Positions 1-43,986 of a stretch of DNA of 43,986 bases are shown here, piece by piece. The translations under genes and the position numbers were made by a program. Every line of letters begins with the position of its first letter. Positions within the stretch are counted from its first letter, which is position 1. A model generated the notes under the pieces. The model ran no database searches, had not been told where the DNA came from, and saw nothing but the letters and a program-made list of their open reading frames with translations. This DNA is from a virus: positions 1-43,986 of the IMG/VR virus record IMGVR_UViG_3300042540_000824. One strand, 5' to 3'.

Positions 1-46
1 CTCCCCCCTAAATGAACAGTGAACGCAACTACAGACGAGACAGGAG

Positions 47-61
47 CCCGGTGGAACCGGG
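47..61. repeat. Small hairpin in the leader of the first gene
   Basis: CCCGGT-GGA-ACCGGG is a perfect 6-bp stem with a 3-base loop. It lies about 75 bases before the first complete gene. No U-run follows it, so it is not a clear terminator. The first 137 bases hold no convincing gene; the few bases before the TGA at 13-15 could be the tail of a gene cut by the window edge. Confidence 0.3.
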
Positions 62-137
62 TTGACCAAGGAAGGGAATTTACCGGTGAGGCAGGACGCG
101 GAGCCGGTTTTCACAAACGAAAGAAAGGGACAAGGAA

Positions 138-944
138 ATGACCACAGAACTCTCAACAACAACGTCACGCGGGCTGGCGTTGCAGACGTTCGACGATGCC
201 ATGCGATTCGGGAAGATGCTCGCCGACAGCGAGTTTGCTCCCAAGGATTTTCGCGGCAAGCCAGCTAGCTGCGTGCTTGCGGTGCAGCACGGCGCCGAAA
301 TCGGGTTTGGCCCGATGCAGGCGATACAGTGCATTGCCGTCATTAACGGCCGCCCGAGCATTTGGGGCGACGCGGCCCTGGCTCTCGTCATGGCCAGCCC
401 AGTGTGCGAGTACGTCAAGGAGACCATCGAGGGCGAGGCTGACGCCGCGGTTGCTATCTGCACGGCAAAGCGAAAGGGCTACCCCGAGCCGGTGGTCGTG
501 CGGTTTTCGATGGCCGACGCCAAGCGTGCCGGGCTCGCTGGCAAGTCTGGCCCCTGGTCGCAGTACCCGAAGCGGATGCTGCAGCTGCGTGCTCGAGGCT
601 TTGCCCTGCGCGATGCGTTCCCTGACGTGCTCAAGGGCCTCGTCACGGCGGAGGAAGCCCAGGACTACGCCGCCAATCCCGAAAGCCCCCCGGTGGTTGT
701 GACGCAGCCGCAGCGGACCGAAACGCCCGCTCCGCAGCCGGTGAAGGCCGCCACAGACGCCGACATGGTCAAGGCCAAGAAGGCGATCAACGCGACGAGA
801 GATGTCGTCAAGCTGGGCGACTTTCTCGCCACGGTCAACGAGCGGTACGACGCCGGCTTCTACAGCACCGAGCAGTGCGAGGAGTTGCGCAACCTGATCG
901 ACGTGGCGATCGACGTGCTCAATGAACGCGAGGTGCCCGCATGA
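138..944 (+). CDS. RecT-like single-strand annealing protein
   Basis: 268 residues. The core at about 45-180 has the arrangement of phage RecT-type annealing proteins: a segment with GAEIGFGPMQAIQ, then NGRPSIWGDAALALV, a short beta region around EGEADAAVAICTAKRKG, and GPWSQYPKRMLQLRARGFA followed by RDAFPDVLKGL. Proteins of this family bind single-stranded DNA and anneal complementary strands during phage recombination and replication. The C-terminal ~80 residues are a Pro/Ala linker plus a helical tail. The start has an AAGGAA site just upstream. It opens the early operon, and its stop overlaps the next gene by ATGA. I see no exonuclease partner next to it. The family call rests on motif resemblance only. 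Confidence 0.6.
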   Translation: MTTELSTTTSRGLALQTFDDAMRFGKMLADSEFAPKDFRGKPASCVLAVQHGAEIGFGPMQAIQCIAVINGRPSIWGDAALALVMASPVCEYVKETIEGEADAAVAICTAKRKGYPEPVVVRFSMADAKRAGLAGKSGPWSQYPKRMLQLRARGFALRDAFPDVLKGLVTAEEAQDYAANPESPPVVVTQPQRTETPAPQPVKAATDADMVKAKKAINATRDVVKLGDFLATVNERYDAGFYSTEQCEELRNLIDVAIDVLNEREVPA

Positions 945-1234
945 GCGACGAAGCGGAGCCTCGGAACGAATTCAAATTCACTCGTAGGCGAGTAACGCCG
1001 ACGCCGTGGGACATCGAGCACGCCGCGTATCAGCGTGAGGTGCAAAAAAACATCGACCTGTGGGAAGCCGCCCAGGCGAAACGCGAGATGGCGGAATACC
1101 TGCGAGACAAGGAGCGATTTGGCAACCAGCCGCGAGTGCCCACGGTCGCCGGCTATGACGCAGCGGCAAGACGGCTCGGCTGCGAGGACGCATATGAAGA
1201 CAGCCTGAGATCTCGCTACGGGGAGGACTTTTAG
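941..1234 (+). CDS. Small charged hypothetical protein
   Basis: 97 residues, translationally coupled to the RecT-like gene by an ATGA overlap. It is rich in Arg, Glu and Asp and looks largely helical in the middle (roughly 30-65), with no membrane segment or known motif that I recognise. Its place directly behind a recombination gene suggests an early DNA-metabolism accessory role, which is inference only. Confidence 0.6.
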   Translation: MSDEAEPRNEFKFTRRRVTPTPWDIEHAAYQREVQKNIDLWEAAQAKREMAEYLRDKERFGNQPRVPTVAGYDAAARRLGCEDAYEDSLRSRYGEDF

Positions 1235-1397
1235 CCCGGCACGCGATTGCCGTAGTGGCCCGCAAGCCACGTTCGCCCCTATCGCCGGCCCAGTGGGGAA
1301 CAACGCCGGAAGTCACGCAAGGCCCATCTCCTGTAGCCGAGGCGTGACCGGACGCGGCACGTGACGCCGCCAATACAAGGACGAAAGGAGGCTCACG
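1235..1397. other. Intergenic gap with no recognised gene
   Basis: 163 bases between two early genes. I see no open frame with a ribosome-binding site, no tRNA-like fold and no strong hairpin with a U-run. The last bases hold the AAAGGAGG ribosome-binding site of the following gene. The gap separates two groups of coupled genes and may carry a promoter, but no convincing -35/-10 pair stands out. Confidence 0.4.
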
Positions 1398-1724
1398 ATG
1401 AGCAACGATTTTTACGCCCCGCCCTGCGACATCGGCCCGCTCTTCACGCAGCGAGCCCCCAGCGTCAACGGCTCAATCACGTCGGCAGCGGCTGCCGACT
1501 CGCTGTCGCCGCAAACGCTGAACGCCATGCAGCGGCGCGTGCTCGAGCTCCTGGCGGCGACGCCTGGCGGACTCACCGACGAGGAGATGCAGCGACGGCT
1601 GGGGATGAACCCGTCGACGCAGCGGCCCAGGCGGATCGAGCTTGCACGACTCGGCATGGTGGTTGAGGCCGGGACGAGGAAGACGGCAAGCGGAAGGAAC
1701 GCGAGCGTATGGAGGTGCGTCTAA
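1398..1724 (+). CDS. Winged-helix DNA-binding protein
   Basis: 108 residues. The first ~40 residues are a low-complexity leader. Residues ~42-105 form a winged helix-turn-helix: LNAMQRRVLELLAATPGGLT as helix 1 and approach, DEEMQRRLGMNPSTQRPRRI as helices 2-3, then LARLGMVVEAGTRKTASGRN and VWRCV as the wing. Such domains sense a promoter or restructure phage DNA. A strong AAAGGAGG site precedes the ATG. It is coupled to the next gene by TAATG. The DNA target is unknown; an early-gene regulator is the simplest reading. Confidence 0.65.
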   Translation: MSNDFYAPPCDIGPLFTQRAPSVNGSITSAAAADSLSPQTLNAMQRRVLELLAATPGGLTDEEMQRRLGMNPSTQRPRRIELARLGMVVEAGTRKTASGRNASVWRCV

Positions 1725-2467
1725 TGCCAACCATTGTGGCAGTGTGGCCAAACAACTCGACGAGCGTTGTGGTGATGGAGAGGGGCTGGAAGCCAATTGA
1801 CCTGTTTTACGAATTGGATCATGTCGGCGACCCAGTTTCGGCCAAGGTGTGGGTTCTAAATCGCAATCGCGGTGAGGCCGTTCACGTAACAACCGACTGG
1901 GTGCGAGAAAAGCAGTTGCCAGACATGGAATTGTCAGAGACGCATGACGCAGCCGACGTAAGCGATCGCGTTGGCCCGAAGTCGTTCGGCGTTCGTTTTT
2001 CGCTTGCGGGCGATTCAGGATCAGTAAAGCGTTTTTGCTGGCCTTCAAATATTATGCGCCAGTTTGTCTTTGCTTCATTGAGGGATCAGGTCAAGAACCC
2101 AAAGGTTGCAGAGGCAATCCTTAGCGCAGAGTGCGGAAAGATGCTGGCCGAGATTCCGCCGCCACCGCCGCCGATGCACTCCGCAAAAGACATCAACAAA
2201 ATGGATCCCTTTGCTGGCGTGTATGTCTCTTGGAATCAAGACGGAACTGCGCATTACGTCGGCGAAAGCATCAACGTCCCATCTAGGGTGCAGGCATCAC
2301 GCCCAGAAATTGGCGAAAGGATGATTGGTGTTGTGCGGTGCGACAAAAACGAGCGACTTCGGATTGAGGCTTTATTCATCGGACTTCTAAACCCGGCTGG
2401 AAACAGTCAATCGCTAGAGCGGGCGGCAGCCAGGGACTCGGCACGTTCGCGGACATCTAGCCGATAG
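1724..2467 (+). CDS. GIY-YIG nuclease domain protein
   Basis: 247 residues from the ATG that overlaps the previous stop (TAATG), with GGAGGTG seven bases upstream; an earlier in-frame ATG at 1709 is less likely. The C-terminal third carries a GIY-YIG signature: GVYV at about 165-168, HYVGES at 177-182, an Arg in the following helix (PSRVQ), and IEALFIGLLNPAGN, which supplies the expected Glu and Asn. The N-terminal ~150 residues are unfamiliar and end in a Pro run (PPPPPP). GIY-YIG enzymes cut one DNA strand per active site and include homing endonucleases and repair nucleases. The gene is clearly more AT-rich than its neighbours (27 of 60 G+C at 2041-2100 against 43 of 60 at 1501-1560), which suggests recent acquisition. 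Confidence 0.6.
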   Translation: MPTIVAVWPNNSTSVVVMERGWKPIDLFYELDHVGDPVSAKVWVLNRNRGEAVHVTTDWVREKQLPDMELSETHDAADVSDRVGPKSFGVRFSLAGDSGSVKRFCWPSNIMRQFVFASLRDQVKNPKVAEAILSAECGKMLAEIPPPPPPMHSAKDINKMDPFAGVYVSWNQDGTAHYVGESINVPSRVQASRPEIGERMIGVVRCDKNERLRIEALFIGLLNPAGNSQSLERAAARDSARSRTSSR

Positions 2468-2515
2468 GCACGAAGCCGCTTCGACGCGGCAGGGCGGAAT
2501 GGAAAGGAGGCCAAC

Positions 2516-3427
2516 ATGGCCGGTGACTGGGTAAAGATGCGTTCCGCCTTACTGGCGAACCCCAAGGTGCACGCCATAGCCAAGGCGATTGGCCGCGACC
2601 ATCGGGCCGGGGCCGCCCTGACGACCGGCTTTAGCGGCTGCCCTGACGAGGTGCTGTCACGTAACGCGTTACGTCACGTCACCGTAACGGCGTTACTGTG
2701 CGTGTGGAGTAGCGCAAACGAGCACGCAGCGGACGGAATACTGGCTTGTTGCGACCTCGAAGACCTGGACGAAATCTCTGGCGTGCCCGGTTTTGGCGAT
2801 GCGATGGCCGCTGTTGGTTGGGCCATAGCCGATACCGATGGCAAGTGCGTTTCGCTGCCTAATTTTAGCGAGCACAACACTCCGGCGAAGGACCGGACGG
2901 CGGCAGAAAGGCAGCGCCGATACAGGCAAAACCGTAACGGTGACGTAACGGCGTTACGTAACGGCGTTACTGTAACGCAGAGAAGAGAAGAGAAGAGAAG
3001 AGAAGAATATATACCTGCTGCGCAGGTAGCTACGAGCGATTCGCCTAAGCGGCGGAAACGCTCGCAGCCCCCCGATGCCGTCTCGTGGACTGCTGACGCA
3101 GGGTGGACGGGAATCACCGACGCCGACCGGCAGGAATGGGCTCAAGCCTACCCAGCGTGCGATCTGGCGGCAGAACTCGCCAAGGCGACCTCTTGGCTCA
3201 AGGCAAACCCGGCCAAGGCTCACAGGAGCAACTGGCGGCGTTTCCTCGTCTCCTGGCTGACGCGCTCGCAGGACCGTGGCGGCACGAACCGCGAGCCGGA
3301 ACGCAGGCCAGACGACAAGCCGCCGCCGAAGGCATGGAAGGACGAATACCGCCCGGCCCCATACCGCAGGCCAAAAGAGGTCGTGGCGCTTGCCAACGGA
3401 CTCAAGCTCAAGGAGGAGGATCTATGA
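2516..3427 (+). CDS. Putative phage replication initiator (DnaT/O-like), carrying iterons
   Basis: 303 residues with an excellent AAAGGAGG ribosome-binding site. The N-terminal domain (about 1-125) begins DWVKMRSALLANPKVHAIAK and continues to a winged-helix-like end WAIADTDGKCVSLPNFSEHN, a plan common in phage replisome organiser proteins. A variable basic linker follows (TAAERQRRYRQNR, then RREEKRREE). The C-terminal part (about 195-300) has an aromatic-rich motif with WAQAYPACDLAAELAKATSW and WRRFLVSWLTR, typical of DnaT-like primosome loaders. By analogy with lambda O, such proteins bind an origin inside their own gene and load helicase. Palindromic GTAACG repeats do occur inside this gene (listed separately). 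No helicase gene is visible in the window, so host DnaB would be the likely partner. Confidence 0.6.
   Translation: MAGDWVKMRSALLANPKVHAIAKAIGRDHRAGAALTTGFSGCPDEVLSRNALRHVTVTALLCVWSSANEHAADGILACCDLEDLDEISGVPGFGDAMAAVGWAIADTDGKCVSLPNFSEHNTPAKDRTAAERQRRYRQNRNGDVTALRNGVTVTQRREEKRREEYIPAAQVATSDSPKRRKRSQPPDAVSWTADAGWTGITDADRQEWAQAYPACDLAAELAKATSWLKANPAKAHRSNWRRFLVSWLTRSQDRGGTNREPERRPDDKPPPKAWKDEYRPAPYRRPKEVVALANGLKLKEEDL
2661..2696. repeat. Palindromic iteron cluster 1 (putative origin)
   Basis: GTAACGCGTTAC at 2661-2672 is a perfect 12-bp palindrome. GTAACGGCGTTAC at 2684-2696 is the same inverted GTAACG pair with one extra central base. Between them lie two further GTCAC units. All are inside the replication-initiator gene. 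Repeats of this kind inside an initiator gene are the arrangement of the lambda origin. Confidence 0.5.
2934..2977. repeat. Tandem 13-bp iteron cluster 2 (putative origin)
   Basis: GTAACGGTGAC at 2934, then two identical back-to-back copies of GTAACGGCGTTAC at 2945-2957 and 2958-2970, then GTAACG at 2972-2977. With cluster 1 this gives three exact copies of the 13-bp palindrome inside one gene. The repeats encode a Thr/Val/Asn/Gly-rich variable linker of the protein, so the DNA sequence rather than the protein is probably what is conserved. Confidence 0.55.
2981..3015 (+). repeat. Purine pentamer run and AT-rich stretch beside the iterons
   Basis: Five tandem AGAAG units (2981-3005) are followed by AATATATACC. 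A one-strand purine run next to an AT-rich patch, directly after iterons, is what a DNA-unwinding element would look like. The run encodes the RREEKRREE stretch of the initiator protein. Confidence 0.4.
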
Positions 3428-3678
3428 CCGAGACCGAAGAAATTAAAAAAGCCCCCCCTGGTCAGCCAACGGCTCGGCAGCGAGCCATTTACGACTGGGT
3501 CGTCGACTACTGCGAGACCAACGGCTACTCGCCAACGATCCGCGAGCTTCGCCTTGCGTTTGGCTTTCGGTCCAACAACTCAGCGATGTGTCACTTGCAC
3601 CCGCTGCGAAAAAAGGGGTGGCTTACGTGGCACCCGTTCAAGGGCCGCACCATCCGACCAATAGGAGGGCTCAAATGA
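3424..3678 (+). CDS. Stand-alone LexA-type winged-helix protein
   Basis: 84 residues, starting at the ATG that overlaps the initiator stop (ATGA). Residues ~15-80 match the LexA N-terminal DNA-binding domain: TARQRAIYDWVVDYCETNGY, then SPTIRELRLAFGF as helices 2-3, then the wing with LRKKGWLTWHPFKGRTIRPI. The protein ends there. The S24 peptidase/dimerisation half of LexA, with its Ala-Gly cleavage site and Ser-Lys dyad, is absent. It therefore cannot self-cleave and is probably a small regulator of phage or host promoters, or a replication accessory. The fold call is strong; the role is open. Confidence 0.75.
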   Translation: MTETEEIKKAPPGQPTARQRAIYDWVVDYCETNGYSPTIRELRLAFGFRSNNSAMCHLHPLRKKGWLTWHPFKGRTIRPIGGLK

Positions 3679-3923
3679 ACGAGGACAAGCCTTTCGATCT
3701 GCCTCCGGCATTGACCGTGGCCGAGATGTGCGTGATGCGAGCGTGGGACGACGAGACGGACGACGACTCGCGGCTCGTGCTCGAGATGGCGGAGCACACC
3801 ATACGGGCGCTGCATTGCCGCCTGGTCAAGATTTCAAAATCGCTGGAGACGACTGAAGCCGACGCTGGCGTGATGGCCAACTACATCAAGCAGCTCAGCG
3901 GCCAGAAAGGTGGTGCGGCATGA
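3675..3923 (+). CDS. Small acidic hypothetical protein
   Basis: 82 residues, coupled to the LexA-like gene by ATGA and preceded by AGGAGGG. Acidic N-terminal half with a predicted long helix (about 30-75, around LEMAEHTIRALHCRLVKISK) that could be a coiled coil. No known domain recognised. Its stop overlaps the next start by ATGA. Confidence 0.6.
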   Translation: MNEDKPFDLPPALTVAEMCVMRAWDDETDDDSRLVLEMAEHTIRALHCRLVKISKSLETTEADAGVMANYIKQLSGQKGGAA

Positions 3924-4174
3924 CCCTCGACAACGCAATGTTTCTCTGTGCTGGTGTGTTGGTAAACGGATTTGTTTTCGCCCTCGGAATCGCCGTGGGC
4001 ATTTCACTCAGAAAGGACGCTGACCATGACCGCGACAATGACGAAGCCCAAGAGGAGCCGGGCAACTGGCACCTCGATCTTGATATCGGAACTGCGCACA
4101 GCCCTGGCCTGCGTACTGCAGGCGGTGCCGGCCAGGAGCCCAAAGCCGATCCTGACAAACGTGCTCCTCTGTGA
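3920..4174 (+). CDS. Small membrane protein overlapping the sliding clamp gene
   Basis: 84 residues. It has one clear transmembrane segment near the N-terminus (about 7-29, FLCAGVLVNGFVFALGIAVG), followed by an acidic, probably disordered tail. It is coupled to the previous gene by ATGA. Its last ~150 bases lie inside the start of the dnaN-like gene in another frame, an unusually long overlap. The membrane segment lies before the overlap, so the gene is plausible; the reading of its tail may simply be constrained by the clamp gene. Confidence 0.5.
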   Translation: MTLDNAMFLCAGVLVNGFVFALGIAVGISLRKDADHDRDNDEAQEEPGNWHLDLDIGTAHSPGLRTAGGAGQEPKADPDKRAPL

Positions 4175-5138
4175 TGGCAGCATGACGGGCACCGACCTCG
4201 ACGTGACGATTCGCACGCCGCTGGACTATACGGGCGAGCCGCTGCTGCTGCCGGCCGTGCGGCTGCAGGCAATTCTCGGTGCGGCAACCGGTGACGAGGT
4301 GACGCTGACGCCTGACGGCACCAGCTGCACCATCCAGGCCGGAAACGGTACGTGGCGCCTGCCGACGGAGAACGCGGCAGAGTTTCCAAGAAACACTACG
4401 CCATCCGGTGCCACCAGTGTTGGTCGACTTCCCTGCGACCAGTTCCGCACGCTCGTAGGTGCGGTGCGATTTGCCACCGACAGCGAGAGTAGCCGTTTTG
4501 CTCTTGCCGGCGTGATGGCAGAGTTCAAGGACGGCGAGCTCTCGTTTGTGGGCACCGATGGGCGCCGCATGTGCGTAGCCTCGGCCGACGTGGACCAGGA
4601 CCTCGACGAGTCGCAGACGCTTATCCCGCGTCGTGTGGTCGACATCCTGTACCGGCTGGCGTCAGGACATGACAGCATCCAGCTCGAGCGGACGAGCACG
4701 CTGGTCGTCGGTACCATCGGCGAGACGATTGTGTCGGCACGCCAGATCGAGGGTCGGTTTCCCAAGTGGCGAGACGTTGAGCCAACACGCGATCACGTGA
4801 AGGCATCGTTGGTACAGGTCGGACCGCTACTCCATGCGTGCGAGATGGCGGCCATCTGTGCCAGCGAGGACAGCAAGGGCGTCACGCTGACCTTCGGGCC
4901 GAATGGCATCTTCATGCAGGCCAGGTCGAGCTCATTTGGCGAGAGCAGCGCCACGTGCGAGGTCGTGGAATCTGGCACCGAATGCACCGTGGCCATCGAC
5001 CCGCGCTTCGCGGTTGAGTGGCTGCGGCAACTTGACGCGGCTGAGACAGTGGAAGTCGAAGCCGAAAACGCATCGGCTGCGGTCGTGTTTCGGGCCGAGA
5101 ACATCCGAAACGTCGTGATGCCGTTGGCCAAAGATTGA
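4026..5138 (+). CDS. dnaN: DNA polymerase III beta subunit-like sliding clamp
   Basis: 370 residues from the ATG at 4026 (AGAAAGGA upstream), the usual length for a bacterial beta clamp. It shows the threefold plan: domain 1 with PILTNVLLCDG and GTDLDVTI; domain 2 opening with LPCDQFRTLVGAVRFATDSE then GVMAEFKDGELSFVGTDGRR; domain 3 with EGRFPKWRDVEP, VEVEAENASAAVVF and the C-terminal VVMPL region that in clamps forms part of the protein-binding pocket. A dimer of this protein encircles DNA and tethers polymerases and repair enzymes. It is full length with no frameshift. A phage-encoded clamp is uncommon. No DNA polymerase is seen in the window, so it would have to serve the host replicase or a phage protein with a clamp-binding peptide. 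Confidence 0.85.
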   Translation: MTATMTKPKRSRATGTSILISELRTALACVLQAVPARSPKPILTNVLLCDGSMTGTDLDVTIRTPLDYTGEPLLLPAVRLQAILGAATGDEVTLTPDGTSCTIQAGNGTWRLPTENAAEFPRNTTPSGATSVGRLPCDQFRTLVGAVRFATDSESSRFALAGVMAEFKDGELSFVGTDGRRMCVASADVDQDLDESQTLIPRRVVDILYRLASGHDSIQLERTSTLVVGTIGETIVSARQIEGRFPKWRDVEPTRDHVKASLVQVGPLLHACEMAAICASEDSKGVTLTFGPNGIFMQARSSSFGESSATCEVVESGTECTVAIDPRFAVEWLRQLDAAETVEVEAENASAAVVFRAENIRNVVMPLAKD

Positions 5139-5440
5139 TGAACGACCAAGAGCAAATCGTTTGTGACATGTGGAATGCCGGCTCGCCTGTGCCGGAAATC
5201 GCCAGGCGGGCCGGCATCGGCAAGGACGCGGTTTTTAAGTGGGTTAAAAGGCTTGGAATGCCAACCAATAGACGAGTTGCATACCAAGACAGCGAACGCA
5301 ACCCAAACAACCCGGGCTTAGAGAAAATCGAGATTTTGAAGCGTGAGTTGCGTGAACAGCACTACGCGAAACGAAGAGCCGAAACGCATATCCAGACCGA
5401 TAGCAGGGTGTTGAAGGAACGCGAAAGGCTGCGTGCATGA
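5138..5440 (+). CDS. Helix-turn-helix protein with coiled-coil tail
   Basis: 100 residues, starting at the ATG of a TGATG overlap with the clamp gene. Residues ~5-42 are a homeodomain-like helix-turn-helix of the resolvase/transposase type (MWNAGSPVPEIARRAGIGKD then AVFKWVKRLGM). The rest is basic and helical (about 60-100). Position shortly before the terminase large subunit makes a small-terminase-like, DNA-recognising role possible, but it is equally consistent with a regulator. Confidence 0.6.
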   Translation: MNDQEQIVCDMWNAGSPVPEIARRAGIGKDAVFKWVKRLGMPTNRRVAYQDSERNPNNPGLEKIEILKRELREQHYAKRRAETHIQTDSRVLKERERLRA

Positions 5441-5559
5441 CCGACTACGAGCGCAGCCTGTACGACGCCGAGATCCACAAGCTGCTGGCTGAGGTGGCCA
5501 AGCTGCAGGCGCAGATCGCCGAGCTCACGGCCCAGCTTCTCGACCAGGAGGGCGACTGA
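5437..5559 (+). CDS. 40-residue coiled-coil miniprotein
   Basis: Reads MTDYERSLYDAEIHKLLAEV at its N-terminus and then a leucine/alanine heptad pattern (VAKLQAQIAELTAQLL). The start overlaps the previous stop by ATGA and the stop overlaps the next start by TGATG, so it sits exactly inside a coupled chain, which supports real translation. A short two-stranded coiled coil is the likely structure; the partner is unknown. Confidence 0.6.
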   Translation: MTDYERSLYDAEIHKLLAEVAKLQAQIAELTAQLLDQEGD

Positions 5560-5921
5560 TGGGACGCATGAGCCGCCAGAAGGGCAAGCGTGGCGAGCGT
5601 GAATGCGCCGCTGAGATGGCCGCCGTATTTGCGCTGACCTATGGGGTCGACGCTCGGCGTGGCGTACAGCACCAAGGCGGGCCCGACTCGCCTGATGTCG
5701 TTCTCGATGGTGTGCCAGTTCACATCGAGGCCAAAAGGGTCGAGTCGCTGAATCTCTACAAGGCGATGGACCAGGCACGCGAGGATGCAGGCGAGAAGTT
5801 GCCTGTGGTGTGGCATAGACGCAACGGCAAGCGATCTGTGGTCATCGTGGACACAGAAGACCTTGTGGCTCTTGCGCGTGCCATCGTGGCAGCACGGGCC
5901 AATGCGGTGGCTGAGTCGTGA
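5559..5921 (+). CDS. PD-(D/E)XK endonuclease, Holliday-junction-resolvase-like
   Basis: 120 residues. KRGERECAAEM supplies an N-terminal Glu, SPDVVLDG the Asp, and VHIEAKRVE the E-x-K pair, in the order expected for a PD-(D/E)XK nuclease. AMDQAREDAGEKLPVVWHRR followed by SVVIVDTEDLVAL is the typical C-terminal part of small phage resolvase-like proteins. It would cleave branched or replication-derived DNA and could help resolve concatemers before packaging, which fits its place directly ahead of the terminase. The nuclease fold is well supported; the substrate is inferred. Confidence 0.7.
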   Translation: MGRMSRQKGKRGERECAAEMAAVFALTYGVDARRGVQHQGGPDSPDVVLDGVPVHIEAKRVESLNLYKAMDQAREDAGEKLPVVWHRRNGKRSVVIVDTEDLVALARAIVAARANAVAES

Positions 5922-5930
5922 CGCGAACGG

Positions 5931-5979
5931 GTGACGCAAAATGCAAAGTGCCGCCAGAATGGCAGTGACGCAGAATGCA
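5931..5979 (+). repeat. 15-bp direct repeats before the terminase (possible packaging site)
   Basis: GTGACGCAAAATGCA (5931-5945) and GTGACGCAGAATGCA (5965-5979) differ at one base and are 34 bases apart. A TGCC...GGCA inverted repeat lies between them, and a third GTGACGC is at 5918. The 136-base gap (5922-6057) has no gene longer than 26 codons. Repeats directly upstream of a terminase gene are candidates for terminase-binding (cos or pac) elements. Confidence 0.4.
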
Positions 5980-6057
5980 GCGGGTCCTCCCCGGCCGTGG
6001 CCCCTAGTCGGGCTCGTCGATCCGGCAGAAAAATATAAGTCGTGAAGGCTGCCCACC

Positions 6058-8157
6058 TTGGCCAAGCGTAAGCCAACCCCTACCCCCAAGACTGACGCCC
6101 CCAAGGCCGCCTACGAGCAGCAGAAACAGGCGTCGTCATCGTGGAACCGACGCACCTCTGCGGCCGGTCGCGAGATCGGCGAAATCCCGCCGGTCACCAA
6201 CGCCAAGCGGGCCAAGGCCTGCCGCACCAGCTTCCGGCTTTTCTGCGAGACGTACCTCGCCGAGCTGTTCCCGCTCGCGTGGTCGCCCGACCACCTCACG
6301 GCCATCGGCAAGATCGAGGCCGCCGTCTTGCGTGGCGAGCTCTTCGCCTTCGCCATGCCGCGAGGCTCGGGCAAGACCACGCTGTGCGAGGCGGCCTGCC
6401 TCTGGGCTCTGCTCTACGGGCACCGCCCGTTCGTGATGCTAGTCGGTGCCGACCAGGCGATCAGCTGCTCGATGCTCGAAAGCATCAAATCGCACCTGGC
6501 CCAAAACGATCTGCTGCTCGAGGACTTCCCGGCGGCCTGCTATCCGATCCGCTGCCTGGAAGGCATCTCGGCCCGCGCCCGTGGGCAGACCTGCGACGGC
6601 GTGTCGACCTCGCTCGATTGGACGGCCGACCAGATCACCCTTCCCTGGATCCCCGGCGCGGCCTCGGCCGGCGCCGCCGTGCGGGTGGCCGGCATCACCG
6701 GTCGCATCCGCGGCGTGAAGCACACCCGCCCCGACGGGGCCACGGTGCGACCGTCGCTGGTGCTAATCGACGACCCGCAGACAGACGAGTCTGCGGCAAG
6801 CCCGGCCCAGGTCGCCACCAGAGAAAAAATCCTGTCCGGTGCGATTCTCGGCTTGGCCGGTCCCGGCGCGAAGATCGCCGGCCTCTGCACGATCACCGTC
6901 ATCCGGCCCGACGACCTGGCCGACCGTCTGCTGGACCGCAACCGGTCGCCTGCGTGGCAGGGCGAGCGGACGCAGCTGGTGTACGAGTGGCCGATCGAGG
7001 AGGAGCTCTGGAGCCAGTACGCCGAGATCCGCAGGCAGGGCCAGCGGGATGGCAGCGGCACCGGTGCCGCTGACGAGTTCTACGCGAGCCAGCGCGAGGC
7101 GATGGACAAGGGCAGCCGGGTGGCGTGGCCCGAGCGGCACAACGAAGACGAACTGTCGGCGATCCACCATGCGTGGAATCTTCGCATCGACCGGGGTGAG
7201 TCGGCATTCTTCGCCGAGTACCAAAACCAGCCGATGGCCGACGACATCTCCTCGGAGAAGCTCGACCGCAAAGCACTGGCCCAGCGGGCGGTGCGGCTGG
7301 CCCGGCTCACCGTGCCGCTCAATCACGACACCGTCACGGCGTTCGTCGACGTGCAGGAAAAACTCGTCTACTGGCTGGTGGCAAGTTGGAATCAATCCTT
7401 CGGCGGGCACGTGGTCGCCTACGGCACTTACCCTGACCAGGCGGCGAGCGTGTTCGAGGCCCAGACGGTGAAGAAGACCTTGGGCAGCGTGTCGAAGATG
7501 GGCTTCGAGGCGGCGCTGCGGGCCGGCCTCGACAAGACCGCCGAGCTGCTTCTCGGCCGCGAGTGGCAGCGCGAGGATGGGACCGCCATGCGGATCGATC
7601 GCCTGCTCGTCGATGCCAACTGGGGCAGGTCGACGACAACCGTGCGGACGTTTGTCAGGCAGTCGCCGTTTGCGGCCAGCATCTACCCGAGCCACGGCAA
7701 GGGCATCGGTGCATCATCGGCGCCGCTGGCCGAGAAGCGTGCTCGAGGTGACCGCCTTGGCCTCAACTGGCGAATCGGCCAAATCTCGGCCGGGCAGCGG
7801 TCGGTGACCTACGACACAAACTACTGGAAGAGCTTTGTGGCGGCGCGGCTGAGGATGGGCATCGGCGACCCCGAGGCAATCACGTTTCACGACGGCCATC
7901 ACGACCTGCTGATCCAACACCTCACAAGCGAGTTTCCGGTGCGGACCGAGGCCCGCGGCCGCGTGGTCGACGAGTGGCATTCGGCCGGACGGGAAAACCA
8001 TTGGCTCGACTGCTTGGTCGGGTCGGCGGTGGCGGCGAGCATCACCGGCCTGCAGCCGACGGCCACAGAGGCTGGCACGCGGGCCCGCCGAAAGATCACA
8101 CTGCCCACAGGCCAAGGCGGCCGCAAGGTAATCACCGTGAAGAGGCTGGGAGCATGA
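6058..8157 (+). CDS. Terminase large subunit
   Basis: 699 residues from a TTG start; GAAGG lies about ten bases upstream and an in-frame stop lies just before that. The N-terminal ATPase has a Walker A motif PRGSGKTT (101-108), a Walker B motif LVLIDDP with Asp238-Asp239, and a coupling-like segment around AGLCTITVIRPDDLADRL. The C-terminal RNase H-like nuclease shows Asp431 (TAFVDVQEK), Asp519 (LLVDANWG) and Asp612/Asp616 (FHDGHHDLL). It pumps DNA into the prohead and cuts the concatemer. It is longer than many terminases and has an Ala/Lys-rich N-terminal extension of about 60 residues. The small subunit is not certain; the helix-turn-helix protein at 5138 is a candidate. Confidence 0.92.
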   Translation: MAKRKPTPTPKTDAPKAAYEQQKQASSSWNRRTSAAGREIGEIPPVTNAKRAKACRTSFRLFCETYLAELFPLAWSPDHLTAIGKIEAAVLRGELFAFAMPRGSGKTTLCEAACLWALLYGHRPFVMLVGADQAISCSMLESIKSHLAQNDLLLEDFPAACYPIRCLEGISARARGQTCDGVSTSLDWTADQITLPWIPGAASAGAAVRVAGITGRIRGVKHTRPDGATVRPSLVLIDDPQTDESAASPAQVATREKILSGAILGLAGPGAKIAGLCTITVIRPDDLADRLLDRNRSPAWQGERTQLVYEWPIEEELWSQYAEIRRQGQRDGSGTGAADEFYASQREAMDKGSRVAWPERHNEDELSAIHHAWNLRIDRGESAFFAEYQNQPMADDISSEKLDRKALAQRAVRLARLTVPLNHDTVTAFVDVQEKLVYWLVASWNQSFGGHVVAYGTYPDQAASVFEAQTVKKTLGSVSKMGFEAALRAGLDKTAELLLGREWQREDGTAMRIDRLLVDANWGRSTTTVRTFVRQSPFAASIYPSHGKGIGASSAPLAEKRARGDRLGLNWRIGQISAGQRSVTYDTNYWKSFVAARLRMGIGDPEAITFHDGHHDLLIQHLTSEFPVRTEARGRVVDEWHSAGRENHWLDCLVGSAVAASITGLQPTATEAGTRARRKITLPTGQGGRKVITVKRLGA

Positions 8158-8300
8158 GCGGCAATCTGATCGCCCTCACGGGTTTGATTTACCTCTACGT
8201 GGCGGCGGAGCAGGCCTACCGCGGCAACATGGGCCTGGCGATCGCCTACGCCGGCTATGCGTCGGCCAATGTCGGCCTCTATCTCGTGGCGACCAAGTAG
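8154..8300 (+). CDS. 48-residue membrane protein
   Basis: Coupled to the terminase by ATGA. Two hydrophobic helices (about 5-18, LIALTGLIYLYVAAEQ, and 26-45, GLAIAYAGYASANVGLYLVA) separated by a short polar turn form a hairpin membrane protein. Tiny membrane proteins between terminase and portal are common in environmental phages; the function is unknown. Confidence 0.55.
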   Translation: MSGNLIALTGLIYLYVAAEQAYRGNMGLAIAYAGYASANVGLYLVATK

Positions 8301-8347
8301 CCACACCCCCTGCGGGTCGATGGGCATTCTGCCCTACCGTCGCTTCC
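8301..8347. promoter_or_regulatory. Gap with CCACACCCCCT motif
   Basis: CCACACCCCCT at 8301-8311 directly follows a stop codon and lies 37 bases before the next ATG. The same 11-mer recurs in gaps at 19033-19043 and 24426-24436, and as CCCCACCCCCT at 32764-32774, each ahead of a new gene block. It may mark transcription control of late-gene segments. Confidence 0.35.
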
Positions 8348-8551
8348 ATGAGCGACGAAGTATCCGACGCACTCAAGAGCGCGGCGCAGCAGCCCAAGCG
8401 CGTCCGCACCGATGCCGGTGAAGTTGAGGCCCACGACCTGCGCGAGCAGATCGAGGCCGACAAGTACCTCGCCGCCAAGGCTGCGGCCTCGAGCACCAAC
8501 AAGCACCGCGGCCTGCGGTTCAATCGCATCATCCCGCCGGGGACGATCTAG
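8348..8551 (+). CDS. Small head-joining (gpW-position) protein
   Basis: 67 residues between large terminase and portal, the place and size of lambda gpW (68 residues) and its functional equivalents. It reads as a charged helical protein (HDLREQIEADKYLAAKAAAS) ending in RGLRFNRIIPPGTI, an ending often seen in this phage position. It would attach to the portal ring during head completion. Assignment is by position and general form, not a clear domain match. The stop abuts the portal GTG. Confidence 0.5.
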   Translation: MSDEVSDALKSAAQQPKRVRTDAGEVEAHDLREQIEADKYLAAKAAASSTNKHRGLRFNRIIPPGTI

Positions 8552-9994
8552 GTGGCGTTCCTCGACCTTTTCCGAGGCCAGCAAAAGCCCCGCCCGGCGG
8601 CGGTACCGTCGGTGCGTGCCCGCTTCGATGCGGCCGAGCGTGGCGATGATTACAAGCACTGGCAAAACGCCGACGCCTTCGCGGCCGATGCGGCCTTGTC
8701 GCCGTTTGTTCGCCGCACAATGCGGAACCGGGCCCGCTACGAGCGAGCCAACAACAGCTACCTGGCCGGGATCTCCGGCACGCTGGCCAATGACCTGATC
8801 GGCACCGGCCCCCGGCTGCAGCTCGACATCGGCGACGACGAGGCCGCCCGCACCGTGGAGCGGCTGTTTTTCGATTGGGGCTGGACGGTCGACCTGCCGG
8901 CCAAGCTGCGGACCATGCGCGAGGCCCTGGTCGTCGACGGCGAGGCATTCGCCCTCATGGTCAACAACTCACGGCTTTCCGGCGTGCAACTCGACCTGCG
9001 GCTGGTCGAGGCCGAGATGGTGGCCACGCCGACCGAGCTCATGAGCCAGACGATCACGCCCGAGGGCAATGTGGTCGACGGCCTGGAGTTCGACGCGATT
9101 GGCAACGTCATCGCCTACCAAGTGCTCAACTTCCACCCGGGCAGCAATTACCGAGTAAACAATCTGCAATTTCAGCGGGTGCCGTCGGGCCAGATGGTGC
9201 ACTGGTTCAAGGCCGTTCGGCCTGGCCAGCATCGCGGCATCCCTGAGGTGGCCCCGGCTCTGAAGCTCTTCGGCCAGCTGCGTCGCTACACCGAGGCCGT
9301 GATCGCTGCGGCTGAGACGGCGGCCGACCTGGCTGCGTTCATCCACAGCAACTCGCCGGCCGCAGAGGTTGACGAAGTCGACGCCTTCGCCGCTCTGGAG
9401 ATCAGCAAACGGACGCTGACCACGCTGCCGGAAGGGTGGGACATCTCGCAGCTGAAGGCTGAGCAGCCGACCACGCAGTACCCCGCGTTCGTGCGGTGCA
9501 TCTTGAACGAGATCGCCCGGTGTATGCAGCTGCCGTACAACGTCGCCGCACTCGACAGCAGCACCTACAACTACGCCTCCGGCCGCATGGACCACCAGGT
9601 CCACGCGATGAATCAGCGGGTGGAGCGGGACCAGCTTGAGCGGACGATGCTCGATCGCGTGCTCGCCGCGTGGGTCAACGAGGCCAGCCTCGCCGGCGTG
9701 CTGCCGGCCGCCCTGCCGCCATTCTCGGAGTGGAACTGGGCGTGGGTGTGGGACGGTAAAGACCACGTCGACCCGCTCAAGGAAGCCAACGCGACGCAGA
9801 CCAGATTGCAGAGCCATACCACCACGCTGGCTGCGGAATACGCCCGGCAAGGCAAGCGGTGGGACGTGGAGCTGAGGCAACGCGCCGCCGAGATCGCCCT
9901 CATGAAGGAGCTCGGCCTCGTGCTCGATCTCCTGCCAGACGGCAACTACCCCGGCGCGACTCCCGAGGACATCCCCGAGGAGGCCGACGGGTGA
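8552..9994 (+). CDS. Portal protein (lambda-type)
   Basis: 480 residues from a GTG start. Typical lambda-family portal features: an N-terminal RARFDAAERGDDYKHW segment, then SPFVRRTMRNRARYERANNS and YLAGISGTLANDLIGTGPRL; a central QVLNFHPG / QMVHWFKAVRPGQHRGIPEV block; a helical stem near RYTEAVIAAAETAADLAAFI; and EIARCMQLPYNVAALDSSTY with NYASGRMDHQVH in the C-terminal third. Twelve copies form the DNA gate at one head vertex and dock the terminase. Its stop overlaps a tiny acidic gene (GTGA). Confidence 0.93.
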   Translation: MAFLDLFRGQQKPRPAAVPSVRARFDAAERGDDYKHWQNADAFAADAALSPFVRRTMRNRARYERANNSYLAGISGTLANDLIGTGPRLQLDIGDDEAARTVERLFFDWGWTVDLPAKLRTMREALVVDGEAFALMVNNSRLSGVQLDLRLVEAEMVATPTELMSQTITPEGNVVDGLEFDAIGNVIAYQVLNFHPGSNYRVNNLQFQRVPSGQMVHWFKAVRPGQHRGIPEVAPALKLFGQLRRYTEAVIAAAETAADLAAFIHSNSPAAEVDEVDAFAALEISKRTLTTLPEGWDISQLKAEQPTTQYPAFVRCILNEIARCMQLPYNVAALDSSTYNYASGRMDHQVHAMNQRVERDQLERTMLDRVLAAWVNEASLAGVLPAALPPFSEWNWAWVWDGKDHVDPLKEANATQTRLQSHTTTLAAEYARQGKRWDVELRQRAAEIALMKELGLVLDLLPDGNYPGATPEDIPEEADG

Positions 9995-10059
9995 TCGCTA
10001 TCGAGTTTGAAGACGAAGACGACATCGACACCGGCATCGAGTTCGGGAGAACACAATGA
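9991..10059 (+). CDS. 22-residue acidic peptide between portal and protease
   Basis: Reads MIAIEFEDEDDIDTGIEFGR and ends TQ. The GTG start overlaps the portal stop (GTGA) and its TGA stop overlaps the protease ATG (ATGA), so ribosomes could move through it without leaving the message. Half of the residues are Asp or Glu. It is either a real acidic miniprotein or a coupling element for translating the next gene. Confidence 0.45.
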   Translation: MIAIEFEDEDDIDTGIEFGRTQ

Positions 10060-11888
10060 GCAACATCAAACTGAGCACCGAAGTGACCTTCCTGCAGGCC
10101 GCCGAGGGCGAGGCCGCGTCGGGTGCCAAGAAGTTTCGCATCGTCGCCTACACCGGCGCACAGATCCGCCAGGCGTGGAGCCGTGAGCCGGTCGTGATCG
10201 ACCTGGCCGGCATGACGCTCCCCAGCACGATCCCAATCGTGTTCGGCCACGACTACTCGCTCGGCTCAATCCTTGGGCAGGGCCGGCCGAGTGTGCAGGG
10301 CGGCCAGCTGGTCGTCGAAGGCGAGATCCTCGCTGACTCTGATGCCGCTCGTCAGGTGCTCGCGCTGGCTGCCGCTGGCTACGAGTGGCAGGCGAGCGTC
10401 GGCGCCGATGTCGGCCGCCACCTTCGCTTTGGTGAAGACCAGAGCACCACCGCAAACGGGCAGACCCTCGTCGGGCCTGTCCGAGTCGTTCGGGCCTCCA
10501 CGCTGCGGGAGACCTCTTTCGTGACCCTCGGGGCCGACCGCAGCACGGCCATCTCTATCGCGGCCGAAGAGGCCTCAGAGGAGCTACTCATGGCGGACAA
10601 CGCCACACCCCAGCCCGCGGACGAGGTCATCGAGACCCCGGTCGTGGCAGCCGCGGCGAGCGTCGCCGTGGAGCCCGAGAAGATCGAGGACAAGAGCAAC
10701 GAGCTCAAGGCCGAGATCGCAGCACTCACCGAAAAGGTTTCCAACATGGAAAAACTGCAAGCGGCTCGCGATGAGCGGCCCGCGGCCCCTGCGGTCCACG
10801 TGGCCCAGCCGGCCGTGACGCCCGAAGTGATCGAGGCCAGCTTCGCCCTCCAGGGCGGGCTGCCCAACGTGGAACGGCACTACGACGCGAAGACCCTCGA
10901 GGCGGCCCACAAGGCCCGTCGCGAGCTGTCTCTCGGCGAGGTGCTGGTGCAGGCCGCTGTAGCCAATGGCTACGACGGCAGCAAGCGGGTGACCGCTTCC
11001 ACGCTGCGGCCGATTCTGGCTGCCGCGTGGGCGACGCACTCGATCTCGGGCATCCTGAGCTCTACGGTCAACAAGTTCCTCCTGTCCGGCTTTGATAGCG
11101 TCGAGTCGGCCTGGCGGTCGATCTCGGCGGTTCGCAGCGTCAATGATTTTAAGACGCTGACGAGCTACCGGCTCAACGGCGGCTTCAAGTTCGAGCAGGT
11201 CGGCAACGGCGGCGAACTGAAGAACGCCGGCGCGAGCGACGAGTCGCGGACGATCAGCGCAGACACCTACGGCATCATGACCTCGGTCACGCGGACCGAT
11301 CTCATCAATGATGACCTTGGTGCTCTGACTGCCGTTCCGCAGCGGATCGGTCGCGGCGGTGCGCTGAAGTTGAACGATGTCTTCTGGGCTGCGTTCCAGG
11401 ATGACGCGAGCTTCTTCACCACGGCCCGCGGCAACAAGAAGACCTCGGCCGGTGCTCTTAGCATCTCGACGCTGAAGACCATCGCCACGATGTTCCGCAA
11501 GCTCCGCGATCCCGACGGCAACCCGGTTGCCATCGAGCCGCGGCTGCTGCTTGTCCCGGTTGACCAGGAGCTCGCCGCTGCCGAGATCATGGGCTCGACC
11601 CTGATCCAGAGCGGTGCGACTGGCGGCCAGCCGGAGCGGAACGTCATGGCCGGTAGGTACCAGGTGGTCGCCTCGACCTACCTGAGCAACGCCGATGACT
11701 TCTACCTCCTCGCCAGCCCGGCCGACCTGCCGGTGATGGAGGTGGCGTTCTTGAACGGCGTGCAGAGCCCGATCGTGGAAACGGCCGAGGCCGATTTCAA
11801 CACGTTGGGTGTGCAGATGCGTGGTTACTTCGACTTTGGCGTAGCCAAGGCCGAGTACCTCGCCGGCATCAAGGCCGACGTGTCCTGA
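10056..11888 (+). CDS. Fused prohead protease and major capsid protein (HK97-like)
   Basis: 610 residues. Residues ~1-175 look like an S78-type prohead protease: KKFRIVAYTGAQIRQAW, PIVFGHD with candidate catalytic His65, EWQASVGAD with candidate Ser114, then VRVVRASTLRETSFVTLGAD. Residues ~180-265 are a Pro/Ala linker and coiled coil (IEDKSNELKAEIAALTEKVS) that could act as a scaffold. Residues ~280-610 are the capsid shell domain (LSGFDSVESAWRSISAVRSV, TDLINDDLGALTAVPQRIGR, KLNDVFWAAFQDDASFFTTA, end RGYFDFGVAKAEYLAGIKAD). Normally two or three separate genes perform these tasks. The fusion would deliver protease and scaffold covalently with the shell subunit and be cut during maturation. An internal ribosome-binding site is listed separately. 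Confidence 0.85.
   Translation: MSNIKLSTEVTFLQAAEGEAASGAKKFRIVAYTGAQIRQAWSREPVVIDLAGMTLPSTIPIVFGHDYSLGSILGQGRPSVQGGQLVVEGEILADSDAARQVLALAAAGYEWQASVGADVGRHLRFGEDQSTTANGQTLVGPVRVVRASTLRETSFVTLGADRSTAISIAAEEASEELLMADNATPQPADEVIETPVVAAAASVAVEPEKIEDKSNELKAEIAALTEKVSNMEKLQAARDERPAAPAVHVAQPAVTPEVIEASFALQGGLPNVERHYDAKTLEAAHKARRELSLGEVLVQAAVANGYDGSKRVTASTLRPILAAAWATHSISGILSSTVNKFLLSGFDSVESAWRSISAVRSVNDFKTLTSYRLNGGFKFEQVGNGGELKNAGASDESRTISADTYGIMTSVTRTDLINDDLGALTAVPQRIGRGGALKLNDVFWAAFQDDASFFTTARGNKKTSAGALSISTLKTIATMFRKLRDPDGNPVAIEPRLLLVPVDQELAAAEIMGSTLIQSGATGGQPERNVMAGRYQVVASTYLSNADDFYLLASPADLPVMEVAFLNGVQSPIVETAEADFNTLGVQMRGYFDFGVAKAEYLAGIKADVS
10577..10592 (+). promoter_or_regulatory. Internal ribosome-binding site and ATG within the protease-capsid gene
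   Basis: AGAGGAG (10577-10583) stands six bases before an in-frame ATG at 10590 (codon 179), exactly where the protease domain ends. Initiation here would give a separate 432-residue scaffold-plus-capsid protein in addition to the full fusion. Lambda uses an internal start in the same way for its scaffold within gene C. The AGAGGAG also encodes part of the Glu-Glu run, so it could be chance. Confidence 0.5.
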
Positions 11889-11894
11889 CATTGA

Positions 11895-11928
11895 CCAGGC
11901 GGGCCGGTGATCGTGCCGGCCCGCCTGG
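11895..11928 (+). terminator. Strong hairpin after the capsid gene
   Basis: CCAGGCGGGCCGG (11895-11907) and CCGGCCCGCCTGG (11916-11928) form a perfect 13-bp stem with an 8-base loop, seven bases past the capsid stop. The following ATCTTCTTTCTCC is pyrimidine-rich but not a pure U-run. It may be a terminator, a partial attenuator or a 3' mRNA stabiliser for the most highly needed transcript. Confidence 0.7.
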
Positions 11929-11966
11929 ATCTTCTTTCTCCAACCATAGAAACGAGGTGATCTACG

Positions 11967-12284
11967 ATGGCTTCCTATGTGCAAAAAGGCGACGTGCTTG
12001 ATTACACGCCCGCCGCTGCTGTCGCCGCTGGCGACGTTGTTGTGATCGGGTCGCTGGTGGGCGTCGCTCCTGTGGCGATTGCTGCCAACAAGATGGGTTC
12101 GCTCGCGGTCGACGGCGTCTTCTCGATGCCGTGTGCTACGGGTGCGACCGGTGCCCAGGGTTCGGCGATCAACTGGTACGCGGTTTCCGGCGTGGCGCAT
12201 GCCTCGACGGGCGTCGCGGCCGGCAAGCTCGCCAAGGCTCGCGTTGCCGACGACACGAGCGTCCACGTGATCCTCAACAAGTAG
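11967..12284 (+). CDS. DUF2190-like capsid-associated protein
   Basis: 105 residues with a GAGGTGAT ribosome-binding site. YVQKGDVLDYTPAAAVAAGD, VVIGSLVGVAP, GSLAVDGVFSMP and VAAGKLAKARVADD, ending in VHVILNK, match the small all-beta DUF2190 family, which commonly follows major capsid genes and includes head decoration/cement proteins. Hairpins on both sides isolate it as its own transcription or mRNA-stability unit, consistent with a need for many copies. Confidence 0.7.
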   Translation: MASYVQKGDVLDYTPAAAVAAGDVVVIGSLVGVAPVAIAANKMGSLAVDGVFSMPCATGATGAQGSAINWYAVSGVAHASTGVAAGKLAKARVADDTSVHVILNK

Positions 12285-12296
12285 TTCGAGACCACA

Positions 12297-12350
12297 CCGC
12301 AACCCCTCGCTGGCGCGTTTCACCTTCCGCGCGCCGCGAGGGCGTTGCGG
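12297..12350 (+). terminator. Long hairpin after the DUF2190 gene
   Basis: CCGCAAC-CCCTCGC (12297-12310) pairs with GCGAGGG-C-GTTGCGG (12336-12350) with one bulged base, and GGCGCG/CGCGCC extends the stem toward the loop. No U-run follows, so it is an attenuator or mRNA-stability element more than a textbook terminator. The connector gene begins 23 bases downstream. Confidence 0.6.
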
Positions 12351-12372
12351 GTGGAAACCCTAGAGGTGTGGC

Positions 12373-13053
12373 GTGGCCGATCTACTGGCAGCTGGTGCGG
12401 CATGGATGGCGGGACAGCTCGAGGCTGCCGCCGGCCGCACCGTCACGTACAAGCGCGGCCAGAGCCAGGCCTACCTGACCGCCACCGTTGGCCAGTCAAC
12501 GTTTGAGTCAGCCGACGCCAACGGCGTGATCGAGCGGTGGGAGTCTCGCGATTTTATCGTGAGGTCGTCGGCGCTGCCGTTTGGCGAGCCGCAACGGCAC
12601 GATCAGATCCTTGAGACGCTTGGCAATGCTGGCGTGGCCTACGAGGTCCGCAGCCCGCGTGGCGTTCCGCTGTGGCACTACGGCGACGCGTTCCGCAATG
12701 TGATCCGCATTCACACGACGCTGATTCAAGACAATGCGACGCTTTCGGGAGCCTTCTTGACCAGGTGGTACGGGGCGTCGGCTCTGGCCAGCCTCACCGA
12801 CGCGCAGATCACCACAAACCTCGCCAGCGACGTGGCCGATTCGTTCGTACAGACGCGCGACATCGTGTGCGACGGCGAATACATCTACTTCGTGCTGGCG
12901 GCCGTGCTGGGGCCGCCGACCTTCACCGTGGGTGGCCTAGTAAACACGGCTTGGCAGTCGACGACCCGTCGGATCGCATTCACCGGCCTCGACTACACGC
13001 TGTACCGGTCGACCTATCCGCTCACGGGAACGATCCGCGTATCGCTGGCATAG
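12373..13053 (+). CDS. Head-tail connector with an added C-terminal knob-like domain
   Basis: 226 residues from GTG with AGAGGTG upstream. Residues ~1-118 resemble small head-closure/joining proteins: LLAAGAAWMAGQLEAAAGRT, VTYKRG, ERWESRDFIVRS and LWHYGDAFRNVIRIHTTLI. Residues ~120-226 are an extra domain not needed for joining: RWYGASALASLTDAQITTNL, then CDGEYIYFVLAAVLGPPTFT, and the end YRSTYPLTGTIRVSLA. This second pattern is one I associate with C-terminal domains of tail fibres and other surface proteins. The fusion would place an exposed domain at the neck. The first domain is fairly sure; the second is by resemblance. Confidence 0.65.
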   Translation: MADLLAAGAAWMAGQLEAAAGRTVTYKRGQSQAYLTATVGQSTFESADANGVIERWESRDFIVRSSALPFGEPQRHDQILETLGNAGVAYEVRSPRGVPLWHYGDAFRNVIRIHTTLIQDNATLSGAFLTRWYGASALASLTDAQITTNLASDVADSFVQTRDIVCDGEYIYFVLAAVLGPPTFTVGGLVNTAWQSTTRRIAFTGLDYTLYRSTYPLTGTIRVSLA

Positions 13054-13057
13054 ATGA

Positions 13058-13438
13058 ATGTCGCAGATCCAAGGAACCAACGTCGCCGCACCAGTCGTGC
13101 CGTTTTCTACGGCCGATGTGCACCCATCTCACGAAGCAGCATACGGCAAAGGTGGCTACCGATCGGTGGCCAATGCCACGCAGCGGAACGCCATACCCGC
13201 TGCCCGCCGAGAGGCGGGAATGTTGGTATACGTCCAAGACACAGGCGTGATCTTTCAGTTGGCGCCAGACCTGTCGAGCTGGGTTTCGCTGTCACTGGGA
13301 AGCGGCCCCGCAGGGTCGCTGGCCGTCTTGAGTGACACCGACATCCAGAACATTGCCAACGGCGATTTGCTTCGATACTCAAACTCAAAATGGCGTAACT
13401 CGCCCGAAGACAACGTCACAGACGGCGGCAACTTTTAG
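13058..13438 (+). CDS. Fibre-associated structural protein
   Basis: 126 residues. The core with RNAIPAARREAGMLVYVQDT and VIFQLAPDLSSW is a pattern common in phage fibre or spike accessory proteins (strand-rich, 'value or display' type module). A C-terminal stretch (LSDTDIQNIANGDLLRYSNS) continues the fibre-like repeats and the protein ends in GGNF. It opens the adhesion cassette and is followed, after an AGGAGAG site, by the long fibre gene. Confidence 0.55.
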   Translation: MSQIQGTNVAAPVVPFSTADVHPSHEAAYGKGGYRSVANATQRNAIPAARREAGMLVYVQDTGVIFQLAPDLSSWVSLSLGSGPAGSLAVLSDTDIQNIANGDLLRYSNSKWRNSPEDNVTDGGNF

Positions 13439-13446
13439 GAGAGATC

Positions 13447-15009
13447 ATGGCAACAATTCGCATCAAACGGTCTACGGGCAGCTCGGCGCCGACGACGCTG
13501 GCCAATGCCGAGTTGGCATTCGCTGAAGGCAGCGGCGTTTTGTTTATCGGCGTCGGCACCGGCGGCGCGGGCGGCTCTGCAACCACGGTCAACGCGATCG
13601 GCGGCACAGGGGCGTTCCTTGCACTCTCAGGCACTCAGACAGCCAGTGGCACCTACACGTTCTCGGGTGGCGTGACGTTCTCGTCCACGGTTGCCCTGGG
13701 TGCATCTGCCACGGCGACCACGCCGACATCGAGCGACAACTCCACGGCGATCGCCACGACTGCCTACGTAAAGGCCCAGAACTACCTGACTGCCAACCAG
13801 ACGGTCACGCTCTCTGGCGATGCCACGGGCAGCGGTACAACTGCAATCACGGTCACGGTGGCGAACGACGCAATCACGAATGCCAAGCTCGCCAACATGG
13901 CGACGGCGACGATCAAGGGTCGCGCGTCGGCGGGCACCGGCGACCCGGAGGATTTGTCGGCGAGCGCCGTGAAGACGCTGCTGGCGATCGTTCACACCGA
14001 CATCACCGATTTCGACACGGGCGTGCAGCAGAACCGCCTCGACCAGATGGCGGCCCCGACATCGGCTGTCTCGGTCAACTCGCAGAAACTCACGAACGTC
14101 GCCACTCCGACCGACGCGAACGACGCTGCTAACAAGGCATACGTGGACGCCGCTCGAAGCGGCCTTGATGTAAAACAGTCGGTGCGTGCGGCAACGACGG
14201 CCAGCATCACGCTGTCAGGCGAGCAGACCATCGACGGCGTGTCGGTTGTCGCCGGCGATCGAGTGCTAGTCAAAAATCAGTCGACGGGTAGCCAAAACGG
14301 CATCTACGTCTGTGCGGCCGGCTCATGGTCGCGAGCGACCGATGCAGACAGCGATGCCGAAGTCACGCCGGGGCTGTTCACGTTTGTTGAGGAGGGCACT
14401 GCGAACGCCGACAGCGGCTGGGTGCTCACGACCAATGGCTCGATCACGGTAGGAACCACGTCGCTGGCATTCGCTCAGTTCTCGGGGACCGGATCAATCA
14501 CGGCCGGAAACGGTCTGACGAAGACCGGCAGTACGCTTGACGTGGTCGGCACTTCGGATCGGATTACGGTCAACGCTGACAGCATTGACATTGCCTCGAC
14601 CTACGCGGGTCAAAACACGATCGTGACAGTTGGCACGATCACCAGCGGCACATGGAACGGCACCACGATCGCGGTGGCCAACGGTGGAACTGGCGGCACT
14701 GATGCCGCTACGGCCCGCACCAACCTCGGCCTGGTCATCGGCACCAACGTCCAGGCCTACGATGCCGAGCTCGCCGCCCTCGCAGGGCTGACAAGCGCGG
14801 CCGATAAAATGCCGTATTTCACCGGCACTGGCACGGCAGCGGTGGCCGACTTTACGACGTTCGCCCGCAACCTAGTCGACGATGTTGACGCCGCAGCCGG
14901 CCGCACGACCCTCGGCCTTGGCAGCATTGCCACGCAGGCGGCTAACAACGTGAGCATCACCGGCGGAAGTATTTCTGGAACGACGATTGATGGCGGAACG
15001 TTCAGCTAA
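13447..15009 (+). CDS. Tail fibre protein
   Basis: 520 residues, Thr/Ser/Gly/Ala-rich. The N-terminal ~45 residues (ATIRIKRSTGSSAPTTLANA then ELAFAEG) form a short module shared with genes at 15009, 15180 and, more loosely, 16747. The middle contains the fibre domain LTNVATPTDANDAANKAYVD, GLDVKQSVRAATTASITLSG, GDRVLVKNQSTGSQNGIYVC and WVLTTNGSITVGTTSLAFAQ. Later comes VANGGTGGTDAATARTNLGL, a signature of trimeric phage fibres. The C-terminus ends in GGSISGTTIDGGTFS without a chaperone domain. It probably forms a trimeric fibre that positions receptor-binding tips. Confidence 0.75.
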   Translation: MATIRIKRSTGSSAPTTLANAELAFAEGSGVLFIGVGTGGAGGSATTVNAIGGTGAFLALSGTQTASGTYTFSGGVTFSSTVALGASATATTPTSSDNSTAIATTAYVKAQNYLTANQTVTLSGDATGSGTTAITVTVANDAITNAKLANMATATIKGRASAGTGDPEDLSASAVKTLLAIVHTDITDFDTGVQQNRLDQMAAPTSAVSVNSQKLTNVATPTDANDAANKAYVDAARSGLDVKQSVRAATTASITLSGEQTIDGVSVVAGDRVLVKNQSTGSQNGIYVCAAGSWSRATDADSDAEVTPGLFTFVEEGTANADSGWVLTTNGSITVGTTSLAFAQFSGTGSITAGNGLTKTGSTLDVVGTSDRITVNADSIDIASTYAGQNTIVTVGTITSGTWNGTTIAVANGGTGGTDAATARTNLGLVIGTNVQAYDAELAALAGLTSAADKMPYFTGTGTAAVADFTTFARNLVDDVDAAAGRTTLGLGSIATQAANNVSITGGSISGTTIDGGTFS

Positions 15010-15176
15010 TGGCAACCATCAAAATCAAATCTTCCGACGCATCGGGAGCAGAGCCTAGCCCGCTCGCGGCTGGCGAACTGGCTCTGAACCGTGCGGACAA
15101 CGAACTGTTTTTTCTTGACGAGTCCGACAACATCGTGAGCATTGTCGCGATCGACTGCGGCGAGATCGTGGCATGA
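15009..15176 (+). CDS. 55-residue fibre-module protein (copy 1)
   Basis: Starts at a TAATG overlap with the fibre gene. It is made almost wholly of the module found at the N-terminus of the fibre: TIKIKSSDASGAEPSPLAAG, ELALNRADNELFFLDES, then a short tail ending in IDCGEIVA. The pattern recalls the N-terminal virion-attachment domain of major tropism determinant-like proteins. As a free small protein it might cap or seat fibres. Confidence 0.6.
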   Translation: MATIKIKSSDASGAEPSPLAAGELALNRADNELFFLDESDNIVSIVAIDCGEIVA

Positions 15177-15179
15177 CGC

Positions 15180-15422
15180 ATGGCAAGCACAATACAGATC
15201 AAGCGATCATCGACGCCGGGTGCGATTCCCTCGTCGCTCGTGGCTGGCGAGTTGGCACTGAACCGGGCGGACGGGGAACTCTACTACCTCGACGCCGCCG
15301 ATCAGATCGTAAGCCTGCTCGACATCGACTGCGGGGAGGTTGTTCCGGCCTCGCCAAGCGGCGGAAGCCTTACCCTGTGGCGGGCTGAATCACTGGACAG
15401 CAACTGGCATTGGAGCACGTAA
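15180..15422 (+). CDS. 80-residue fibre-module protein (copy 2)
   Basis: A clear tandem paralogue of the preceding gene: STIQIKRSSTPGAIPSSLVA, GELALNRADGELYYLDAADQ, then IDCGEVV in place of IDCGEIV, with an added C-terminal tail (GGSLTLWRAESLDSNWHWST). The two lie three bases apart and presumably arose by duplication. The tail offers a divergent surface that may contact a different partner. Confidence 0.6.
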   Translation: MASTIQIKRSSTPGAIPSSLVAGELALNRADGELYYLDAADQIVSLLDIDCGEVVPASPSGGSLTLWRAESLDSNWHWST

Positions 15423-15779
15423 ATGGCCCTTCCCAATCTCAACGCACCGACGAAGGTCGAAGGGAAAAACGCCGTCCAGGCTGTCGGCACCTCGGCCACG
15501 GCGATCGTCAGCAATTCGGCAGCCAGCAACAAAAGCGTTCGCGTCGTCGGACTGTGGGTAGCCAATGTCGACGGCAGCGCCGCCTGCGACCTGACAGTTG
15601 ACGTGTTTGACGGCACCACGGCTCGCAAGATGGCCAGCACGGTGAGTGTGCCCGCCGACGCGACGCTGGAGGTAATCGGCCAGCGGCCGCTGTATCTGGA
15701 AGAGGGCGACAGCCTCCGCCTGACGGCTTCGGCCTCTGGCGACCTGGAGGCTGTCTGCTCGTTTGAAGAGATTTCCTGA
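15423..15779 (+). CDS. Beta-sandwich virion protein (paralogue of the 20235 gene)
   Basis: 118 residues that directly abut the previous stop. Strand-rich sequence: NKSVRVVGLWVANVDGSAAC, then KMASTVSVPADATLEVIGQR, LYLEEGDSLRLTASASGDLE, ending CSFEEIS. The protein at 20235-20606 shares VANVDGSAA, ASTVSVPADAT, LWLEED and CSYLELS in the same order. Such small beta-sandwich proteins often decorate virions or sit at fibre bases. Host-contact or decoration is inferred. Confidence 0.6.
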   Translation: MALPNLNAPTKVEGKNAVQAVGTSATAIVSNSAASNKSVRVVGLWVANVDGSAACDLTVDVFDGTTARKMASTVSVPADATLEVIGQRPLYLEEGDSLRLTASASGDLEAVCSFEEIS

Positions 15780-15808
15780 CCGACCCCACCTCACAACGGT
15801 AGCGCACC

Positions 15809-16600
15809 ATGTCTATCCGCTCTAACGGCAGCTACATCGGTTTTTCGCGGACGACCACGCTGTCGCAGGGTTCCGCGTCTGGCATCTGGGATCTGCGAAC
15901 GGCGGAACGGCAGCAGCGGGCGGCCGCGTGGCCGCAATTCTTTCCAGACACATTTTTTTCTAGCGTGTCGCTTCTCCTCCACATGGACGGCAGCAACGGG
16001 TCGACGACGTTCACGGACTCGTCTTCGAACGGCGTGTCGATGACGGCATCGGCGTCCAACGCAACAATCACTACAGCCCAGAGCAGGTTCGGCGGCGCAA
16101 GCGCATCGTTCGCTGGAACAAACGGCAGAGTCAGCGGTTCCAACTCGTCGCTGTTTCAGTTTGGCACGGGCGACTTTACTGTCGAAATGTTTGTGCGAGT
16201 GTCCTCGTCGGGTGCGTACCAGACGTTTTTTACAACACGCAGCAGCAACACAGGAGAAGACGGCAATGCTATCTGGGTTGGACTAGACACCGGAACACTT
16301 ACGCCGATTGTCTTCAAAAATGCGCTCATAGCTGCCTCCAGCATCGCTTTGGCGGCAAACACATGGAGCCATCTGGCTGTGTCGCGAACGAGCGGCACGC
16401 TCAGGATGTTTGTCGATGGCGTACAGGCTGCCTCCGTCTCGGACTCAACAAACTTCACAGTCGGACATCCCACGCTCGGGTATACGCTCGCAAGCGAGCA
16501 TCCGCTGACGGGGCAGATCGACGAGTTGCGAGTCACCAAGGGGGTTTCGCGCTACACAGGCGGGTTCACTCCACCTACCGCCGCATTCCCCGACGCATGA
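15809..16600 (+). CDS. LamG/concanavalin-like lectin domain adhesin
   Basis: 263 residues. An N-terminal attachment region with GSASGIWDLRTAERQQRAAA is typical of small phage adhesins. Residues ~55-263 are a LamG-type (laminin G / concanavalin A-like) domain: VSLLLHMDGSNGSTTFTDSS, FGTGDFTVEMFVRV, NTWSHLAVSRTSGTLRMFVD, then GQIDELRVTKGVSRY and FTPPTAAFP. This fold binds sugars on cell surfaces. With the neighbouring propeller and collagen genes it makes a set of alternative glycan-binding tips. Confidence 0.75.
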   Translation: MSIRSNGSYIGFSRTTTLSQGSASGIWDLRTAERQQRAAAWPQFFPDTFFSSVSLLLHMDGSNGSTTFTDSSSNGVSMTASASNATITTAQSRFGGASASFAGTNGRVSGSNSSLFQFGTGDFTVEMFVRVSSSGAYQTFFTTRSSNTGEDGNAIWVGLDTGTLTPIVFKNALIAASSIALAANTWSHLAVSRTSGTLRMFVDGVQAASVSDSTNFTVGHPTLGYTLASEHPLTGQIDELRVTKGVSRYTGGFTPPTAAFPDA

Positions 16601-16725
16601 ACAATGACGCCTTCGCCGCCGCGCTGGTTCTCGCCGCCATCCCCGTAGGAATGGCGAGCGGCGTGTTTGGCGTTTGGCTGGTCCGCTGGTCCGTGGCGTG
16701 GTTTCTCGCCCCCTACTCGCCCTGA
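16597..16725 (+). CDS. 42-residue membrane protein inside the adhesion cassette
   Basis: Coupled to the lectin gene by ATGA. Nearly the whole protein is hydrophobic (AFAAALVLAAIPVGMASGVF then WLVRWSVAWFLA), compatible with one long or two short membrane helices. A membrane protein is out of place among virion adhesins; it might alter the host envelope or act as a small lysis or exclusion peptide. No family recognised. Confidence 0.5.
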   Translation: MNNDAFAAALVLAAIPVGMASGVFGVWLVRWSVAWFLAPYSP

Positions 16726-16746
16726 GTTCGCTACACAACAAACCTA

Positions 16747-17964
16747 ATGCCGCGCGTCCAAAACAAACGAGGCACCGCCGCTAACCTCGCGAGCGTCAAT
16801 CCGACGCCAGCGGCGGGGGAGGTCATTTGGGAGAGTGACACCAACCGGCTGAAGATTGGTAACGGCACTGACGCCTACACCTCGCTCGCCTACGTTGGTG
16901 CGAACAGCCCGACGTTCACGGGGCAAGTGACAGTAGCGGCAGGCAGCGCGTCGGCTCCTGCGATCACGCCGACCGGGGACGCAAACACCGGACTATTGTT
17001 TCCTGCCGCTGACACCGTGGCGATTTCGACCGGCGGATCGGAGCGAGTGCGAGTTAGGGACAACGGCGTTGTGCGCTATGTTCCGATCGCGACCGAGCCA
17101 TCCACCGCAGAGGCCGGCGACCTGTACTACCACTCTGGTTTGCGGCGAATGCGGATATACAACGGATTCCGGTGGCAGAGCCTCGCCGTGGCGGGTCAGG
17201 AGTGGAATGTGTCGGCCGCGTCGTTTGTGAGAAGTTTCAGCGTTGGGTCGCAGGAGGCCACGCCGCTTGGGATTTTTTTCAAGCCGGATGGCCTCAAATT
17301 GTTCGTTGTTGGCAACACCTCCGACAGCGTGCATGAGTATCACCTGACGATTGCGTGGGACATTTCGACGGCTGCCTTCTCGCAGTCGTTCAGCGTGCAA
17401 ACGCAGGACACCAGCCCAACAGGGTTGTCGTTTAGGACTGACGGCACAAAAATGTACATCGCTGGCGACACAGGCAACGACATCAACGAGTACACCCTCA
17501 GCACTGCGTGGGATATTTCCACTGCGTCGTATGCGCAGGCATACATAATTAACGCGCAGGAATCCAGCATGTCTGGGATCTACTTCCGCGCGGACGGCCT
17601 TAAGGTCTACATGACAGGAGTCGCGAGCGACAACGTAAACGAATATACGCTGTCGTCCGCGTGGGATATCTCTACTGCCACGTTTGTTCAAGCGCTTAGC
17701 GTGGCTTCGCAGGAGACGCAGCCGCAGGGCGTGTTTTTCAAGCCCGATGGCAGGCGGATGTACATCGTGGGGAATATTGGCGACGACGTGACGGAGTATG
17801 ACCTGTCGACAGCGTGGAACATTTCTACTGCGGTCTACAACACCGAGCGGAGCGTGCAGGCTCAAGACAATGATCCGCGATGTGTTTATTTCCGCCCGGA
17901 TGGGCTGGCGATGTACATCGTCGGCACTCAAAACGACCAAGTCCACCAATACACTCTCCAGTAG
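16747..17964 (+). CDS. Five-bladed beta-propeller fibre tip protein
   Basis: 405 residues. The N-terminal ~50 residues resemble a fibre-base module (PRVQNKRGTAANLASVNPTP, GEVIWESDTNRLKIGNGTDA). Residues ~55-150 are a fibre shaft (SPTFTGQVTVAAGSASAPAI, GLRRMRIYNGFRWQSL). From ~151 to the end there are five tandem units of 51 residues with the core P-x-G-x-x-F-x-x-DG, then EYxLSxAWDIST. The last unit is half length and its missing half (EWNVSAASFVRSFSV) is found at the start, the 'velcro' closure of a circular propeller. It is probably a receptor- or glycan-binding tip. Confidence 0.7.
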   Translation: MPRVQNKRGTAANLASVNPTPAAGEVIWESDTNRLKIGNGTDAYTSLAYVGANSPTFTGQVTVAAGSASAPAITPTGDANTGLLFPAADTVAISTGGSERVRVRDNGVVRYVPIATEPSTAEAGDLYYHSGLRRMRIYNGFRWQSLAVAGQEWNVSAASFVRSFSVGSQEATPLGIFFKPDGLKLFVVGNTSDSVHEYHLTIAWDISTAAFSQSFSVQTQDTSPTGLSFRTDGTKMYIAGDTGNDINEYTLSTAWDISTASYAQAYIINAQESSMSGIYFRADGLKVYMTGVASDNVNEYTLSSAWDISTATFVQALSVASQETQPQGVFFKPDGRRMYIVGNIGDDVTEYDLSTAWNISTAVYNTERSVQAQDNDPRCVYFRPDGLAMYIVGTQNDQVHQYTLQ

Positions 17965-17973
17965 GACCCAGCC

Positions 17974-18288
17974 ATGCCGATCCCAACGCTTCTCGCCGCC
18001 AGCCCTACGTCGATCAACGCCACCTATGACAAAATCTGGGTGGAGGAAATTGTCATCTCAGCCCCGACGCTGGGCGGTGACGCCACGGCCCGCGTGCGGC
18101 TCAGGAAGTTCCGGTCGACCGACGACGGCGGCGAGTTCGCTCCCGACGCTGGCGAGTGGCTCCAGGTCGACAGCCTGCTCGCCGGTGCCGAGTCCGATCC
18201 CGACCTTGCGGCGGTGGTCGGCAGTTTGATGGCGTATGTGGCGAAAGTCGGCATTGAACAGGGCGTGATCGCGCCGCCTGCCGAGTAG
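17974..18288 (+). CDS. Hypothetical virion-cassette protein
   Basis: 104 residues. The first half is strand-rich (INATYDKIWVEEIVISAPTL, ATARVRLRKFRSTDDGGEF) and the second half helical (DLAAVVGSLMAYVAKVGIEQ). No domain recognised. It lies between the propeller gene and a small helical gene in the same transcription direction with short gaps, so co-expression with the adhesins is likely. Confidence 0.55.
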   Translation: MPIPTLLAASPTSINATYDKIWVEEIVISAPTLGGDATARVRLRKFRSTDDGGEFAPDAGEWLQVDSLLAGAESDPDLAAVVGSLMAYVAKVGIEQGVIAPPAE

Positions 18289-18307
18289 TTCTCTACACCA
18301 GCAACGT

Positions 18308-18526
18308 ATGGCTACCGCGATCCTCCGCTTCGACCTTTCCGACGCCGACGACGAGCGAGAACACCGCTACGCCCTTGCAGGCCGTGAGGCTCTGATCGCT
18401 CTGGAGACGATCCGCGAGGCGATCCGACAGAGGCTCAAATACGGCGAACTCGGCGAGGAGGCCCGGCGGGAACTAGAGGCGCTCCGCGAGGGGTTGCCGC
18501 ATGAGTTGATAGAGTTGCTGGTGTGA
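18308..18526 (+). CDS. 72-residue helical hypothetical protein
   Basis: Highly charged and helical (ALAGREALIALETIREAIRQ, GELGEEARRELEALREGLPH), likely a small coiled coil or helical bundle. No known family recognised. It ends the first half of the adhesion cassette; a likely promoter follows. Confidence 0.5.
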   Translation: MATAILRFDLSDADDEREHRYALAGREALIALETIREAIRQRLKYGELGEEARRELEALREGLPHELIELLV

Positions 18527-18560
18527 CCCTACTCACCTTAGAGAGAGTCGGGAAAAGGCA

Positions 18561-18588
18561 TTGCGCCGCCTTGCCTGCCGGGTAGAAT
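18561..18588 (+). promoter_or_regulatory. Candidate sigma70-type promoter
   Basis: TTGCGC (18561-18566), 16 bases, then TAGAAT (18583-18588), located in the gap before the DUF551-like gene. Transcription from about 18595 would give that gene its own short leader with the AAAGGAAGG ribosome site. The -35 is only partly consensus. Confidence 0.4.
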
Positions 18589-18612
18589 GACTCCCCGAAA
18601 GGAAGGCTAACC

Positions 18613-18864
18613 ATGGACGTTCAATGGATTCCGGTGAGCGAGCGACTGCCGGAAATCCCTGTTCTGGCTGTCACTGTGAACGTGTTGGCCGCCCACGCAG
18701 AGTATGACCTGACAATGGCCGGGTTTGTGCCGACTGGAAATGCCAAGACCTCGCCCGCGTCTTTTCTCGGCAGTGACGACGGTGGGCCATTCTTCAAAAG
18801 CATGATCAACGGCAGGCGATTGAGTGTCACCCACTGGATGCCGCTGCCAGAGCCACCCGCCTGA
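18613..18864 (+). CDS. DUF551-like protein
   Basis: 83 residues. WIPVSERLPEIPVLAVTVNV at the start and SVTHWMPLPEPPA at the end are the two hallmark ends of the small DUF551 family, frequent in phages and prophages and without a settled function. It has its own candidate promoter and is flanked by gaps, which is the style of an added 'moron' gene. Confidence 0.75.
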   Translation: MDVQWIPVSERLPEIPVLAVTVNVLAAHAEYDLTMAGFVPTGNAKTSPASFLGSDDGGPFFKSMINGRRLSVTHWMPLPEPPA

Positions 18865-19088
18865 GTTGCGCTATAGCACCAGAGTACGGCAATCGCAAAT
18901 TGCGATACCGTTACGAAACCGCGAGATGCCCAAAGGCCCGCCGCCAGCACTTGCCCCAAAGTCTCGCGAGCCAGAGACCCGTCAATCCTCACGGGCCTGA
19001 ACGACCCTACTGCCGTCAGGTGAGGCCGGAGGCCACACCCCCTGCTGACGAGGCGGTCGGCCGCTGAAAATCCGGCACGAGGTCGCCC
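18865..19088. other. 224-base gap with a palindrome and the late-gap motif
   Basis: No gene with a credible start is seen. ATCGCAA-A-TTGCGAT (18892-18906) is a perfect 7-bp inverted repeat around one base and could be a protein-binding site. CCACACCCCCT (19033-19043) is the motif also found at 8301 and 24426. No tRNA fold found. Confidence 0.4.
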
Positions 19089-20225
19089 ATGCCGTTTTTT
19101 TCGCTGCCGTCTGGTGGTTCGCCCGTACTCGCCGGCAACGGAGCCCCCACGGGGGCACTTGGCAACGTCGGCGACCTGTACCTCGACACCTCGAGCAAGC
19201 TGCTCTACGGCCCCAAGACGATCAGCGGCTGGGGCAACGGCCTCGACCTGAGCCAGGGCCCCGCCGGGCCGTCCGGGCCCACAGGCAGCACCGGGCCTCA
19301 GTCGATGATCACGGGGCCCACGGGCGGCTTCGCAACCGTCGCGGTGGGCACCGTAGCGACCGGCAGCTCGGCGAGCGTGACGGTTACCGGAACGACATCG
19401 ACTCGCACTCTCAACTTTGTGATCCCGTTCATCACGGGACCCACAGGCGCTCAGTCGACTGTCACGGGCCCCACGGGCGCGACGGCTCCGGCGTCGACGC
19501 TGTCAGTTGGCAACGTCTCGACCGGAGCCGCTGCCGTGACGATCACCGGCGTGGCGCCGTCGCAGACGCTGAACTTTACGCTGCCGTTTGTCACCGGGCC
19601 CACGGGCGGCCCGGCCAACATTTCGATCGGCAGCGTCAGCACCGGCACGGCCGCCGTGTCGATCACCGGCACAGCGCCAAACTACACACTTGATTTCACG
19701 ATCCCCTCTGTCACCGGACCGCAGGGCCAGGTCGGGCCTACCGGCGCCGCCTCGGCCGTCACGGGACCGTCGGGGCCGCCAGGCGCTGGCTTGCAAATCC
19801 TCGGCAGCGTGACCGGCTTCGCTGATCTTCCGACCGGCTACACCGGCGCGGCCGGAGACGCCTACATCACGACCAACGATGGCGGCCTCAACATCTGGGA
19901 CGGTGCAGCGTGGAACGATGTCGGCCAGATCGTCGGCCCTACCGGCGCCCAAGGCAATTCGATCACGGGACCCACAGGCGCCCAAGGCAATTCAATCACG
20001 GGACCAACGGGCGCCCAAGGCGATTCTATTGTCGGGCCCACGGGCGCGCAGGGTAACTCGATCACTGGCCCTACGGGCGCCCAGGGCAACGCATCGACTG
20101 TGCCGGGCCCCACGGGCGCCTCTGGCGAATCAATCACGGGACCCACGGGCGCCGCATCGACTGTGACGGGGCCCACAGGCCCTGCAGCCGGGTCGCCCGT
20201 CGGCCTTATCCTCGCTCTCGGTTAG
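19089..20225 (+). CDS. Collagen-like fibre protein
   Basis: 378 residues. It alternates short collagen-type Gly-X-Y runs (GPAGPSGPTGSTGP, GPTGAQG) with about three ~45-residue beta modules of the form VGxVxTGxxAxVTITGxxxxx ending TLNFxIP. A globular insert near 235-275 (GFADLPTGYTGAAGDAY, LNIWDGAAWNDVG) may set the trimer register. The second half is a pure Gly-Pro-Thr repeat array encoded by 33-bp DNA repeats. The protein ends GSPVGLILALG. Collagen-like phage proteins trimerise as fibres. Repeat number can change by slippage, giving fibre-length variation. Confidence 0.75.
   Translation: MPFFSLPSGGSPVLAGNGAPTGALGNVGDLYLDTSSKLLYGPKTISGWGNGLDLSQGPAGPSGPTGSTGPQSMITGPTGGFATVAVGTVATGSSASVTVTGTTSTRTLNFVIPFITGPTGAQSTVTGPTGATAPASTLSVGNVSTGAAAVTITGVAPSQTLNFTLPFVTGPTGGPANISIGSVSTGTAAVSITGTAPNYTLDFTIPSVTGPQGQVGPTGAASAVTGPSGPPGAGLQILGSVTGFADLPTGYTGAAGDAYITTNDGGLNIWDGAAWNDVGQIVGPTGAQGNSITGPTGAQGNSITGPTGAQGDSIVGPTGAQGNSITGPTGAQGNASTVPGPTGASGESITGPTGAASTVTGPTGPAAGSPVGLILALG
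19932..20096 (+). repeat. Five tandem 33-bp coding repeats
   Basis: Units at 19932, 19965, 19998, 20031 and 20064 each encode an 11-residue block of the form (V/T)GPTGAQGNSI, with the last ending in NAS. The first two are almost identical at DNA level; later ones carry mostly silent changes. Such arrays can expand or contract. Confidence 0.75.
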
Positions 20226-20234
20226 GAGTGACCC

Positions 20235-20606
20235 ATGGCAAACATCGTCGGCCCAACAAACATCACGCCCAAGACGACCATGCTCCGCAGCGTGACCGGG
20301 GCCACCGGTACGGTAGTGGTCAACAACGCCGCCGCCTCGGGCAAGGCCATTCAGATCGTCAGCCTCTACGCAGCCAACGTCGACGGCAGCGCTGCCGTTG
20401 ACGTGACGGTCAAGATGCACGACCAGGACGACGGCGCCGGCAACGGCACAGCGATCGCCAGCACCGTTAGCGTGCCGGCCGATGCCACCGTGATCATCGT
20501 CGACAAAAACTCGCAATTGTGGCTGGAGGAAGACCGCTCAATCGTGGTCACCCCCTCGGCCAGCAATGACATCGAGATCGTTTGCAGCTACCTCGAGCTG
20601 TCGTGA
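20235..20606 (+). CDS. Beta-sandwich virion protein (paralogue of the 15423 gene)
   Basis: 123 residues with AGGAGTGA upstream. Shares the ordered motifs AANVDGSAAVDVTV, ASTVSVPADATVIIVD, LWLEEDRSIVVTPSASNDIE and VCSYLELS with the 15423-15779 protein, and has an eight-residue insertion (DDGAGNGT). The two copies bracket the lectin, propeller and collagen genes, which suggests each partners a different fibre type. The stop overlaps the next start (GTGA). Confidence 0.6.
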   Translation: MANIVGPTNITPKTTMLRSVTGATGTVVVNNAAASGKAIQIVSLYAANVDGSAAVDVTVKMHDQDDGAGNGTAIASTVSVPADATVIIVDKNSQLWLEEDRSIVVTPSASNDIEIVCSYLELS

Positions 20607-21700
20607 TAGACCACCTCTCAGCCCTCGCCGTCCACGCCTATTACGCCGGCGAGCTCGACACCGGCCGCCGCGCCTGCGATCGGTTGCTGTCGATGCCGCT
20701 GGCACCGGAGGTCGAGATGCAGGTGCGGAACAACCGCCTGTGGTATCAGACGCCGCTGGCCGAGCTGGCCGACTGCCGCTTCCACCGCATCGACGTGGAG
20801 CCGGCCCACGAAGGCTGGAGCCTGTTCAACCCGACCCTGCTCGAGCACCAGGGCGAGCTGCTCGGCATCGTGCGGTCGAGCAACTACCAGATCATCGACG
20901 GCCGCTACGTGATGCCCACGGCCGACGGCAACACGATCCGCACCGACAACCTGCTCCTGCGGTTTGCCGACGATCTCACGATCCGCAGCTGCAAGGCAAT
21001 CCGCGAGCCCGACTACCCGACGACCGACTACCCGGTGACCGGCCTAGAGGACTGCCGCCTCCGCCATACCCAAACGGGTATAGGCGTGTCGGCCACCGTC
21101 CGGAATGCGGCCCCGTTCGACGGCCGCTGCCGCATCGGCGTGGCGGATCTCGACATCGACCAGGCGGCCATGAGCGATCTGGTGATCCTCGACAGCCTGT
21201 CGACCCAAGAGCATGAGAAGAACTGGATGCCGCTGGAGGGCGGCCCGCTGCATGGCGGCTGGCTTTATGCCGTATCGCATGGCGGCCATGGGGTGACGGC
21301 CGACCCCGACCCGCGGCTCGCCGGTGCCTACCTGCTCCACCAGCGTGGCGGGTCGCCGCAGATTGCCAACCGTTTTCGCGGCGGCGGCCAGGCCGTGGCG
21401 TTTCGCGATGGCTACCTCGCCGTCATCCATGAGGTGGCCAGCATCGGGAGCCACAGGGCCTACGAGCACCGCCTGCTCTGGCTGGACAATTCGCTCGTCC
21501 TGCGGCGGATGTCGCGGCCGTTCGCATTTCGCGAATGCCGGGCCATTGAGTTCGCCGCAGGGCTGGCGGTGGTTGGCGAGCGTGTGGTGATGTCGTTCGG
21601 CGTGCGAGACGCCGAAGCGTGGCTCGTGGAACTGCCGGCAGACGCCGCCGAGGCCATGCTCGATGACGTTCCGAGAACGACTGACGCAGACGCTGGTTGA
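20603..21700 (+). CDS. Glycosidase/phosphorylase-like propeller protein with helical N-terminus
   Basis: 365 residues from a GTG overlapping the previous stop. The first ~50 residues are TPR-like helices (LAVHAYYAGELDTGRRACDR). The rest resembles GH43/GH130-type five-bladed propellers: EGWSLFNPTLLEHQGELLGI, VTGLEDCRLRHTQTGIGVSA, EKNWMPLEGGPLHGGWLYAV, GQAVAFRDGYLAVIHEV and RECRAIEFAAGLAVVGERVV. Relatives are often encoded next to glycosyltransferases. It may trim or phosphorolyse a surface glycan or simply bind one. The exact family is uncertain. It overlaps the next gene by 38 bases, so the two are tightly co-translated. Confidence 0.5.
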   Translation: MIDHLSALAVHAYYAGELDTGRRACDRLLSMPLAPEVEMQVRNNRLWYQTPLAELADCRFHRIDVEPAHEGWSLFNPTLLEHQGELLGIVRSSNYQIIDGRYVMPTADGNTIRTDNLLLRFADDLTIRSCKAIREPDYPTTDYPVTGLEDCRLRHTQTGIGVSATVRNAAPFDGRCRIGVADLDIDQAAMSDLVILDSLSTQEHEKNWMPLEGGPLHGGWLYAVSHGGHGVTADPDPRLAGAYLLHQRGGSPQIANRFRGGGQAVAFRDGYLAVIHEVASIGSHRAYEHRLLWLDNSLVLRRMSRPFAFRECRAIEFAAGLAVVGERVVMSFGVRDAEAWLVELPADAAEAMLDDVPRTTDADAG

Positions 21701-22205
21701 CGCCTGGCGGCCTCATGACTGGTTTCAATTGAACCAGCAGGTGGAAAACCACTACTACCACAAAGCGAGCGTGTGTGCCGACGTGCGCCCCCGGCGGGTG
21801 ATCGAGATCGGTACCCGCTGCGGATACTCGCTCGTCTCGTTTGCTCTCACGGCCCCCGACGCCCGCTACCTCTGCATCGACGGGGCCTGCGACGCCGACT
21901 CGTTTGATTGCCTGGCCCACTGGCAGAGTGTGGTCGAGCGGTGGGCGATCGACGCCAGCCTGATCCTGGTCGACACGCAGCACGTCAAATCGCTGCCGCC
22001 GGCCGACTTTGCCCACGTGGACGGTGACCATACGTTCGCCGGGGCGCTCCGCGATCTGCGGCTCGTGGCCGGCTGCAAAACGATCCTGGCCGACGACACC
22101 TGCAATCCCGAGGTGAAGCGGGCGGTGGTGCAGTTCGCCAGCGAGCGGCGCCGCCGGGTCGATTGGCACCACGATGGCCTCCGCGAGTCTGCCGTCCTCA
22201 CATGA
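21663..22205 (+). CDS. Class I SAM-dependent methyltransferase (Methyltransf_24-like)
   Basis: 180 residues. RRVIEIGTRCGYSLVSFALT is motif I of a Rossmann methyltransferase, ARYLCIDGAC supplies the acidic motif II residue, and ADFAHVDGDHTFAGALRDLR is typical of the Methyltransf_24/cephalosporin-hydroxylase-like group, which often acts on sugars or small molecules. The start lies within the previous gene. Its place between a propeller enzyme and a glycosyltransferase suggests methylation of the same glycan. Confidence 0.7.
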   Translation: MTFRERLTQTLVDAWRPHDWFQLNQQVENHYYHKASVCADVRPRRVIEIGTRCGYSLVSFALTAPDARYLCIDGACDADSFDCLAHWQSVVERWAIDASLILVDTQHVKSLPPADFAHVDGDHTFAGALRDLRLVAGCKTILADDTCNPEVKRAVVQFASERRRRVDWHHDGLRESAVLT

Positions 22206-23251
22206 AGATCGCTGTATACGCTCTCGCGAAAAACGAGCAGAAACACGCCCTGGCCTGGGCGGATAGCTGCGCCGACGCCGACCTGCGAATCGTGACCGAC
22301 ACGGGCAGCACCGACGGCACCCAGGGCATCCTGACGCAGCTGGGTGTTACGGTCTGCAACGGCTACGTAGTGCCGTGGCGGTGGGACGATGCCCACAACC
22401 TATCGCTCAATCACGTTCCGCCCGATGTGGACGTGTGCATCCGGCTCGATCTCGACGAGCGGCTCCAGCCAGGGTGGCGGCAGGCGGTAGAGGCCGCCTG
22501 GAAGGACGGCGTGAACCAGCTGCGGTATCGCTACGTCTGGTCGTGGCAGAAAGACGGGTCGCCGGGCCTAGAGTTTCTGTGCGACCGCGTCCACGCCCGC
22601 CACGGGTTCCGCTGGTCCGCGCCGACGCACGAGGGCCTCGTCTGCTGGACAGGCGACCGTGTGCAGGCTCTCGCCCCTGGGCTGGAAATCCACCACCACC
22701 GCGACAATGGCAAGAAACACACGACCGACCTCGAGCTCCTGCGGGTGGCGGTTCGCGAGGCCCCGCATGATGCGCGGGCCCACTGGTATCTGGCCCGCGA
22801 AATGGACTATGCCGGGCTGCCGGAGGCGGCCGAGGCATTCTTGACATACGTCAAGTTGGAGGGCGGTAGCCCAACCGAGCAAAGCTACGCCTATCGGGCG
22901 CTCTGGCGGCTACGGTCCGATGAATCGTACCTTCACCAGGCGGCGGCAGCGGCGCCGGCCGAGCCCGAGGCCTGGCAGCTGCTGGCCTTCTGCCACTACG
23001 CGCGGCGCGAGTGGCGGCAGGTGGCGGCCTATGCCAAGCGGGCGATTGAGGCCGACGCCCCGAGCACGCATTGCAGCGATCCCACGTGCCGCACGAAGGC
23101 CTACGACCTGCTGGCCGTGGCCCTGTGGGAGCTCGGCGAGCGTCCAGAGGCCCTCACCATGGCCAAGGAGGCCGTGGCACGATGCCCAGACGACCCGCGC
23201 CTGGCGGGCAACGTCGCCTCCATGGAGCGGATCCTCTCCGCTGCTGCATGA
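22202..23251 (+). CDS. GT2-like glycosyltransferase fused to TPR repeats
   Basis: 349 residues from an ATGA overlap. The N-terminal ~200 residues are a GT-A fold: KIAVYALAKNEQKHALAWAD, IVTDTGSTDGTQGILTQLGV, then DVCIRLDLDERLQPGWRQAV with the D-x-D metal motif, and HEGLVCWTGDRVQALAPGLE with a following His-rich stretch. The C-terminal ~145 residues are TPR-like helices (DARAHWYLAREMDYAGLPEA, AWQLLAFCHYARREWRQVAA, AYDLLAVALWELGERPEALT). Such fusions glycosylate proteins or polysaccharides, the TPR part binding the acceptor. The acceptor could be a virion fibre, capsid or host wall component. Confidence 0.75.
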   Translation: MKIAVYALAKNEQKHALAWADSCADADLRIVTDTGSTDGTQGILTQLGVTVCNGYVVPWRWDDAHNLSLNHVPPDVDVCIRLDLDERLQPGWRQAVEAAWKDGVNQLRYRYVWSWQKDGSPGLEFLCDRVHARHGFRWSAPTHEGLVCWTGDRVQALAPGLEIHHHRDNGKKHTTDLELLRVAVREAPHDARAHWYLAREMDYAGLPEAAEAFLTYVKLEGGSPTEQSYAYRALWRLRSDESYLHQAAAAAPAEPEAWQLLAFCHYARREWRQVAAYAKRAIEADAPSTHCSDPTCRTKAYDLLAVALWELGERPEALTMAKEAVARCPDDPRLAGNVASMERILSAAA

Positions 23252-23703
23252 GCAACCGCCTCCGCACCATTGCCGACGCCCTGGCGGAATCGCTGGGCGA
23301 CATCACGTGGTCGCCGGTCGCCACCGTCCAGCGGAAAAACTGGGTGAGCGTCGACGTGGAGGACATGGCCAACCCGGTGATCTACGTGGTGCCTGGCAAT
23401 GCCGAGGTGACCCGCGTGAGCCGGTCTGTGAGCCAGTTCGACTATCTGGTCAACGTCTTCATCGGCCGCCATGTGCAAACCGATGCCGAGGTCGACGGCA
23501 TGATGGACCTGGCCGATAGCGTTTTGCTTTACATTCGCGCCCACGACTGGACCGGCGTCACGTGGCCGACCGGTGTGACGAGCCCGCAAAACGTCTCGAT
23601 CACGCTAAACCCTGACGACGCCCTGAACGACCGCAACGTCTGGCGGGCGGTGATCGAGGCCCGCTACATCGTCTTTGAGGCCGACGCCCTGCCGGAGGTG
23701 TAG
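23248..23703 (+). CDS. Tail completion protein (gpU-position)
   Basis: 151 residues, ATGA-coupled to the glycosyltransferase gene. RLRTIADALAESLGDITWSP at the start and QFDYLVNVFIGRHVQTDAEV, then DLADSVLLYIRAHDWTGVTW, and RAVIEARYIVFEADALPEV at the end fit small alpha/beta tail-terminator or completion proteins of siphoviruses. Its location just ahead of the tube genes agrees. It would cap the tail tube where it meets the head. Confidence 0.55.
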   Translation: MSNRLRTIADALAESLGDITWSPVATVQRKNWVSVDVEDMANPVIYVVPGNAEVTRVSRSVSQFDYLVNVFIGRHVQTDAEVDGMMDLADSVLLYIRAHDWTGVTWPTGVTSPQNVSITLNPDDALNDRNVWRAVIEARYIVFEADALPEV

Positions 23704-23706
23704 CCA

Positions 23707-24423
23707 ATGGCGGGATTTGTTGGCGCGACCTGGCGAAACTCCAAGGGACAACGGCAGCAGACCAAGTTCCAATGGAACAAAGGAGAGCTGTCCAAGCTGA
23801 TTGGCGCTGGTGCTGCAATCGCTCTGCAAAAAGCCGGGCTGGAGGTCCGCAAGGCCACCCAGAGAATGATGGTTGGCGGATCGACGCCGACAGGCCGCAC
23901 CGTCCGCAAGGTGCCTCAATGGTGGAAGGTTGGCGAGAAAGACGGCTATCCTGTCGTAGCCTATGTCAAAAAGGTTCCGCGGCCAGACAAGGTCAGCTCG
24001 TGGGCCCCGCGGGCATTTCTCCGAAACGACGTGCAGAGCGATTGGGACCCGCGATCGCAGTCGGTCGTCATCGGGCCGAGCAAGTTTCCATGGTTGAATC
24101 AGTTGCACGAATTTGGAGGGAACGTCCGGGTTTTTGTGCGGCACCTAGACACCCCAACCAAGCAGTACGGCGGCCACAAGGTGCCCAGGAAATTCCAAAA
24201 AACCCGCATTAATGATCGCGGGAAAACCATCTACATGGGCGCCTACGTAGGCGTGTTCAGCAACAGCGGCGGACGGTTTTCGGTCGGTTCCAGGAAGGTC
24301 CGAGGCCGGGCGTATATGGAAATCGGATTGCAGAGGTCGATCAACAAAATACCCAAGCAATTCCAGGACACGATCTCCTACGGAAAGATCAGGGTTTTCC
24401 GGGAAGCCAGGTCTCGACGGTGA
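23707..24423 (+). CDS. HK97 gp10-like minor tail/connector protein
   Basis: 238 residues, basic. ALQKAGLEVRKATQRMMVGG in the N-terminal helix, then KFPWLNQLHEFGGNVRVFVR, and FSVGSRKVRGRAYMEIGLQR match the layout of HK97 gp10-type proteins (neck or tail-completion), which typically have an 'LHEFGG' motif and an 'R-Y-M' ending. The Arg/Lys-rich composition suggests contact with DNA or acidic neighbours. Composition is a little more AT-rich than the flanks. Confidence 0.6.
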   Translation: MAGFVGATWRNSKGQRQQTKFQWNKGELSKLIGAGAAIALQKAGLEVRKATQRMMVGGSTPTGRTVRKVPQWWKVGEKDGYPVVAYVKKVPRPDKVSSWAPRAFLRNDVQSDWDPRSQSVVIGPSKFPWLNQLHEFGGNVRVFVRHLDTPTKQYGGHKVPRKFQKTRINDRGKTIYMGAYVGVFSNSGGRFSVGSRKVRGRAYMEIGLQRSINKIPKQFQDTISYGKIRVFREARSRR

Positions 24424-24425
24424 AG

Positions 24426-24509
24426 CCACACCCCCTCTTTGCCACCTGCCTCCGCTCCTAGTTTGGACGCATCGCCGCGACCTGCGGCCACCGTCCATAG
24501 GAGCAATCA
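24426..24509. promoter_or_regulatory. Gap with CCACACCCCCT and CCTGCC-N7-CTAG motifs
   Basis: CCACACCCCCT at 24426-24436 directly follows the stop codon. CCTGCC (24445-24450) is followed seven bases later by CTAG (24458-24461). The same pair, CCTGCC then CTAG at 5-8 bases, lies in the gaps at 32780-32794 and 36118-36135. It may be a late promoter or transcript-processing signal for the tail genes. AGGAG before the next ATG is the ribosome site. Confidence 0.4.
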
Positions 24510-24830
24510 ATGGCCACCGTCACCCTCGGTAAAGACGTGACGATCGGCGGCGTGAGCAACGCCCGGTCGTGCACCGTCACCAACTCGGCCGCGGAGGTCG
24601 ATGTCACCAAGTTCGGCGACACGAGCCGCAAGTTTCGAAAGGCGATGATCGAGCAGACCTGCGAGCTCGAGTGCGTTGACGATCCCGGCGTCGAGGCCGG
24701 CGACACCTTCACACTCACCGGCACCGACACCGGCGCCAGCGTCGATTACATCGTCACAAGCGTCGCGAAGAGCGACCCGATCGACGGCATCTCCACCTAC
24801 ACCGTCTCGGCCACCCGCACCGAGCAGTAG
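24510..24830 (+). CDS. Tail tube-like protein (copy 1)
   Basis: 106 residues: ATVTLGKDVTIGGVSNARSC, AAEVDVTKFGDTSRKFRKAM and CELECVDDPGVEAGDTFTLT, ending in IDGISTYTVSATRTEQ. A small all-beta protein with this plan just ahead of the chaperone and tape-measure genes is a good tail tube candidate (compare lambda gpV N-domain). Copies 2 and 3 follow. Confidence 0.6.
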   Translation: MATVTLGKDVTIGGVSNARSCTVTNSAAEVDVTKFGDTSRKFRKAMIEQTCELECVDDPGVEAGDTFTLTGTDTGASVDYIVTSVAKSDPIDGISTYTVSATRTEQ

Positions 24831-24859
24831 CCCCACACCCACACACGAGGCCCTAAACC

Positions 24860-25177
24860 ATGGCGATCGGACTTGGCAAGAACGGAACGGCTCCTCCGTT
24901 TGGCTCCGGCATCATCTCGGCGACCTACACCGAGGAGCAGGAAGTCGTCGACATCACCAACCGCAGCAACTGCGGCGGCTCAACCGGTGCCCCTGGCTAC
25001 CGCGTCAACCTAGCTGGCTTCAAGACGAAGACGTGGGAAATCGAGTGCCACGACGCCACCGGCGTCATCACGCAGCTTGAGACGCAGGGCGCGACCGGCT
25101 TCATGGTGATGGGCGTCACGGAAAACATCTCCATCGACGGGGCCGTGACGTTCACGATCACCGCGCGGGAGGCCTGA
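24860..25177 (+). CDS. Tail tube-like protein (copy 2)
   Basis: 105 residues: AIGLGKNGTAPPFGSGIISA, EEQEVVDITNRSNCGGSTGA, KTKTWEIECHDATGVITQLE, ending ISIDGAVTFTITAREA. It keeps the 'GLGK', 'VDITN' and 'SIDG...FT' landmarks of the other two copies but is the most divergent. It may be a minor tube variant or an initiator/terminator ring. Confidence 0.55.
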   Translation: MAIGLGKNGTAPPFGSGIISATYTEEQEVVDITNRSNCGGSTGAPGYRVNLAGFKTKTWEIECHDATGVITQLETQGATGFMVMGVTENISIDGAVTFTITAREA

Positions 25178-25180
25178 TCC

Positions 25181-25540
25181 GTGGCCATCACGCTCGGCAA
25201 GGATGTCACGGTCAGCGTGGGCGGCAATGTCGCCTCCGCACGGTCGGCCACCTTCTCGTACAGCGTGAACACGATCGACATCGGCGAGTACGGCGTGCGT
25301 GCGGCTGCCGTCTACCCCGTCTCGTACACCGGCACCGTGTCGCTGGAGTTCAACGACTCCAGTGACTTGGGCTCGCTCTATGACATGATCACAAACGGCA
25401 CCGAGATCACGGTCTCGGGTGGTGCCGGGGCGTGGTCATTCCCAGCGGTGGTGACCGGGGCGAGCGAGTCGGCGTCGATCGACGGTGTGGCGACCTTCAC
25501 GGTGGAGGCCCAAATGACTCGCAGTGGAACGAGGGCGTAA
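25181..25540 (+). CDS. Tail tube-like protein (copy 3)
   Basis: 119 residues from a GTG three bases after the previous stop: AITLGKDVTVSVGGNVASAR, NTIDIGEYGVRAAAVYPVSY, TVSLEFNDSSDLGSLYDMIT, ending SIDGVATFTVEAQMTRSG. Closest in form to copy 1. Which of the three is the main tube subunit cannot be decided from sequence. The stop overlaps the chaperone start (TAATG). Confidence 0.55.
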   Translation: MAITLGKDVTVSVGGNVASARSATFSYSVNTIDIGEYGVRAAAVYPVSYTGTVSLEFNDSSDLGSLYDMITNGTEITVSGGAGAWSFPAVVTGASESASIDGVATFTVEAQMTRSGTRA

Positions 25541-26118
25541 TGAGAGAGTTTCGCGACGACCAGGGCCGCCCGTGGATGGTGGCCCTGACGGTGGCGGCGG
25601 CGGACCGGGTCCGCGGACTGGTCACGCTCGACGTGGCCGAGGATGTCGAGCAGCCAGACGGCAGCGTCCAGCGGCAGACCCGCCAGGTGCCGTTTGATCT
25701 GATCGACGCCGGCAACATTTCCCGCACGCTCGAGGTGCTCCGCAGCCAATACGCCAAGATTGGCGAGGTTCTCTACGCCATCTGCCGCGGCCAGTGCGAA
25801 GAGAAGAAGGTGAGCCGCGAGCAGTTCCTCGACGGCCTGCGGGGCGACGCTCTCGACGCCGGCACCAAGGCTCTGGAGCAGGAGCTCGTCGATTTTTTCC
25901 CGCAGCGCCTCCGCAAGATGGTCGGGCTTCTCGTCAGCAAGATGGACGAGATGGCCGGCGAGCTGCTCGCCAAGGCGGAGGCGGGACTGGAAGCGGCGAC
26001 GATGGAGACCCTGCTCGGACAGTCTGGCACACCATCTACGAAGCCGCTGGAATCCTCGGAATCCATCCCGGCGAGTGGACCCTCCGAAACCTCATCATCG
26101 CCCGCGACAGCCGCCTAG
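25540..26118 (+). CDS. Tail assembly chaperone, gpG-like
   Basis: 192 residues from a TAATG overlap. MREFRDDQGRPWMVALTVAA, then FDLIDAGNISRTLEVLRSQY, EKKVSREQFLDGLRGDALDA and FFPQRLRKMVGLLVSKMDEM show a normal helical chaperone. Its last ~30 residues (GTPSTKPLESSESIPASGPS onward) are low in complexity and overlap the second-frame coding sequence. Like lambda gpG it would coat the tape measure before tube assembly. The overlap with a second open frame at -1 points to programmed frameshifting. Confidence 0.65.
   Translation: MREFRDDQGRPWMVALTVAAADRVRGLVTLDVAEDVEQPDGSVQRQTRQVPFDLIDAGNISRTLEVLRSQYAKIGEVLYAICRGQCEEKKVSREQFLDGLRGDALDAGTKALEQELVDFFPQRLRKMVGLLVSKMDEMAGELLAKAEAGLEAATMETLLGQSGTPSTKPLESSESIPASGPSETSSSPATAA
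25893..25899 (+). promoter_or_regulatory. Candidate -1 slippery heptamer
   Basis: T-TTT-TTC in the frame of the gpG-like gene (codons GAT TTT TTC) is a canonical X-XXY-YYZ slippery sequence. It is the only good heptamer I find in the overlap. A slip here would add a Gly/Arg/Asp-rich linker before the second domain, so a slip site nearer 26000 by another mechanism is also possible. Confidence 0.4.
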
Positions 26119-26300
26119 AGATGGATTGGTGGCACACCGCCAACCTGCTGGCTCAACAGGCCAACTTCAACAAGCCAAAACACGCCCCGACAACCGACCC
26201 CACGAAACTCAACCCGTTCGCCAAGAAGGCCAAGGGCAAGCAGGCCACGCCAGAGGAGATCCAAAAGCTCCTGGGTCCTGATTGGCAAAAGTACGTCTGA
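25893..26300 (+). CDS. Frameshift extension of the tail chaperone (gpT-like part)
   Basis: Frame -1 relative to the gpG-like gene; the frame is open through the overlap and ends at 26300. The clearly coding part begins near VWHTIYEAAGILGIHPGEWT and continues LRNLIIARDSRLEMDWWHTA, NLLAQQANFNKPKHAP, ending PEEIQKLLGPDWQKYV. It resembles downstream tail-chaperone domains found just before tape-measure genes. No start codon precedes the conserved part in this frame; the first ATG (26121) falls in the middle of it. The domain is therefore best made as a fusion by -1 frameshifting. The coordinates give the candidate shift point to the stop. Confidence 0.6.
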   Translation, partial: FFPAAPPQDGRASRQQDGRDGRRAARQGGGGTGSGDDGDPARTVWHTIYEAAGILGIHPGEWTLRNLIIARDSRLEMDWWHTANLLAQQANFNKPKHAPTTDPTKLNPFAKKAKGKQATPEEIQKLLGPDWQKYV

Positions 26301-26312
26301 CAAGGAAAAACT

Positions 26313-28568
26313 ATGGCATCTGCGTCAGGCATTCGGATGGGCAGGGTCTTCGTCGAAATCGGCGCAGACCCCGCTCGGTTTTTTGCCGCCATTCAAGGCA
26401 TCCAGAAAAGCATTGGCCGCATCGGCTCGGCCATGTCTTCGTTGGGCACCCGCATGGCCGGCGTCGGCGCCGCCTTCGGCGCACCGTTTGTCGGGGCCGT
26501 GGTGGCGGGGTCAAAGTTTCAAGACGTACTGCTCAACATCAAGGCCTCAACTGGCGCAACGGCTGGCCAACTGGAGCAGGTGAAGTCGGCTGCCATGGCG
26601 ATGTCTTCAGCGCTCGGCGTCGGCCCGACTGAAGCGGCGCAGGGATTTCTGGAGCTGCTCAAAGCCGGCATGAGCGTGGAGCAGGTGCTCTCGGGGGCTG
26701 GCCAGTCTGCGTTGCAGTTTGCGAAGGTCGGCGAAATGGCTGTCGCCGATGCTGCCGTTGTCATGGCCGACGCCATGAACGTTTTCAAGGTATCTGGCGA
26801 TGTCGCCGCCAATACGCTGTCATCGGCTGCCGACGCTTCCAGCACATCTATCCAGGGCATCTCGCTGGCGTTCTCGCAAGTATCGGCGGTTGCGGCACTT
26901 GCCAACCAGTCGATTCAGGACACGGGTGCGGCCTTGGCCGTCTTGGCCAACGCCGGCATCAAGGGCTCAGACGCAGGAACATCGCTAAAGACGATGCTGA
27001 TGCGGCTCATGGCGCCGGCGGACGACGCCGCCGAAGCGTTGGCAAGCATCGGGCTTTCGACAGACGCCTTCCGCAACGCGGATGGCACCATGAAGCCCAT
27101 GGTAGAAATCATTCGCACGCTCACCCAATCCATGGGCGACATGGATCAGGCGGCGCGCGACGACATGCTCCGCCGCATCTTTGGGGCAGATGCCATCCGC
27201 GCCGCCGCCGTGTTCATGCAGGTCGGCGTCGACGGCTTCAACGCCATGCAAGACGGCATGAACGAGGCTCTGCCGGTCGGCGAAAAGTTTGACGCCATGA
27301 TGGGCGGCCTGTCCGGTGCGGCGAAAAGCATCTATGCCGCAATGGAGCGATTGGCTATTGCCGTCACCGATGCCGTCGGACCGTCGCTGGTCGCTCTAGC
27401 CCAGCCGATCGCAGACGTAATCGGCGGCCTAGCGACGTTCATTTCAAAAAACCAAGAGCTCGTGTTGTCGATCGCCAAGGGCGTCGCCATCTTTACCGGA
27501 GTCGGCCTGGCGATCGCCGGCGTCGGCACGGCCCTGACGCTTGTCGCCGGTGCCATGGGCCTGGTGCTTTCGCCCGTCGGTGCGATCCTTGCGGCCGTCA
27601 CGGGGCTCGGGGCTGGCATCGTGTATTTCGCCGGCGGCCTGTCAGGTCTAGCCGACTTGGCCAACACCACGTTCTCTGGCATCTATGCCGCGATCGCCGA
27701 AGGCGACCTGGCCGGGGCCATGGACATTCTCTGGCTCGGCCTTTACGCCGGCTGGCTCAAGGGCGTCGAGGGCCTGATGGCGGCCGTCGACCCGTGGGTC
27801 TCGCTGTTCCAGAACACGTTTACGTATCTCTCCGCAACGGTGCTGTCTATTTGGGACGGAATGGTAAATGCCATGGCGGCAAGCTGGGACGCTATGGAGT
27901 CGAGCGTGCGTAAGGGTTGGAACTTTCTGCAGGCGGCATTCAAAGGCGCGGAACAGGTTGCGTTGGATGATGTGAAGATTGACCAAGAGATGGCAGACCG
28001 TCGCCGCAAGCGAGAGTCGCAGACAACCGACCGCATGGACGCCGCTGACAAGGCCGCAGAGAACAGGGAAGATCAAAATCGGGCTAACAGGGCACAGCGC
28101 ACTGCCGACAGTCAGCAGGCGGATGCAAATCTGGCCAACGCCACGGGCGGCAAACGCGAGACCCGCGCCCGCAATGACCAGTTTTCGCAGCTGCTCAAAG
28201 ACGTGGAAGGCGCCACCACGATGGACGCCCTCCGCGGTATGTACGAAGAGTTTGACGCCCTGGCGTCTAATGGCCGCCTGACCAGCGCACAGATGGCGAC
28301 GCTGGAGACGGCCTTGGAAGACGCCCAGGAGCGTGTGAGCAAGAGCGGCAGCTCGATGGGCGGCTCGCCGTCGCAGCAAATCCGCGACAACGCCGGAGCC
28401 GCTGCGGCCGAATCTGGCCAGAGCAGCGCCGAGGTGGCCGGCACGTTCTCGTCGATGGCCCTTGGCGGCCTTGGGTTCGGCAGCAGCCTCGCACAGAAGC
28501 AGCTCGACACGCTGAAGTCTATCGAGCAAAACACCCGCGCCAGTGAAGAAGGTCTTGTAGGAGTCTAG
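26313..28568 (+). CDS. Tail tape measure protein
   Basis: 751 residues with an AAGGA site. The first ~340 residues match the conserved tape-measure domain (TIGR01760-like): KFQDVLLNIKASTGATAGQL, VGPTEAAQGFLELLKAGMSV, VMADAMNVFKVSGDVAANTL, ALAVLANAGIKGSDAGTSLK and MDQAARDDMLRRIFGADAIR. Residues ~385-450 are strongly hydrophobic (ISKNQELVLSIAKGVAIFTG onward), the segment thought to enter the host membrane. The C-terminal 200 residues are charged helices. Its length sets tail length: with a helical rise of about 1.5 angstrom per residue it implies a tail near 110 nm, which is an estimate. Confidence 0.9.
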   Translation: MASASGIRMGRVFVEIGADPARFFAAIQGIQKSIGRIGSAMSSLGTRMAGVGAAFGAPFVGAVVAGSKFQDVLLNIKASTGATAGQLEQVKSAAMAMSSALGVGPTEAAQGFLELLKAGMSVEQVLSGAGQSALQFAKVGEMAVADAAVVMADAMNVFKVSGDVAANTLSSAADASSTSIQGISLAFSQVSAVAALANQSIQDTGAALAVLANAGIKGSDAGTSLKTMLMRLMAPADDAAEALASIGLSTDAFRNADGTMKPMVEIIRTLTQSMGDMDQAARDDMLRRIFGADAIRAAAVFMQVGVDGFNAMQDGMNEALPVGEKFDAMMGGLSGAAKSIYAAMERLAIAVTDAVGPSLVALAQPIADVIGGLATFISKNQELVLSIAKGVAIFTGVGLAIAGVGTALTLVAGAMGLVLSPVGAILAAVTGLGAGIVYFAGGLSGLADLANTTFSGIYAAIAEGDLAGAMDILWLGLYAGWLKGVEGLMAAVDPWVSLFQNTFTYLSATVLSIWDGMVNAMAASWDAMESSVRKGWNFLQAAFKGAEQVALDDVKIDQEMADRRRKRESQTTDRMDAADKAAENREDQNRANRAQRTADSQQADANLANATGGKRETRARNDQFSQLLKDVEGATTMDALRGMYEEFDALASNGRLTSAQMATLETALEDAQERVSKSGSSMGGSPSQQIRDNAGAAAAESGQSSAEVAGTFSSMALGGLGFGSSLAQKQLDTLKSIEQNTRASEEGLVGV

Positions 28569-28574
28569 GTACGC

Positions 28575-29474
28575 ATGGCACTCGTCTGGGTCGAAGACAA
28601 CGACAGCCGCTCCGCCACGATCGTGCGGCTGGGCAAGCGTGCCTCGAGCACGTACCAGAAAAGCTACAAGGTCTTCGGCACGACCAACGACGTGGATCTG
28701 CACGCCGAGGCCAACACCAAGATCAGCAGCGAGCTGGCGTATTTTCAGTACCCCGGCCAGCCCAACGTGCAGCTCCGGGCCGAGAGCTACAGCGTCAACT
28801 ACCTGGGAGACGACGCATGGCAGGTGACGGTTTCCTACGAGAAGACCGGGGCCGACGACGACAGCCAGACAGACCCGCTCCGGCGGTCGCGGTCGTTTGA
28901 CACGTCAGGCGGGTCGCAGCACATCACGCAGGCCGACGGCGGCAAGATCACGTCGACCGGCACGACGACCACCCGCACGGGCACAGAGACGCGGTTCCCG
29001 TCGAACGCCCCGAGCATGAGCTCGGCCATCGGCGTCGATGGCGATTCGGTCAACGGCGTCGACATCGTGGTGCCGGCGTTGTCGTGGACCGAGACCTATG
29101 ACGTGCCGTCGGCCTACGTCACGGCTGCGTACATCAAGCGCGTGGCCGCCCTGACCGGCACGACAAACGACGCGACCTTCCGCACGTTCGCCGCCGGCGA
29201 GGTTCTGTTCCTCGGCTGCAGCGGCAACCAGGACTGGGACGCCGACCGTGGTGACGGGCCGTGGAGCCTGTCTTACAAGTTCGTGGCGTCGCCCAACATC
29301 ACGGGCCAGACGATCGGAACGATTACGAACATTGCCAAGAAAGGCCACGAGTACCTGTGGGTGCGGTATGAAGACAGCGTCACGGGCAGCGATCTCGTCA
29401 AGCGTCCGAAGTACGTGTACGTCAACACCGTCTACAAAGAGGGTGCATTCTCCGGCCTGGGCATCGGGGACTAA
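28575..29474 (+). CDS. Putative distal tail protein
   Basis: 299 residues, beta-rich. ALVWVEDNDSRSATIVRLGK, then QLRAESYSVNYLGDDAWQVT, IGVDGDSVNGVDIVVPALSW, WSLSYKFVASPNITGQTIGT, and KKGHEYLWVRYEDSVTGSDL. Position directly after the tape measure is that of distal-tail (Dit-like) or baseplate hub proteins. I see no firm family match, so the name is by position. Confidence 0.45.
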   Translation: MALVWVEDNDSRSATIVRLGKRASSTYQKSYKVFGTTNDVDLHAEANTKISSELAYFQYPGQPNVQLRAESYSVNYLGDDAWQVTVSYEKTGADDDSQTDPLRRSRSFDTSGGSQHITQADGGKITSTGTTTTRTGTETRFPSNAPSMSSAIGVDGDSVNGVDIVVPALSWTETYDVPSAYVTAAYIKRVAALTGTTNDATFRTFAAGEVLFLGCSGNQDWDADRGDGPWSLSYKFVASPNITGQTIGTITNIAKKGHEYLWVRYEDSVTGSDLVKRPKYVYVNTVYKEGAFSGLGIGD

Positions 29475-29476
29475 CA

Positions 29477-30079
29477 ATGGCCAAGCCCGACGGACGCATT
29501 GAAAAGGGCCAGCGGCTCGCGTCTGCGATCTCGGCGCGGGCGTGGAACCGGGCGCAGGATGCGGCGGATATTGTGCTGGGGGTGCGGCCAGGAATTGGGG
29601 CGGAGTCGCCGTCGCCTGCGCGATACGCAATAGTGGGAGGCATGGAGCTTGACTTATCTTTGCACACAGATGGGGATTATCCGCTTGGCACGGCGTTTGA
29701 AATCACCGACTGGAGGCATCCAAGCACTGCCGGGCAATCGCAAAACGAAGCCATCTTGCTTCATTTGGTTGGGAGGGTGGCAGAGCCAGAGCTACTCAAC
29801 ACACCGGAAACGGCTGCAACTATTTTTCCTAAGCCGTTTGCTGTGTCCGTTGAGCCGATATCTCAAGGAGCAACCACCGTGCGTGTCGCAGTAAGTGGGC
29901 TGGTGATTGCCCGAGTCCGGCGAATCAGCTCTATGCACAGATTTGTTTCCCTTCCCGTGGACAGAAACGGGCTGAATGTCACAGCAAACGGGGTTCTCGA
30001 AACCTCCGACGTTGGCTACGCGAGACTTATTGGTCTCCCGTCTGGCACCGCCCCTCAATACGCACTGATTGTTCTATGA
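29477..30079 (+). CDS. Tail-tip protein with a mosaic junction
   Basis: 200 residues. The N-terminal ~40 residues (AKPDGRIEKGQRLASAISAR then AWNRAQDAADIVLG) are G+C-rich like the upstream genes. From about codon 55 on the DNA becomes visibly AT-richer and the protein is unfamiliar and strand-rich (VSVEPISQGATTVRVAVSGL). This looks like a conserved attachment peptide joined to an exchangeable domain. It is coupled to the next gene by ATGA. Confidence 0.5.
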   Translation: MAKPDGRIEKGQRLASAISARAWNRAQDAADIVLGVRPGIGAESPSPARYAIVGGMELDLSLHTDGDYPLGTAFEITDWRHPSTAGQSQNEAILLHLVGRVAEPELLNTPETAATIFPKPFAVSVEPISQGATTVRVAVSGLVIARVRRISSMHRFVSLPVDRNGLNVTANGVLETSDVGYARLIGLPSGTAPQYALIVL

Positions 30080-32763
30080 GCGAATGGACCGCCCTTGCGT
30101 TGATGCGCGCAAGTACATACGGCGTGCATGTGGTGCGGCCAGTCGACACCGACACGCTGGTGCAATACGATTTTGTGCCAGATCCACATGCGTGGGGGCC
30201 TGCAAGGCCAATGCAAATCACTGCCACCATAGGAGTCGGCGGCGACACTTCTACATCTTATTGGGGCAAGGCGACGCTGATGCTGTCGGATGACTATCAG
30301 CGAACCAACACCGTCGCCGGGTCAGTGGAGTTCGTTCCGGTAACTCAGCAGCAAATTGAAAATATAACAAGCGCCTTTGCGACGATTTACCCACAGTCGG
30401 GATCTCTAAGTTCAGGCGTTATCGCTGTTCAGCAAATAGATACAGAAGCAAATCTGCTAGACCTGCAAGTCCCGACCAATGCCAGACATCAGGTCTTGTT
30501 GACGTTATCGGAAAACGGAACTGAGCTATGGCGTCGCGAAATTAATTCATTGATCGCGGTCGCCAACCACCTTCGGCTATGGGCGTTTCAGCCAGACGAG
30601 TCGCACGCCGGCCCGATAATTGGTTTTGGAATCTATGACAATGCAAACCAGGCCATTCATTGTTACCAATCCTCTGCCTTAAATTTCTTGCGGGCAGATG
30701 CCCTAGGGTTTTTGCCAAAAGCATTTTCCTCATTGAGCATTACCTACCCAGCAGGCCGAAGCCAAGGCACAGGCAATTTTTCACACAGCCCGGCCGCCTT
30801 TAACAGCCCAATTCGCGCCTACAGCGTTATAGAATCGGGCTCGACAGTGACGCGATGGGATATGCCGCTTGGCGATGTCCTCCTCGCCAGCTGCCAGTAT
30901 CAAGAGCCAAACGAAATAGGGACCTCTCAAAATCCCGCATTGCGTGGCAATGCGAGTCGTGCGATTCGGAATATTTCTAAGCCGTACTCTGGCGCAATAA
31001 ATGAAACTATTCCTTTTGGTTTTTTCCAAGCGGTCCGAGGGCAGGCCATTCGGTCGTCTGCTAATCTCGCTTCCTGCCTTTCGCATTTACCGGCAGAGTA
31101 CGACGAACGCTTAACCGTAAGAAAGCTGTTTGCCGTGCCGGTATCAAAAAGCCAAACGCATTGCCCGGCGTTAAAGTCGCCGGACAAGCCTGCTCAAGAC
31201 TTAAAAGTCGAGTTTAGGTTTGCCCCATTGGCAGCCGCCGGCACGGCGGCGGGCGATTTCCAGACATTTAGGGCAGCATTTAGCGGGAACACCCAAGTCG
31301 TTCAAAGTAGCGGCAGCGCCTCTGTTTCTCCGCAATCTGCACTCGCGTCTTACGTGGTTGTCAGGACTGCGACGACAGGACAGCACACCGTGACGATACA
31401 AGACGGCACATTTGTCGGGCAGTGGATGGAAATATCATTTGTTTGGTTCCCGCACTTGTTGTCCCAGGTAAGCGTTTCAATACAGGACAACCACGGTAAC
31501 ACGTTTGCATTTGCGCCGGTAACCTTGTATCGTGACATTAAATGCGTGCGCGTCGTTTGGAATGGCACGAACTGGATTGCAGATAGTGCCGTTGCGGGAA
31601 CGGGTTACGGTGGCGCGAACACGCTGGCTCTATTAAATCATGAGTTTTTGCTTGGGGTGACCAGCCCCTTGGCAGAGCAGTATGCGCCTGGGTCGTATCA
31701 CGGAGTAGATACAACTCCAAGAGAACTATTTAGGGTGCGCACGGCCACGGAAATTCCGCCTGAAGAGGTGCGATGGACTTCTTTGACAAATCGCAGCACT
31801 TTACCGCCAATTCGGTTTGCGGATTCACCGGCGTTAGTTTCTGACTTTGAAGGACTGACCCTGCGGGAGTTGGTGGCGCAGAAAATTAATGCCTTGAATT
31901 ACGAGCCTGTGCAGGCCGTGGTCGAGTTTTTTTTGGCCGGCAATGTTACATGGGAAACGCCGATTTTGATGTACGCATACTACGACAAGGTTTTCCTGGT
32001 CGAGAAAGTCCAGTGCTTCGCTACTGTGCAAGGTGTTTTCGAAAGTGAAGATACGGCGCAGAAGATTCAGCCTGCGGGCGGTTCCTCCGCAGTCAAATCG
32101 ACAAGTGGTAACCTTGATGCGTGGCAGTCAGGGAGTGGAAAGTCGTTATACGCAGATTCCGGGCGTGTGTTTGTATCGGGCTTGCTGGCAGTAGACATAG
32201 TTGTGCAGGCCGAAAACTTTGGCATTCACTGGGGCGGCGTATTGATAGGCCAAGAAAAGATATACTGGCCCAACGGCCCAGACCAAATATCTAGCATATC
32301 GGCGGCGCCCGGAACATTTATTAACACGTTTGACACTGGTACAATTACTGCTGCGCGGTGGTACATCAACCCACCATGTGTTGCGCGAGAGCACAGGTTT
32401 AGATTTACTGGTGACCTTACCTATTTGCCAGCCATTGATGCAGCCGGAAACTATTGGCTTGACCTGCCGATCCCTGCGTCGCCTCAATGGAGTGGGCCAA
32501 GTATCGCGCCGATGGAAAAGCGACGTGTGTGCTACCAATTCTTTGCGACACTCACACCAAGCCAGGCGAATGAGTTGGCAAACAACGGCTTTGTGGATGT
32601 GCCTATCGACACAACGCATTCAAGCGTCAGCCTGCAGCCCCGATCTGGAACGTCCTTAGATGGCACCTGCTCACTTCTTATTGTCGGCAAGCAGTTTGGC
32701 ACGGGTGCTGATTTTCCTGGCAGGAATGTCGGCATTTCTGGCACAGTGCGTATTTCTCTCTAG
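30076..32763 (+). CDS. Large putative receptor-binding protein
   Basis: 895 residues, no recognisable enzyme motif. Rich in Ser, Thr, Asn and Gln with many predicted strands; the end GRNVGISGTVRISL resembles the strand endings of other virion proteins here. Hand counts give 66 of 120 G+C at 31021-31140 against 42 of 60 at 32881-32940 in the next gene, so the gene differs in composition from its flanks. Size, position at the end of the tail block and mosaic composition fit a receptor-binding or tail-tip protein acquired by exchange. A capsule-degrading enzyme is possible but not shown. Confidence 0.5.
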   Translation: MSEWTALALMRASTYGVHVVRPVDTDTLVQYDFVPDPHAWGPARPMQITATIGVGGDTSTSYWGKATLMLSDDYQRTNTVAGSVEFVPVTQQQIENITSAFATIYPQSGSLSSGVIAVQQIDTEANLLDLQVPTNARHQVLLTLSENGTELWRREINSLIAVANHLRLWAFQPDESHAGPIIGFGIYDNANQAIHCYQSSALNFLRADALGFLPKAFSSLSITYPAGRSQGTGNFSHSPAAFNSPIRAYSVIESGSTVTRWDMPLGDVLLASCQYQEPNEIGTSQNPALRGNASRAIRNISKPYSGAINETIPFGFFQAVRGQAIRSSANLASCLSHLPAEYDERLTVRKLFAVPVSKSQTHCPALKSPDKPAQDLKVEFRFAPLAAAGTAAGDFQTFRAAFSGNTQVVQSSGSASVSPQSALASYVVVRTATTGQHTVTIQDGTFVGQWMEISFVWFPHLLSQVSVSIQDNHGNTFAFAPVTLYRDIKCVRVVWNGTNWIADSAVAGTGYGGANTLALLNHEFLLGVTSPLAEQYAPGSYHGVDTTPRELFRVRTATEIPPEEVRWTSLTNRSTLPPIRFADSPALVSDFEGLTLRELVAQKINALNYEPVQAVVEFFLAGNVTWETPILMYAYYDKVFLVEKVQCFATVQGVFESEDTAQKIQPAGGSSAVKSTSGNLDAWQSGSGKSLYADSGRVFVSGLLAVDIVVQAENFGIHWGGVLIGQEKIYWPNGPDQISSISAAPGTFINTFDTGTITAARWYINPPCVAREHRFRFTGDLTYLPAIDAAGNYWLDLPIPASPQWSGPSIAPMEKRRVCYQFFATLTPSQANELANNGFVDVPIDTTHSSVSLQPRSGTSLDGTCSLLIVGKQFGTGADFPGRNVGISGTVRISL

Positions 32764-32809
32764 CCCCACCCCCTCCGGCCCTGCCGCCCACTAGCCGAAA
32801 ATCCCGGCT
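32764..32809. promoter_or_regulatory. Gap with CCCCACCCCCT and CCTGCC-N5-CTAG motifs
   Basis: CCCCACCCCCT (32764-32774) directly follows a stop codon; CCTGCC (32780-32785) and CTAG (32791-32794) follow. The layout repeats that of the gap at 24426 and separates the tail block from the next gene group. Confidence 0.35.
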
Positions 32810-33751
32810 ATGGACGACGCCACTCTGGCCCATCTGTTCCGCGAGGCCCTCCGCGACCGCCTCGCCAGCCTGCCGGTGATGCTGCCGGCCATCCGCCATA
32901 GCCGCGGCATCGTCACGACCGCCGGCGGCGATCTCTACTTCCGCCTGGCGTGGCACCTGCTGACCTGCCTGCGGGGCATCGGCTGCAAGCTGCCGATCGA
33001 GGTGTGGACGCTCGGCGACTCCGAGATGGACCCTGTCCAGCAGCAGCTGCTCGAGCAGTGGGACGGCGTCACGGTCGTCGCCCTTGACCAATACTGTCAG
33101 ACCCACGGCATCACGCCCCGCAAGCCGCTGGGCGGCTGGGAGCTCAAGGCTTTCGCCATGCGGCATAGCGAGTTTGCCGAGGCGATGTTTCTCGACGCCG
33201 ACAACGTGCCGACGAGCGACCCCACCTACCTTTTCCATGACCTGGCCTACCAGCGGCGCGGGGCCATGTTTTGGCCCGACCTCCCACCGCAGCGTCCGCG
33301 GGCCGAGTGGATCCCCGAGGCCGCCTGGGCGGCGGTGGGAATGTCCCACCGGACAGCCCGCCCCTTTGAGAGTGGGCAGATGCTGGTCAACCGCCAGCGG
33401 TGCCTGCAGGCCCTCGACCTCGCGTGGTTTCTCAACGACTGGTCAGACCGGATGTACCAAGTCGTCTACGGAGACAAGGATACGTTTTTGTTGGCGTGGC
33501 ACCTGCTCGGCCAGGCCTACCACATGCCCGCCAGAAGCCCGCGATGGTACGCCCCGGCAATCCACCAGCACGACTCCGATGGCCGCGTCTGCTTTCAGCA
33601 CGCCTGCGGGGCGAAGGCCGACCTGGCTGCCGGTCGCATCGTCAAGAGTCTCGTAACGCGACGCTACTCACCCGATGCGGCTGCGGATTTGCAGCGGCGC
33701 ACGGCTCAAATCGGCATTTCAGGGCCGACGCATCTCCGCAGAATGGATTGA
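32810..33751 (+). CDS. Glycosyltransferase, alpha-mannosyltransferase-like
   Basis: 313 residues. GIVTTAGGDLYFRLAWHLLT, IEVWTLGDSEMDP, GGWELKAFAMRHSEFAEAMF and LDADNVPTSDPTYLF (with the D-x-D metal site) have the order of the MNN1/GT71-type nucleotide-sugar transferases (Mannosyl_trans3). Later QMLVNRQRCLQALDLAWFLN and GDKDTFLLAWHLLGQAYHMP complete the pattern. It would move a sugar to a glycan or protein. It is separate from the glycan genes at 20.6-23.3 kb, giving the phage two glycosyltransferases of different fold subfamilies. Confidence 0.75.
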   Translation: MDDATLAHLFREALRDRLASLPVMLPAIRHSRGIVTTAGGDLYFRLAWHLLTCLRGIGCKLPIEVWTLGDSEMDPVQQQLLEQWDGVTVVALDQYCQTHGITPRKPLGGWELKAFAMRHSEFAEAMFLDADNVPTSDPTYLFHDLAYQRRGAMFWPDLPPQRPRAEWIPEAAWAAVGMSHRTARPFESGQMLVNRQRCLQALDLAWFLNDWSDRMYQVVYGDKDTFLLAWHLLGQAYHMPARSPRWYAPAIHQHDSDGRVCFQHACGAKADLAAGRIVKSLVTRRYSPDAAADLQRRTAQIGISGPTHLRRMD

Positions 33752-33754
33752 GCC

Positions 33755-34033
33755 ATGAGAAAGCGCAGACGGCGAACGGTCTACATCGCCGGCCAGCGGT
33801 GGAAGGTGCACTGGGAGTGCCGGCTGAAGGGTGCCTACGGCGTCTGCGACTACGAGACCAAAACGATCCGCCTGCGGGCGGGCATGGACCACGCCGATCT
33901 CGTCGACACGATCCTCCACGAAATGATCCACGCCCGTTGGCCCGACCTGTCGGAGGATGCCGTCTGTGATTTCAGCGAAACGGTGACCGGTTTTCTTGAC
34001 GCCTGTGGTTTGCTGCAACCAGAGGAGGACTGA
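33755..34033 (+). CDS. Small SprT-like zinc metalloprotease
   Basis: 92 residues. HEMIH at 55-59 (in ADLVDTILHEMIHARWPDLS) is an HEXXH zinc site, and the strand before it (GVCDYETKTIRLRAG) matches SprT/WSS1-like minimal zincins. The basic start (MRKRRRRTVYI) may bind DNA or RNA. A third zinc ligand could come from the later Glu-rich helix (EDAVCDFSETV). Relatives remove DNA-protein crosslinks; in a phage it might instead process virion or host proteins. Confidence 0.65.
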   Translation: MRKRRRRTVYIAGQRWKVHWECRLKGAYGVCDYETKTIRLRAGMDHADLVDTILHEMIHARWPDLSEDAVCDFSETVTGFLDACGLLQPEED

Positions 34034-34036
34034 CGC

Positions 34037-34288
34037 ATGGGCAAGGGCAAGACGCTGGCGGAGGCCGTGATGGCCCGCGTCAGACCGAGCCGCCGCGGGT
34101 TCAAGAGCTGGTTTGACCGCCTGTCGCCAGAGGTGCAGGCCGAGCTTGAACTCGTGCGGTCGCAGTTCGACCACAAGATTCACGAAAAGCGTGGCTACGC
34201 CCGTGCCATCGTGGACGAGATGGCAGCCCGTGGCATCCAGACCAGCGGCATCCAAGGCGTCATTGCATGGCTCAACAAAAACGGTTAG
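34037..34288 (+). CDS. 83-residue helical hypothetical protein
   Basis: AGGAGG stands ten bases before the ATG. Basic N-terminus (AEAVMARVRPSRRGFKSWFD) then helical SPEVQAELELVRSQFDHKIH and RAIVDEMAARGIQTSGIQGV, ending IAWLNKNG. The last 40 residues look like a small helix-turn-helix, so DNA binding is possible. It overlaps the next gene by 22 bases. Confidence 0.5.
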   Translation: MGKGKTLAEAVMARVRPSRRGFKSWFDRLSPEVQAELELVRSQFDHKIHEKRGYARAIVDEMAARGIQTSGIQGVIAWLNKNG

Positions 34289-35463
34289 CAGAGGCGGTGG
34301 CTGAGAGGCTGCCGCCCCCGAAGGCCGACGCACCTACCGAGCAGGTGACGCAGCGGCACGAGGGCGACGTGCTCGAGGCCCGCAGCACAAGCCGCAAGAT
34401 CAAGACAGTCGAAGACCTGCTCGCCCACATCGAGGCCGACATGACCCGCTACGAGGTGGCGGCGAGCGAGGCCACGAAGTGGGAGGTGGGCACCAGCGAC
34501 GGCAAGGGCGGCACCACCGTCACCGAGTTGCACCGCGTCTTCGTGCGACTCAAACCCAAGGCCGGGCCCACGACCCGAGAAGTGGTCGACGCCATGATCG
34601 CCGGGGCCAAGGGCATCGCCCGGCCCAAGGTCAAAAAGACCAGGGCCACCAAGGCCGAGAGCTTTGCCGTGCTCGTCGTCGCGGACACACATTTTGGCAA
34701 GTATGCCTGGAGCGAGGGCACAGGCCACGACGACTACGATCTCGCCATCGCCGCCGACAGGGTGGCCGCGGCCTCGGGTCGCCTGCTCGACACGCTCGCC
34801 GCCTACAAGCCCGGCCGGGTGCTGGTGGCATACCTCGGCGACCTGTTTCACGCCGACACGCCGGGGCTCACCACGACCGGCGGCACGCCCCTGGCGGGCA
34901 GCACCGACGGCCGCCTCCAGAAGATGATAGGCATGGGGTGCGACTCGTTGCTCGCCATCGTCGAGAAGGCCGCCGGCATCGCTCCCACCGACGCACTGGT
35001 CGTCAACGGCAATCACGACGAGACGCTGTCGTGGGCATTCCAAAGAATCTTGGCCGAGCGGTTTCGCAACGATGGCCGAGTCGCCGTGTCAGGGGCCTAC
35101 ACGGGTCGGCAATACATCACGTACGGCCGCAACCTGCTGGGGTTTGCTCACGGCCACAAGGCGAAGAAGAAGCTGCCGCAGGTGATGGCGCTAGAGCAGC
35201 CGGCCGCGTGGAGCCTCTGCCCGTATCGCGAGTGGCACACGGGCCACCTCCACCACCAATCGGCGGAGTGGAGCCGGCCGATTGAAACGATTGAGGGCGT
35301 GCTCGTGCGGATTGCGCCGTCGCTCTCGCCGCCCGACGATTACCACGCGGTCAACGGCTGGGTGGGACAGCGCGAGGCGATGGAGGCTTTCGTCTATGAC
35401 GCCGCCGGCGGGCTGTCGGCCATGCACGTGGCAGGCCCTCGCATGGGAGGCAGCCATGAGTGA
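34267..35463 (+). CDS. Metallophosphoesterase (calcineurin-like)
   Basis: 398 residues. Residues ~135-345 contain the full set of metal-binding motifs: DTHFG (140-144), YLGDLFH with Asp192, NGNHDE (247-252), and GHLHH (326-330). The N-terminal ~130 residues are a charged helical region. Enzymes of this group include Mre11/SbcD-type nucleases and phosphodiesterases. Its neighbours (zinc protease, nucleotide pyrophosphatase-like) suggest nucleic-acid or nucleotide metabolism. The start lies inside the previous gene, so they are co-translated. Confidence 0.75.
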   Translation: MAQQKRLAEAVAERLPPPKADAPTEQVTQRHEGDVLEARSTSRKIKTVEDLLAHIEADMTRYEVAASEATKWEVGTSDGKGGTTVTELHRVFVRLKPKAGPTTREVVDAMIAGAKGIARPKVKKTRATKAESFAVLVVADTHFGKYAWSEGTGHDDYDLAIAADRVAAASGRLLDTLAAYKPGRVLVAYLGDLFHADTPGLTTTGGTPLAGSTDGRLQKMIGMGCDSLLAIVEKAAGIAPTDALVVNGNHDETLSWAFQRILAERFRNDGRVAVSGAYTGRQYITYGRNLLGFAHGHKAKKKLPQVMALEQPAAWSLCPYREWHTGHLHHQSAEWSRPIETIEGVLVRIAPSLSPPDDYHAVNGWVGQREAMEAFVYDAAGGLSAMHVAGPRMGGSHE

Positions 35464-36100
35464 GCGCCTCACGCCCGAGTACCTCAACGAGGTGCGACAG
35501 CGAAAGAACAAATACATGGGCCAGTGGACCGGCACCGCCGGGTCGCTCGCCGCTGACTGCCATCGGTTGTTGACGGAAAGGGAATTGCTACTCAAGGAGC
35601 TCAGAGAAATGCAGGACGAACTCGACACACTTCCACGCGCCGCCCATGCCGCCCTCGAGGTGGGACCGGTGGGCATCACCAGCACCGACGACATTCCGGT
35701 CGATTGGATTTTGCGGGGCGAGCGGGCCCTGAAGGATGGCCGGCATGACGAGCCGGAACGGCGGCCGCTGGGTGCGGCGGTGATTCACGACGACGGCCTG
35801 CGGCCAGGATCGCGTGAGTTTATTGACGTGCTCGACGAGCTGCGCGAGTTACATCTCAAAAAAACGCGAGATTATGGGGAAGACCAAGACGCACTCGCCA
35901 ACATTCGCAACGGTGCTGATGTCGTTGCCATCGACGCTTGGAAGGCGTGCCTGATTCGCATGGCCGACAAAATGCAGCGGCTCAAGGCAGCCTGCCACAA
36001 CGGCCGCGTGGAATTTGACGGCATCCCCGACACCTTGATGGATCTCGCGGCCTATAGCGTGATCAGCCTGGTTCTCTACCGCGAAACCCAGCGGCCATAG
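35456..36100 (+). CDS. MazG-like / all-alpha NTP pyrophosphohydrolase family protein
   Basis: 214 residues from an ATG overlapping the previous stop region. N-terminal third is a coiled coil (LAADCHRLLTERELLLKELR). Residues ~120-210 are helical with DVLDELRELHLKKTRDYGED, WKACLIRMADKMQRLKAACH, then DGIPDTLMDLAAYSVISLVL, the arrangement of phage proteins distantly related to MazG/dUTPase-type NTP pyrophosphatases. An EDxxDxxxx-type metal site is only partly evident (LMDLAAY). It may trim the nucleotide pool or affect ppGpp-type signalling. Confidence 0.5.
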   Translation: MSERLTPEYLNEVRQRKNKYMGQWTGTAGSLAADCHRLLTERELLLKELREMQDELDTLPRAAHAALEVGPVGITSTDDIPVDWILRGERALKDGRHDEPERRPLGAAVIHDDGLRPGSREFIDVLDELRELHLKKTRDYGEDQDALANIRNGADVVAIDAWKACLIRMADKMQRLKAACHNGRVEFDGIPDTLMDLAAYSVISLVLYRETQRP

Positions 36101-36151
36101 CCCCTGCCCGCCGGCGCCCTGCCACGGCACGCTAGACGGTCGGAGGCTGAC
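36101..36151. promoter_or_regulatory. Gap with CCTGCC-N8-CTAG motif
   Basis: CCTGCC (36118-36123) and CTAG (36132-36135) repeat the pair seen at 24445 and 32780. CGGAGG before the GTG at 36152 is the next ribosome site. The motif again stands between gene blocks. Confidence 0.3.
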
Positions 36152-36385
36152 GTGATCGCGGCATCGCATTTCCGGCGTGGCGGAGCAGACGGGCGCGAGC
36201 CACTCGCAGCCCCGGAAGAGATTCTGTCGATCGCCAAAAACTACACGCCCTCGCAACAGTATTGGGGCAAGTTCACGAGCCGCCCGCCCAAGCGATTGAG
36301 CAAGGCCGACATCGCCCTGACGGCGTTTCGCCTGGGCGTCAAGCCGTCCGCCCTGCGCCGAGCCATCGAGCTGGGGATGATCTAA
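36152..36385 (+). CDS. 77-residue hypothetical protein
   Basis: GTG start with CGGAGG upstream. The C-terminal half (LSKADIALTAFRLGVKPSAL then RRAIELGMI) resembles a helix-turn-helix; the N-terminal half is a loose, basic region (REPLAAPEEILSIAKNYTPS). No family recognised. Stop directly abuts the next ATG. Confidence 0.45.
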   Translation: MIAASHFRRGGADGREPLAAPEEILSIAKNYTPSQQYWGKFTSRPPKRLSKADIALTAFRLGVKPSALRRAIELGMI

Positions 36386-36922
36386 ATGGCCGATACCCTC
36401 ACCGATGTGCTCGTGGGCCGTGTGCAGACCAGCCTGACCTGGACTCGCACCGACACGCAGGAGGTCGGCAGCGTCACCAACCGCAAGACGCAGGCAGGCA
36501 CCTACAACATCACCGATGGCGACGGCCCAGGGCAGGCTGATCTCGTGTTCGCCGACCAGCGGACGATCGGGGCCAACCAGGTCGAGGAGTTTGACCTTCT
36601 CAACCTGTCGCAGCAGGCCCTCGACGTTTCGGTCCCGTTCGTCTTCCGCCAGCTGCGGGTGATCAGGATCGTCAACGAATCGACCACGGCCGGCCGCCGG
36701 CTGCTCGTGGGCGTGGACCCCGGCCGGCCGACGGCGGTATATGCGGCCGAGGTCGGGCCGGGCTCCGAGTGGATCGCCGTCAACCAGACCGACGCCTGGG
36801 AGGTGACGAGCGACAACAGCGTGATCAGGATCGCCAACCCCAACGCGGCGAGCGTCACCTACTCGCTCTACCTAATCGGGACCAGCGTGGCCGCCGCCGG
36901 CGGGTCTGGAGGGAGCGGCTGA
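36386..36922 (+). CDS. Beta-rich structural-type protein A
   Basis: 178 residues. TLTDVLVGRVQTSLTWTRTD, then VEEFDLLNLSQQALDVSVPF, FRQLRVIRIVNESTTAGRRL, ending in a Gly/Ser tail. Composition and strand pattern are like those of phage decoration or tail-fibre accessory proteins. The next protein has a similar plan (NAS and ITN strand ends, 'ETVDLEALPL' against 'EEFDLLNL'), so they may be distant paralogues. Confidence 0.5.
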   Translation: MADTLTDVLVGRVQTSLTWTRTDTQEVGSVTNRKTQAGTYNITDGDGPGQADLVFADQRTIGANQVEEFDLLNLSQQALDVSVPFVFRQLRVIRIVNESTTAGRRLLVGVDPGRPTAVYAAEVGPGSEWIAVNQTDAWEVTSDNSVIRIANPNAASVTYSLYLIGTSVAAAGGSGGSG

Positions 36923-37386
36923 TGGCTACCACGTTCTCCCTCACTGGCTCGCTGCGGTTGACGCCGAAGGTCGTCGACACGCTCAACCTCACCGATGTCA
37001 CAGACACGACCGCGATCAACCAGTCGATCACGCTGCTAGACGGCACAGGCGCCGACCAGGCCAACCGCTACTGGAAGGACGTGGTGACGGTGGCGGCCAG
37101 CACGACCGAGACGGTCGACCTCGAGGCCCTGCCGCTCAACGTGTTTGGCGGCACGGGCACGCTCGACTTGGTGAAACAGAAGGTCGTTTACATCCGAAAC
37201 CTGTCGGCCACCACGGCGGTCACGGTGGCCCTCGGCACAAGCCTCACGGCGCTCTTGGGCCCCGGCGGCGTGCTCTACGCCACGAAGCCTGACGCCACGG
37301 GCTGGGGCGAGGACGACCTGACGATCACCAATGCCGGCGGCGCGGCCGTCGATGTCGAGATCCACCTCTGCGGAGTGAAGGCATGA
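36922..37386 (+). CDS. Beta-rich structural-type protein B
   Basis: 154 residues from a TGATG overlap. SLTGSLRLTPKVVDTLNLTD, then ETVDLEALPLNVFGGTGTLD, VVYIRNLSATTAVTVALGTS and LTITNAGGAAVDVEIHLCGV. Small beta-sandwich, probably a virion accessory protein. It is coupled by ATGA to the first membrane-associated gene, so structural and candidate lysis genes share a transcript. Confidence 0.5.
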   Translation: MATTFSLTGSLRLTPKVVDTLNLTDVTDTTAINQSITLLDGTGADQANRYWKDVVTVAASTTETVDLEALPLNVFGGTGTLDLVKQKVVYIRNLSATTAVTVALGTSLTALLGPGGVLYATKPDATGWGEDDLTITNAGGAAVDVEIHLCGVKA

Positions 37387-37757
37387 TTTCCAGCGGACCC
37401 ATCGCAGCGACGCAGGACCTAATCAGCGTCAAACAGAAGGTGGCGGCCTTCATTGTCACCGCCAAGGAAAAGGCGTCCGACGGCCTGTCGGTCTCTGAGT
37501 TTGCCGAGCTCACCGTGGCCCTGCTGCGAGTGGTGATGGCGGCCGTCGACAGCCTGCCCGACGACGGCGCCCAGAAGAAAGCGTGGGTGCTCGATGCTGT
37601 CGGCCTGCTCTTCGACTCGCTCGCCGACAAGGCGATCCCAACCGTGGCCTGGCCGATCTGGTTTGTGGTCCGCGGGTCGGTGCGGTCGCTCGTGCTCATG
37701 GCCGCGGCCGGTGCGATCGAGTCCATGTTGCCGCTCATTCGGAGGACTGCCCAGTGA
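37383..37757 (+). CDS. Membrane-associated protein, holin candidate 1
   Basis: 124 residues. A long helical first half (VSEFAELTVALLRVVMAAVD) leads to a hydrophobic second half (VAWPIWFVVRGSVRSLVLMA, then AAGAIESMLPLI) and a basic end (RRTAQ). One or two membrane passes and position before a secreted protease fit a holin or pinholin-like role. No sequence family recognised. Confidence 0.45.
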   Translation: MISSGPIAATQDLISVKQKVAAFIVTAKEKASDGLSVSEFAELTVALLRVVMAAVDSLPDDGAQKKAWVLDAVGLLFDSLADKAIPTVAWPIWFVVRGSVRSLVLMAAAGAIESMLPLIRRTAQ

Positions 37758-37999
37758 TTTCGTCGCTACTCGTCGGGTCCGCCCTGCTGCTCCTCTTCTC
37801 GCCGTGGATGCTGAAGGCCGGGGCCAGCCTGCTCACGACGCCGTCGGTCCCAAGGCCAGCCGTCATTGGCTATCAGAAGGCCATGGCTGACTTGGCGAGC
37901 GTGCGGCGGCGACTTGTCGACACCAAGACGCTCGACGACGCCACCAAGAAGGCGATCGACACTCTGACGCTTGCCCTGGTGGCAGGGAGCGACCAATGA
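37754..37999 (+). CDS. Small membrane protein, holin candidate 2
   Basis: 81 residues from a GTG overlapping the previous stop. N-terminal membrane segment (about 3-25, SSLLVGSALLLLFSPWMLKA) then a basic helix (YQKAMADLASVRRRLVDTKT) and a helical end. One-pass anchor with a cytoplasmic or periplasmic helix. Ends in an ATGA overlap with the next gene. Confidence 0.5.
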   Translation: MISSLLVGSALLLLFSPWMLKAGASLLTTPSVPRPAVIGYQKAMADLASVRRRLVDTKTLDDATKKAIDTLTLALVAGSDQ

Positions 38000-38451
38000 G
38001 CAAGTGGCGTTTTGCCGCTGCGGCGGCGCTCGTGCTGATCGCCCTCTACTGGTCGCTGCCAGCCCGGCCGGCGCCTGAGCCCACGCCGGTGCCGTCGCCA
38101 GACGGTCTCAACTTGCGGGGCACGTTCATTGGCCCCTCGGCCACCGATGACGCTGCCCTCCTGGCGGCCCTCTGCGGCGAGCTTGCCGACGTGATTGAGT
38201 GGGACGGCATGAAGCCCGAGCCACGCCTCAAAAGCGGGCTGGCTTTTGACGAGCTGCGGGTCGCCGCCCGTGAAGCCCGTTGCCGTGGTGAGAGTGTCGG
38301 CCAGCGGCAGCCACACGCCCGCAAGGCGATCGAGGAGTTTCTCAACACACAGGTGGGCGTGAGCGGCGGGCCAGTAGGCCCACAGGAGCGATCGAAGTGG
38401 GTCGCCGCCTACCGTGAACTGGCGAGGGCCTGCAGTGACGCATCGAAGTAG
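37996..38451 (+). CDS. Membrane-anchored protein of the candidate lysis cassette
   Basis: 151 residues. Signal anchor at about 4-22 (WRFAAAAALVLIALYWSLPA), then a Pro-rich spacer (PAPEPTPVPSPDG) and a helical exported domain with two Cys (CGELADVIEWDGMKPEPRLK, EARCRGES). A spacer between anchor and domain would let it span the envelope. It may be a spanin-like or inhibitor protein for the downstream protease. Confidence 0.5.
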   Translation: MSKWRFAAAAALVLIALYWSLPARPAPEPTPVPSPDGLNLRGTFIGPSATDDAALLAALCGELADVIEWDGMKPEPRLKSGLAFDELRVAAREARCRGESVGQRQPHARKAIEEFLNTQVGVSGGPVGPQERSKWVAAYRELARACSDASK

Positions 38452-39568
38452 CCACCTGCCCAGTTGGCGGGCCATGCTGGCGGCGGCGCTGCTCCTGGCA
38501 GCGGCGTTTGTAGGAACGCAGTCATGGCGGGCCATCGGATCGCACCCGCTCGCGGCCCACTTCGGCTGGTCGCCAGACCCAGCCGCCACGCGGCAGCTGC
38601 TCGAGGAGCTGGGCGACGAAAAGTATTTCTCGCAGGCTGCAGACGAGGCGATGCAAAAGGCGTCTGGCACTGACACGTTTCTCTACCGGGCGATGAACCG
38701 CGCCCACCAGGCCCGCTACGGCCGCCCGTTCGTGGTCGGCCGGCAACTGATCGGCGACTGTGTGGCATGGGGAGCCATGCACGCCGTCTACTGTTCCGAG
38801 GCCCTCGACTGGGATCTCGGCAAGACGAGCGAGCCGCCACTCGTGCCGGCCACCGAAAGCATCTACGGCGGATCGCGAGTCGAGGCCCGTGGCAAAGCCG
38901 GCGACGGCAAAAGCCCAGTGGGTGGATACAGCGACGGCAGTACGGGATCGGCCGCGGCCCGTTGGCTGCGCGACTGGGGCGTGGTCTATCGCAAGGCGTA
39001 CCCCTCGGCCGACTTGACGACCTACAGCGGCGACCGAGCCAAGGCGTGGGGCGCCTACGGCAACGGCGGCCAGGGCGACAACGGCCGGCTGGATGCCGTG
39101 GCGAAGAAGGCCCCGGCCCGTCATGTGGTAAACGTCCGCACGTGGGAGGAACTGTGTGCGGCGATCGAGGCCGGCTTCCCCGTGACGATCGCGTCAAGCG
39201 TTGGCTTCGCCAGTGGCGACCGTGACGCCGACGGATTCTGCGCCGCCCGCGGAACGTGGATGCACCAGATGTGCATTGTGGCGGTCCGCTATGCGAAGAA
39301 CGCCAAGGCCGACACCGCCCGCCCGCGCGACGGTGCCCTCGTGATGAATAGCTGGGGCAAATACCTCGGCGGCCCACGCTGGCCGGCGGATATGCCCGAA
39401 GGGTGCTTCTGGGCCGAGAAGGCCGACATCGTCCGCATTTTGAATCAGCAGGACTCATGGGCGATCGGATCGGTGGTGAGCGGCTTCACGTGGCGGGACA
39501 TCCACCACGGCGAATGGCTGGCACCATTTCCGCCCGACGCCCGCATTTCGTTTCTGGAGGCCCCATGA
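38435..39568 (+). CDS. Papain-like cysteine protease with signal anchor (candidate lysis enzyme)
   Basis: 377 residues from the GTG at 38435 (GAGGG six bases upstream); an earlier in-frame GTG at 38414 lies deeper in the previous gene. A signal anchor (about 11-29, WRAMLAAALLLAAAFVGTQS) shows export. The catalytic layout is that of papain-fold enzymes: Gln104 and Cys109 in RQLIGDCVAWGAMHAVYC, His277 in WMHQMCIVAVRY, and Asn305 in LVMNSWGKYLGGP. Length suits an N-terminal pro-region plus mature domain. In this location, behind membrane proteins and ahead of other secreted ones, it is a candidate host-wall or envelope protein degrader in place of a muramidase. No classic endolysin (GH24, amidase, CHAP with NlpC motif) is seen elsewhere. 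Confidence 0.7.
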   Translation: MTHRSSHLPSWRAMLAAALLLAAAFVGTQSWRAIGSHPLAAHFGWSPDPAATRQLLEELGDEKYFSQAADEAMQKASGTDTFLYRAMNRAHQARYGRPFVVGRQLIGDCVAWGAMHAVYCSEALDWDLGKTSEPPLVPATESIYGGSRVEARGKAGDGKSPVGGYSDGSTGSAAARWLRDWGVVYRKAYPSADLTTYSGDRAKAWGAYGNGGQGDNGRLDAVAKKAPARHVVNVRTWEELCAAIEAGFPVTIASSVGFASGDRDADGFCAARGTWMHQMCIVAVRYAKNAKADTARPRDGALVMNSWGKYLGGPRWPADMPEGCFWAEKADIVRILNQQDSWAIGSVVSGFTWRDIHHGEWLAPFPPDARISFLEAP

Positions 39569-39822
39569 CCGTGACCCGCTCGCATATCGTGATCGCCATC
39601 GTCTGCCTCTATGTCGGCTACTGGGCGGCCTCGTCGCCTGTGTCGCCCGTCAATCCGAGCACCAAGCGACCGGTGCTGTCGGCGATCGCAAAGCTGGCTA
39701 GGACGGCCCTGTGGATCTCGCTCTTCACTGAGCCGCCGCCGCCCGAGGTCGACACCCGCGCGCACTTGGCCCGCGTGGACGCGGAGGGCCATCCGATCCT
39801 CGAGCATGGAAGAGGCTGGTGA
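39565..39822 (+). CDS. 85-residue membrane-anchored protein
   Basis: ATGA-coupled to the protease. One hydrophobic stretch near the N-terminus (about 7-22, HIVIAIVCLYVGYWAASS), then a Pro-rich and helical region (RPVLSAIAKLARTALWISLF) that could be a second membrane pass, and a polar tail. Size, topology and position are compatible with a spanin or holin partner. Confidence 0.5.
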   Translation: MTVTRSHIVIAIVCLYVGYWAASSPVSPVNPSTKRPVLSAIAKLARTALWISLFTEPPPPEVDTRAHLARVDAEGHPILEHGRGW

Positions 39823-40178
39823 TGTGGCACGCATGGCTGGCATTCCTCGCATCGTTGGCCGCCGATCCCACCGCGATCGACGCCGAGCACCCCCGCGCGG
39901 CTGCGGCCTGCCAGGCGGCCTACGCTTCAATGGCGATCGACGCCGGGCCCGGCCCCGCACCCGAGGAATGCGTGTGCGGCAAGACGTGCGTCAACGGCTA
40001 CTGGAAGCCCGACGGGCGGATCCTGCAACCCTGCAACTGCAAGTGCGACCGGTGCAAGAAGAAGCCGGGACAGCCGCAGGTGATCCAGGGCGGGGCGACC
40101 TGCCCTGACGGCAAGTGCCCCACCCCCGGCGCGTCGCCCGCGACAGTTCTACCGGCCAGCCCCATCAGCAGGAGGTAG
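39822..40178 (+). CDS. Secreted cysteine-rich protein
   Basis: 118 residues from the ATG of a TGATG overlap; a GTG one codon earlier is the alternative. N-terminal signal peptide (MWHAWLAFLASLAA, cleavage probably after the Ala-Ala near residue 14). The mature protein has ten Cys, most in a tight block with CVCGKTC, CNCKCDRCKK and CPDGKC, so it may bind metal or form disulfide knots. It belongs to the membrane/export cluster around the protease and could be an inhibitor, a cofactor or an envelope-binding factor. Confidence 0.5.
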   Translation: MWHAWLAFLASLAADPTAIDAEHPRAAAACQAAYASMAIDAGPGPAPEECVCGKTCVNGYWKPDGRILQPCNCKCDRCKKKPGQPQVIQGGATCPDGKCPTPGASPATVLPASPISRR

Positions 40179-40180
40179 CG

Positions 40181-40564
40181 GTGGGCGACGCGCCAGCGGT
40201 GGAGCAACTCGGCAGCCTGCGCCAGACGATTCGCCACTGCATCGGCGAGCCGGCCACGCTCATGCCTGACATTTGCGACGCCATCGTCGACGCCGTGCTG
40301 ATTCTGTGGCCCGTCGACTGGGCCAGCCTGTTGGCTCGGTCCACCAGCTGGAAGGCCGGCGAAGCGTATTACCGGCTCACGATCCTTGTGAAGGCCAGGG
40401 CGCGTGAGTATCTGGAATGGCGGTTCGGAATGTCGAAGAACGTCGACACAGCCCTGCGGCTTTTGCTCGAGTCGGTCGTCGATGAGATTGCCATGTTTTG
40501 GCTGGAGAGCCATGAGCACAGGAACGCCATCCGGCAATCGATCTCCGCCCTTCGCCGCGCTTGA
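40181..40564 (+). CDS. Helical hypothetical protein
   Basis: 127 residues from a GTG with GGAGG ten bases upstream. Mainly helical with several Trp (ICDAIVDAVLILWPVDWASL, KARAREYLEWRFGMSKNVDT, VVDEIAMFWLESHEHRNAIR). No family recognised and no clear membrane segment. It ends the + strand operon together with the next gene. Confidence 0.5.
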   Translation: MGDAPAVEQLGSLRQTIRHCIGEPATLMPDICDAIVDAVLILWPVDWASLLARSTSWKAGEAYYRLTILVKARAREYLEWRFGMSKNVDTALRLLLESVVDEIAMFWLESHEHRNAIRQSISALRRA

Positions 40565-40567
40565 CAC

Positions 40568-40607
40568 GCCCCGCATGATGTGATTGAGCAGGGAAGCCGT
40601 GCGGGGC
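40568..40607 (+). other. Hairpin enclosing the start of the next gene
   Basis: GCCCCGCA (40568-40575) pairs perfectly with TGCGGGGC (40600-40607) around a 24-base loop. The candidate TTG (40584) and GTG (40599) starts of the next gene lie inside it, so translation of that gene may be limited by RNA folding. Confidence 0.4.
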
Positions 40608-40985
40608 TTCAAGGTGGCACAACGTCTTCGGTGGCCTGACGATCTTGACCCCAAGCTGCGCAAGTGGCTGACCAGGGTAATGCGTGTCCATGCCCATCTA
40701 CGTACAACGCTGGCGATTTACACGACCAGCATCGACGTGGGCGGCTGCAGCATGGGAAACGACCACTACAAACGCCGCGTGGCAAGGCAGGACAGAACGA
40801 TCCTGCATGACGCCTTAACGCTGGCCATGGATGAGTATGGCGATGTCCTCAACCAGCTTAGGATGATGATGGATTCTGCGACTCCCACCAAGGCAATGCC
40901 TGGCACGCCGGAAAAGGTTGCCGTGATGGAGCAACGCGCGAGCGCCGGATTCTCGATCTTCAATGACGGCGATGCGAAACACTGA
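40584..40985 (+). CDS. Helical hypothetical protein at the end of the rightward operon
   Basis: 133 residues if TTG is used; GTG at 40599 or 40617 are alternatives. Core sequence: VAQRLRWPDDLDPKLRKWLT, RVHAHLRTTLAIYTTSIDVG, then GCSMGNDHYKRRVARQDRTI and MDEYGDVLNQLRMMM. Helical, basic, no recognised family. The last + strand gene before a hairpin that separates it from the converging - strand genes. Confidence 0.5.
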   Translation: MSREAVRGFKVAQRLRWPDDLDPKLRKWLTRVMRVHAHLRTTLAIYTTSIDVGGCSMGNDHYKRRVARQDRTILHDALTLAMDEYGDVLNQLRMMMDSATPTKAMPGTPEKVAVMEQRASAGFSIFNDGDAKH

Positions 40986-41001
40986 GCCGGGCGGCGGGTG
41001 A

Positions 41002-41035
41002 GGTCGCGGGGTTTCCCTGCCTTTCCCCCGCGACC
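41002..41035. terminator. Bidirectional terminator-like hairpin between converging operons
   Basis: GGTCGCGGGG (41002-41011) and CCCCGCGACC (41026-41035) form a perfect 10-bp stem with a 14-base loop. It stands between the stop of the last rightward gene (40985) and the stop of the leftward membrane gene (41050). A clean U-run is absent on both sides. Confidence 0.6.
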
Positions 41036-41049
41036 CCCGCCTGCTCAGG

Positions 41050-41469
41050 CTATTGGCCAATAGCCCGCTTCATGTGGGCATCGGACTTTGCCTTCCACTT
41101 CTCGTAAGCCGGCTGATCCTTGGCCTGCAGATACATCTCGGCAACGGCCCCAGCTCGGGCAGCCTTTGCCATCTCGTCGTCACCCTTAATTACGATGTTG
41201 TACTGATCGATCAAGTCGTCTGCGACTCCTTTTGCAAAGGAGTTTTTGGAAGCCTCAAACAACTCTTTGGCAGGCGACGATGAAACTACAGCAGTCGCAT
41301 CGCCTGCTTCTGGCGGATTGGCAGCTATGTTTTCTTGGTGCCTTTTACTTGCCTCCGCGGCGCTTTTGACAGCGGCTCCGCCGACGTACAGGCATCCGCC
41401 AATTAAAAGCGCTACTGCAACGAACATCGCCAGCATGTTTGAAAGTACCTTGCCCAAAAATCCAATCAT
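41050..41469 (-). CDS. Membrane-anchored lysogeny-region protein
   Basis: 139 residues. Start at the ATG complement 41467-41469 with AGGAG upstream on the - strand. One membrane segment (about 12-30, MLAMFVAVALLIGGCLYVGG) is followed by an exposed helical domain (AAEASKRHQENIAANPPEAG, then EMYLQAKDQPAYEKWKAKSD). It is read in the same direction as the integrase and just downstream of it, so it may be expressed in the lysogen. Superinfection exclusion is one possible role; no family is recognised. Confidence 0.55.
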   Translation of the reverse strand: MIGFLGKVLSNMLAMFVAVALLIGGCLYVGGAAVKSAAEASKRHQENIAANPPEAGDATAVVSSSPAKELFEASKNSFAKGVADDLIDQYNIVIKGDDEMAKAARAGAVAEMYLQAKDQPAYEKWKAKSDAHMKRAIGQ

Positions 41470-41524
41470 TTGAATCTCCTGCTTTAGGGGGAATGAATCA
41501 CGGTACGGCGGGAACGCATTTGCA

Positions 41525-42448
41525 TCAAGCGGCCGGCTTTTCCGGTTCGTCTGTGATGTCTGGCAGGTAGTCGAGGTTGCTCTCCCGCCCCACGATGTCG
41601 CCGTCGTAATAGTGGCGTTCGGCCATACCCTCGGAGGCGTGACCAAGCTGGCCAGCGGCGGCAATTCCGGCTTTCTTCAGATAAGACGCGGTCGACTTGC
41701 GGATTGAATGAAAAGCCTTGTAGTCGACGCCAGCGGTGCGGCAGAGCACCTTGAGCGAGGCGTAACAGGACAGCATTGCCCGATCCTCCAGCCAAGGCCA
41801 TACGAGCTCGCCTGCGGCCCGTTGCTGGTTGGCCAGCATCTTGGCCAACTGCGGCGGTATGGGGCTCGTCAGCGTCTCCCGCTTGCCCTTGCGGGTATGT
41901 GCGAGGAAGGTGAGCGTGCCGCCGGCAAGATCCACCTGCCCCCATCGAAGTTGCAGGATGGCGCCGATCCGCTCGCCGGTGACGAACATCGCCCACAACT
42001 TTGTTGTCCAGTACCAGGCGGCCGGGATGCCTCGAATGTGGCCCTTGCGGTGAGTAGCGGCCGCAAAAAGCCGCCGCAGTTCCTCCACCTTGTACGCCTT
42101 TGGCGTTGGCTTGGGCACCTTCGGCCGGGAGTAATCGGGGAACTCGAGCAGCTCGCCGTCGACCTTCTTCCACCGCTTTTTCGCGAGCCACGTCCACAGG
42201 GCCCGGATGTGGGCGGAATCCTTCGCCAGTGACGCTGGCGAGATGATGCCCTTCCGCGGGTCGTGCACCGTCTTGGCACGCCAGCGGAGAAACTTGCTAA
42301 CTGTCAGGTCGTCAAGGTCATCAACGCCAGGCTCATGCCCAAGGAAATCGCGGAAGCGGTCGAGCGTCTGGCAATACATCTCGACCGTGCGCTGCTCGTA
42401 GTTTTTCAGTTCCGCGATTCGGTCAACCAGCAGCTCTCTCAGGGTCAT
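41525..42448 (-). CDS. int: Tyrosine recombinase (phage integrase)
   Basis: 307 residues from the ATG at 42448, with GAGGAG upstream on the - strand; a longer in-frame reading to 42520 would include the promoter. N-terminal SAM-like core-binding domain (YEQRTVEMYCQTLDRFRDFL, then LTVSKFLRWRAKTV). Catalytic residues: Arg160 (TGERIGAILQLRWG), a Lys in HTRKGKR (about 187-189), His247 and Arg250 (FHSIRKSTASYL), His270 (QLGHASEGMAERHYYD) and Tyr280. It would integrate the phage at a host site and, with the excisionase-like protein, reverse this. No tRNA-gene fragment that could be the attachment core is visible beside it. Confidence 0.93.
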   Translation of the reverse strand: MTLRELLVDRIAELKNYEQRTVEMYCQTLDRFRDFLGHEPGVDDLDDLTVSKFLRWRAKTVHDPRKGIISPASLAKDSAHIRALWTWLAKKRWKKVDGELLEFPDYSRPKVPKPTPKAYKVEELRRLFAAATHRKGHIRGIPAAWYWTTKLWAMFVTGERIGAILQLRWGQVDLAGGTLTFLAHTRKGKRETLTSPIPPQLAKMLANQQRAAGELVWPWLEDRAMLSCYASLKVLCRTAGVDYKAFHSIRKSTASYLKKAGIAAAGQLGHASEGMAERHYYDGDIVGRESNLDYLPDITDEPEKPAA

Positions 42449-42485
42449 GGCATCGTCTCCTCTGGTGGTGAAAAACACCGCCCGA

Positions 42486-42551
42486 GGGGCGATTGTAGCG
42501 GTTAGTGTACGGGCGTTCAATCGTCACCCCGTCCGCTCAAACAATCGCCCC
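42486..42551. repeat. 11-bp inverted repeat between int and the excisionase-like gene (attP-like region)
   Basis: GGGGCGATTGT (42486-42496) and ACAATCGCCCC (42541-42551) are perfect inverted copies 44 bases apart. Each arm also lies in a small hairpin: CGCCC-GAG-GGGCG (42479-42491) and CGCCCC-CTTT-GGGGCG (42546-42561). The left arm overlaps the -10 of the integrase promoter. The repeats may be arm-type binding sites for integrase or an int repressor. Confidence 0.5.
42492..42520 (-). promoter_or_regulatory. Integrase promoter
   Basis: On the - strand TTGAAC (complement of 42515-42520), 17 bases, then TACAAT (complement of 42492-42497): a near-consensus sigma70 promoter. It would give an int leader of about 37 bases including the GAGGAG ribosome site. 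The -10 overlaps the inverted-repeat arm. Confidence 0.6.
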
Positions 42552-42612
42552 CTTTGGGGCGTTTCCATACTGTACAGCGTTTCGAGTAAAATTGGCAAAG
42601 GCAGGCGGCAAT

Positions 42613-42640
42613 TTGACGCACGTGACGCTGGCGTTACATT
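42613..42640 (+). promoter_or_regulatory. Promoter of the excisionase-like gene
   Basis: TTGACG (42613-42618), 16 bases, then TACATT (42635-42640). Transcription would begin about at the ATG (42647), giving a leaderless or nearly leaderless message; the GGAGG at 42641-42645 is only one base from the ATG, too close for normal use. Confidence 0.55.
42622..42637. promoter_or_regulatory. Operator-like 16-mer O1
   Basis: GTGACGCTGGCGTTAC fits GTNACG-N4-CGNNAC, a near-palindrome shared with 42962, 43544 and 43573. It fills the -35/-10 spacer of the promoter above, so a bound repressor would block RNA polymerase. Confidence 0.55.
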
Positions 42641-42646
42641 GGAGGC

Positions 42647-42910
42647 ATGGTCGCATTGGCTAGCCCAGACAAAGAGTGGATCACGATCTCGGAGGCGGTG
42701 AAGCTAGCCGGCTGCACCGAGGGGTATCTCCGCAGACTCTTGGGCGAGGGCGACACCCGCCTGACGGGCTGGAAGGCAGGAGAGCGGGCTTGGCTCGTCA
42801 AGAAGTCCGACGTGCTGGCCCTGCGGTCCAGCCTCTCGACACGCTCAAACCTGCGGAAGGACGAGCGAGAGGCCGCCCCCAAGAAGCGGCGAAAGCGGAA
42901 AGCCCAGTAA
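42647..42910 (+). CDS. Excisionase-like helix-turn-helix protein
   Basis: 87 residues. EWITISEAVKLAGCTEGYLR then RLLGEGDTRLTGWKAGERAW and LVKKSDVLALRSSL form a MerR-like/excisionase winged-helix; the tail is basic (PKKRRKRKAQ) and may bind DNA non-specifically. Diverges from int across the regulatory region, the usual place for an Xis or a Cro/repressor-like gene. Which of these it is cannot be settled from sequence. Confidence 0.65.
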   Translation: MVALASPDKEWITISEAVKLAGCTEGYLRRLLGEGDTRLTGWKAGERAWLVKKSDVLALRSSLSTRSNLRKDEREAAPKKRRKRKAQ

Positions 42911-42952
42911 CTCTAGGGAAATCCGCCCCCAAAAAAATCTTTTCAAGACCCC

Positions 42953-42980
42953 TTGTATGAAGTAACGATAACGCTACAAT
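42953..42980 (+). promoter_or_regulatory. Promoter for the 43032 gene
   Basis: TTGTAT (42953-42958), 16 bases, then TACAAT (42975-42980). Transcription would start near 42987, giving a ~45-base leader that contains AGGAGAT for the ATG at 43032. Confidence 0.55.
42962..42977. promoter_or_regulatory. Operator-like 16-mer O2
   Basis: GTAACGATAACGCTAC, 12 of 16 bases symmetric, sits inside the -35/-10 spacer and touches the -10 of the 42953 promoter, exactly as O1 does in its promoter. Confidence 0.6.
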
Positions 42981-43031
42981 GGGGCCATGCGAGCAAATGA
43001 GACTCGCAGACGCCAACCAGGAGATGAAACG

Positions 43032-43226
43032 ATGGAAACTACAACGATCAAGGGAATGGAATACCGGGTCGAAAAGGTGGGCGAGACCTACGAGCACCCA
43101 AAGCTGGCCGCCGATCTGTGGGCCCGCGGATTTGATGGCTGCGTCTACAACCTGCACGGCAAGCGGGGTGCGGTTCGGATGGCGTACAAGTCCCGCCGCA
43201 CCGGCTTTTACGTCGTCGCCTGCTGA
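43032..43226 (+). CDS. 64-residue basic hypothetical protein
   Basis: Start chosen at 43032 because AGGAG lies eight bases upstream; an ATG at 42987 would be at the transcription start. Reads METTTIKGMEYRVEKVGETY, then HPKLAADLWARGFDGCVYNL, ending RRTGFYVVAC. No family recognised. Controlled by its own promoter with an operator-like site. Confidence 0.55.
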   Translation: METTTIKGMEYRVEKVGETYEHPKLAADLWARGFDGCVYNLHGKRGAVRMAYKSRRTGFYVVAC

Positions 43227-43301
43227 CCGACCACAAGGTGGGGCCACCCGGCCTGCCGACAGCTGCAAAACGGGTGGCACACGCACACGCAAAGGAATGC
43301 C

Positions 43302-43538
43302 ATGATTCACGACACGCTCCGAGCCGCCCTGGTCATCGCCTGCATGGCGATAGGTGCCGCCTTGGTAGTCGAGACCCGCTACCAATTGGCGGCCATTGAC
43401 GTGGCCCACAGAGCCGCCACAGGCCAGCAGTTTGCGGCATACGTCCCAGCACCGCAGCAGCAACAGACCGGCCGCCTGCGGCAGTTTGGCAGGGCGACGC
43501 TCGAGCTCGCAGACGCAGCCCTCGGAATCCTTCGTTGA
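43302..43538 (+). CDS. 78-residue membrane protein
   Basis: AAAGGAA site upstream. One N-terminal membrane segment (about 6-22, LRAALVIACMAIGAALVVET), followed by a Gln-rich linker (APQQQQTGRLRQ) and a helical end. Role unknown; it lies between two operator-controlled promoters of the immunity region. Confidence 0.5.
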   Translation: MIHDTLRAALVIACMAIGAALVVETRYQLAAIDVAHRAATGQQFAAYVPAPQQQQTGRLRQFGRATLELADAALGILR

Positions 43539-43562
43539 CAAAAGTAACGCTATCGCTACCCT
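43535..43562 (+). promoter_or_regulatory. Promoter upstream of the last gene (distal)
   Basis: TTGACA (43535-43540), 16 bases, then TACCCT (43557-43562). Perfect -35, partial -10. The spacer and -10 contain operator-like site O3. Confidence 0.5.
43544..43559. promoter_or_regulatory. Operator-like 16-mer O3
   Basis: GTAACGCTATCGCTAC, differing from O2 at two bases only, in the spacer and -10 of the distal promoter. Confidence 0.6.
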
Positions 43563-43572
43563 GTGCCACAAA

Positions 43573-43588
43573 GTTACGATAACGGCAC
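43573..43588. promoter_or_regulatory. Operator-like 16-mer O4
   Basis: GTTACGATAACGGCAC, 29 bases (about 2.8 helical turns) after O3 and between the two promoters of the last gene. The paired spacing would let two repressor dimers bind cooperatively. Confidence 0.5.
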
Positions 43589-43606
43589 AAAAAACAAACC
43601 GAACGC

Positions 43607-43634
43607 TTGACCGTGAAGTGTACGCCTGTATAGT
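43607..43634 (+). promoter_or_regulatory. Promoter upstream of the last gene (proximal)
   Basis: TTGACC (43607-43612), 16 bases, then TATAGT (43629-43634). Near consensus. Start near 43641 gives a short leader with AAGGAGA for the ATG at 43663. Confidence 0.6.
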
Positions 43635-43662
43635 ACCCCTACCACGCAAGGAGACCCCCACG

Positions 43663-43953
43663 ATGGACGCCCACGAAAACGAATACCTCGCCGCAGTCGA
43701 AGGCATGACTGAGACCTACGGCAAGCCAAGCCACGGCATCACAACGCTTGCGGAGAGCGGCCAGCCAATCACGACATGGCAGGCCGGCGAGCGGGTCAAG
43801 TTCGTCAACAAGGATCACGGCGAGCTCGTCGGCACGATCATTGAGGTGCTCGTGGATGACGGCGAGGCGAGCCAGTACCACGTCGCCGCTCATGTGCCAG
43901 GCCGAGGCCGGCAGCACTTCGCGATCGGCAACCGGGACGTGCTGATTTTCTAA
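43663..43953 (+). CDS. SH3-like-fold hypothetical protein
   Basis: 96 residues with an AAGGAGA site. Acidic N-terminal third (MDAHENEYLAAVEGMTETYG), then a small beta-barrel pattern TWQAGERVKFVNKDHGELVG, TIIEVLVDDGE, QYHVAAHVPGRG and ending NRDVLIF. The fold resembles KOW/SH3-like or translation-factor-type barrels. It is driven by two promoters with operator-like sites, so it is probably an early lytic gene. The last 33 bases of the window hold no further visible gene. Confidence 0.5.
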   Translation: MDAHENEYLAAVEGMTETYGKPSHGITTLAESGQPITTWQAGERVKFVNKDHGELVGTIIEVLVDDGEASQYHVAAHVPGRGRQHFAIGNRDVLIF

Positions 43954-43986
43954 AAATTCTCGGGCGAAATGGCATGGGGATTGCCC

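Follow-up and report, generated by a model that had tools for sequence, protein, structure and literature searches.

The locus studied here raises the question of whether the gene of a phage replication initiator may also contain the DNA on which its own product acts. To our knowledge, only a handful of temperate phages have mapped replication origins. A preliminary description of the 43,986-nucleotide viral stretch analysed here (IMG/VR record IMGVR_UViG_3300042540_000824, positions 1–43,986, hereafter the window) had placed a putative origin inside an initiator-like gene, on the plan of lambda O/ori, and this prediction is now supported by the match of the gene product to phrog_2509 as well as by the conservation of codons among its relatives. 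Judging from sequence comparison, it appears very probable that the stretch 2661–3028 is the replication origin of this phage, lying within the coding sequence of its own initiator. The parts of this stretch follow one another as two arrays of inverted GTAACG half-sites, a strand-asymmetric purine tract, a short AT stretch and an inverted repeat, and their conservation is apparent at the DNA level.

The initiator gene and its neighbourhood

The initiator gene occupies positions 2516–3427 of the forward strand and encodes a protein of 303 amino acids, which matches phrog_2509, annotated as replication initiation protein, with an E-value of 9.4e-36 and gave no match in Pfam or NCBIfam. Its AlphaFold2 model comprises a confidently predicted N-domain (residues 1–143), a disordered linker with pLDDT below 50 (residues 144–183) and a C-domain (residues 189–253). 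The PDB contained no sequence relative of the protein, and fold comparison with solved structures returned nothing significant either for the whole protein or for the N-domain alone. When the N-domain was compared with a viral fold library, the matches below 0.001 were uncharacterised or unnamed viral proteins, and phage primosomal and replisome-organizer proteins appeared at weaker E-values. A tblastn search with the window initiator reached epsilon15 at 1e-14, the N-domain being homologous to that of the epsilon15-type initiators. No known family was matched by the C-domain; its assignment to the DnaT type was considered and dropped, since profile comparison gave no support.

A gene encoding RecT (138–944) is found near the initiator gene, which is directly followed by a gene (3424–3678) for an 84-residue LexA-type DNA-binding protein comprising little beyond the LexA DNA-binding domain. 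Further downstream lies a gene for a phage-encoded DNA polymerase sliding clamp (3972–5138), and beyond it the terminase, portal and capsid genes. No recognisable loader gene of the P or DnaC type adjoins the initiator gene in the window, the LexA-type protein and the sliding clamp being encoded there instead; several relatives carry a DnaC- or P-like loader gene directly 3' of the initiator. In a scan of positions 1–6000 no promoter was recognised, and the terminator-like hits obtained in the same region were at chance level, one of them corresponding to the inverted repeat described below, read on the other strand. No RNA families were found.

The ORF located directly upstream of the initiator gene (1709–2467, 252 amino acids; VYVSWN...HYVGES...RIEALFIGLLNP) looks by eye like a GIY-YIG nuclease and matched nothing in Pfam or PHROG. 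Elsewhere in the window, the product of positions 16747–17964 resembles a tail fibre and contains a major tropism determinant N-terminal domain (Mtd_N, 1e-11). Among bacterial genomes, the nearest relative of the N-domain (68%) was detected in a metagenome-assembled genome of a Planctomycetia bacterium (L129), a sequence match hinting that the host of the window phage might be a member of the Planctomycetota.

Two clusters of inverted half-sites

Ten GTWAC half-sites occur in the initiator gene, all of them within positions 2661–2976 and gathered in two clusters (2661–2696 and 2934–2976) separated by about 270 bp. The window as a whole contains 34 such half-sites, 24 of them outside the initiator gene, and no other stretch of 355 bp holds more than three. 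Cluster 1 consists of the 12-bp sequence GTAACGCGTTAC (2661–2672, half-sites at 2661 and 2668) and one copy of the 13-bp palindrome GTAACGGCGTTAC (2684–2696, half-sites at 2684 and 2692), both with conserved codons. Cluster 2 opens with a lone GTAAC on the forward strand (2934–2938), continues with two directly abutting copies of GTAACGGCGTTAC (2945–2957 and 2958–2970) and ends with a final forward GTAAC (2972–2976), the start of which lies 7 bp before the purine run.

The preliminary description had listed the palindromes at 2684, 2945 and 2958 and the shorter variant at 2661, with coordinates that proved exact, and the extra half-sites that it mentioned are confirmed as the GTAAC copies at 2934 and 2972. 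It had taken the 13-bp palindrome itself as the repeat, a view that we had to abandon. The unit common to the family is the half-site, which reads GTAACG in more than 90% of cases and which, within the GTWAC class, is found at spacings of 5, 7, 8, 11, 12 and 14 bp and in several orientations. The repeats had also been assigned to a loosely constrained linker of the protein, which is accurate for cluster 2 (residues 144–183) and mistaken for cluster 1, since the latter encodes residues 49–60, which lie in a helix predicted with confidence within the folded N-domain.

Such a pattern could in principle be a by-product of the protein sequence and of codon bias, arising from a low-complexity linker (VTV, RN, REEKR) and a slippage-prone microsatellite. 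Synonymous shuffles that preserve the protein fail to reproduce the sites: among 20,000 synonymous-codon shuffles of the initiator gene the mean was 3.4 and the maximum 9 GTWAC sites, and when codons were drawn from the usage of the phage itself the mean fell to 1.3 and the maximum to 6, against the 10 observed.

Conservation of the pattern among relatives

Among five close homologues, the codons of conserved residues were identical in 50 of 50 cases in cluster 1, in 51 of 57 in cluster 2 and in 50 of 50 in the purine run, against 366 of 552 (66%) elsewhere in the N-domain and 325 of 476 in the C-domain, a contrast that is still plain although these homologues are interrelated, not independent, and nominal P values overstate it. 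Conservation of the palindromes above the codon background of homologous genes had been proposed beforehand as a sign of an origin, and it turned out to lie far above that background, the purine run behaving likewise. The opposite case, in which the protein is kept and the palindromes are lost, did not appear among the closest relatives that share this N-domain. All relatives whose N-domain is at least 50% identical over at least 120 residues keep at least four GTWAC sites, and the relatives without these sites have either another N-domain or another half-site word in the same kind of places. Nor were the same peptides seen with random synonymous codons among close relatives, as would be expected if the sites simply followed from the protein. 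GC skew, a further check suggested in the preliminary description, showed no extremum at the site and gives no support either way.

In order to define the wider distribution of the pattern, 206 genes were gathered from IMG/VR, GTDB genomes and GenBank phages and reduced to 137 non-redundant members, epsilon15 included; named phages among the relatives comprise epsilon15, CP2, phiPSA1, PAN70 and TL-2011b. The best of six half-site words was determined for each gene in relation to synonymous shuffles, giving GTWAC in 66 genes, GCGGAC in 46, GTSAC in 16, GTAGAC and GTGGCGC in 4 each, and CGGAC in 1. Enrichment of the word reached P ≤0.01 in 102 of the 137 genes, a count somewhat inflated by picking the best of six, and the GTGGCGC calls were not significant. 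The word was present at least twice in both early-gene and linker positions in 112 of the 137 genes, and 22 of the 137 displayed the linker cluster only. In genes of the window and epsilon15 types the early cluster precedes a conserved helix, and in those of the CP2 type it lies in the loop after this helix. This location at differing places of the fold argues for a role of the early cluster as DNA and not as peptide, and the fact that cluster 1 encodes structured residues, whose position in the fold differs between subfamilies, stands equally against a by-product of a low-complexity linker.

Six members (L063, L123, L135, L225, L228 and L240) mix GTWAC and GTSAC half-sites and may be intermediate stages of a shift in specificity.

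Purine run, AT stretch and inverted repeat

Behind cluster 2, the coding strand displays a run of 29 purines (2979–3007) of the form (AGAGA)n, AGAGAAGAG...AGAA, joined by the AT stretch AATATATA (3006–3013), which is short in the window. Both elements had been reported after the repeats in the preliminary description and are indeed present. Together they include the most A+T-rich 30 nucleotides of the gene (2983–3012), with TATATA following the 29 purines. The locus closes with a perfect inverted repeat, TACCTGC-tgc-GCAGGTA (3012–3028), which shows compensatory variants paired in both arms, namely TACCGGC/GCCGGTA in the relative L004 and AACCTGC/GCAGGTT in L129.

Of the 137 relatives, 129 have the purine run on the coding strand, and an equally long pyrimidine run was found in 4. 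In the main iteron classes, the commonest distance from the start of the last half-site to the run is 6–9 bp, and across the family A+T content is highest, at 0.67, in the 10 nucleotides after it. Within the 60 nucleotides that follow the run, 53 of 109 members had a perfect stem of 6 bp or longer and 30 of 109 one of 7 bp or longer, versus 17.8% and 8%, respectively, of control windows, the controls being other 60-nucleotide windows from the same genes. Runs of at least four C, often paired, were also observed within these 60 nucleotides in 40 of 109 members, about 10 being expected, which makes them roughly fourfold commoner there than in other parts of these genes; they were considered as a separate element and dropped, many of them being arms of the inverted repeat and some not.

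For the purine run, a by-product of coding would fit the fact that the codons GAA/GAG, AAA/AAG and AGA consist of purines only, and the length of the run differs among relatives, as expected from slippage. However, arginine is encoded by AGR in 299 of 310 cases (96%) inside the purine stretches versus 357 of 2275 (16%) elsewhere in the same genes, and the encoded peptide varies (REEKRREE, PEEEEEE, KEEK) while the purines are kept. Together with the shuffles and the codon comparison, these observations make a coding by-product extremely unlikely as the source of the pattern, and the preferred reading is that of an origin.

The signature formed by the run extends beyond the family of the window. 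Eighty viral contigs were selected solely by AGAGAAGAGAAGAGAAGAGA; the initiator family of the window was identified in at least 48 of them, 8 of the 10 tested contigs outside this family matched replication families, and initiator-like genes were present in most of the sample, which indicates that the purine-run signature reaches further than the family itself. We put forward, as a conjecture that we hold more doubtful than probable, that (AGAGA)n behind iterons might be an origin element in its own right, acting as a repeated single-strand loading site with a role like that of the bacterial DnaA-trios, common to phage initiators whose DNA-binding domains are dissimilar in sequence. If this were true, the run and the iterons would make phage origins readable from sequence in thousands of genomes.

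The same (AGAGA)n run occurs in initiator-like genes that belong to other families, including those of L210, L221, L226, L231, L248, L259, L273 and L280, among others. In such genes the run often stands behind repeats of their own, for instance TCCCGA in L221 and L222.

Iterons travel with the N-domain

The iteron class changes 18 times on the N-domain tree, against 59.5 changes with shuffled labels. In 17 pairs of genes with alike C-domains and unlike N-domains, the window among them, the iteron class was the same in none, and relatives with the N-domain type of the window joined to unrelated C-domains keep GTWAC. Over the whole N-domain family, with identities down to 30–40%, the class was the same in 1991 of 4885 pairs, so that specificity appears to have changed several times within the family. 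The association of sites and N-domain is in part a matter of physical linkage and not of independent co-evolution, since both share the same DNA.

The half-sites might alternatively be operators, at which the initiator or the LexA-type protein (3424–3678) would bind and repress the early operon; in that case both hairpin and purine tract would be incidental. The presence of a LexA DNA-binding domain protein encoded directly 3' of the initiator would fit such a role, as would the early position of cluster 1 within the gene, at which a transcriptional roadblock could arise, and iteron-binding initiators often autoregulate. Nevertheless, the class of site follows the initiator N-domain throughout the family, and no LexA-type gene is listed beside the initiator in the annotated stretches of named relatives such as epsilon15, PAN70 and phiPSA1. 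Moreover, the sites lie deep inside the gene and not at a promoter, none being recognised in 1–6000, and repression leaves no role for the last half-site abutting the purine tract, for the AT peak or for the inverted repeat. We therefore regard an operator function as an improbable explanation of the locus, and the reading as an origin is preferred.

Some relatives have the C-domain and the hairpin in common with the window and a different N-domain, so that module junctions fall in the linker, and N-domain exchange has been reported in the initiators of Gordonia phages, in a study that does not mention origins (PMC10684548). Both facts would suit repeats serving recombination, which would mark the exchange point for swaps of initiator domains between phages. 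Nonetheless, the iterons are replaced along with the N-domain and hence cannot be the common sequence for the exchange, and distant relatives with unrelated C-domains keep the iterons; we consider it very unlikely that recombination is what the repeats serve. If the locus is an origin, as we prefer, initiator and origin would move together in phage recombination because the sites lie within the DNA coding for the N-domain and the linker, and the module junctions between recombining phages would fall just past the purine tract.

Seven relatives with the same C-domain and another N-domain (L014, L017, L018, L020, L025, L027 and L028) display the linker repeats GTAGAC, GTGGCG/CGCCAC, GTCCGG and CGTCAC, with a purine tract that is present or broken by C.

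Proposed mechanism and significance

By analogy with lambda, the N-domain would bind the half-sites as dimers, and the nucleoprotein assembled on cluster 2 might strain and open the adjoining purine/AT tract, one of the exposed strands being captured after opening. The C-domain, tethered by the disordered linker, could then recruit a helicase loader or the helicase, in the way that P and DnaB are brought in by lambda O. The contribution of cluster 1 is the least certain step; most likely it would act as a second array looped to cluster 2 or as a control array for copy control.

One origin anatomy would be readable in the initiator genes of a large family, to which the model phage epsilon15 belongs along with prophages of Proteobacteria, Planctomycetota and Verrucomicrobiota. 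The elements of this anatomy, two arrays of one iteron word, a run of purine pentamers, an AT stretch and an inverted repeat, provide precise and testable origin coordinates. The specificity classes of a single domain (GTWAC, GTSAC, GCGGAC and GTAGAC) offer material for studying how recognition changes, and the locus may serve as an example of a self-contained initiator-plus-origin module swapped between phages. We found no paper describing this origin in a literature search that covered few subscription journals, so that an older account of the epsilon15 origin may exist. As far as the papers and records found allow us to say, a bipartite iteron array on the lambda plan throughout an initiator family has so far been undescribed.

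Comparison with known systems

The closest parallel in layout is the origin of lambda, our knowledge of origins of this type being drawn from PMC7466680, PMC5043065 and PMC6022878. In the lambda record (Lambdavirus, NC_001416), gene O contains four annotated iterons at 39034–39118, followed by AAAAGAAAAAAGAAAAGA, TTATT and an inverted repeat on TCAGAG...CTCTGA, the same order of parts as in the window. The likeness drawn in the preliminary description thus extends further than proposed, an inverted repeat following the AT tract in both. The lambda origin and the one predicted here both lie in the DNA that codes for the linker of the initiator, and both contain several inverted-repeat iterons. 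The A+T-rich tract of lambda consists almost entirely of purines on one strand (PMC5043065), and lambda O has an N-terminal DNA-binding domain and a C-terminal domain binding the loader P, with a flexible linker between them (PMC6022878). The window departs from lambda in its half-site, since GTAACG is not the lambda iteron, in splitting its half-sites between two clusters about 270 bp apart, where lambda has a single array, and in lacking a P-type gene beside the initiator. Pairwise BLASTP detected no similarity between lambda O and the window initiator (E 0.24), which belong to different PHROGs, and therefore the two follow the same plan with different families of initiators.

The origins of iteron plasmids of the RepE/RepA type likewise combine iterons with an AT-rich opening region. 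Their iterons are mostly direct repeats, specific to each replicon and bound by monomers (PMC5043065); the window differs in that its half-sites are short, inverted and located inside the gene, and in that the protein has no Pfam match. Phage replisome organizers and Lin1244-type initiators showed a weak fold likeness to the N-domain in the viral library (E-values mostly between 3e-3 and 0.4), yet no sequence similarity to it was found and their repeats are other ones.

By descent, the nearest systems are the initiators of epsilon15, CP2, phiPSA1, PAN70 and TL-2011b (phrog_2509 or phrog_9474), annotated as 'replication initiation protein' or 'primosomal protein I'; the record of the epsilon15 initiator region, where the gene spans 35179–35856, has no origin annotation. 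The epsilon15-type genes share with the window a homologous N-domain, two clusters of a single half-site word, a purine run and an AT stretch, although the half-site word of epsilon15 and phiPSA1 is GCGGAC, unlike the GTWAC of the window. The C-domains of epsilon15 and TL-2011b are of the DnaT type (PF17948 in epsilon15), whereas that of the window has no match and those of the CP2 and phiPSA1 types give no DnaT match either. This variation among phrog_2509-type initiators implies that a DnaT-type C-domain does not define the N-domain family. We conclude that the locus in the window is a lambda-type origin, its origin activity being predicted, embedded in an epsilon15-type initiator gene.
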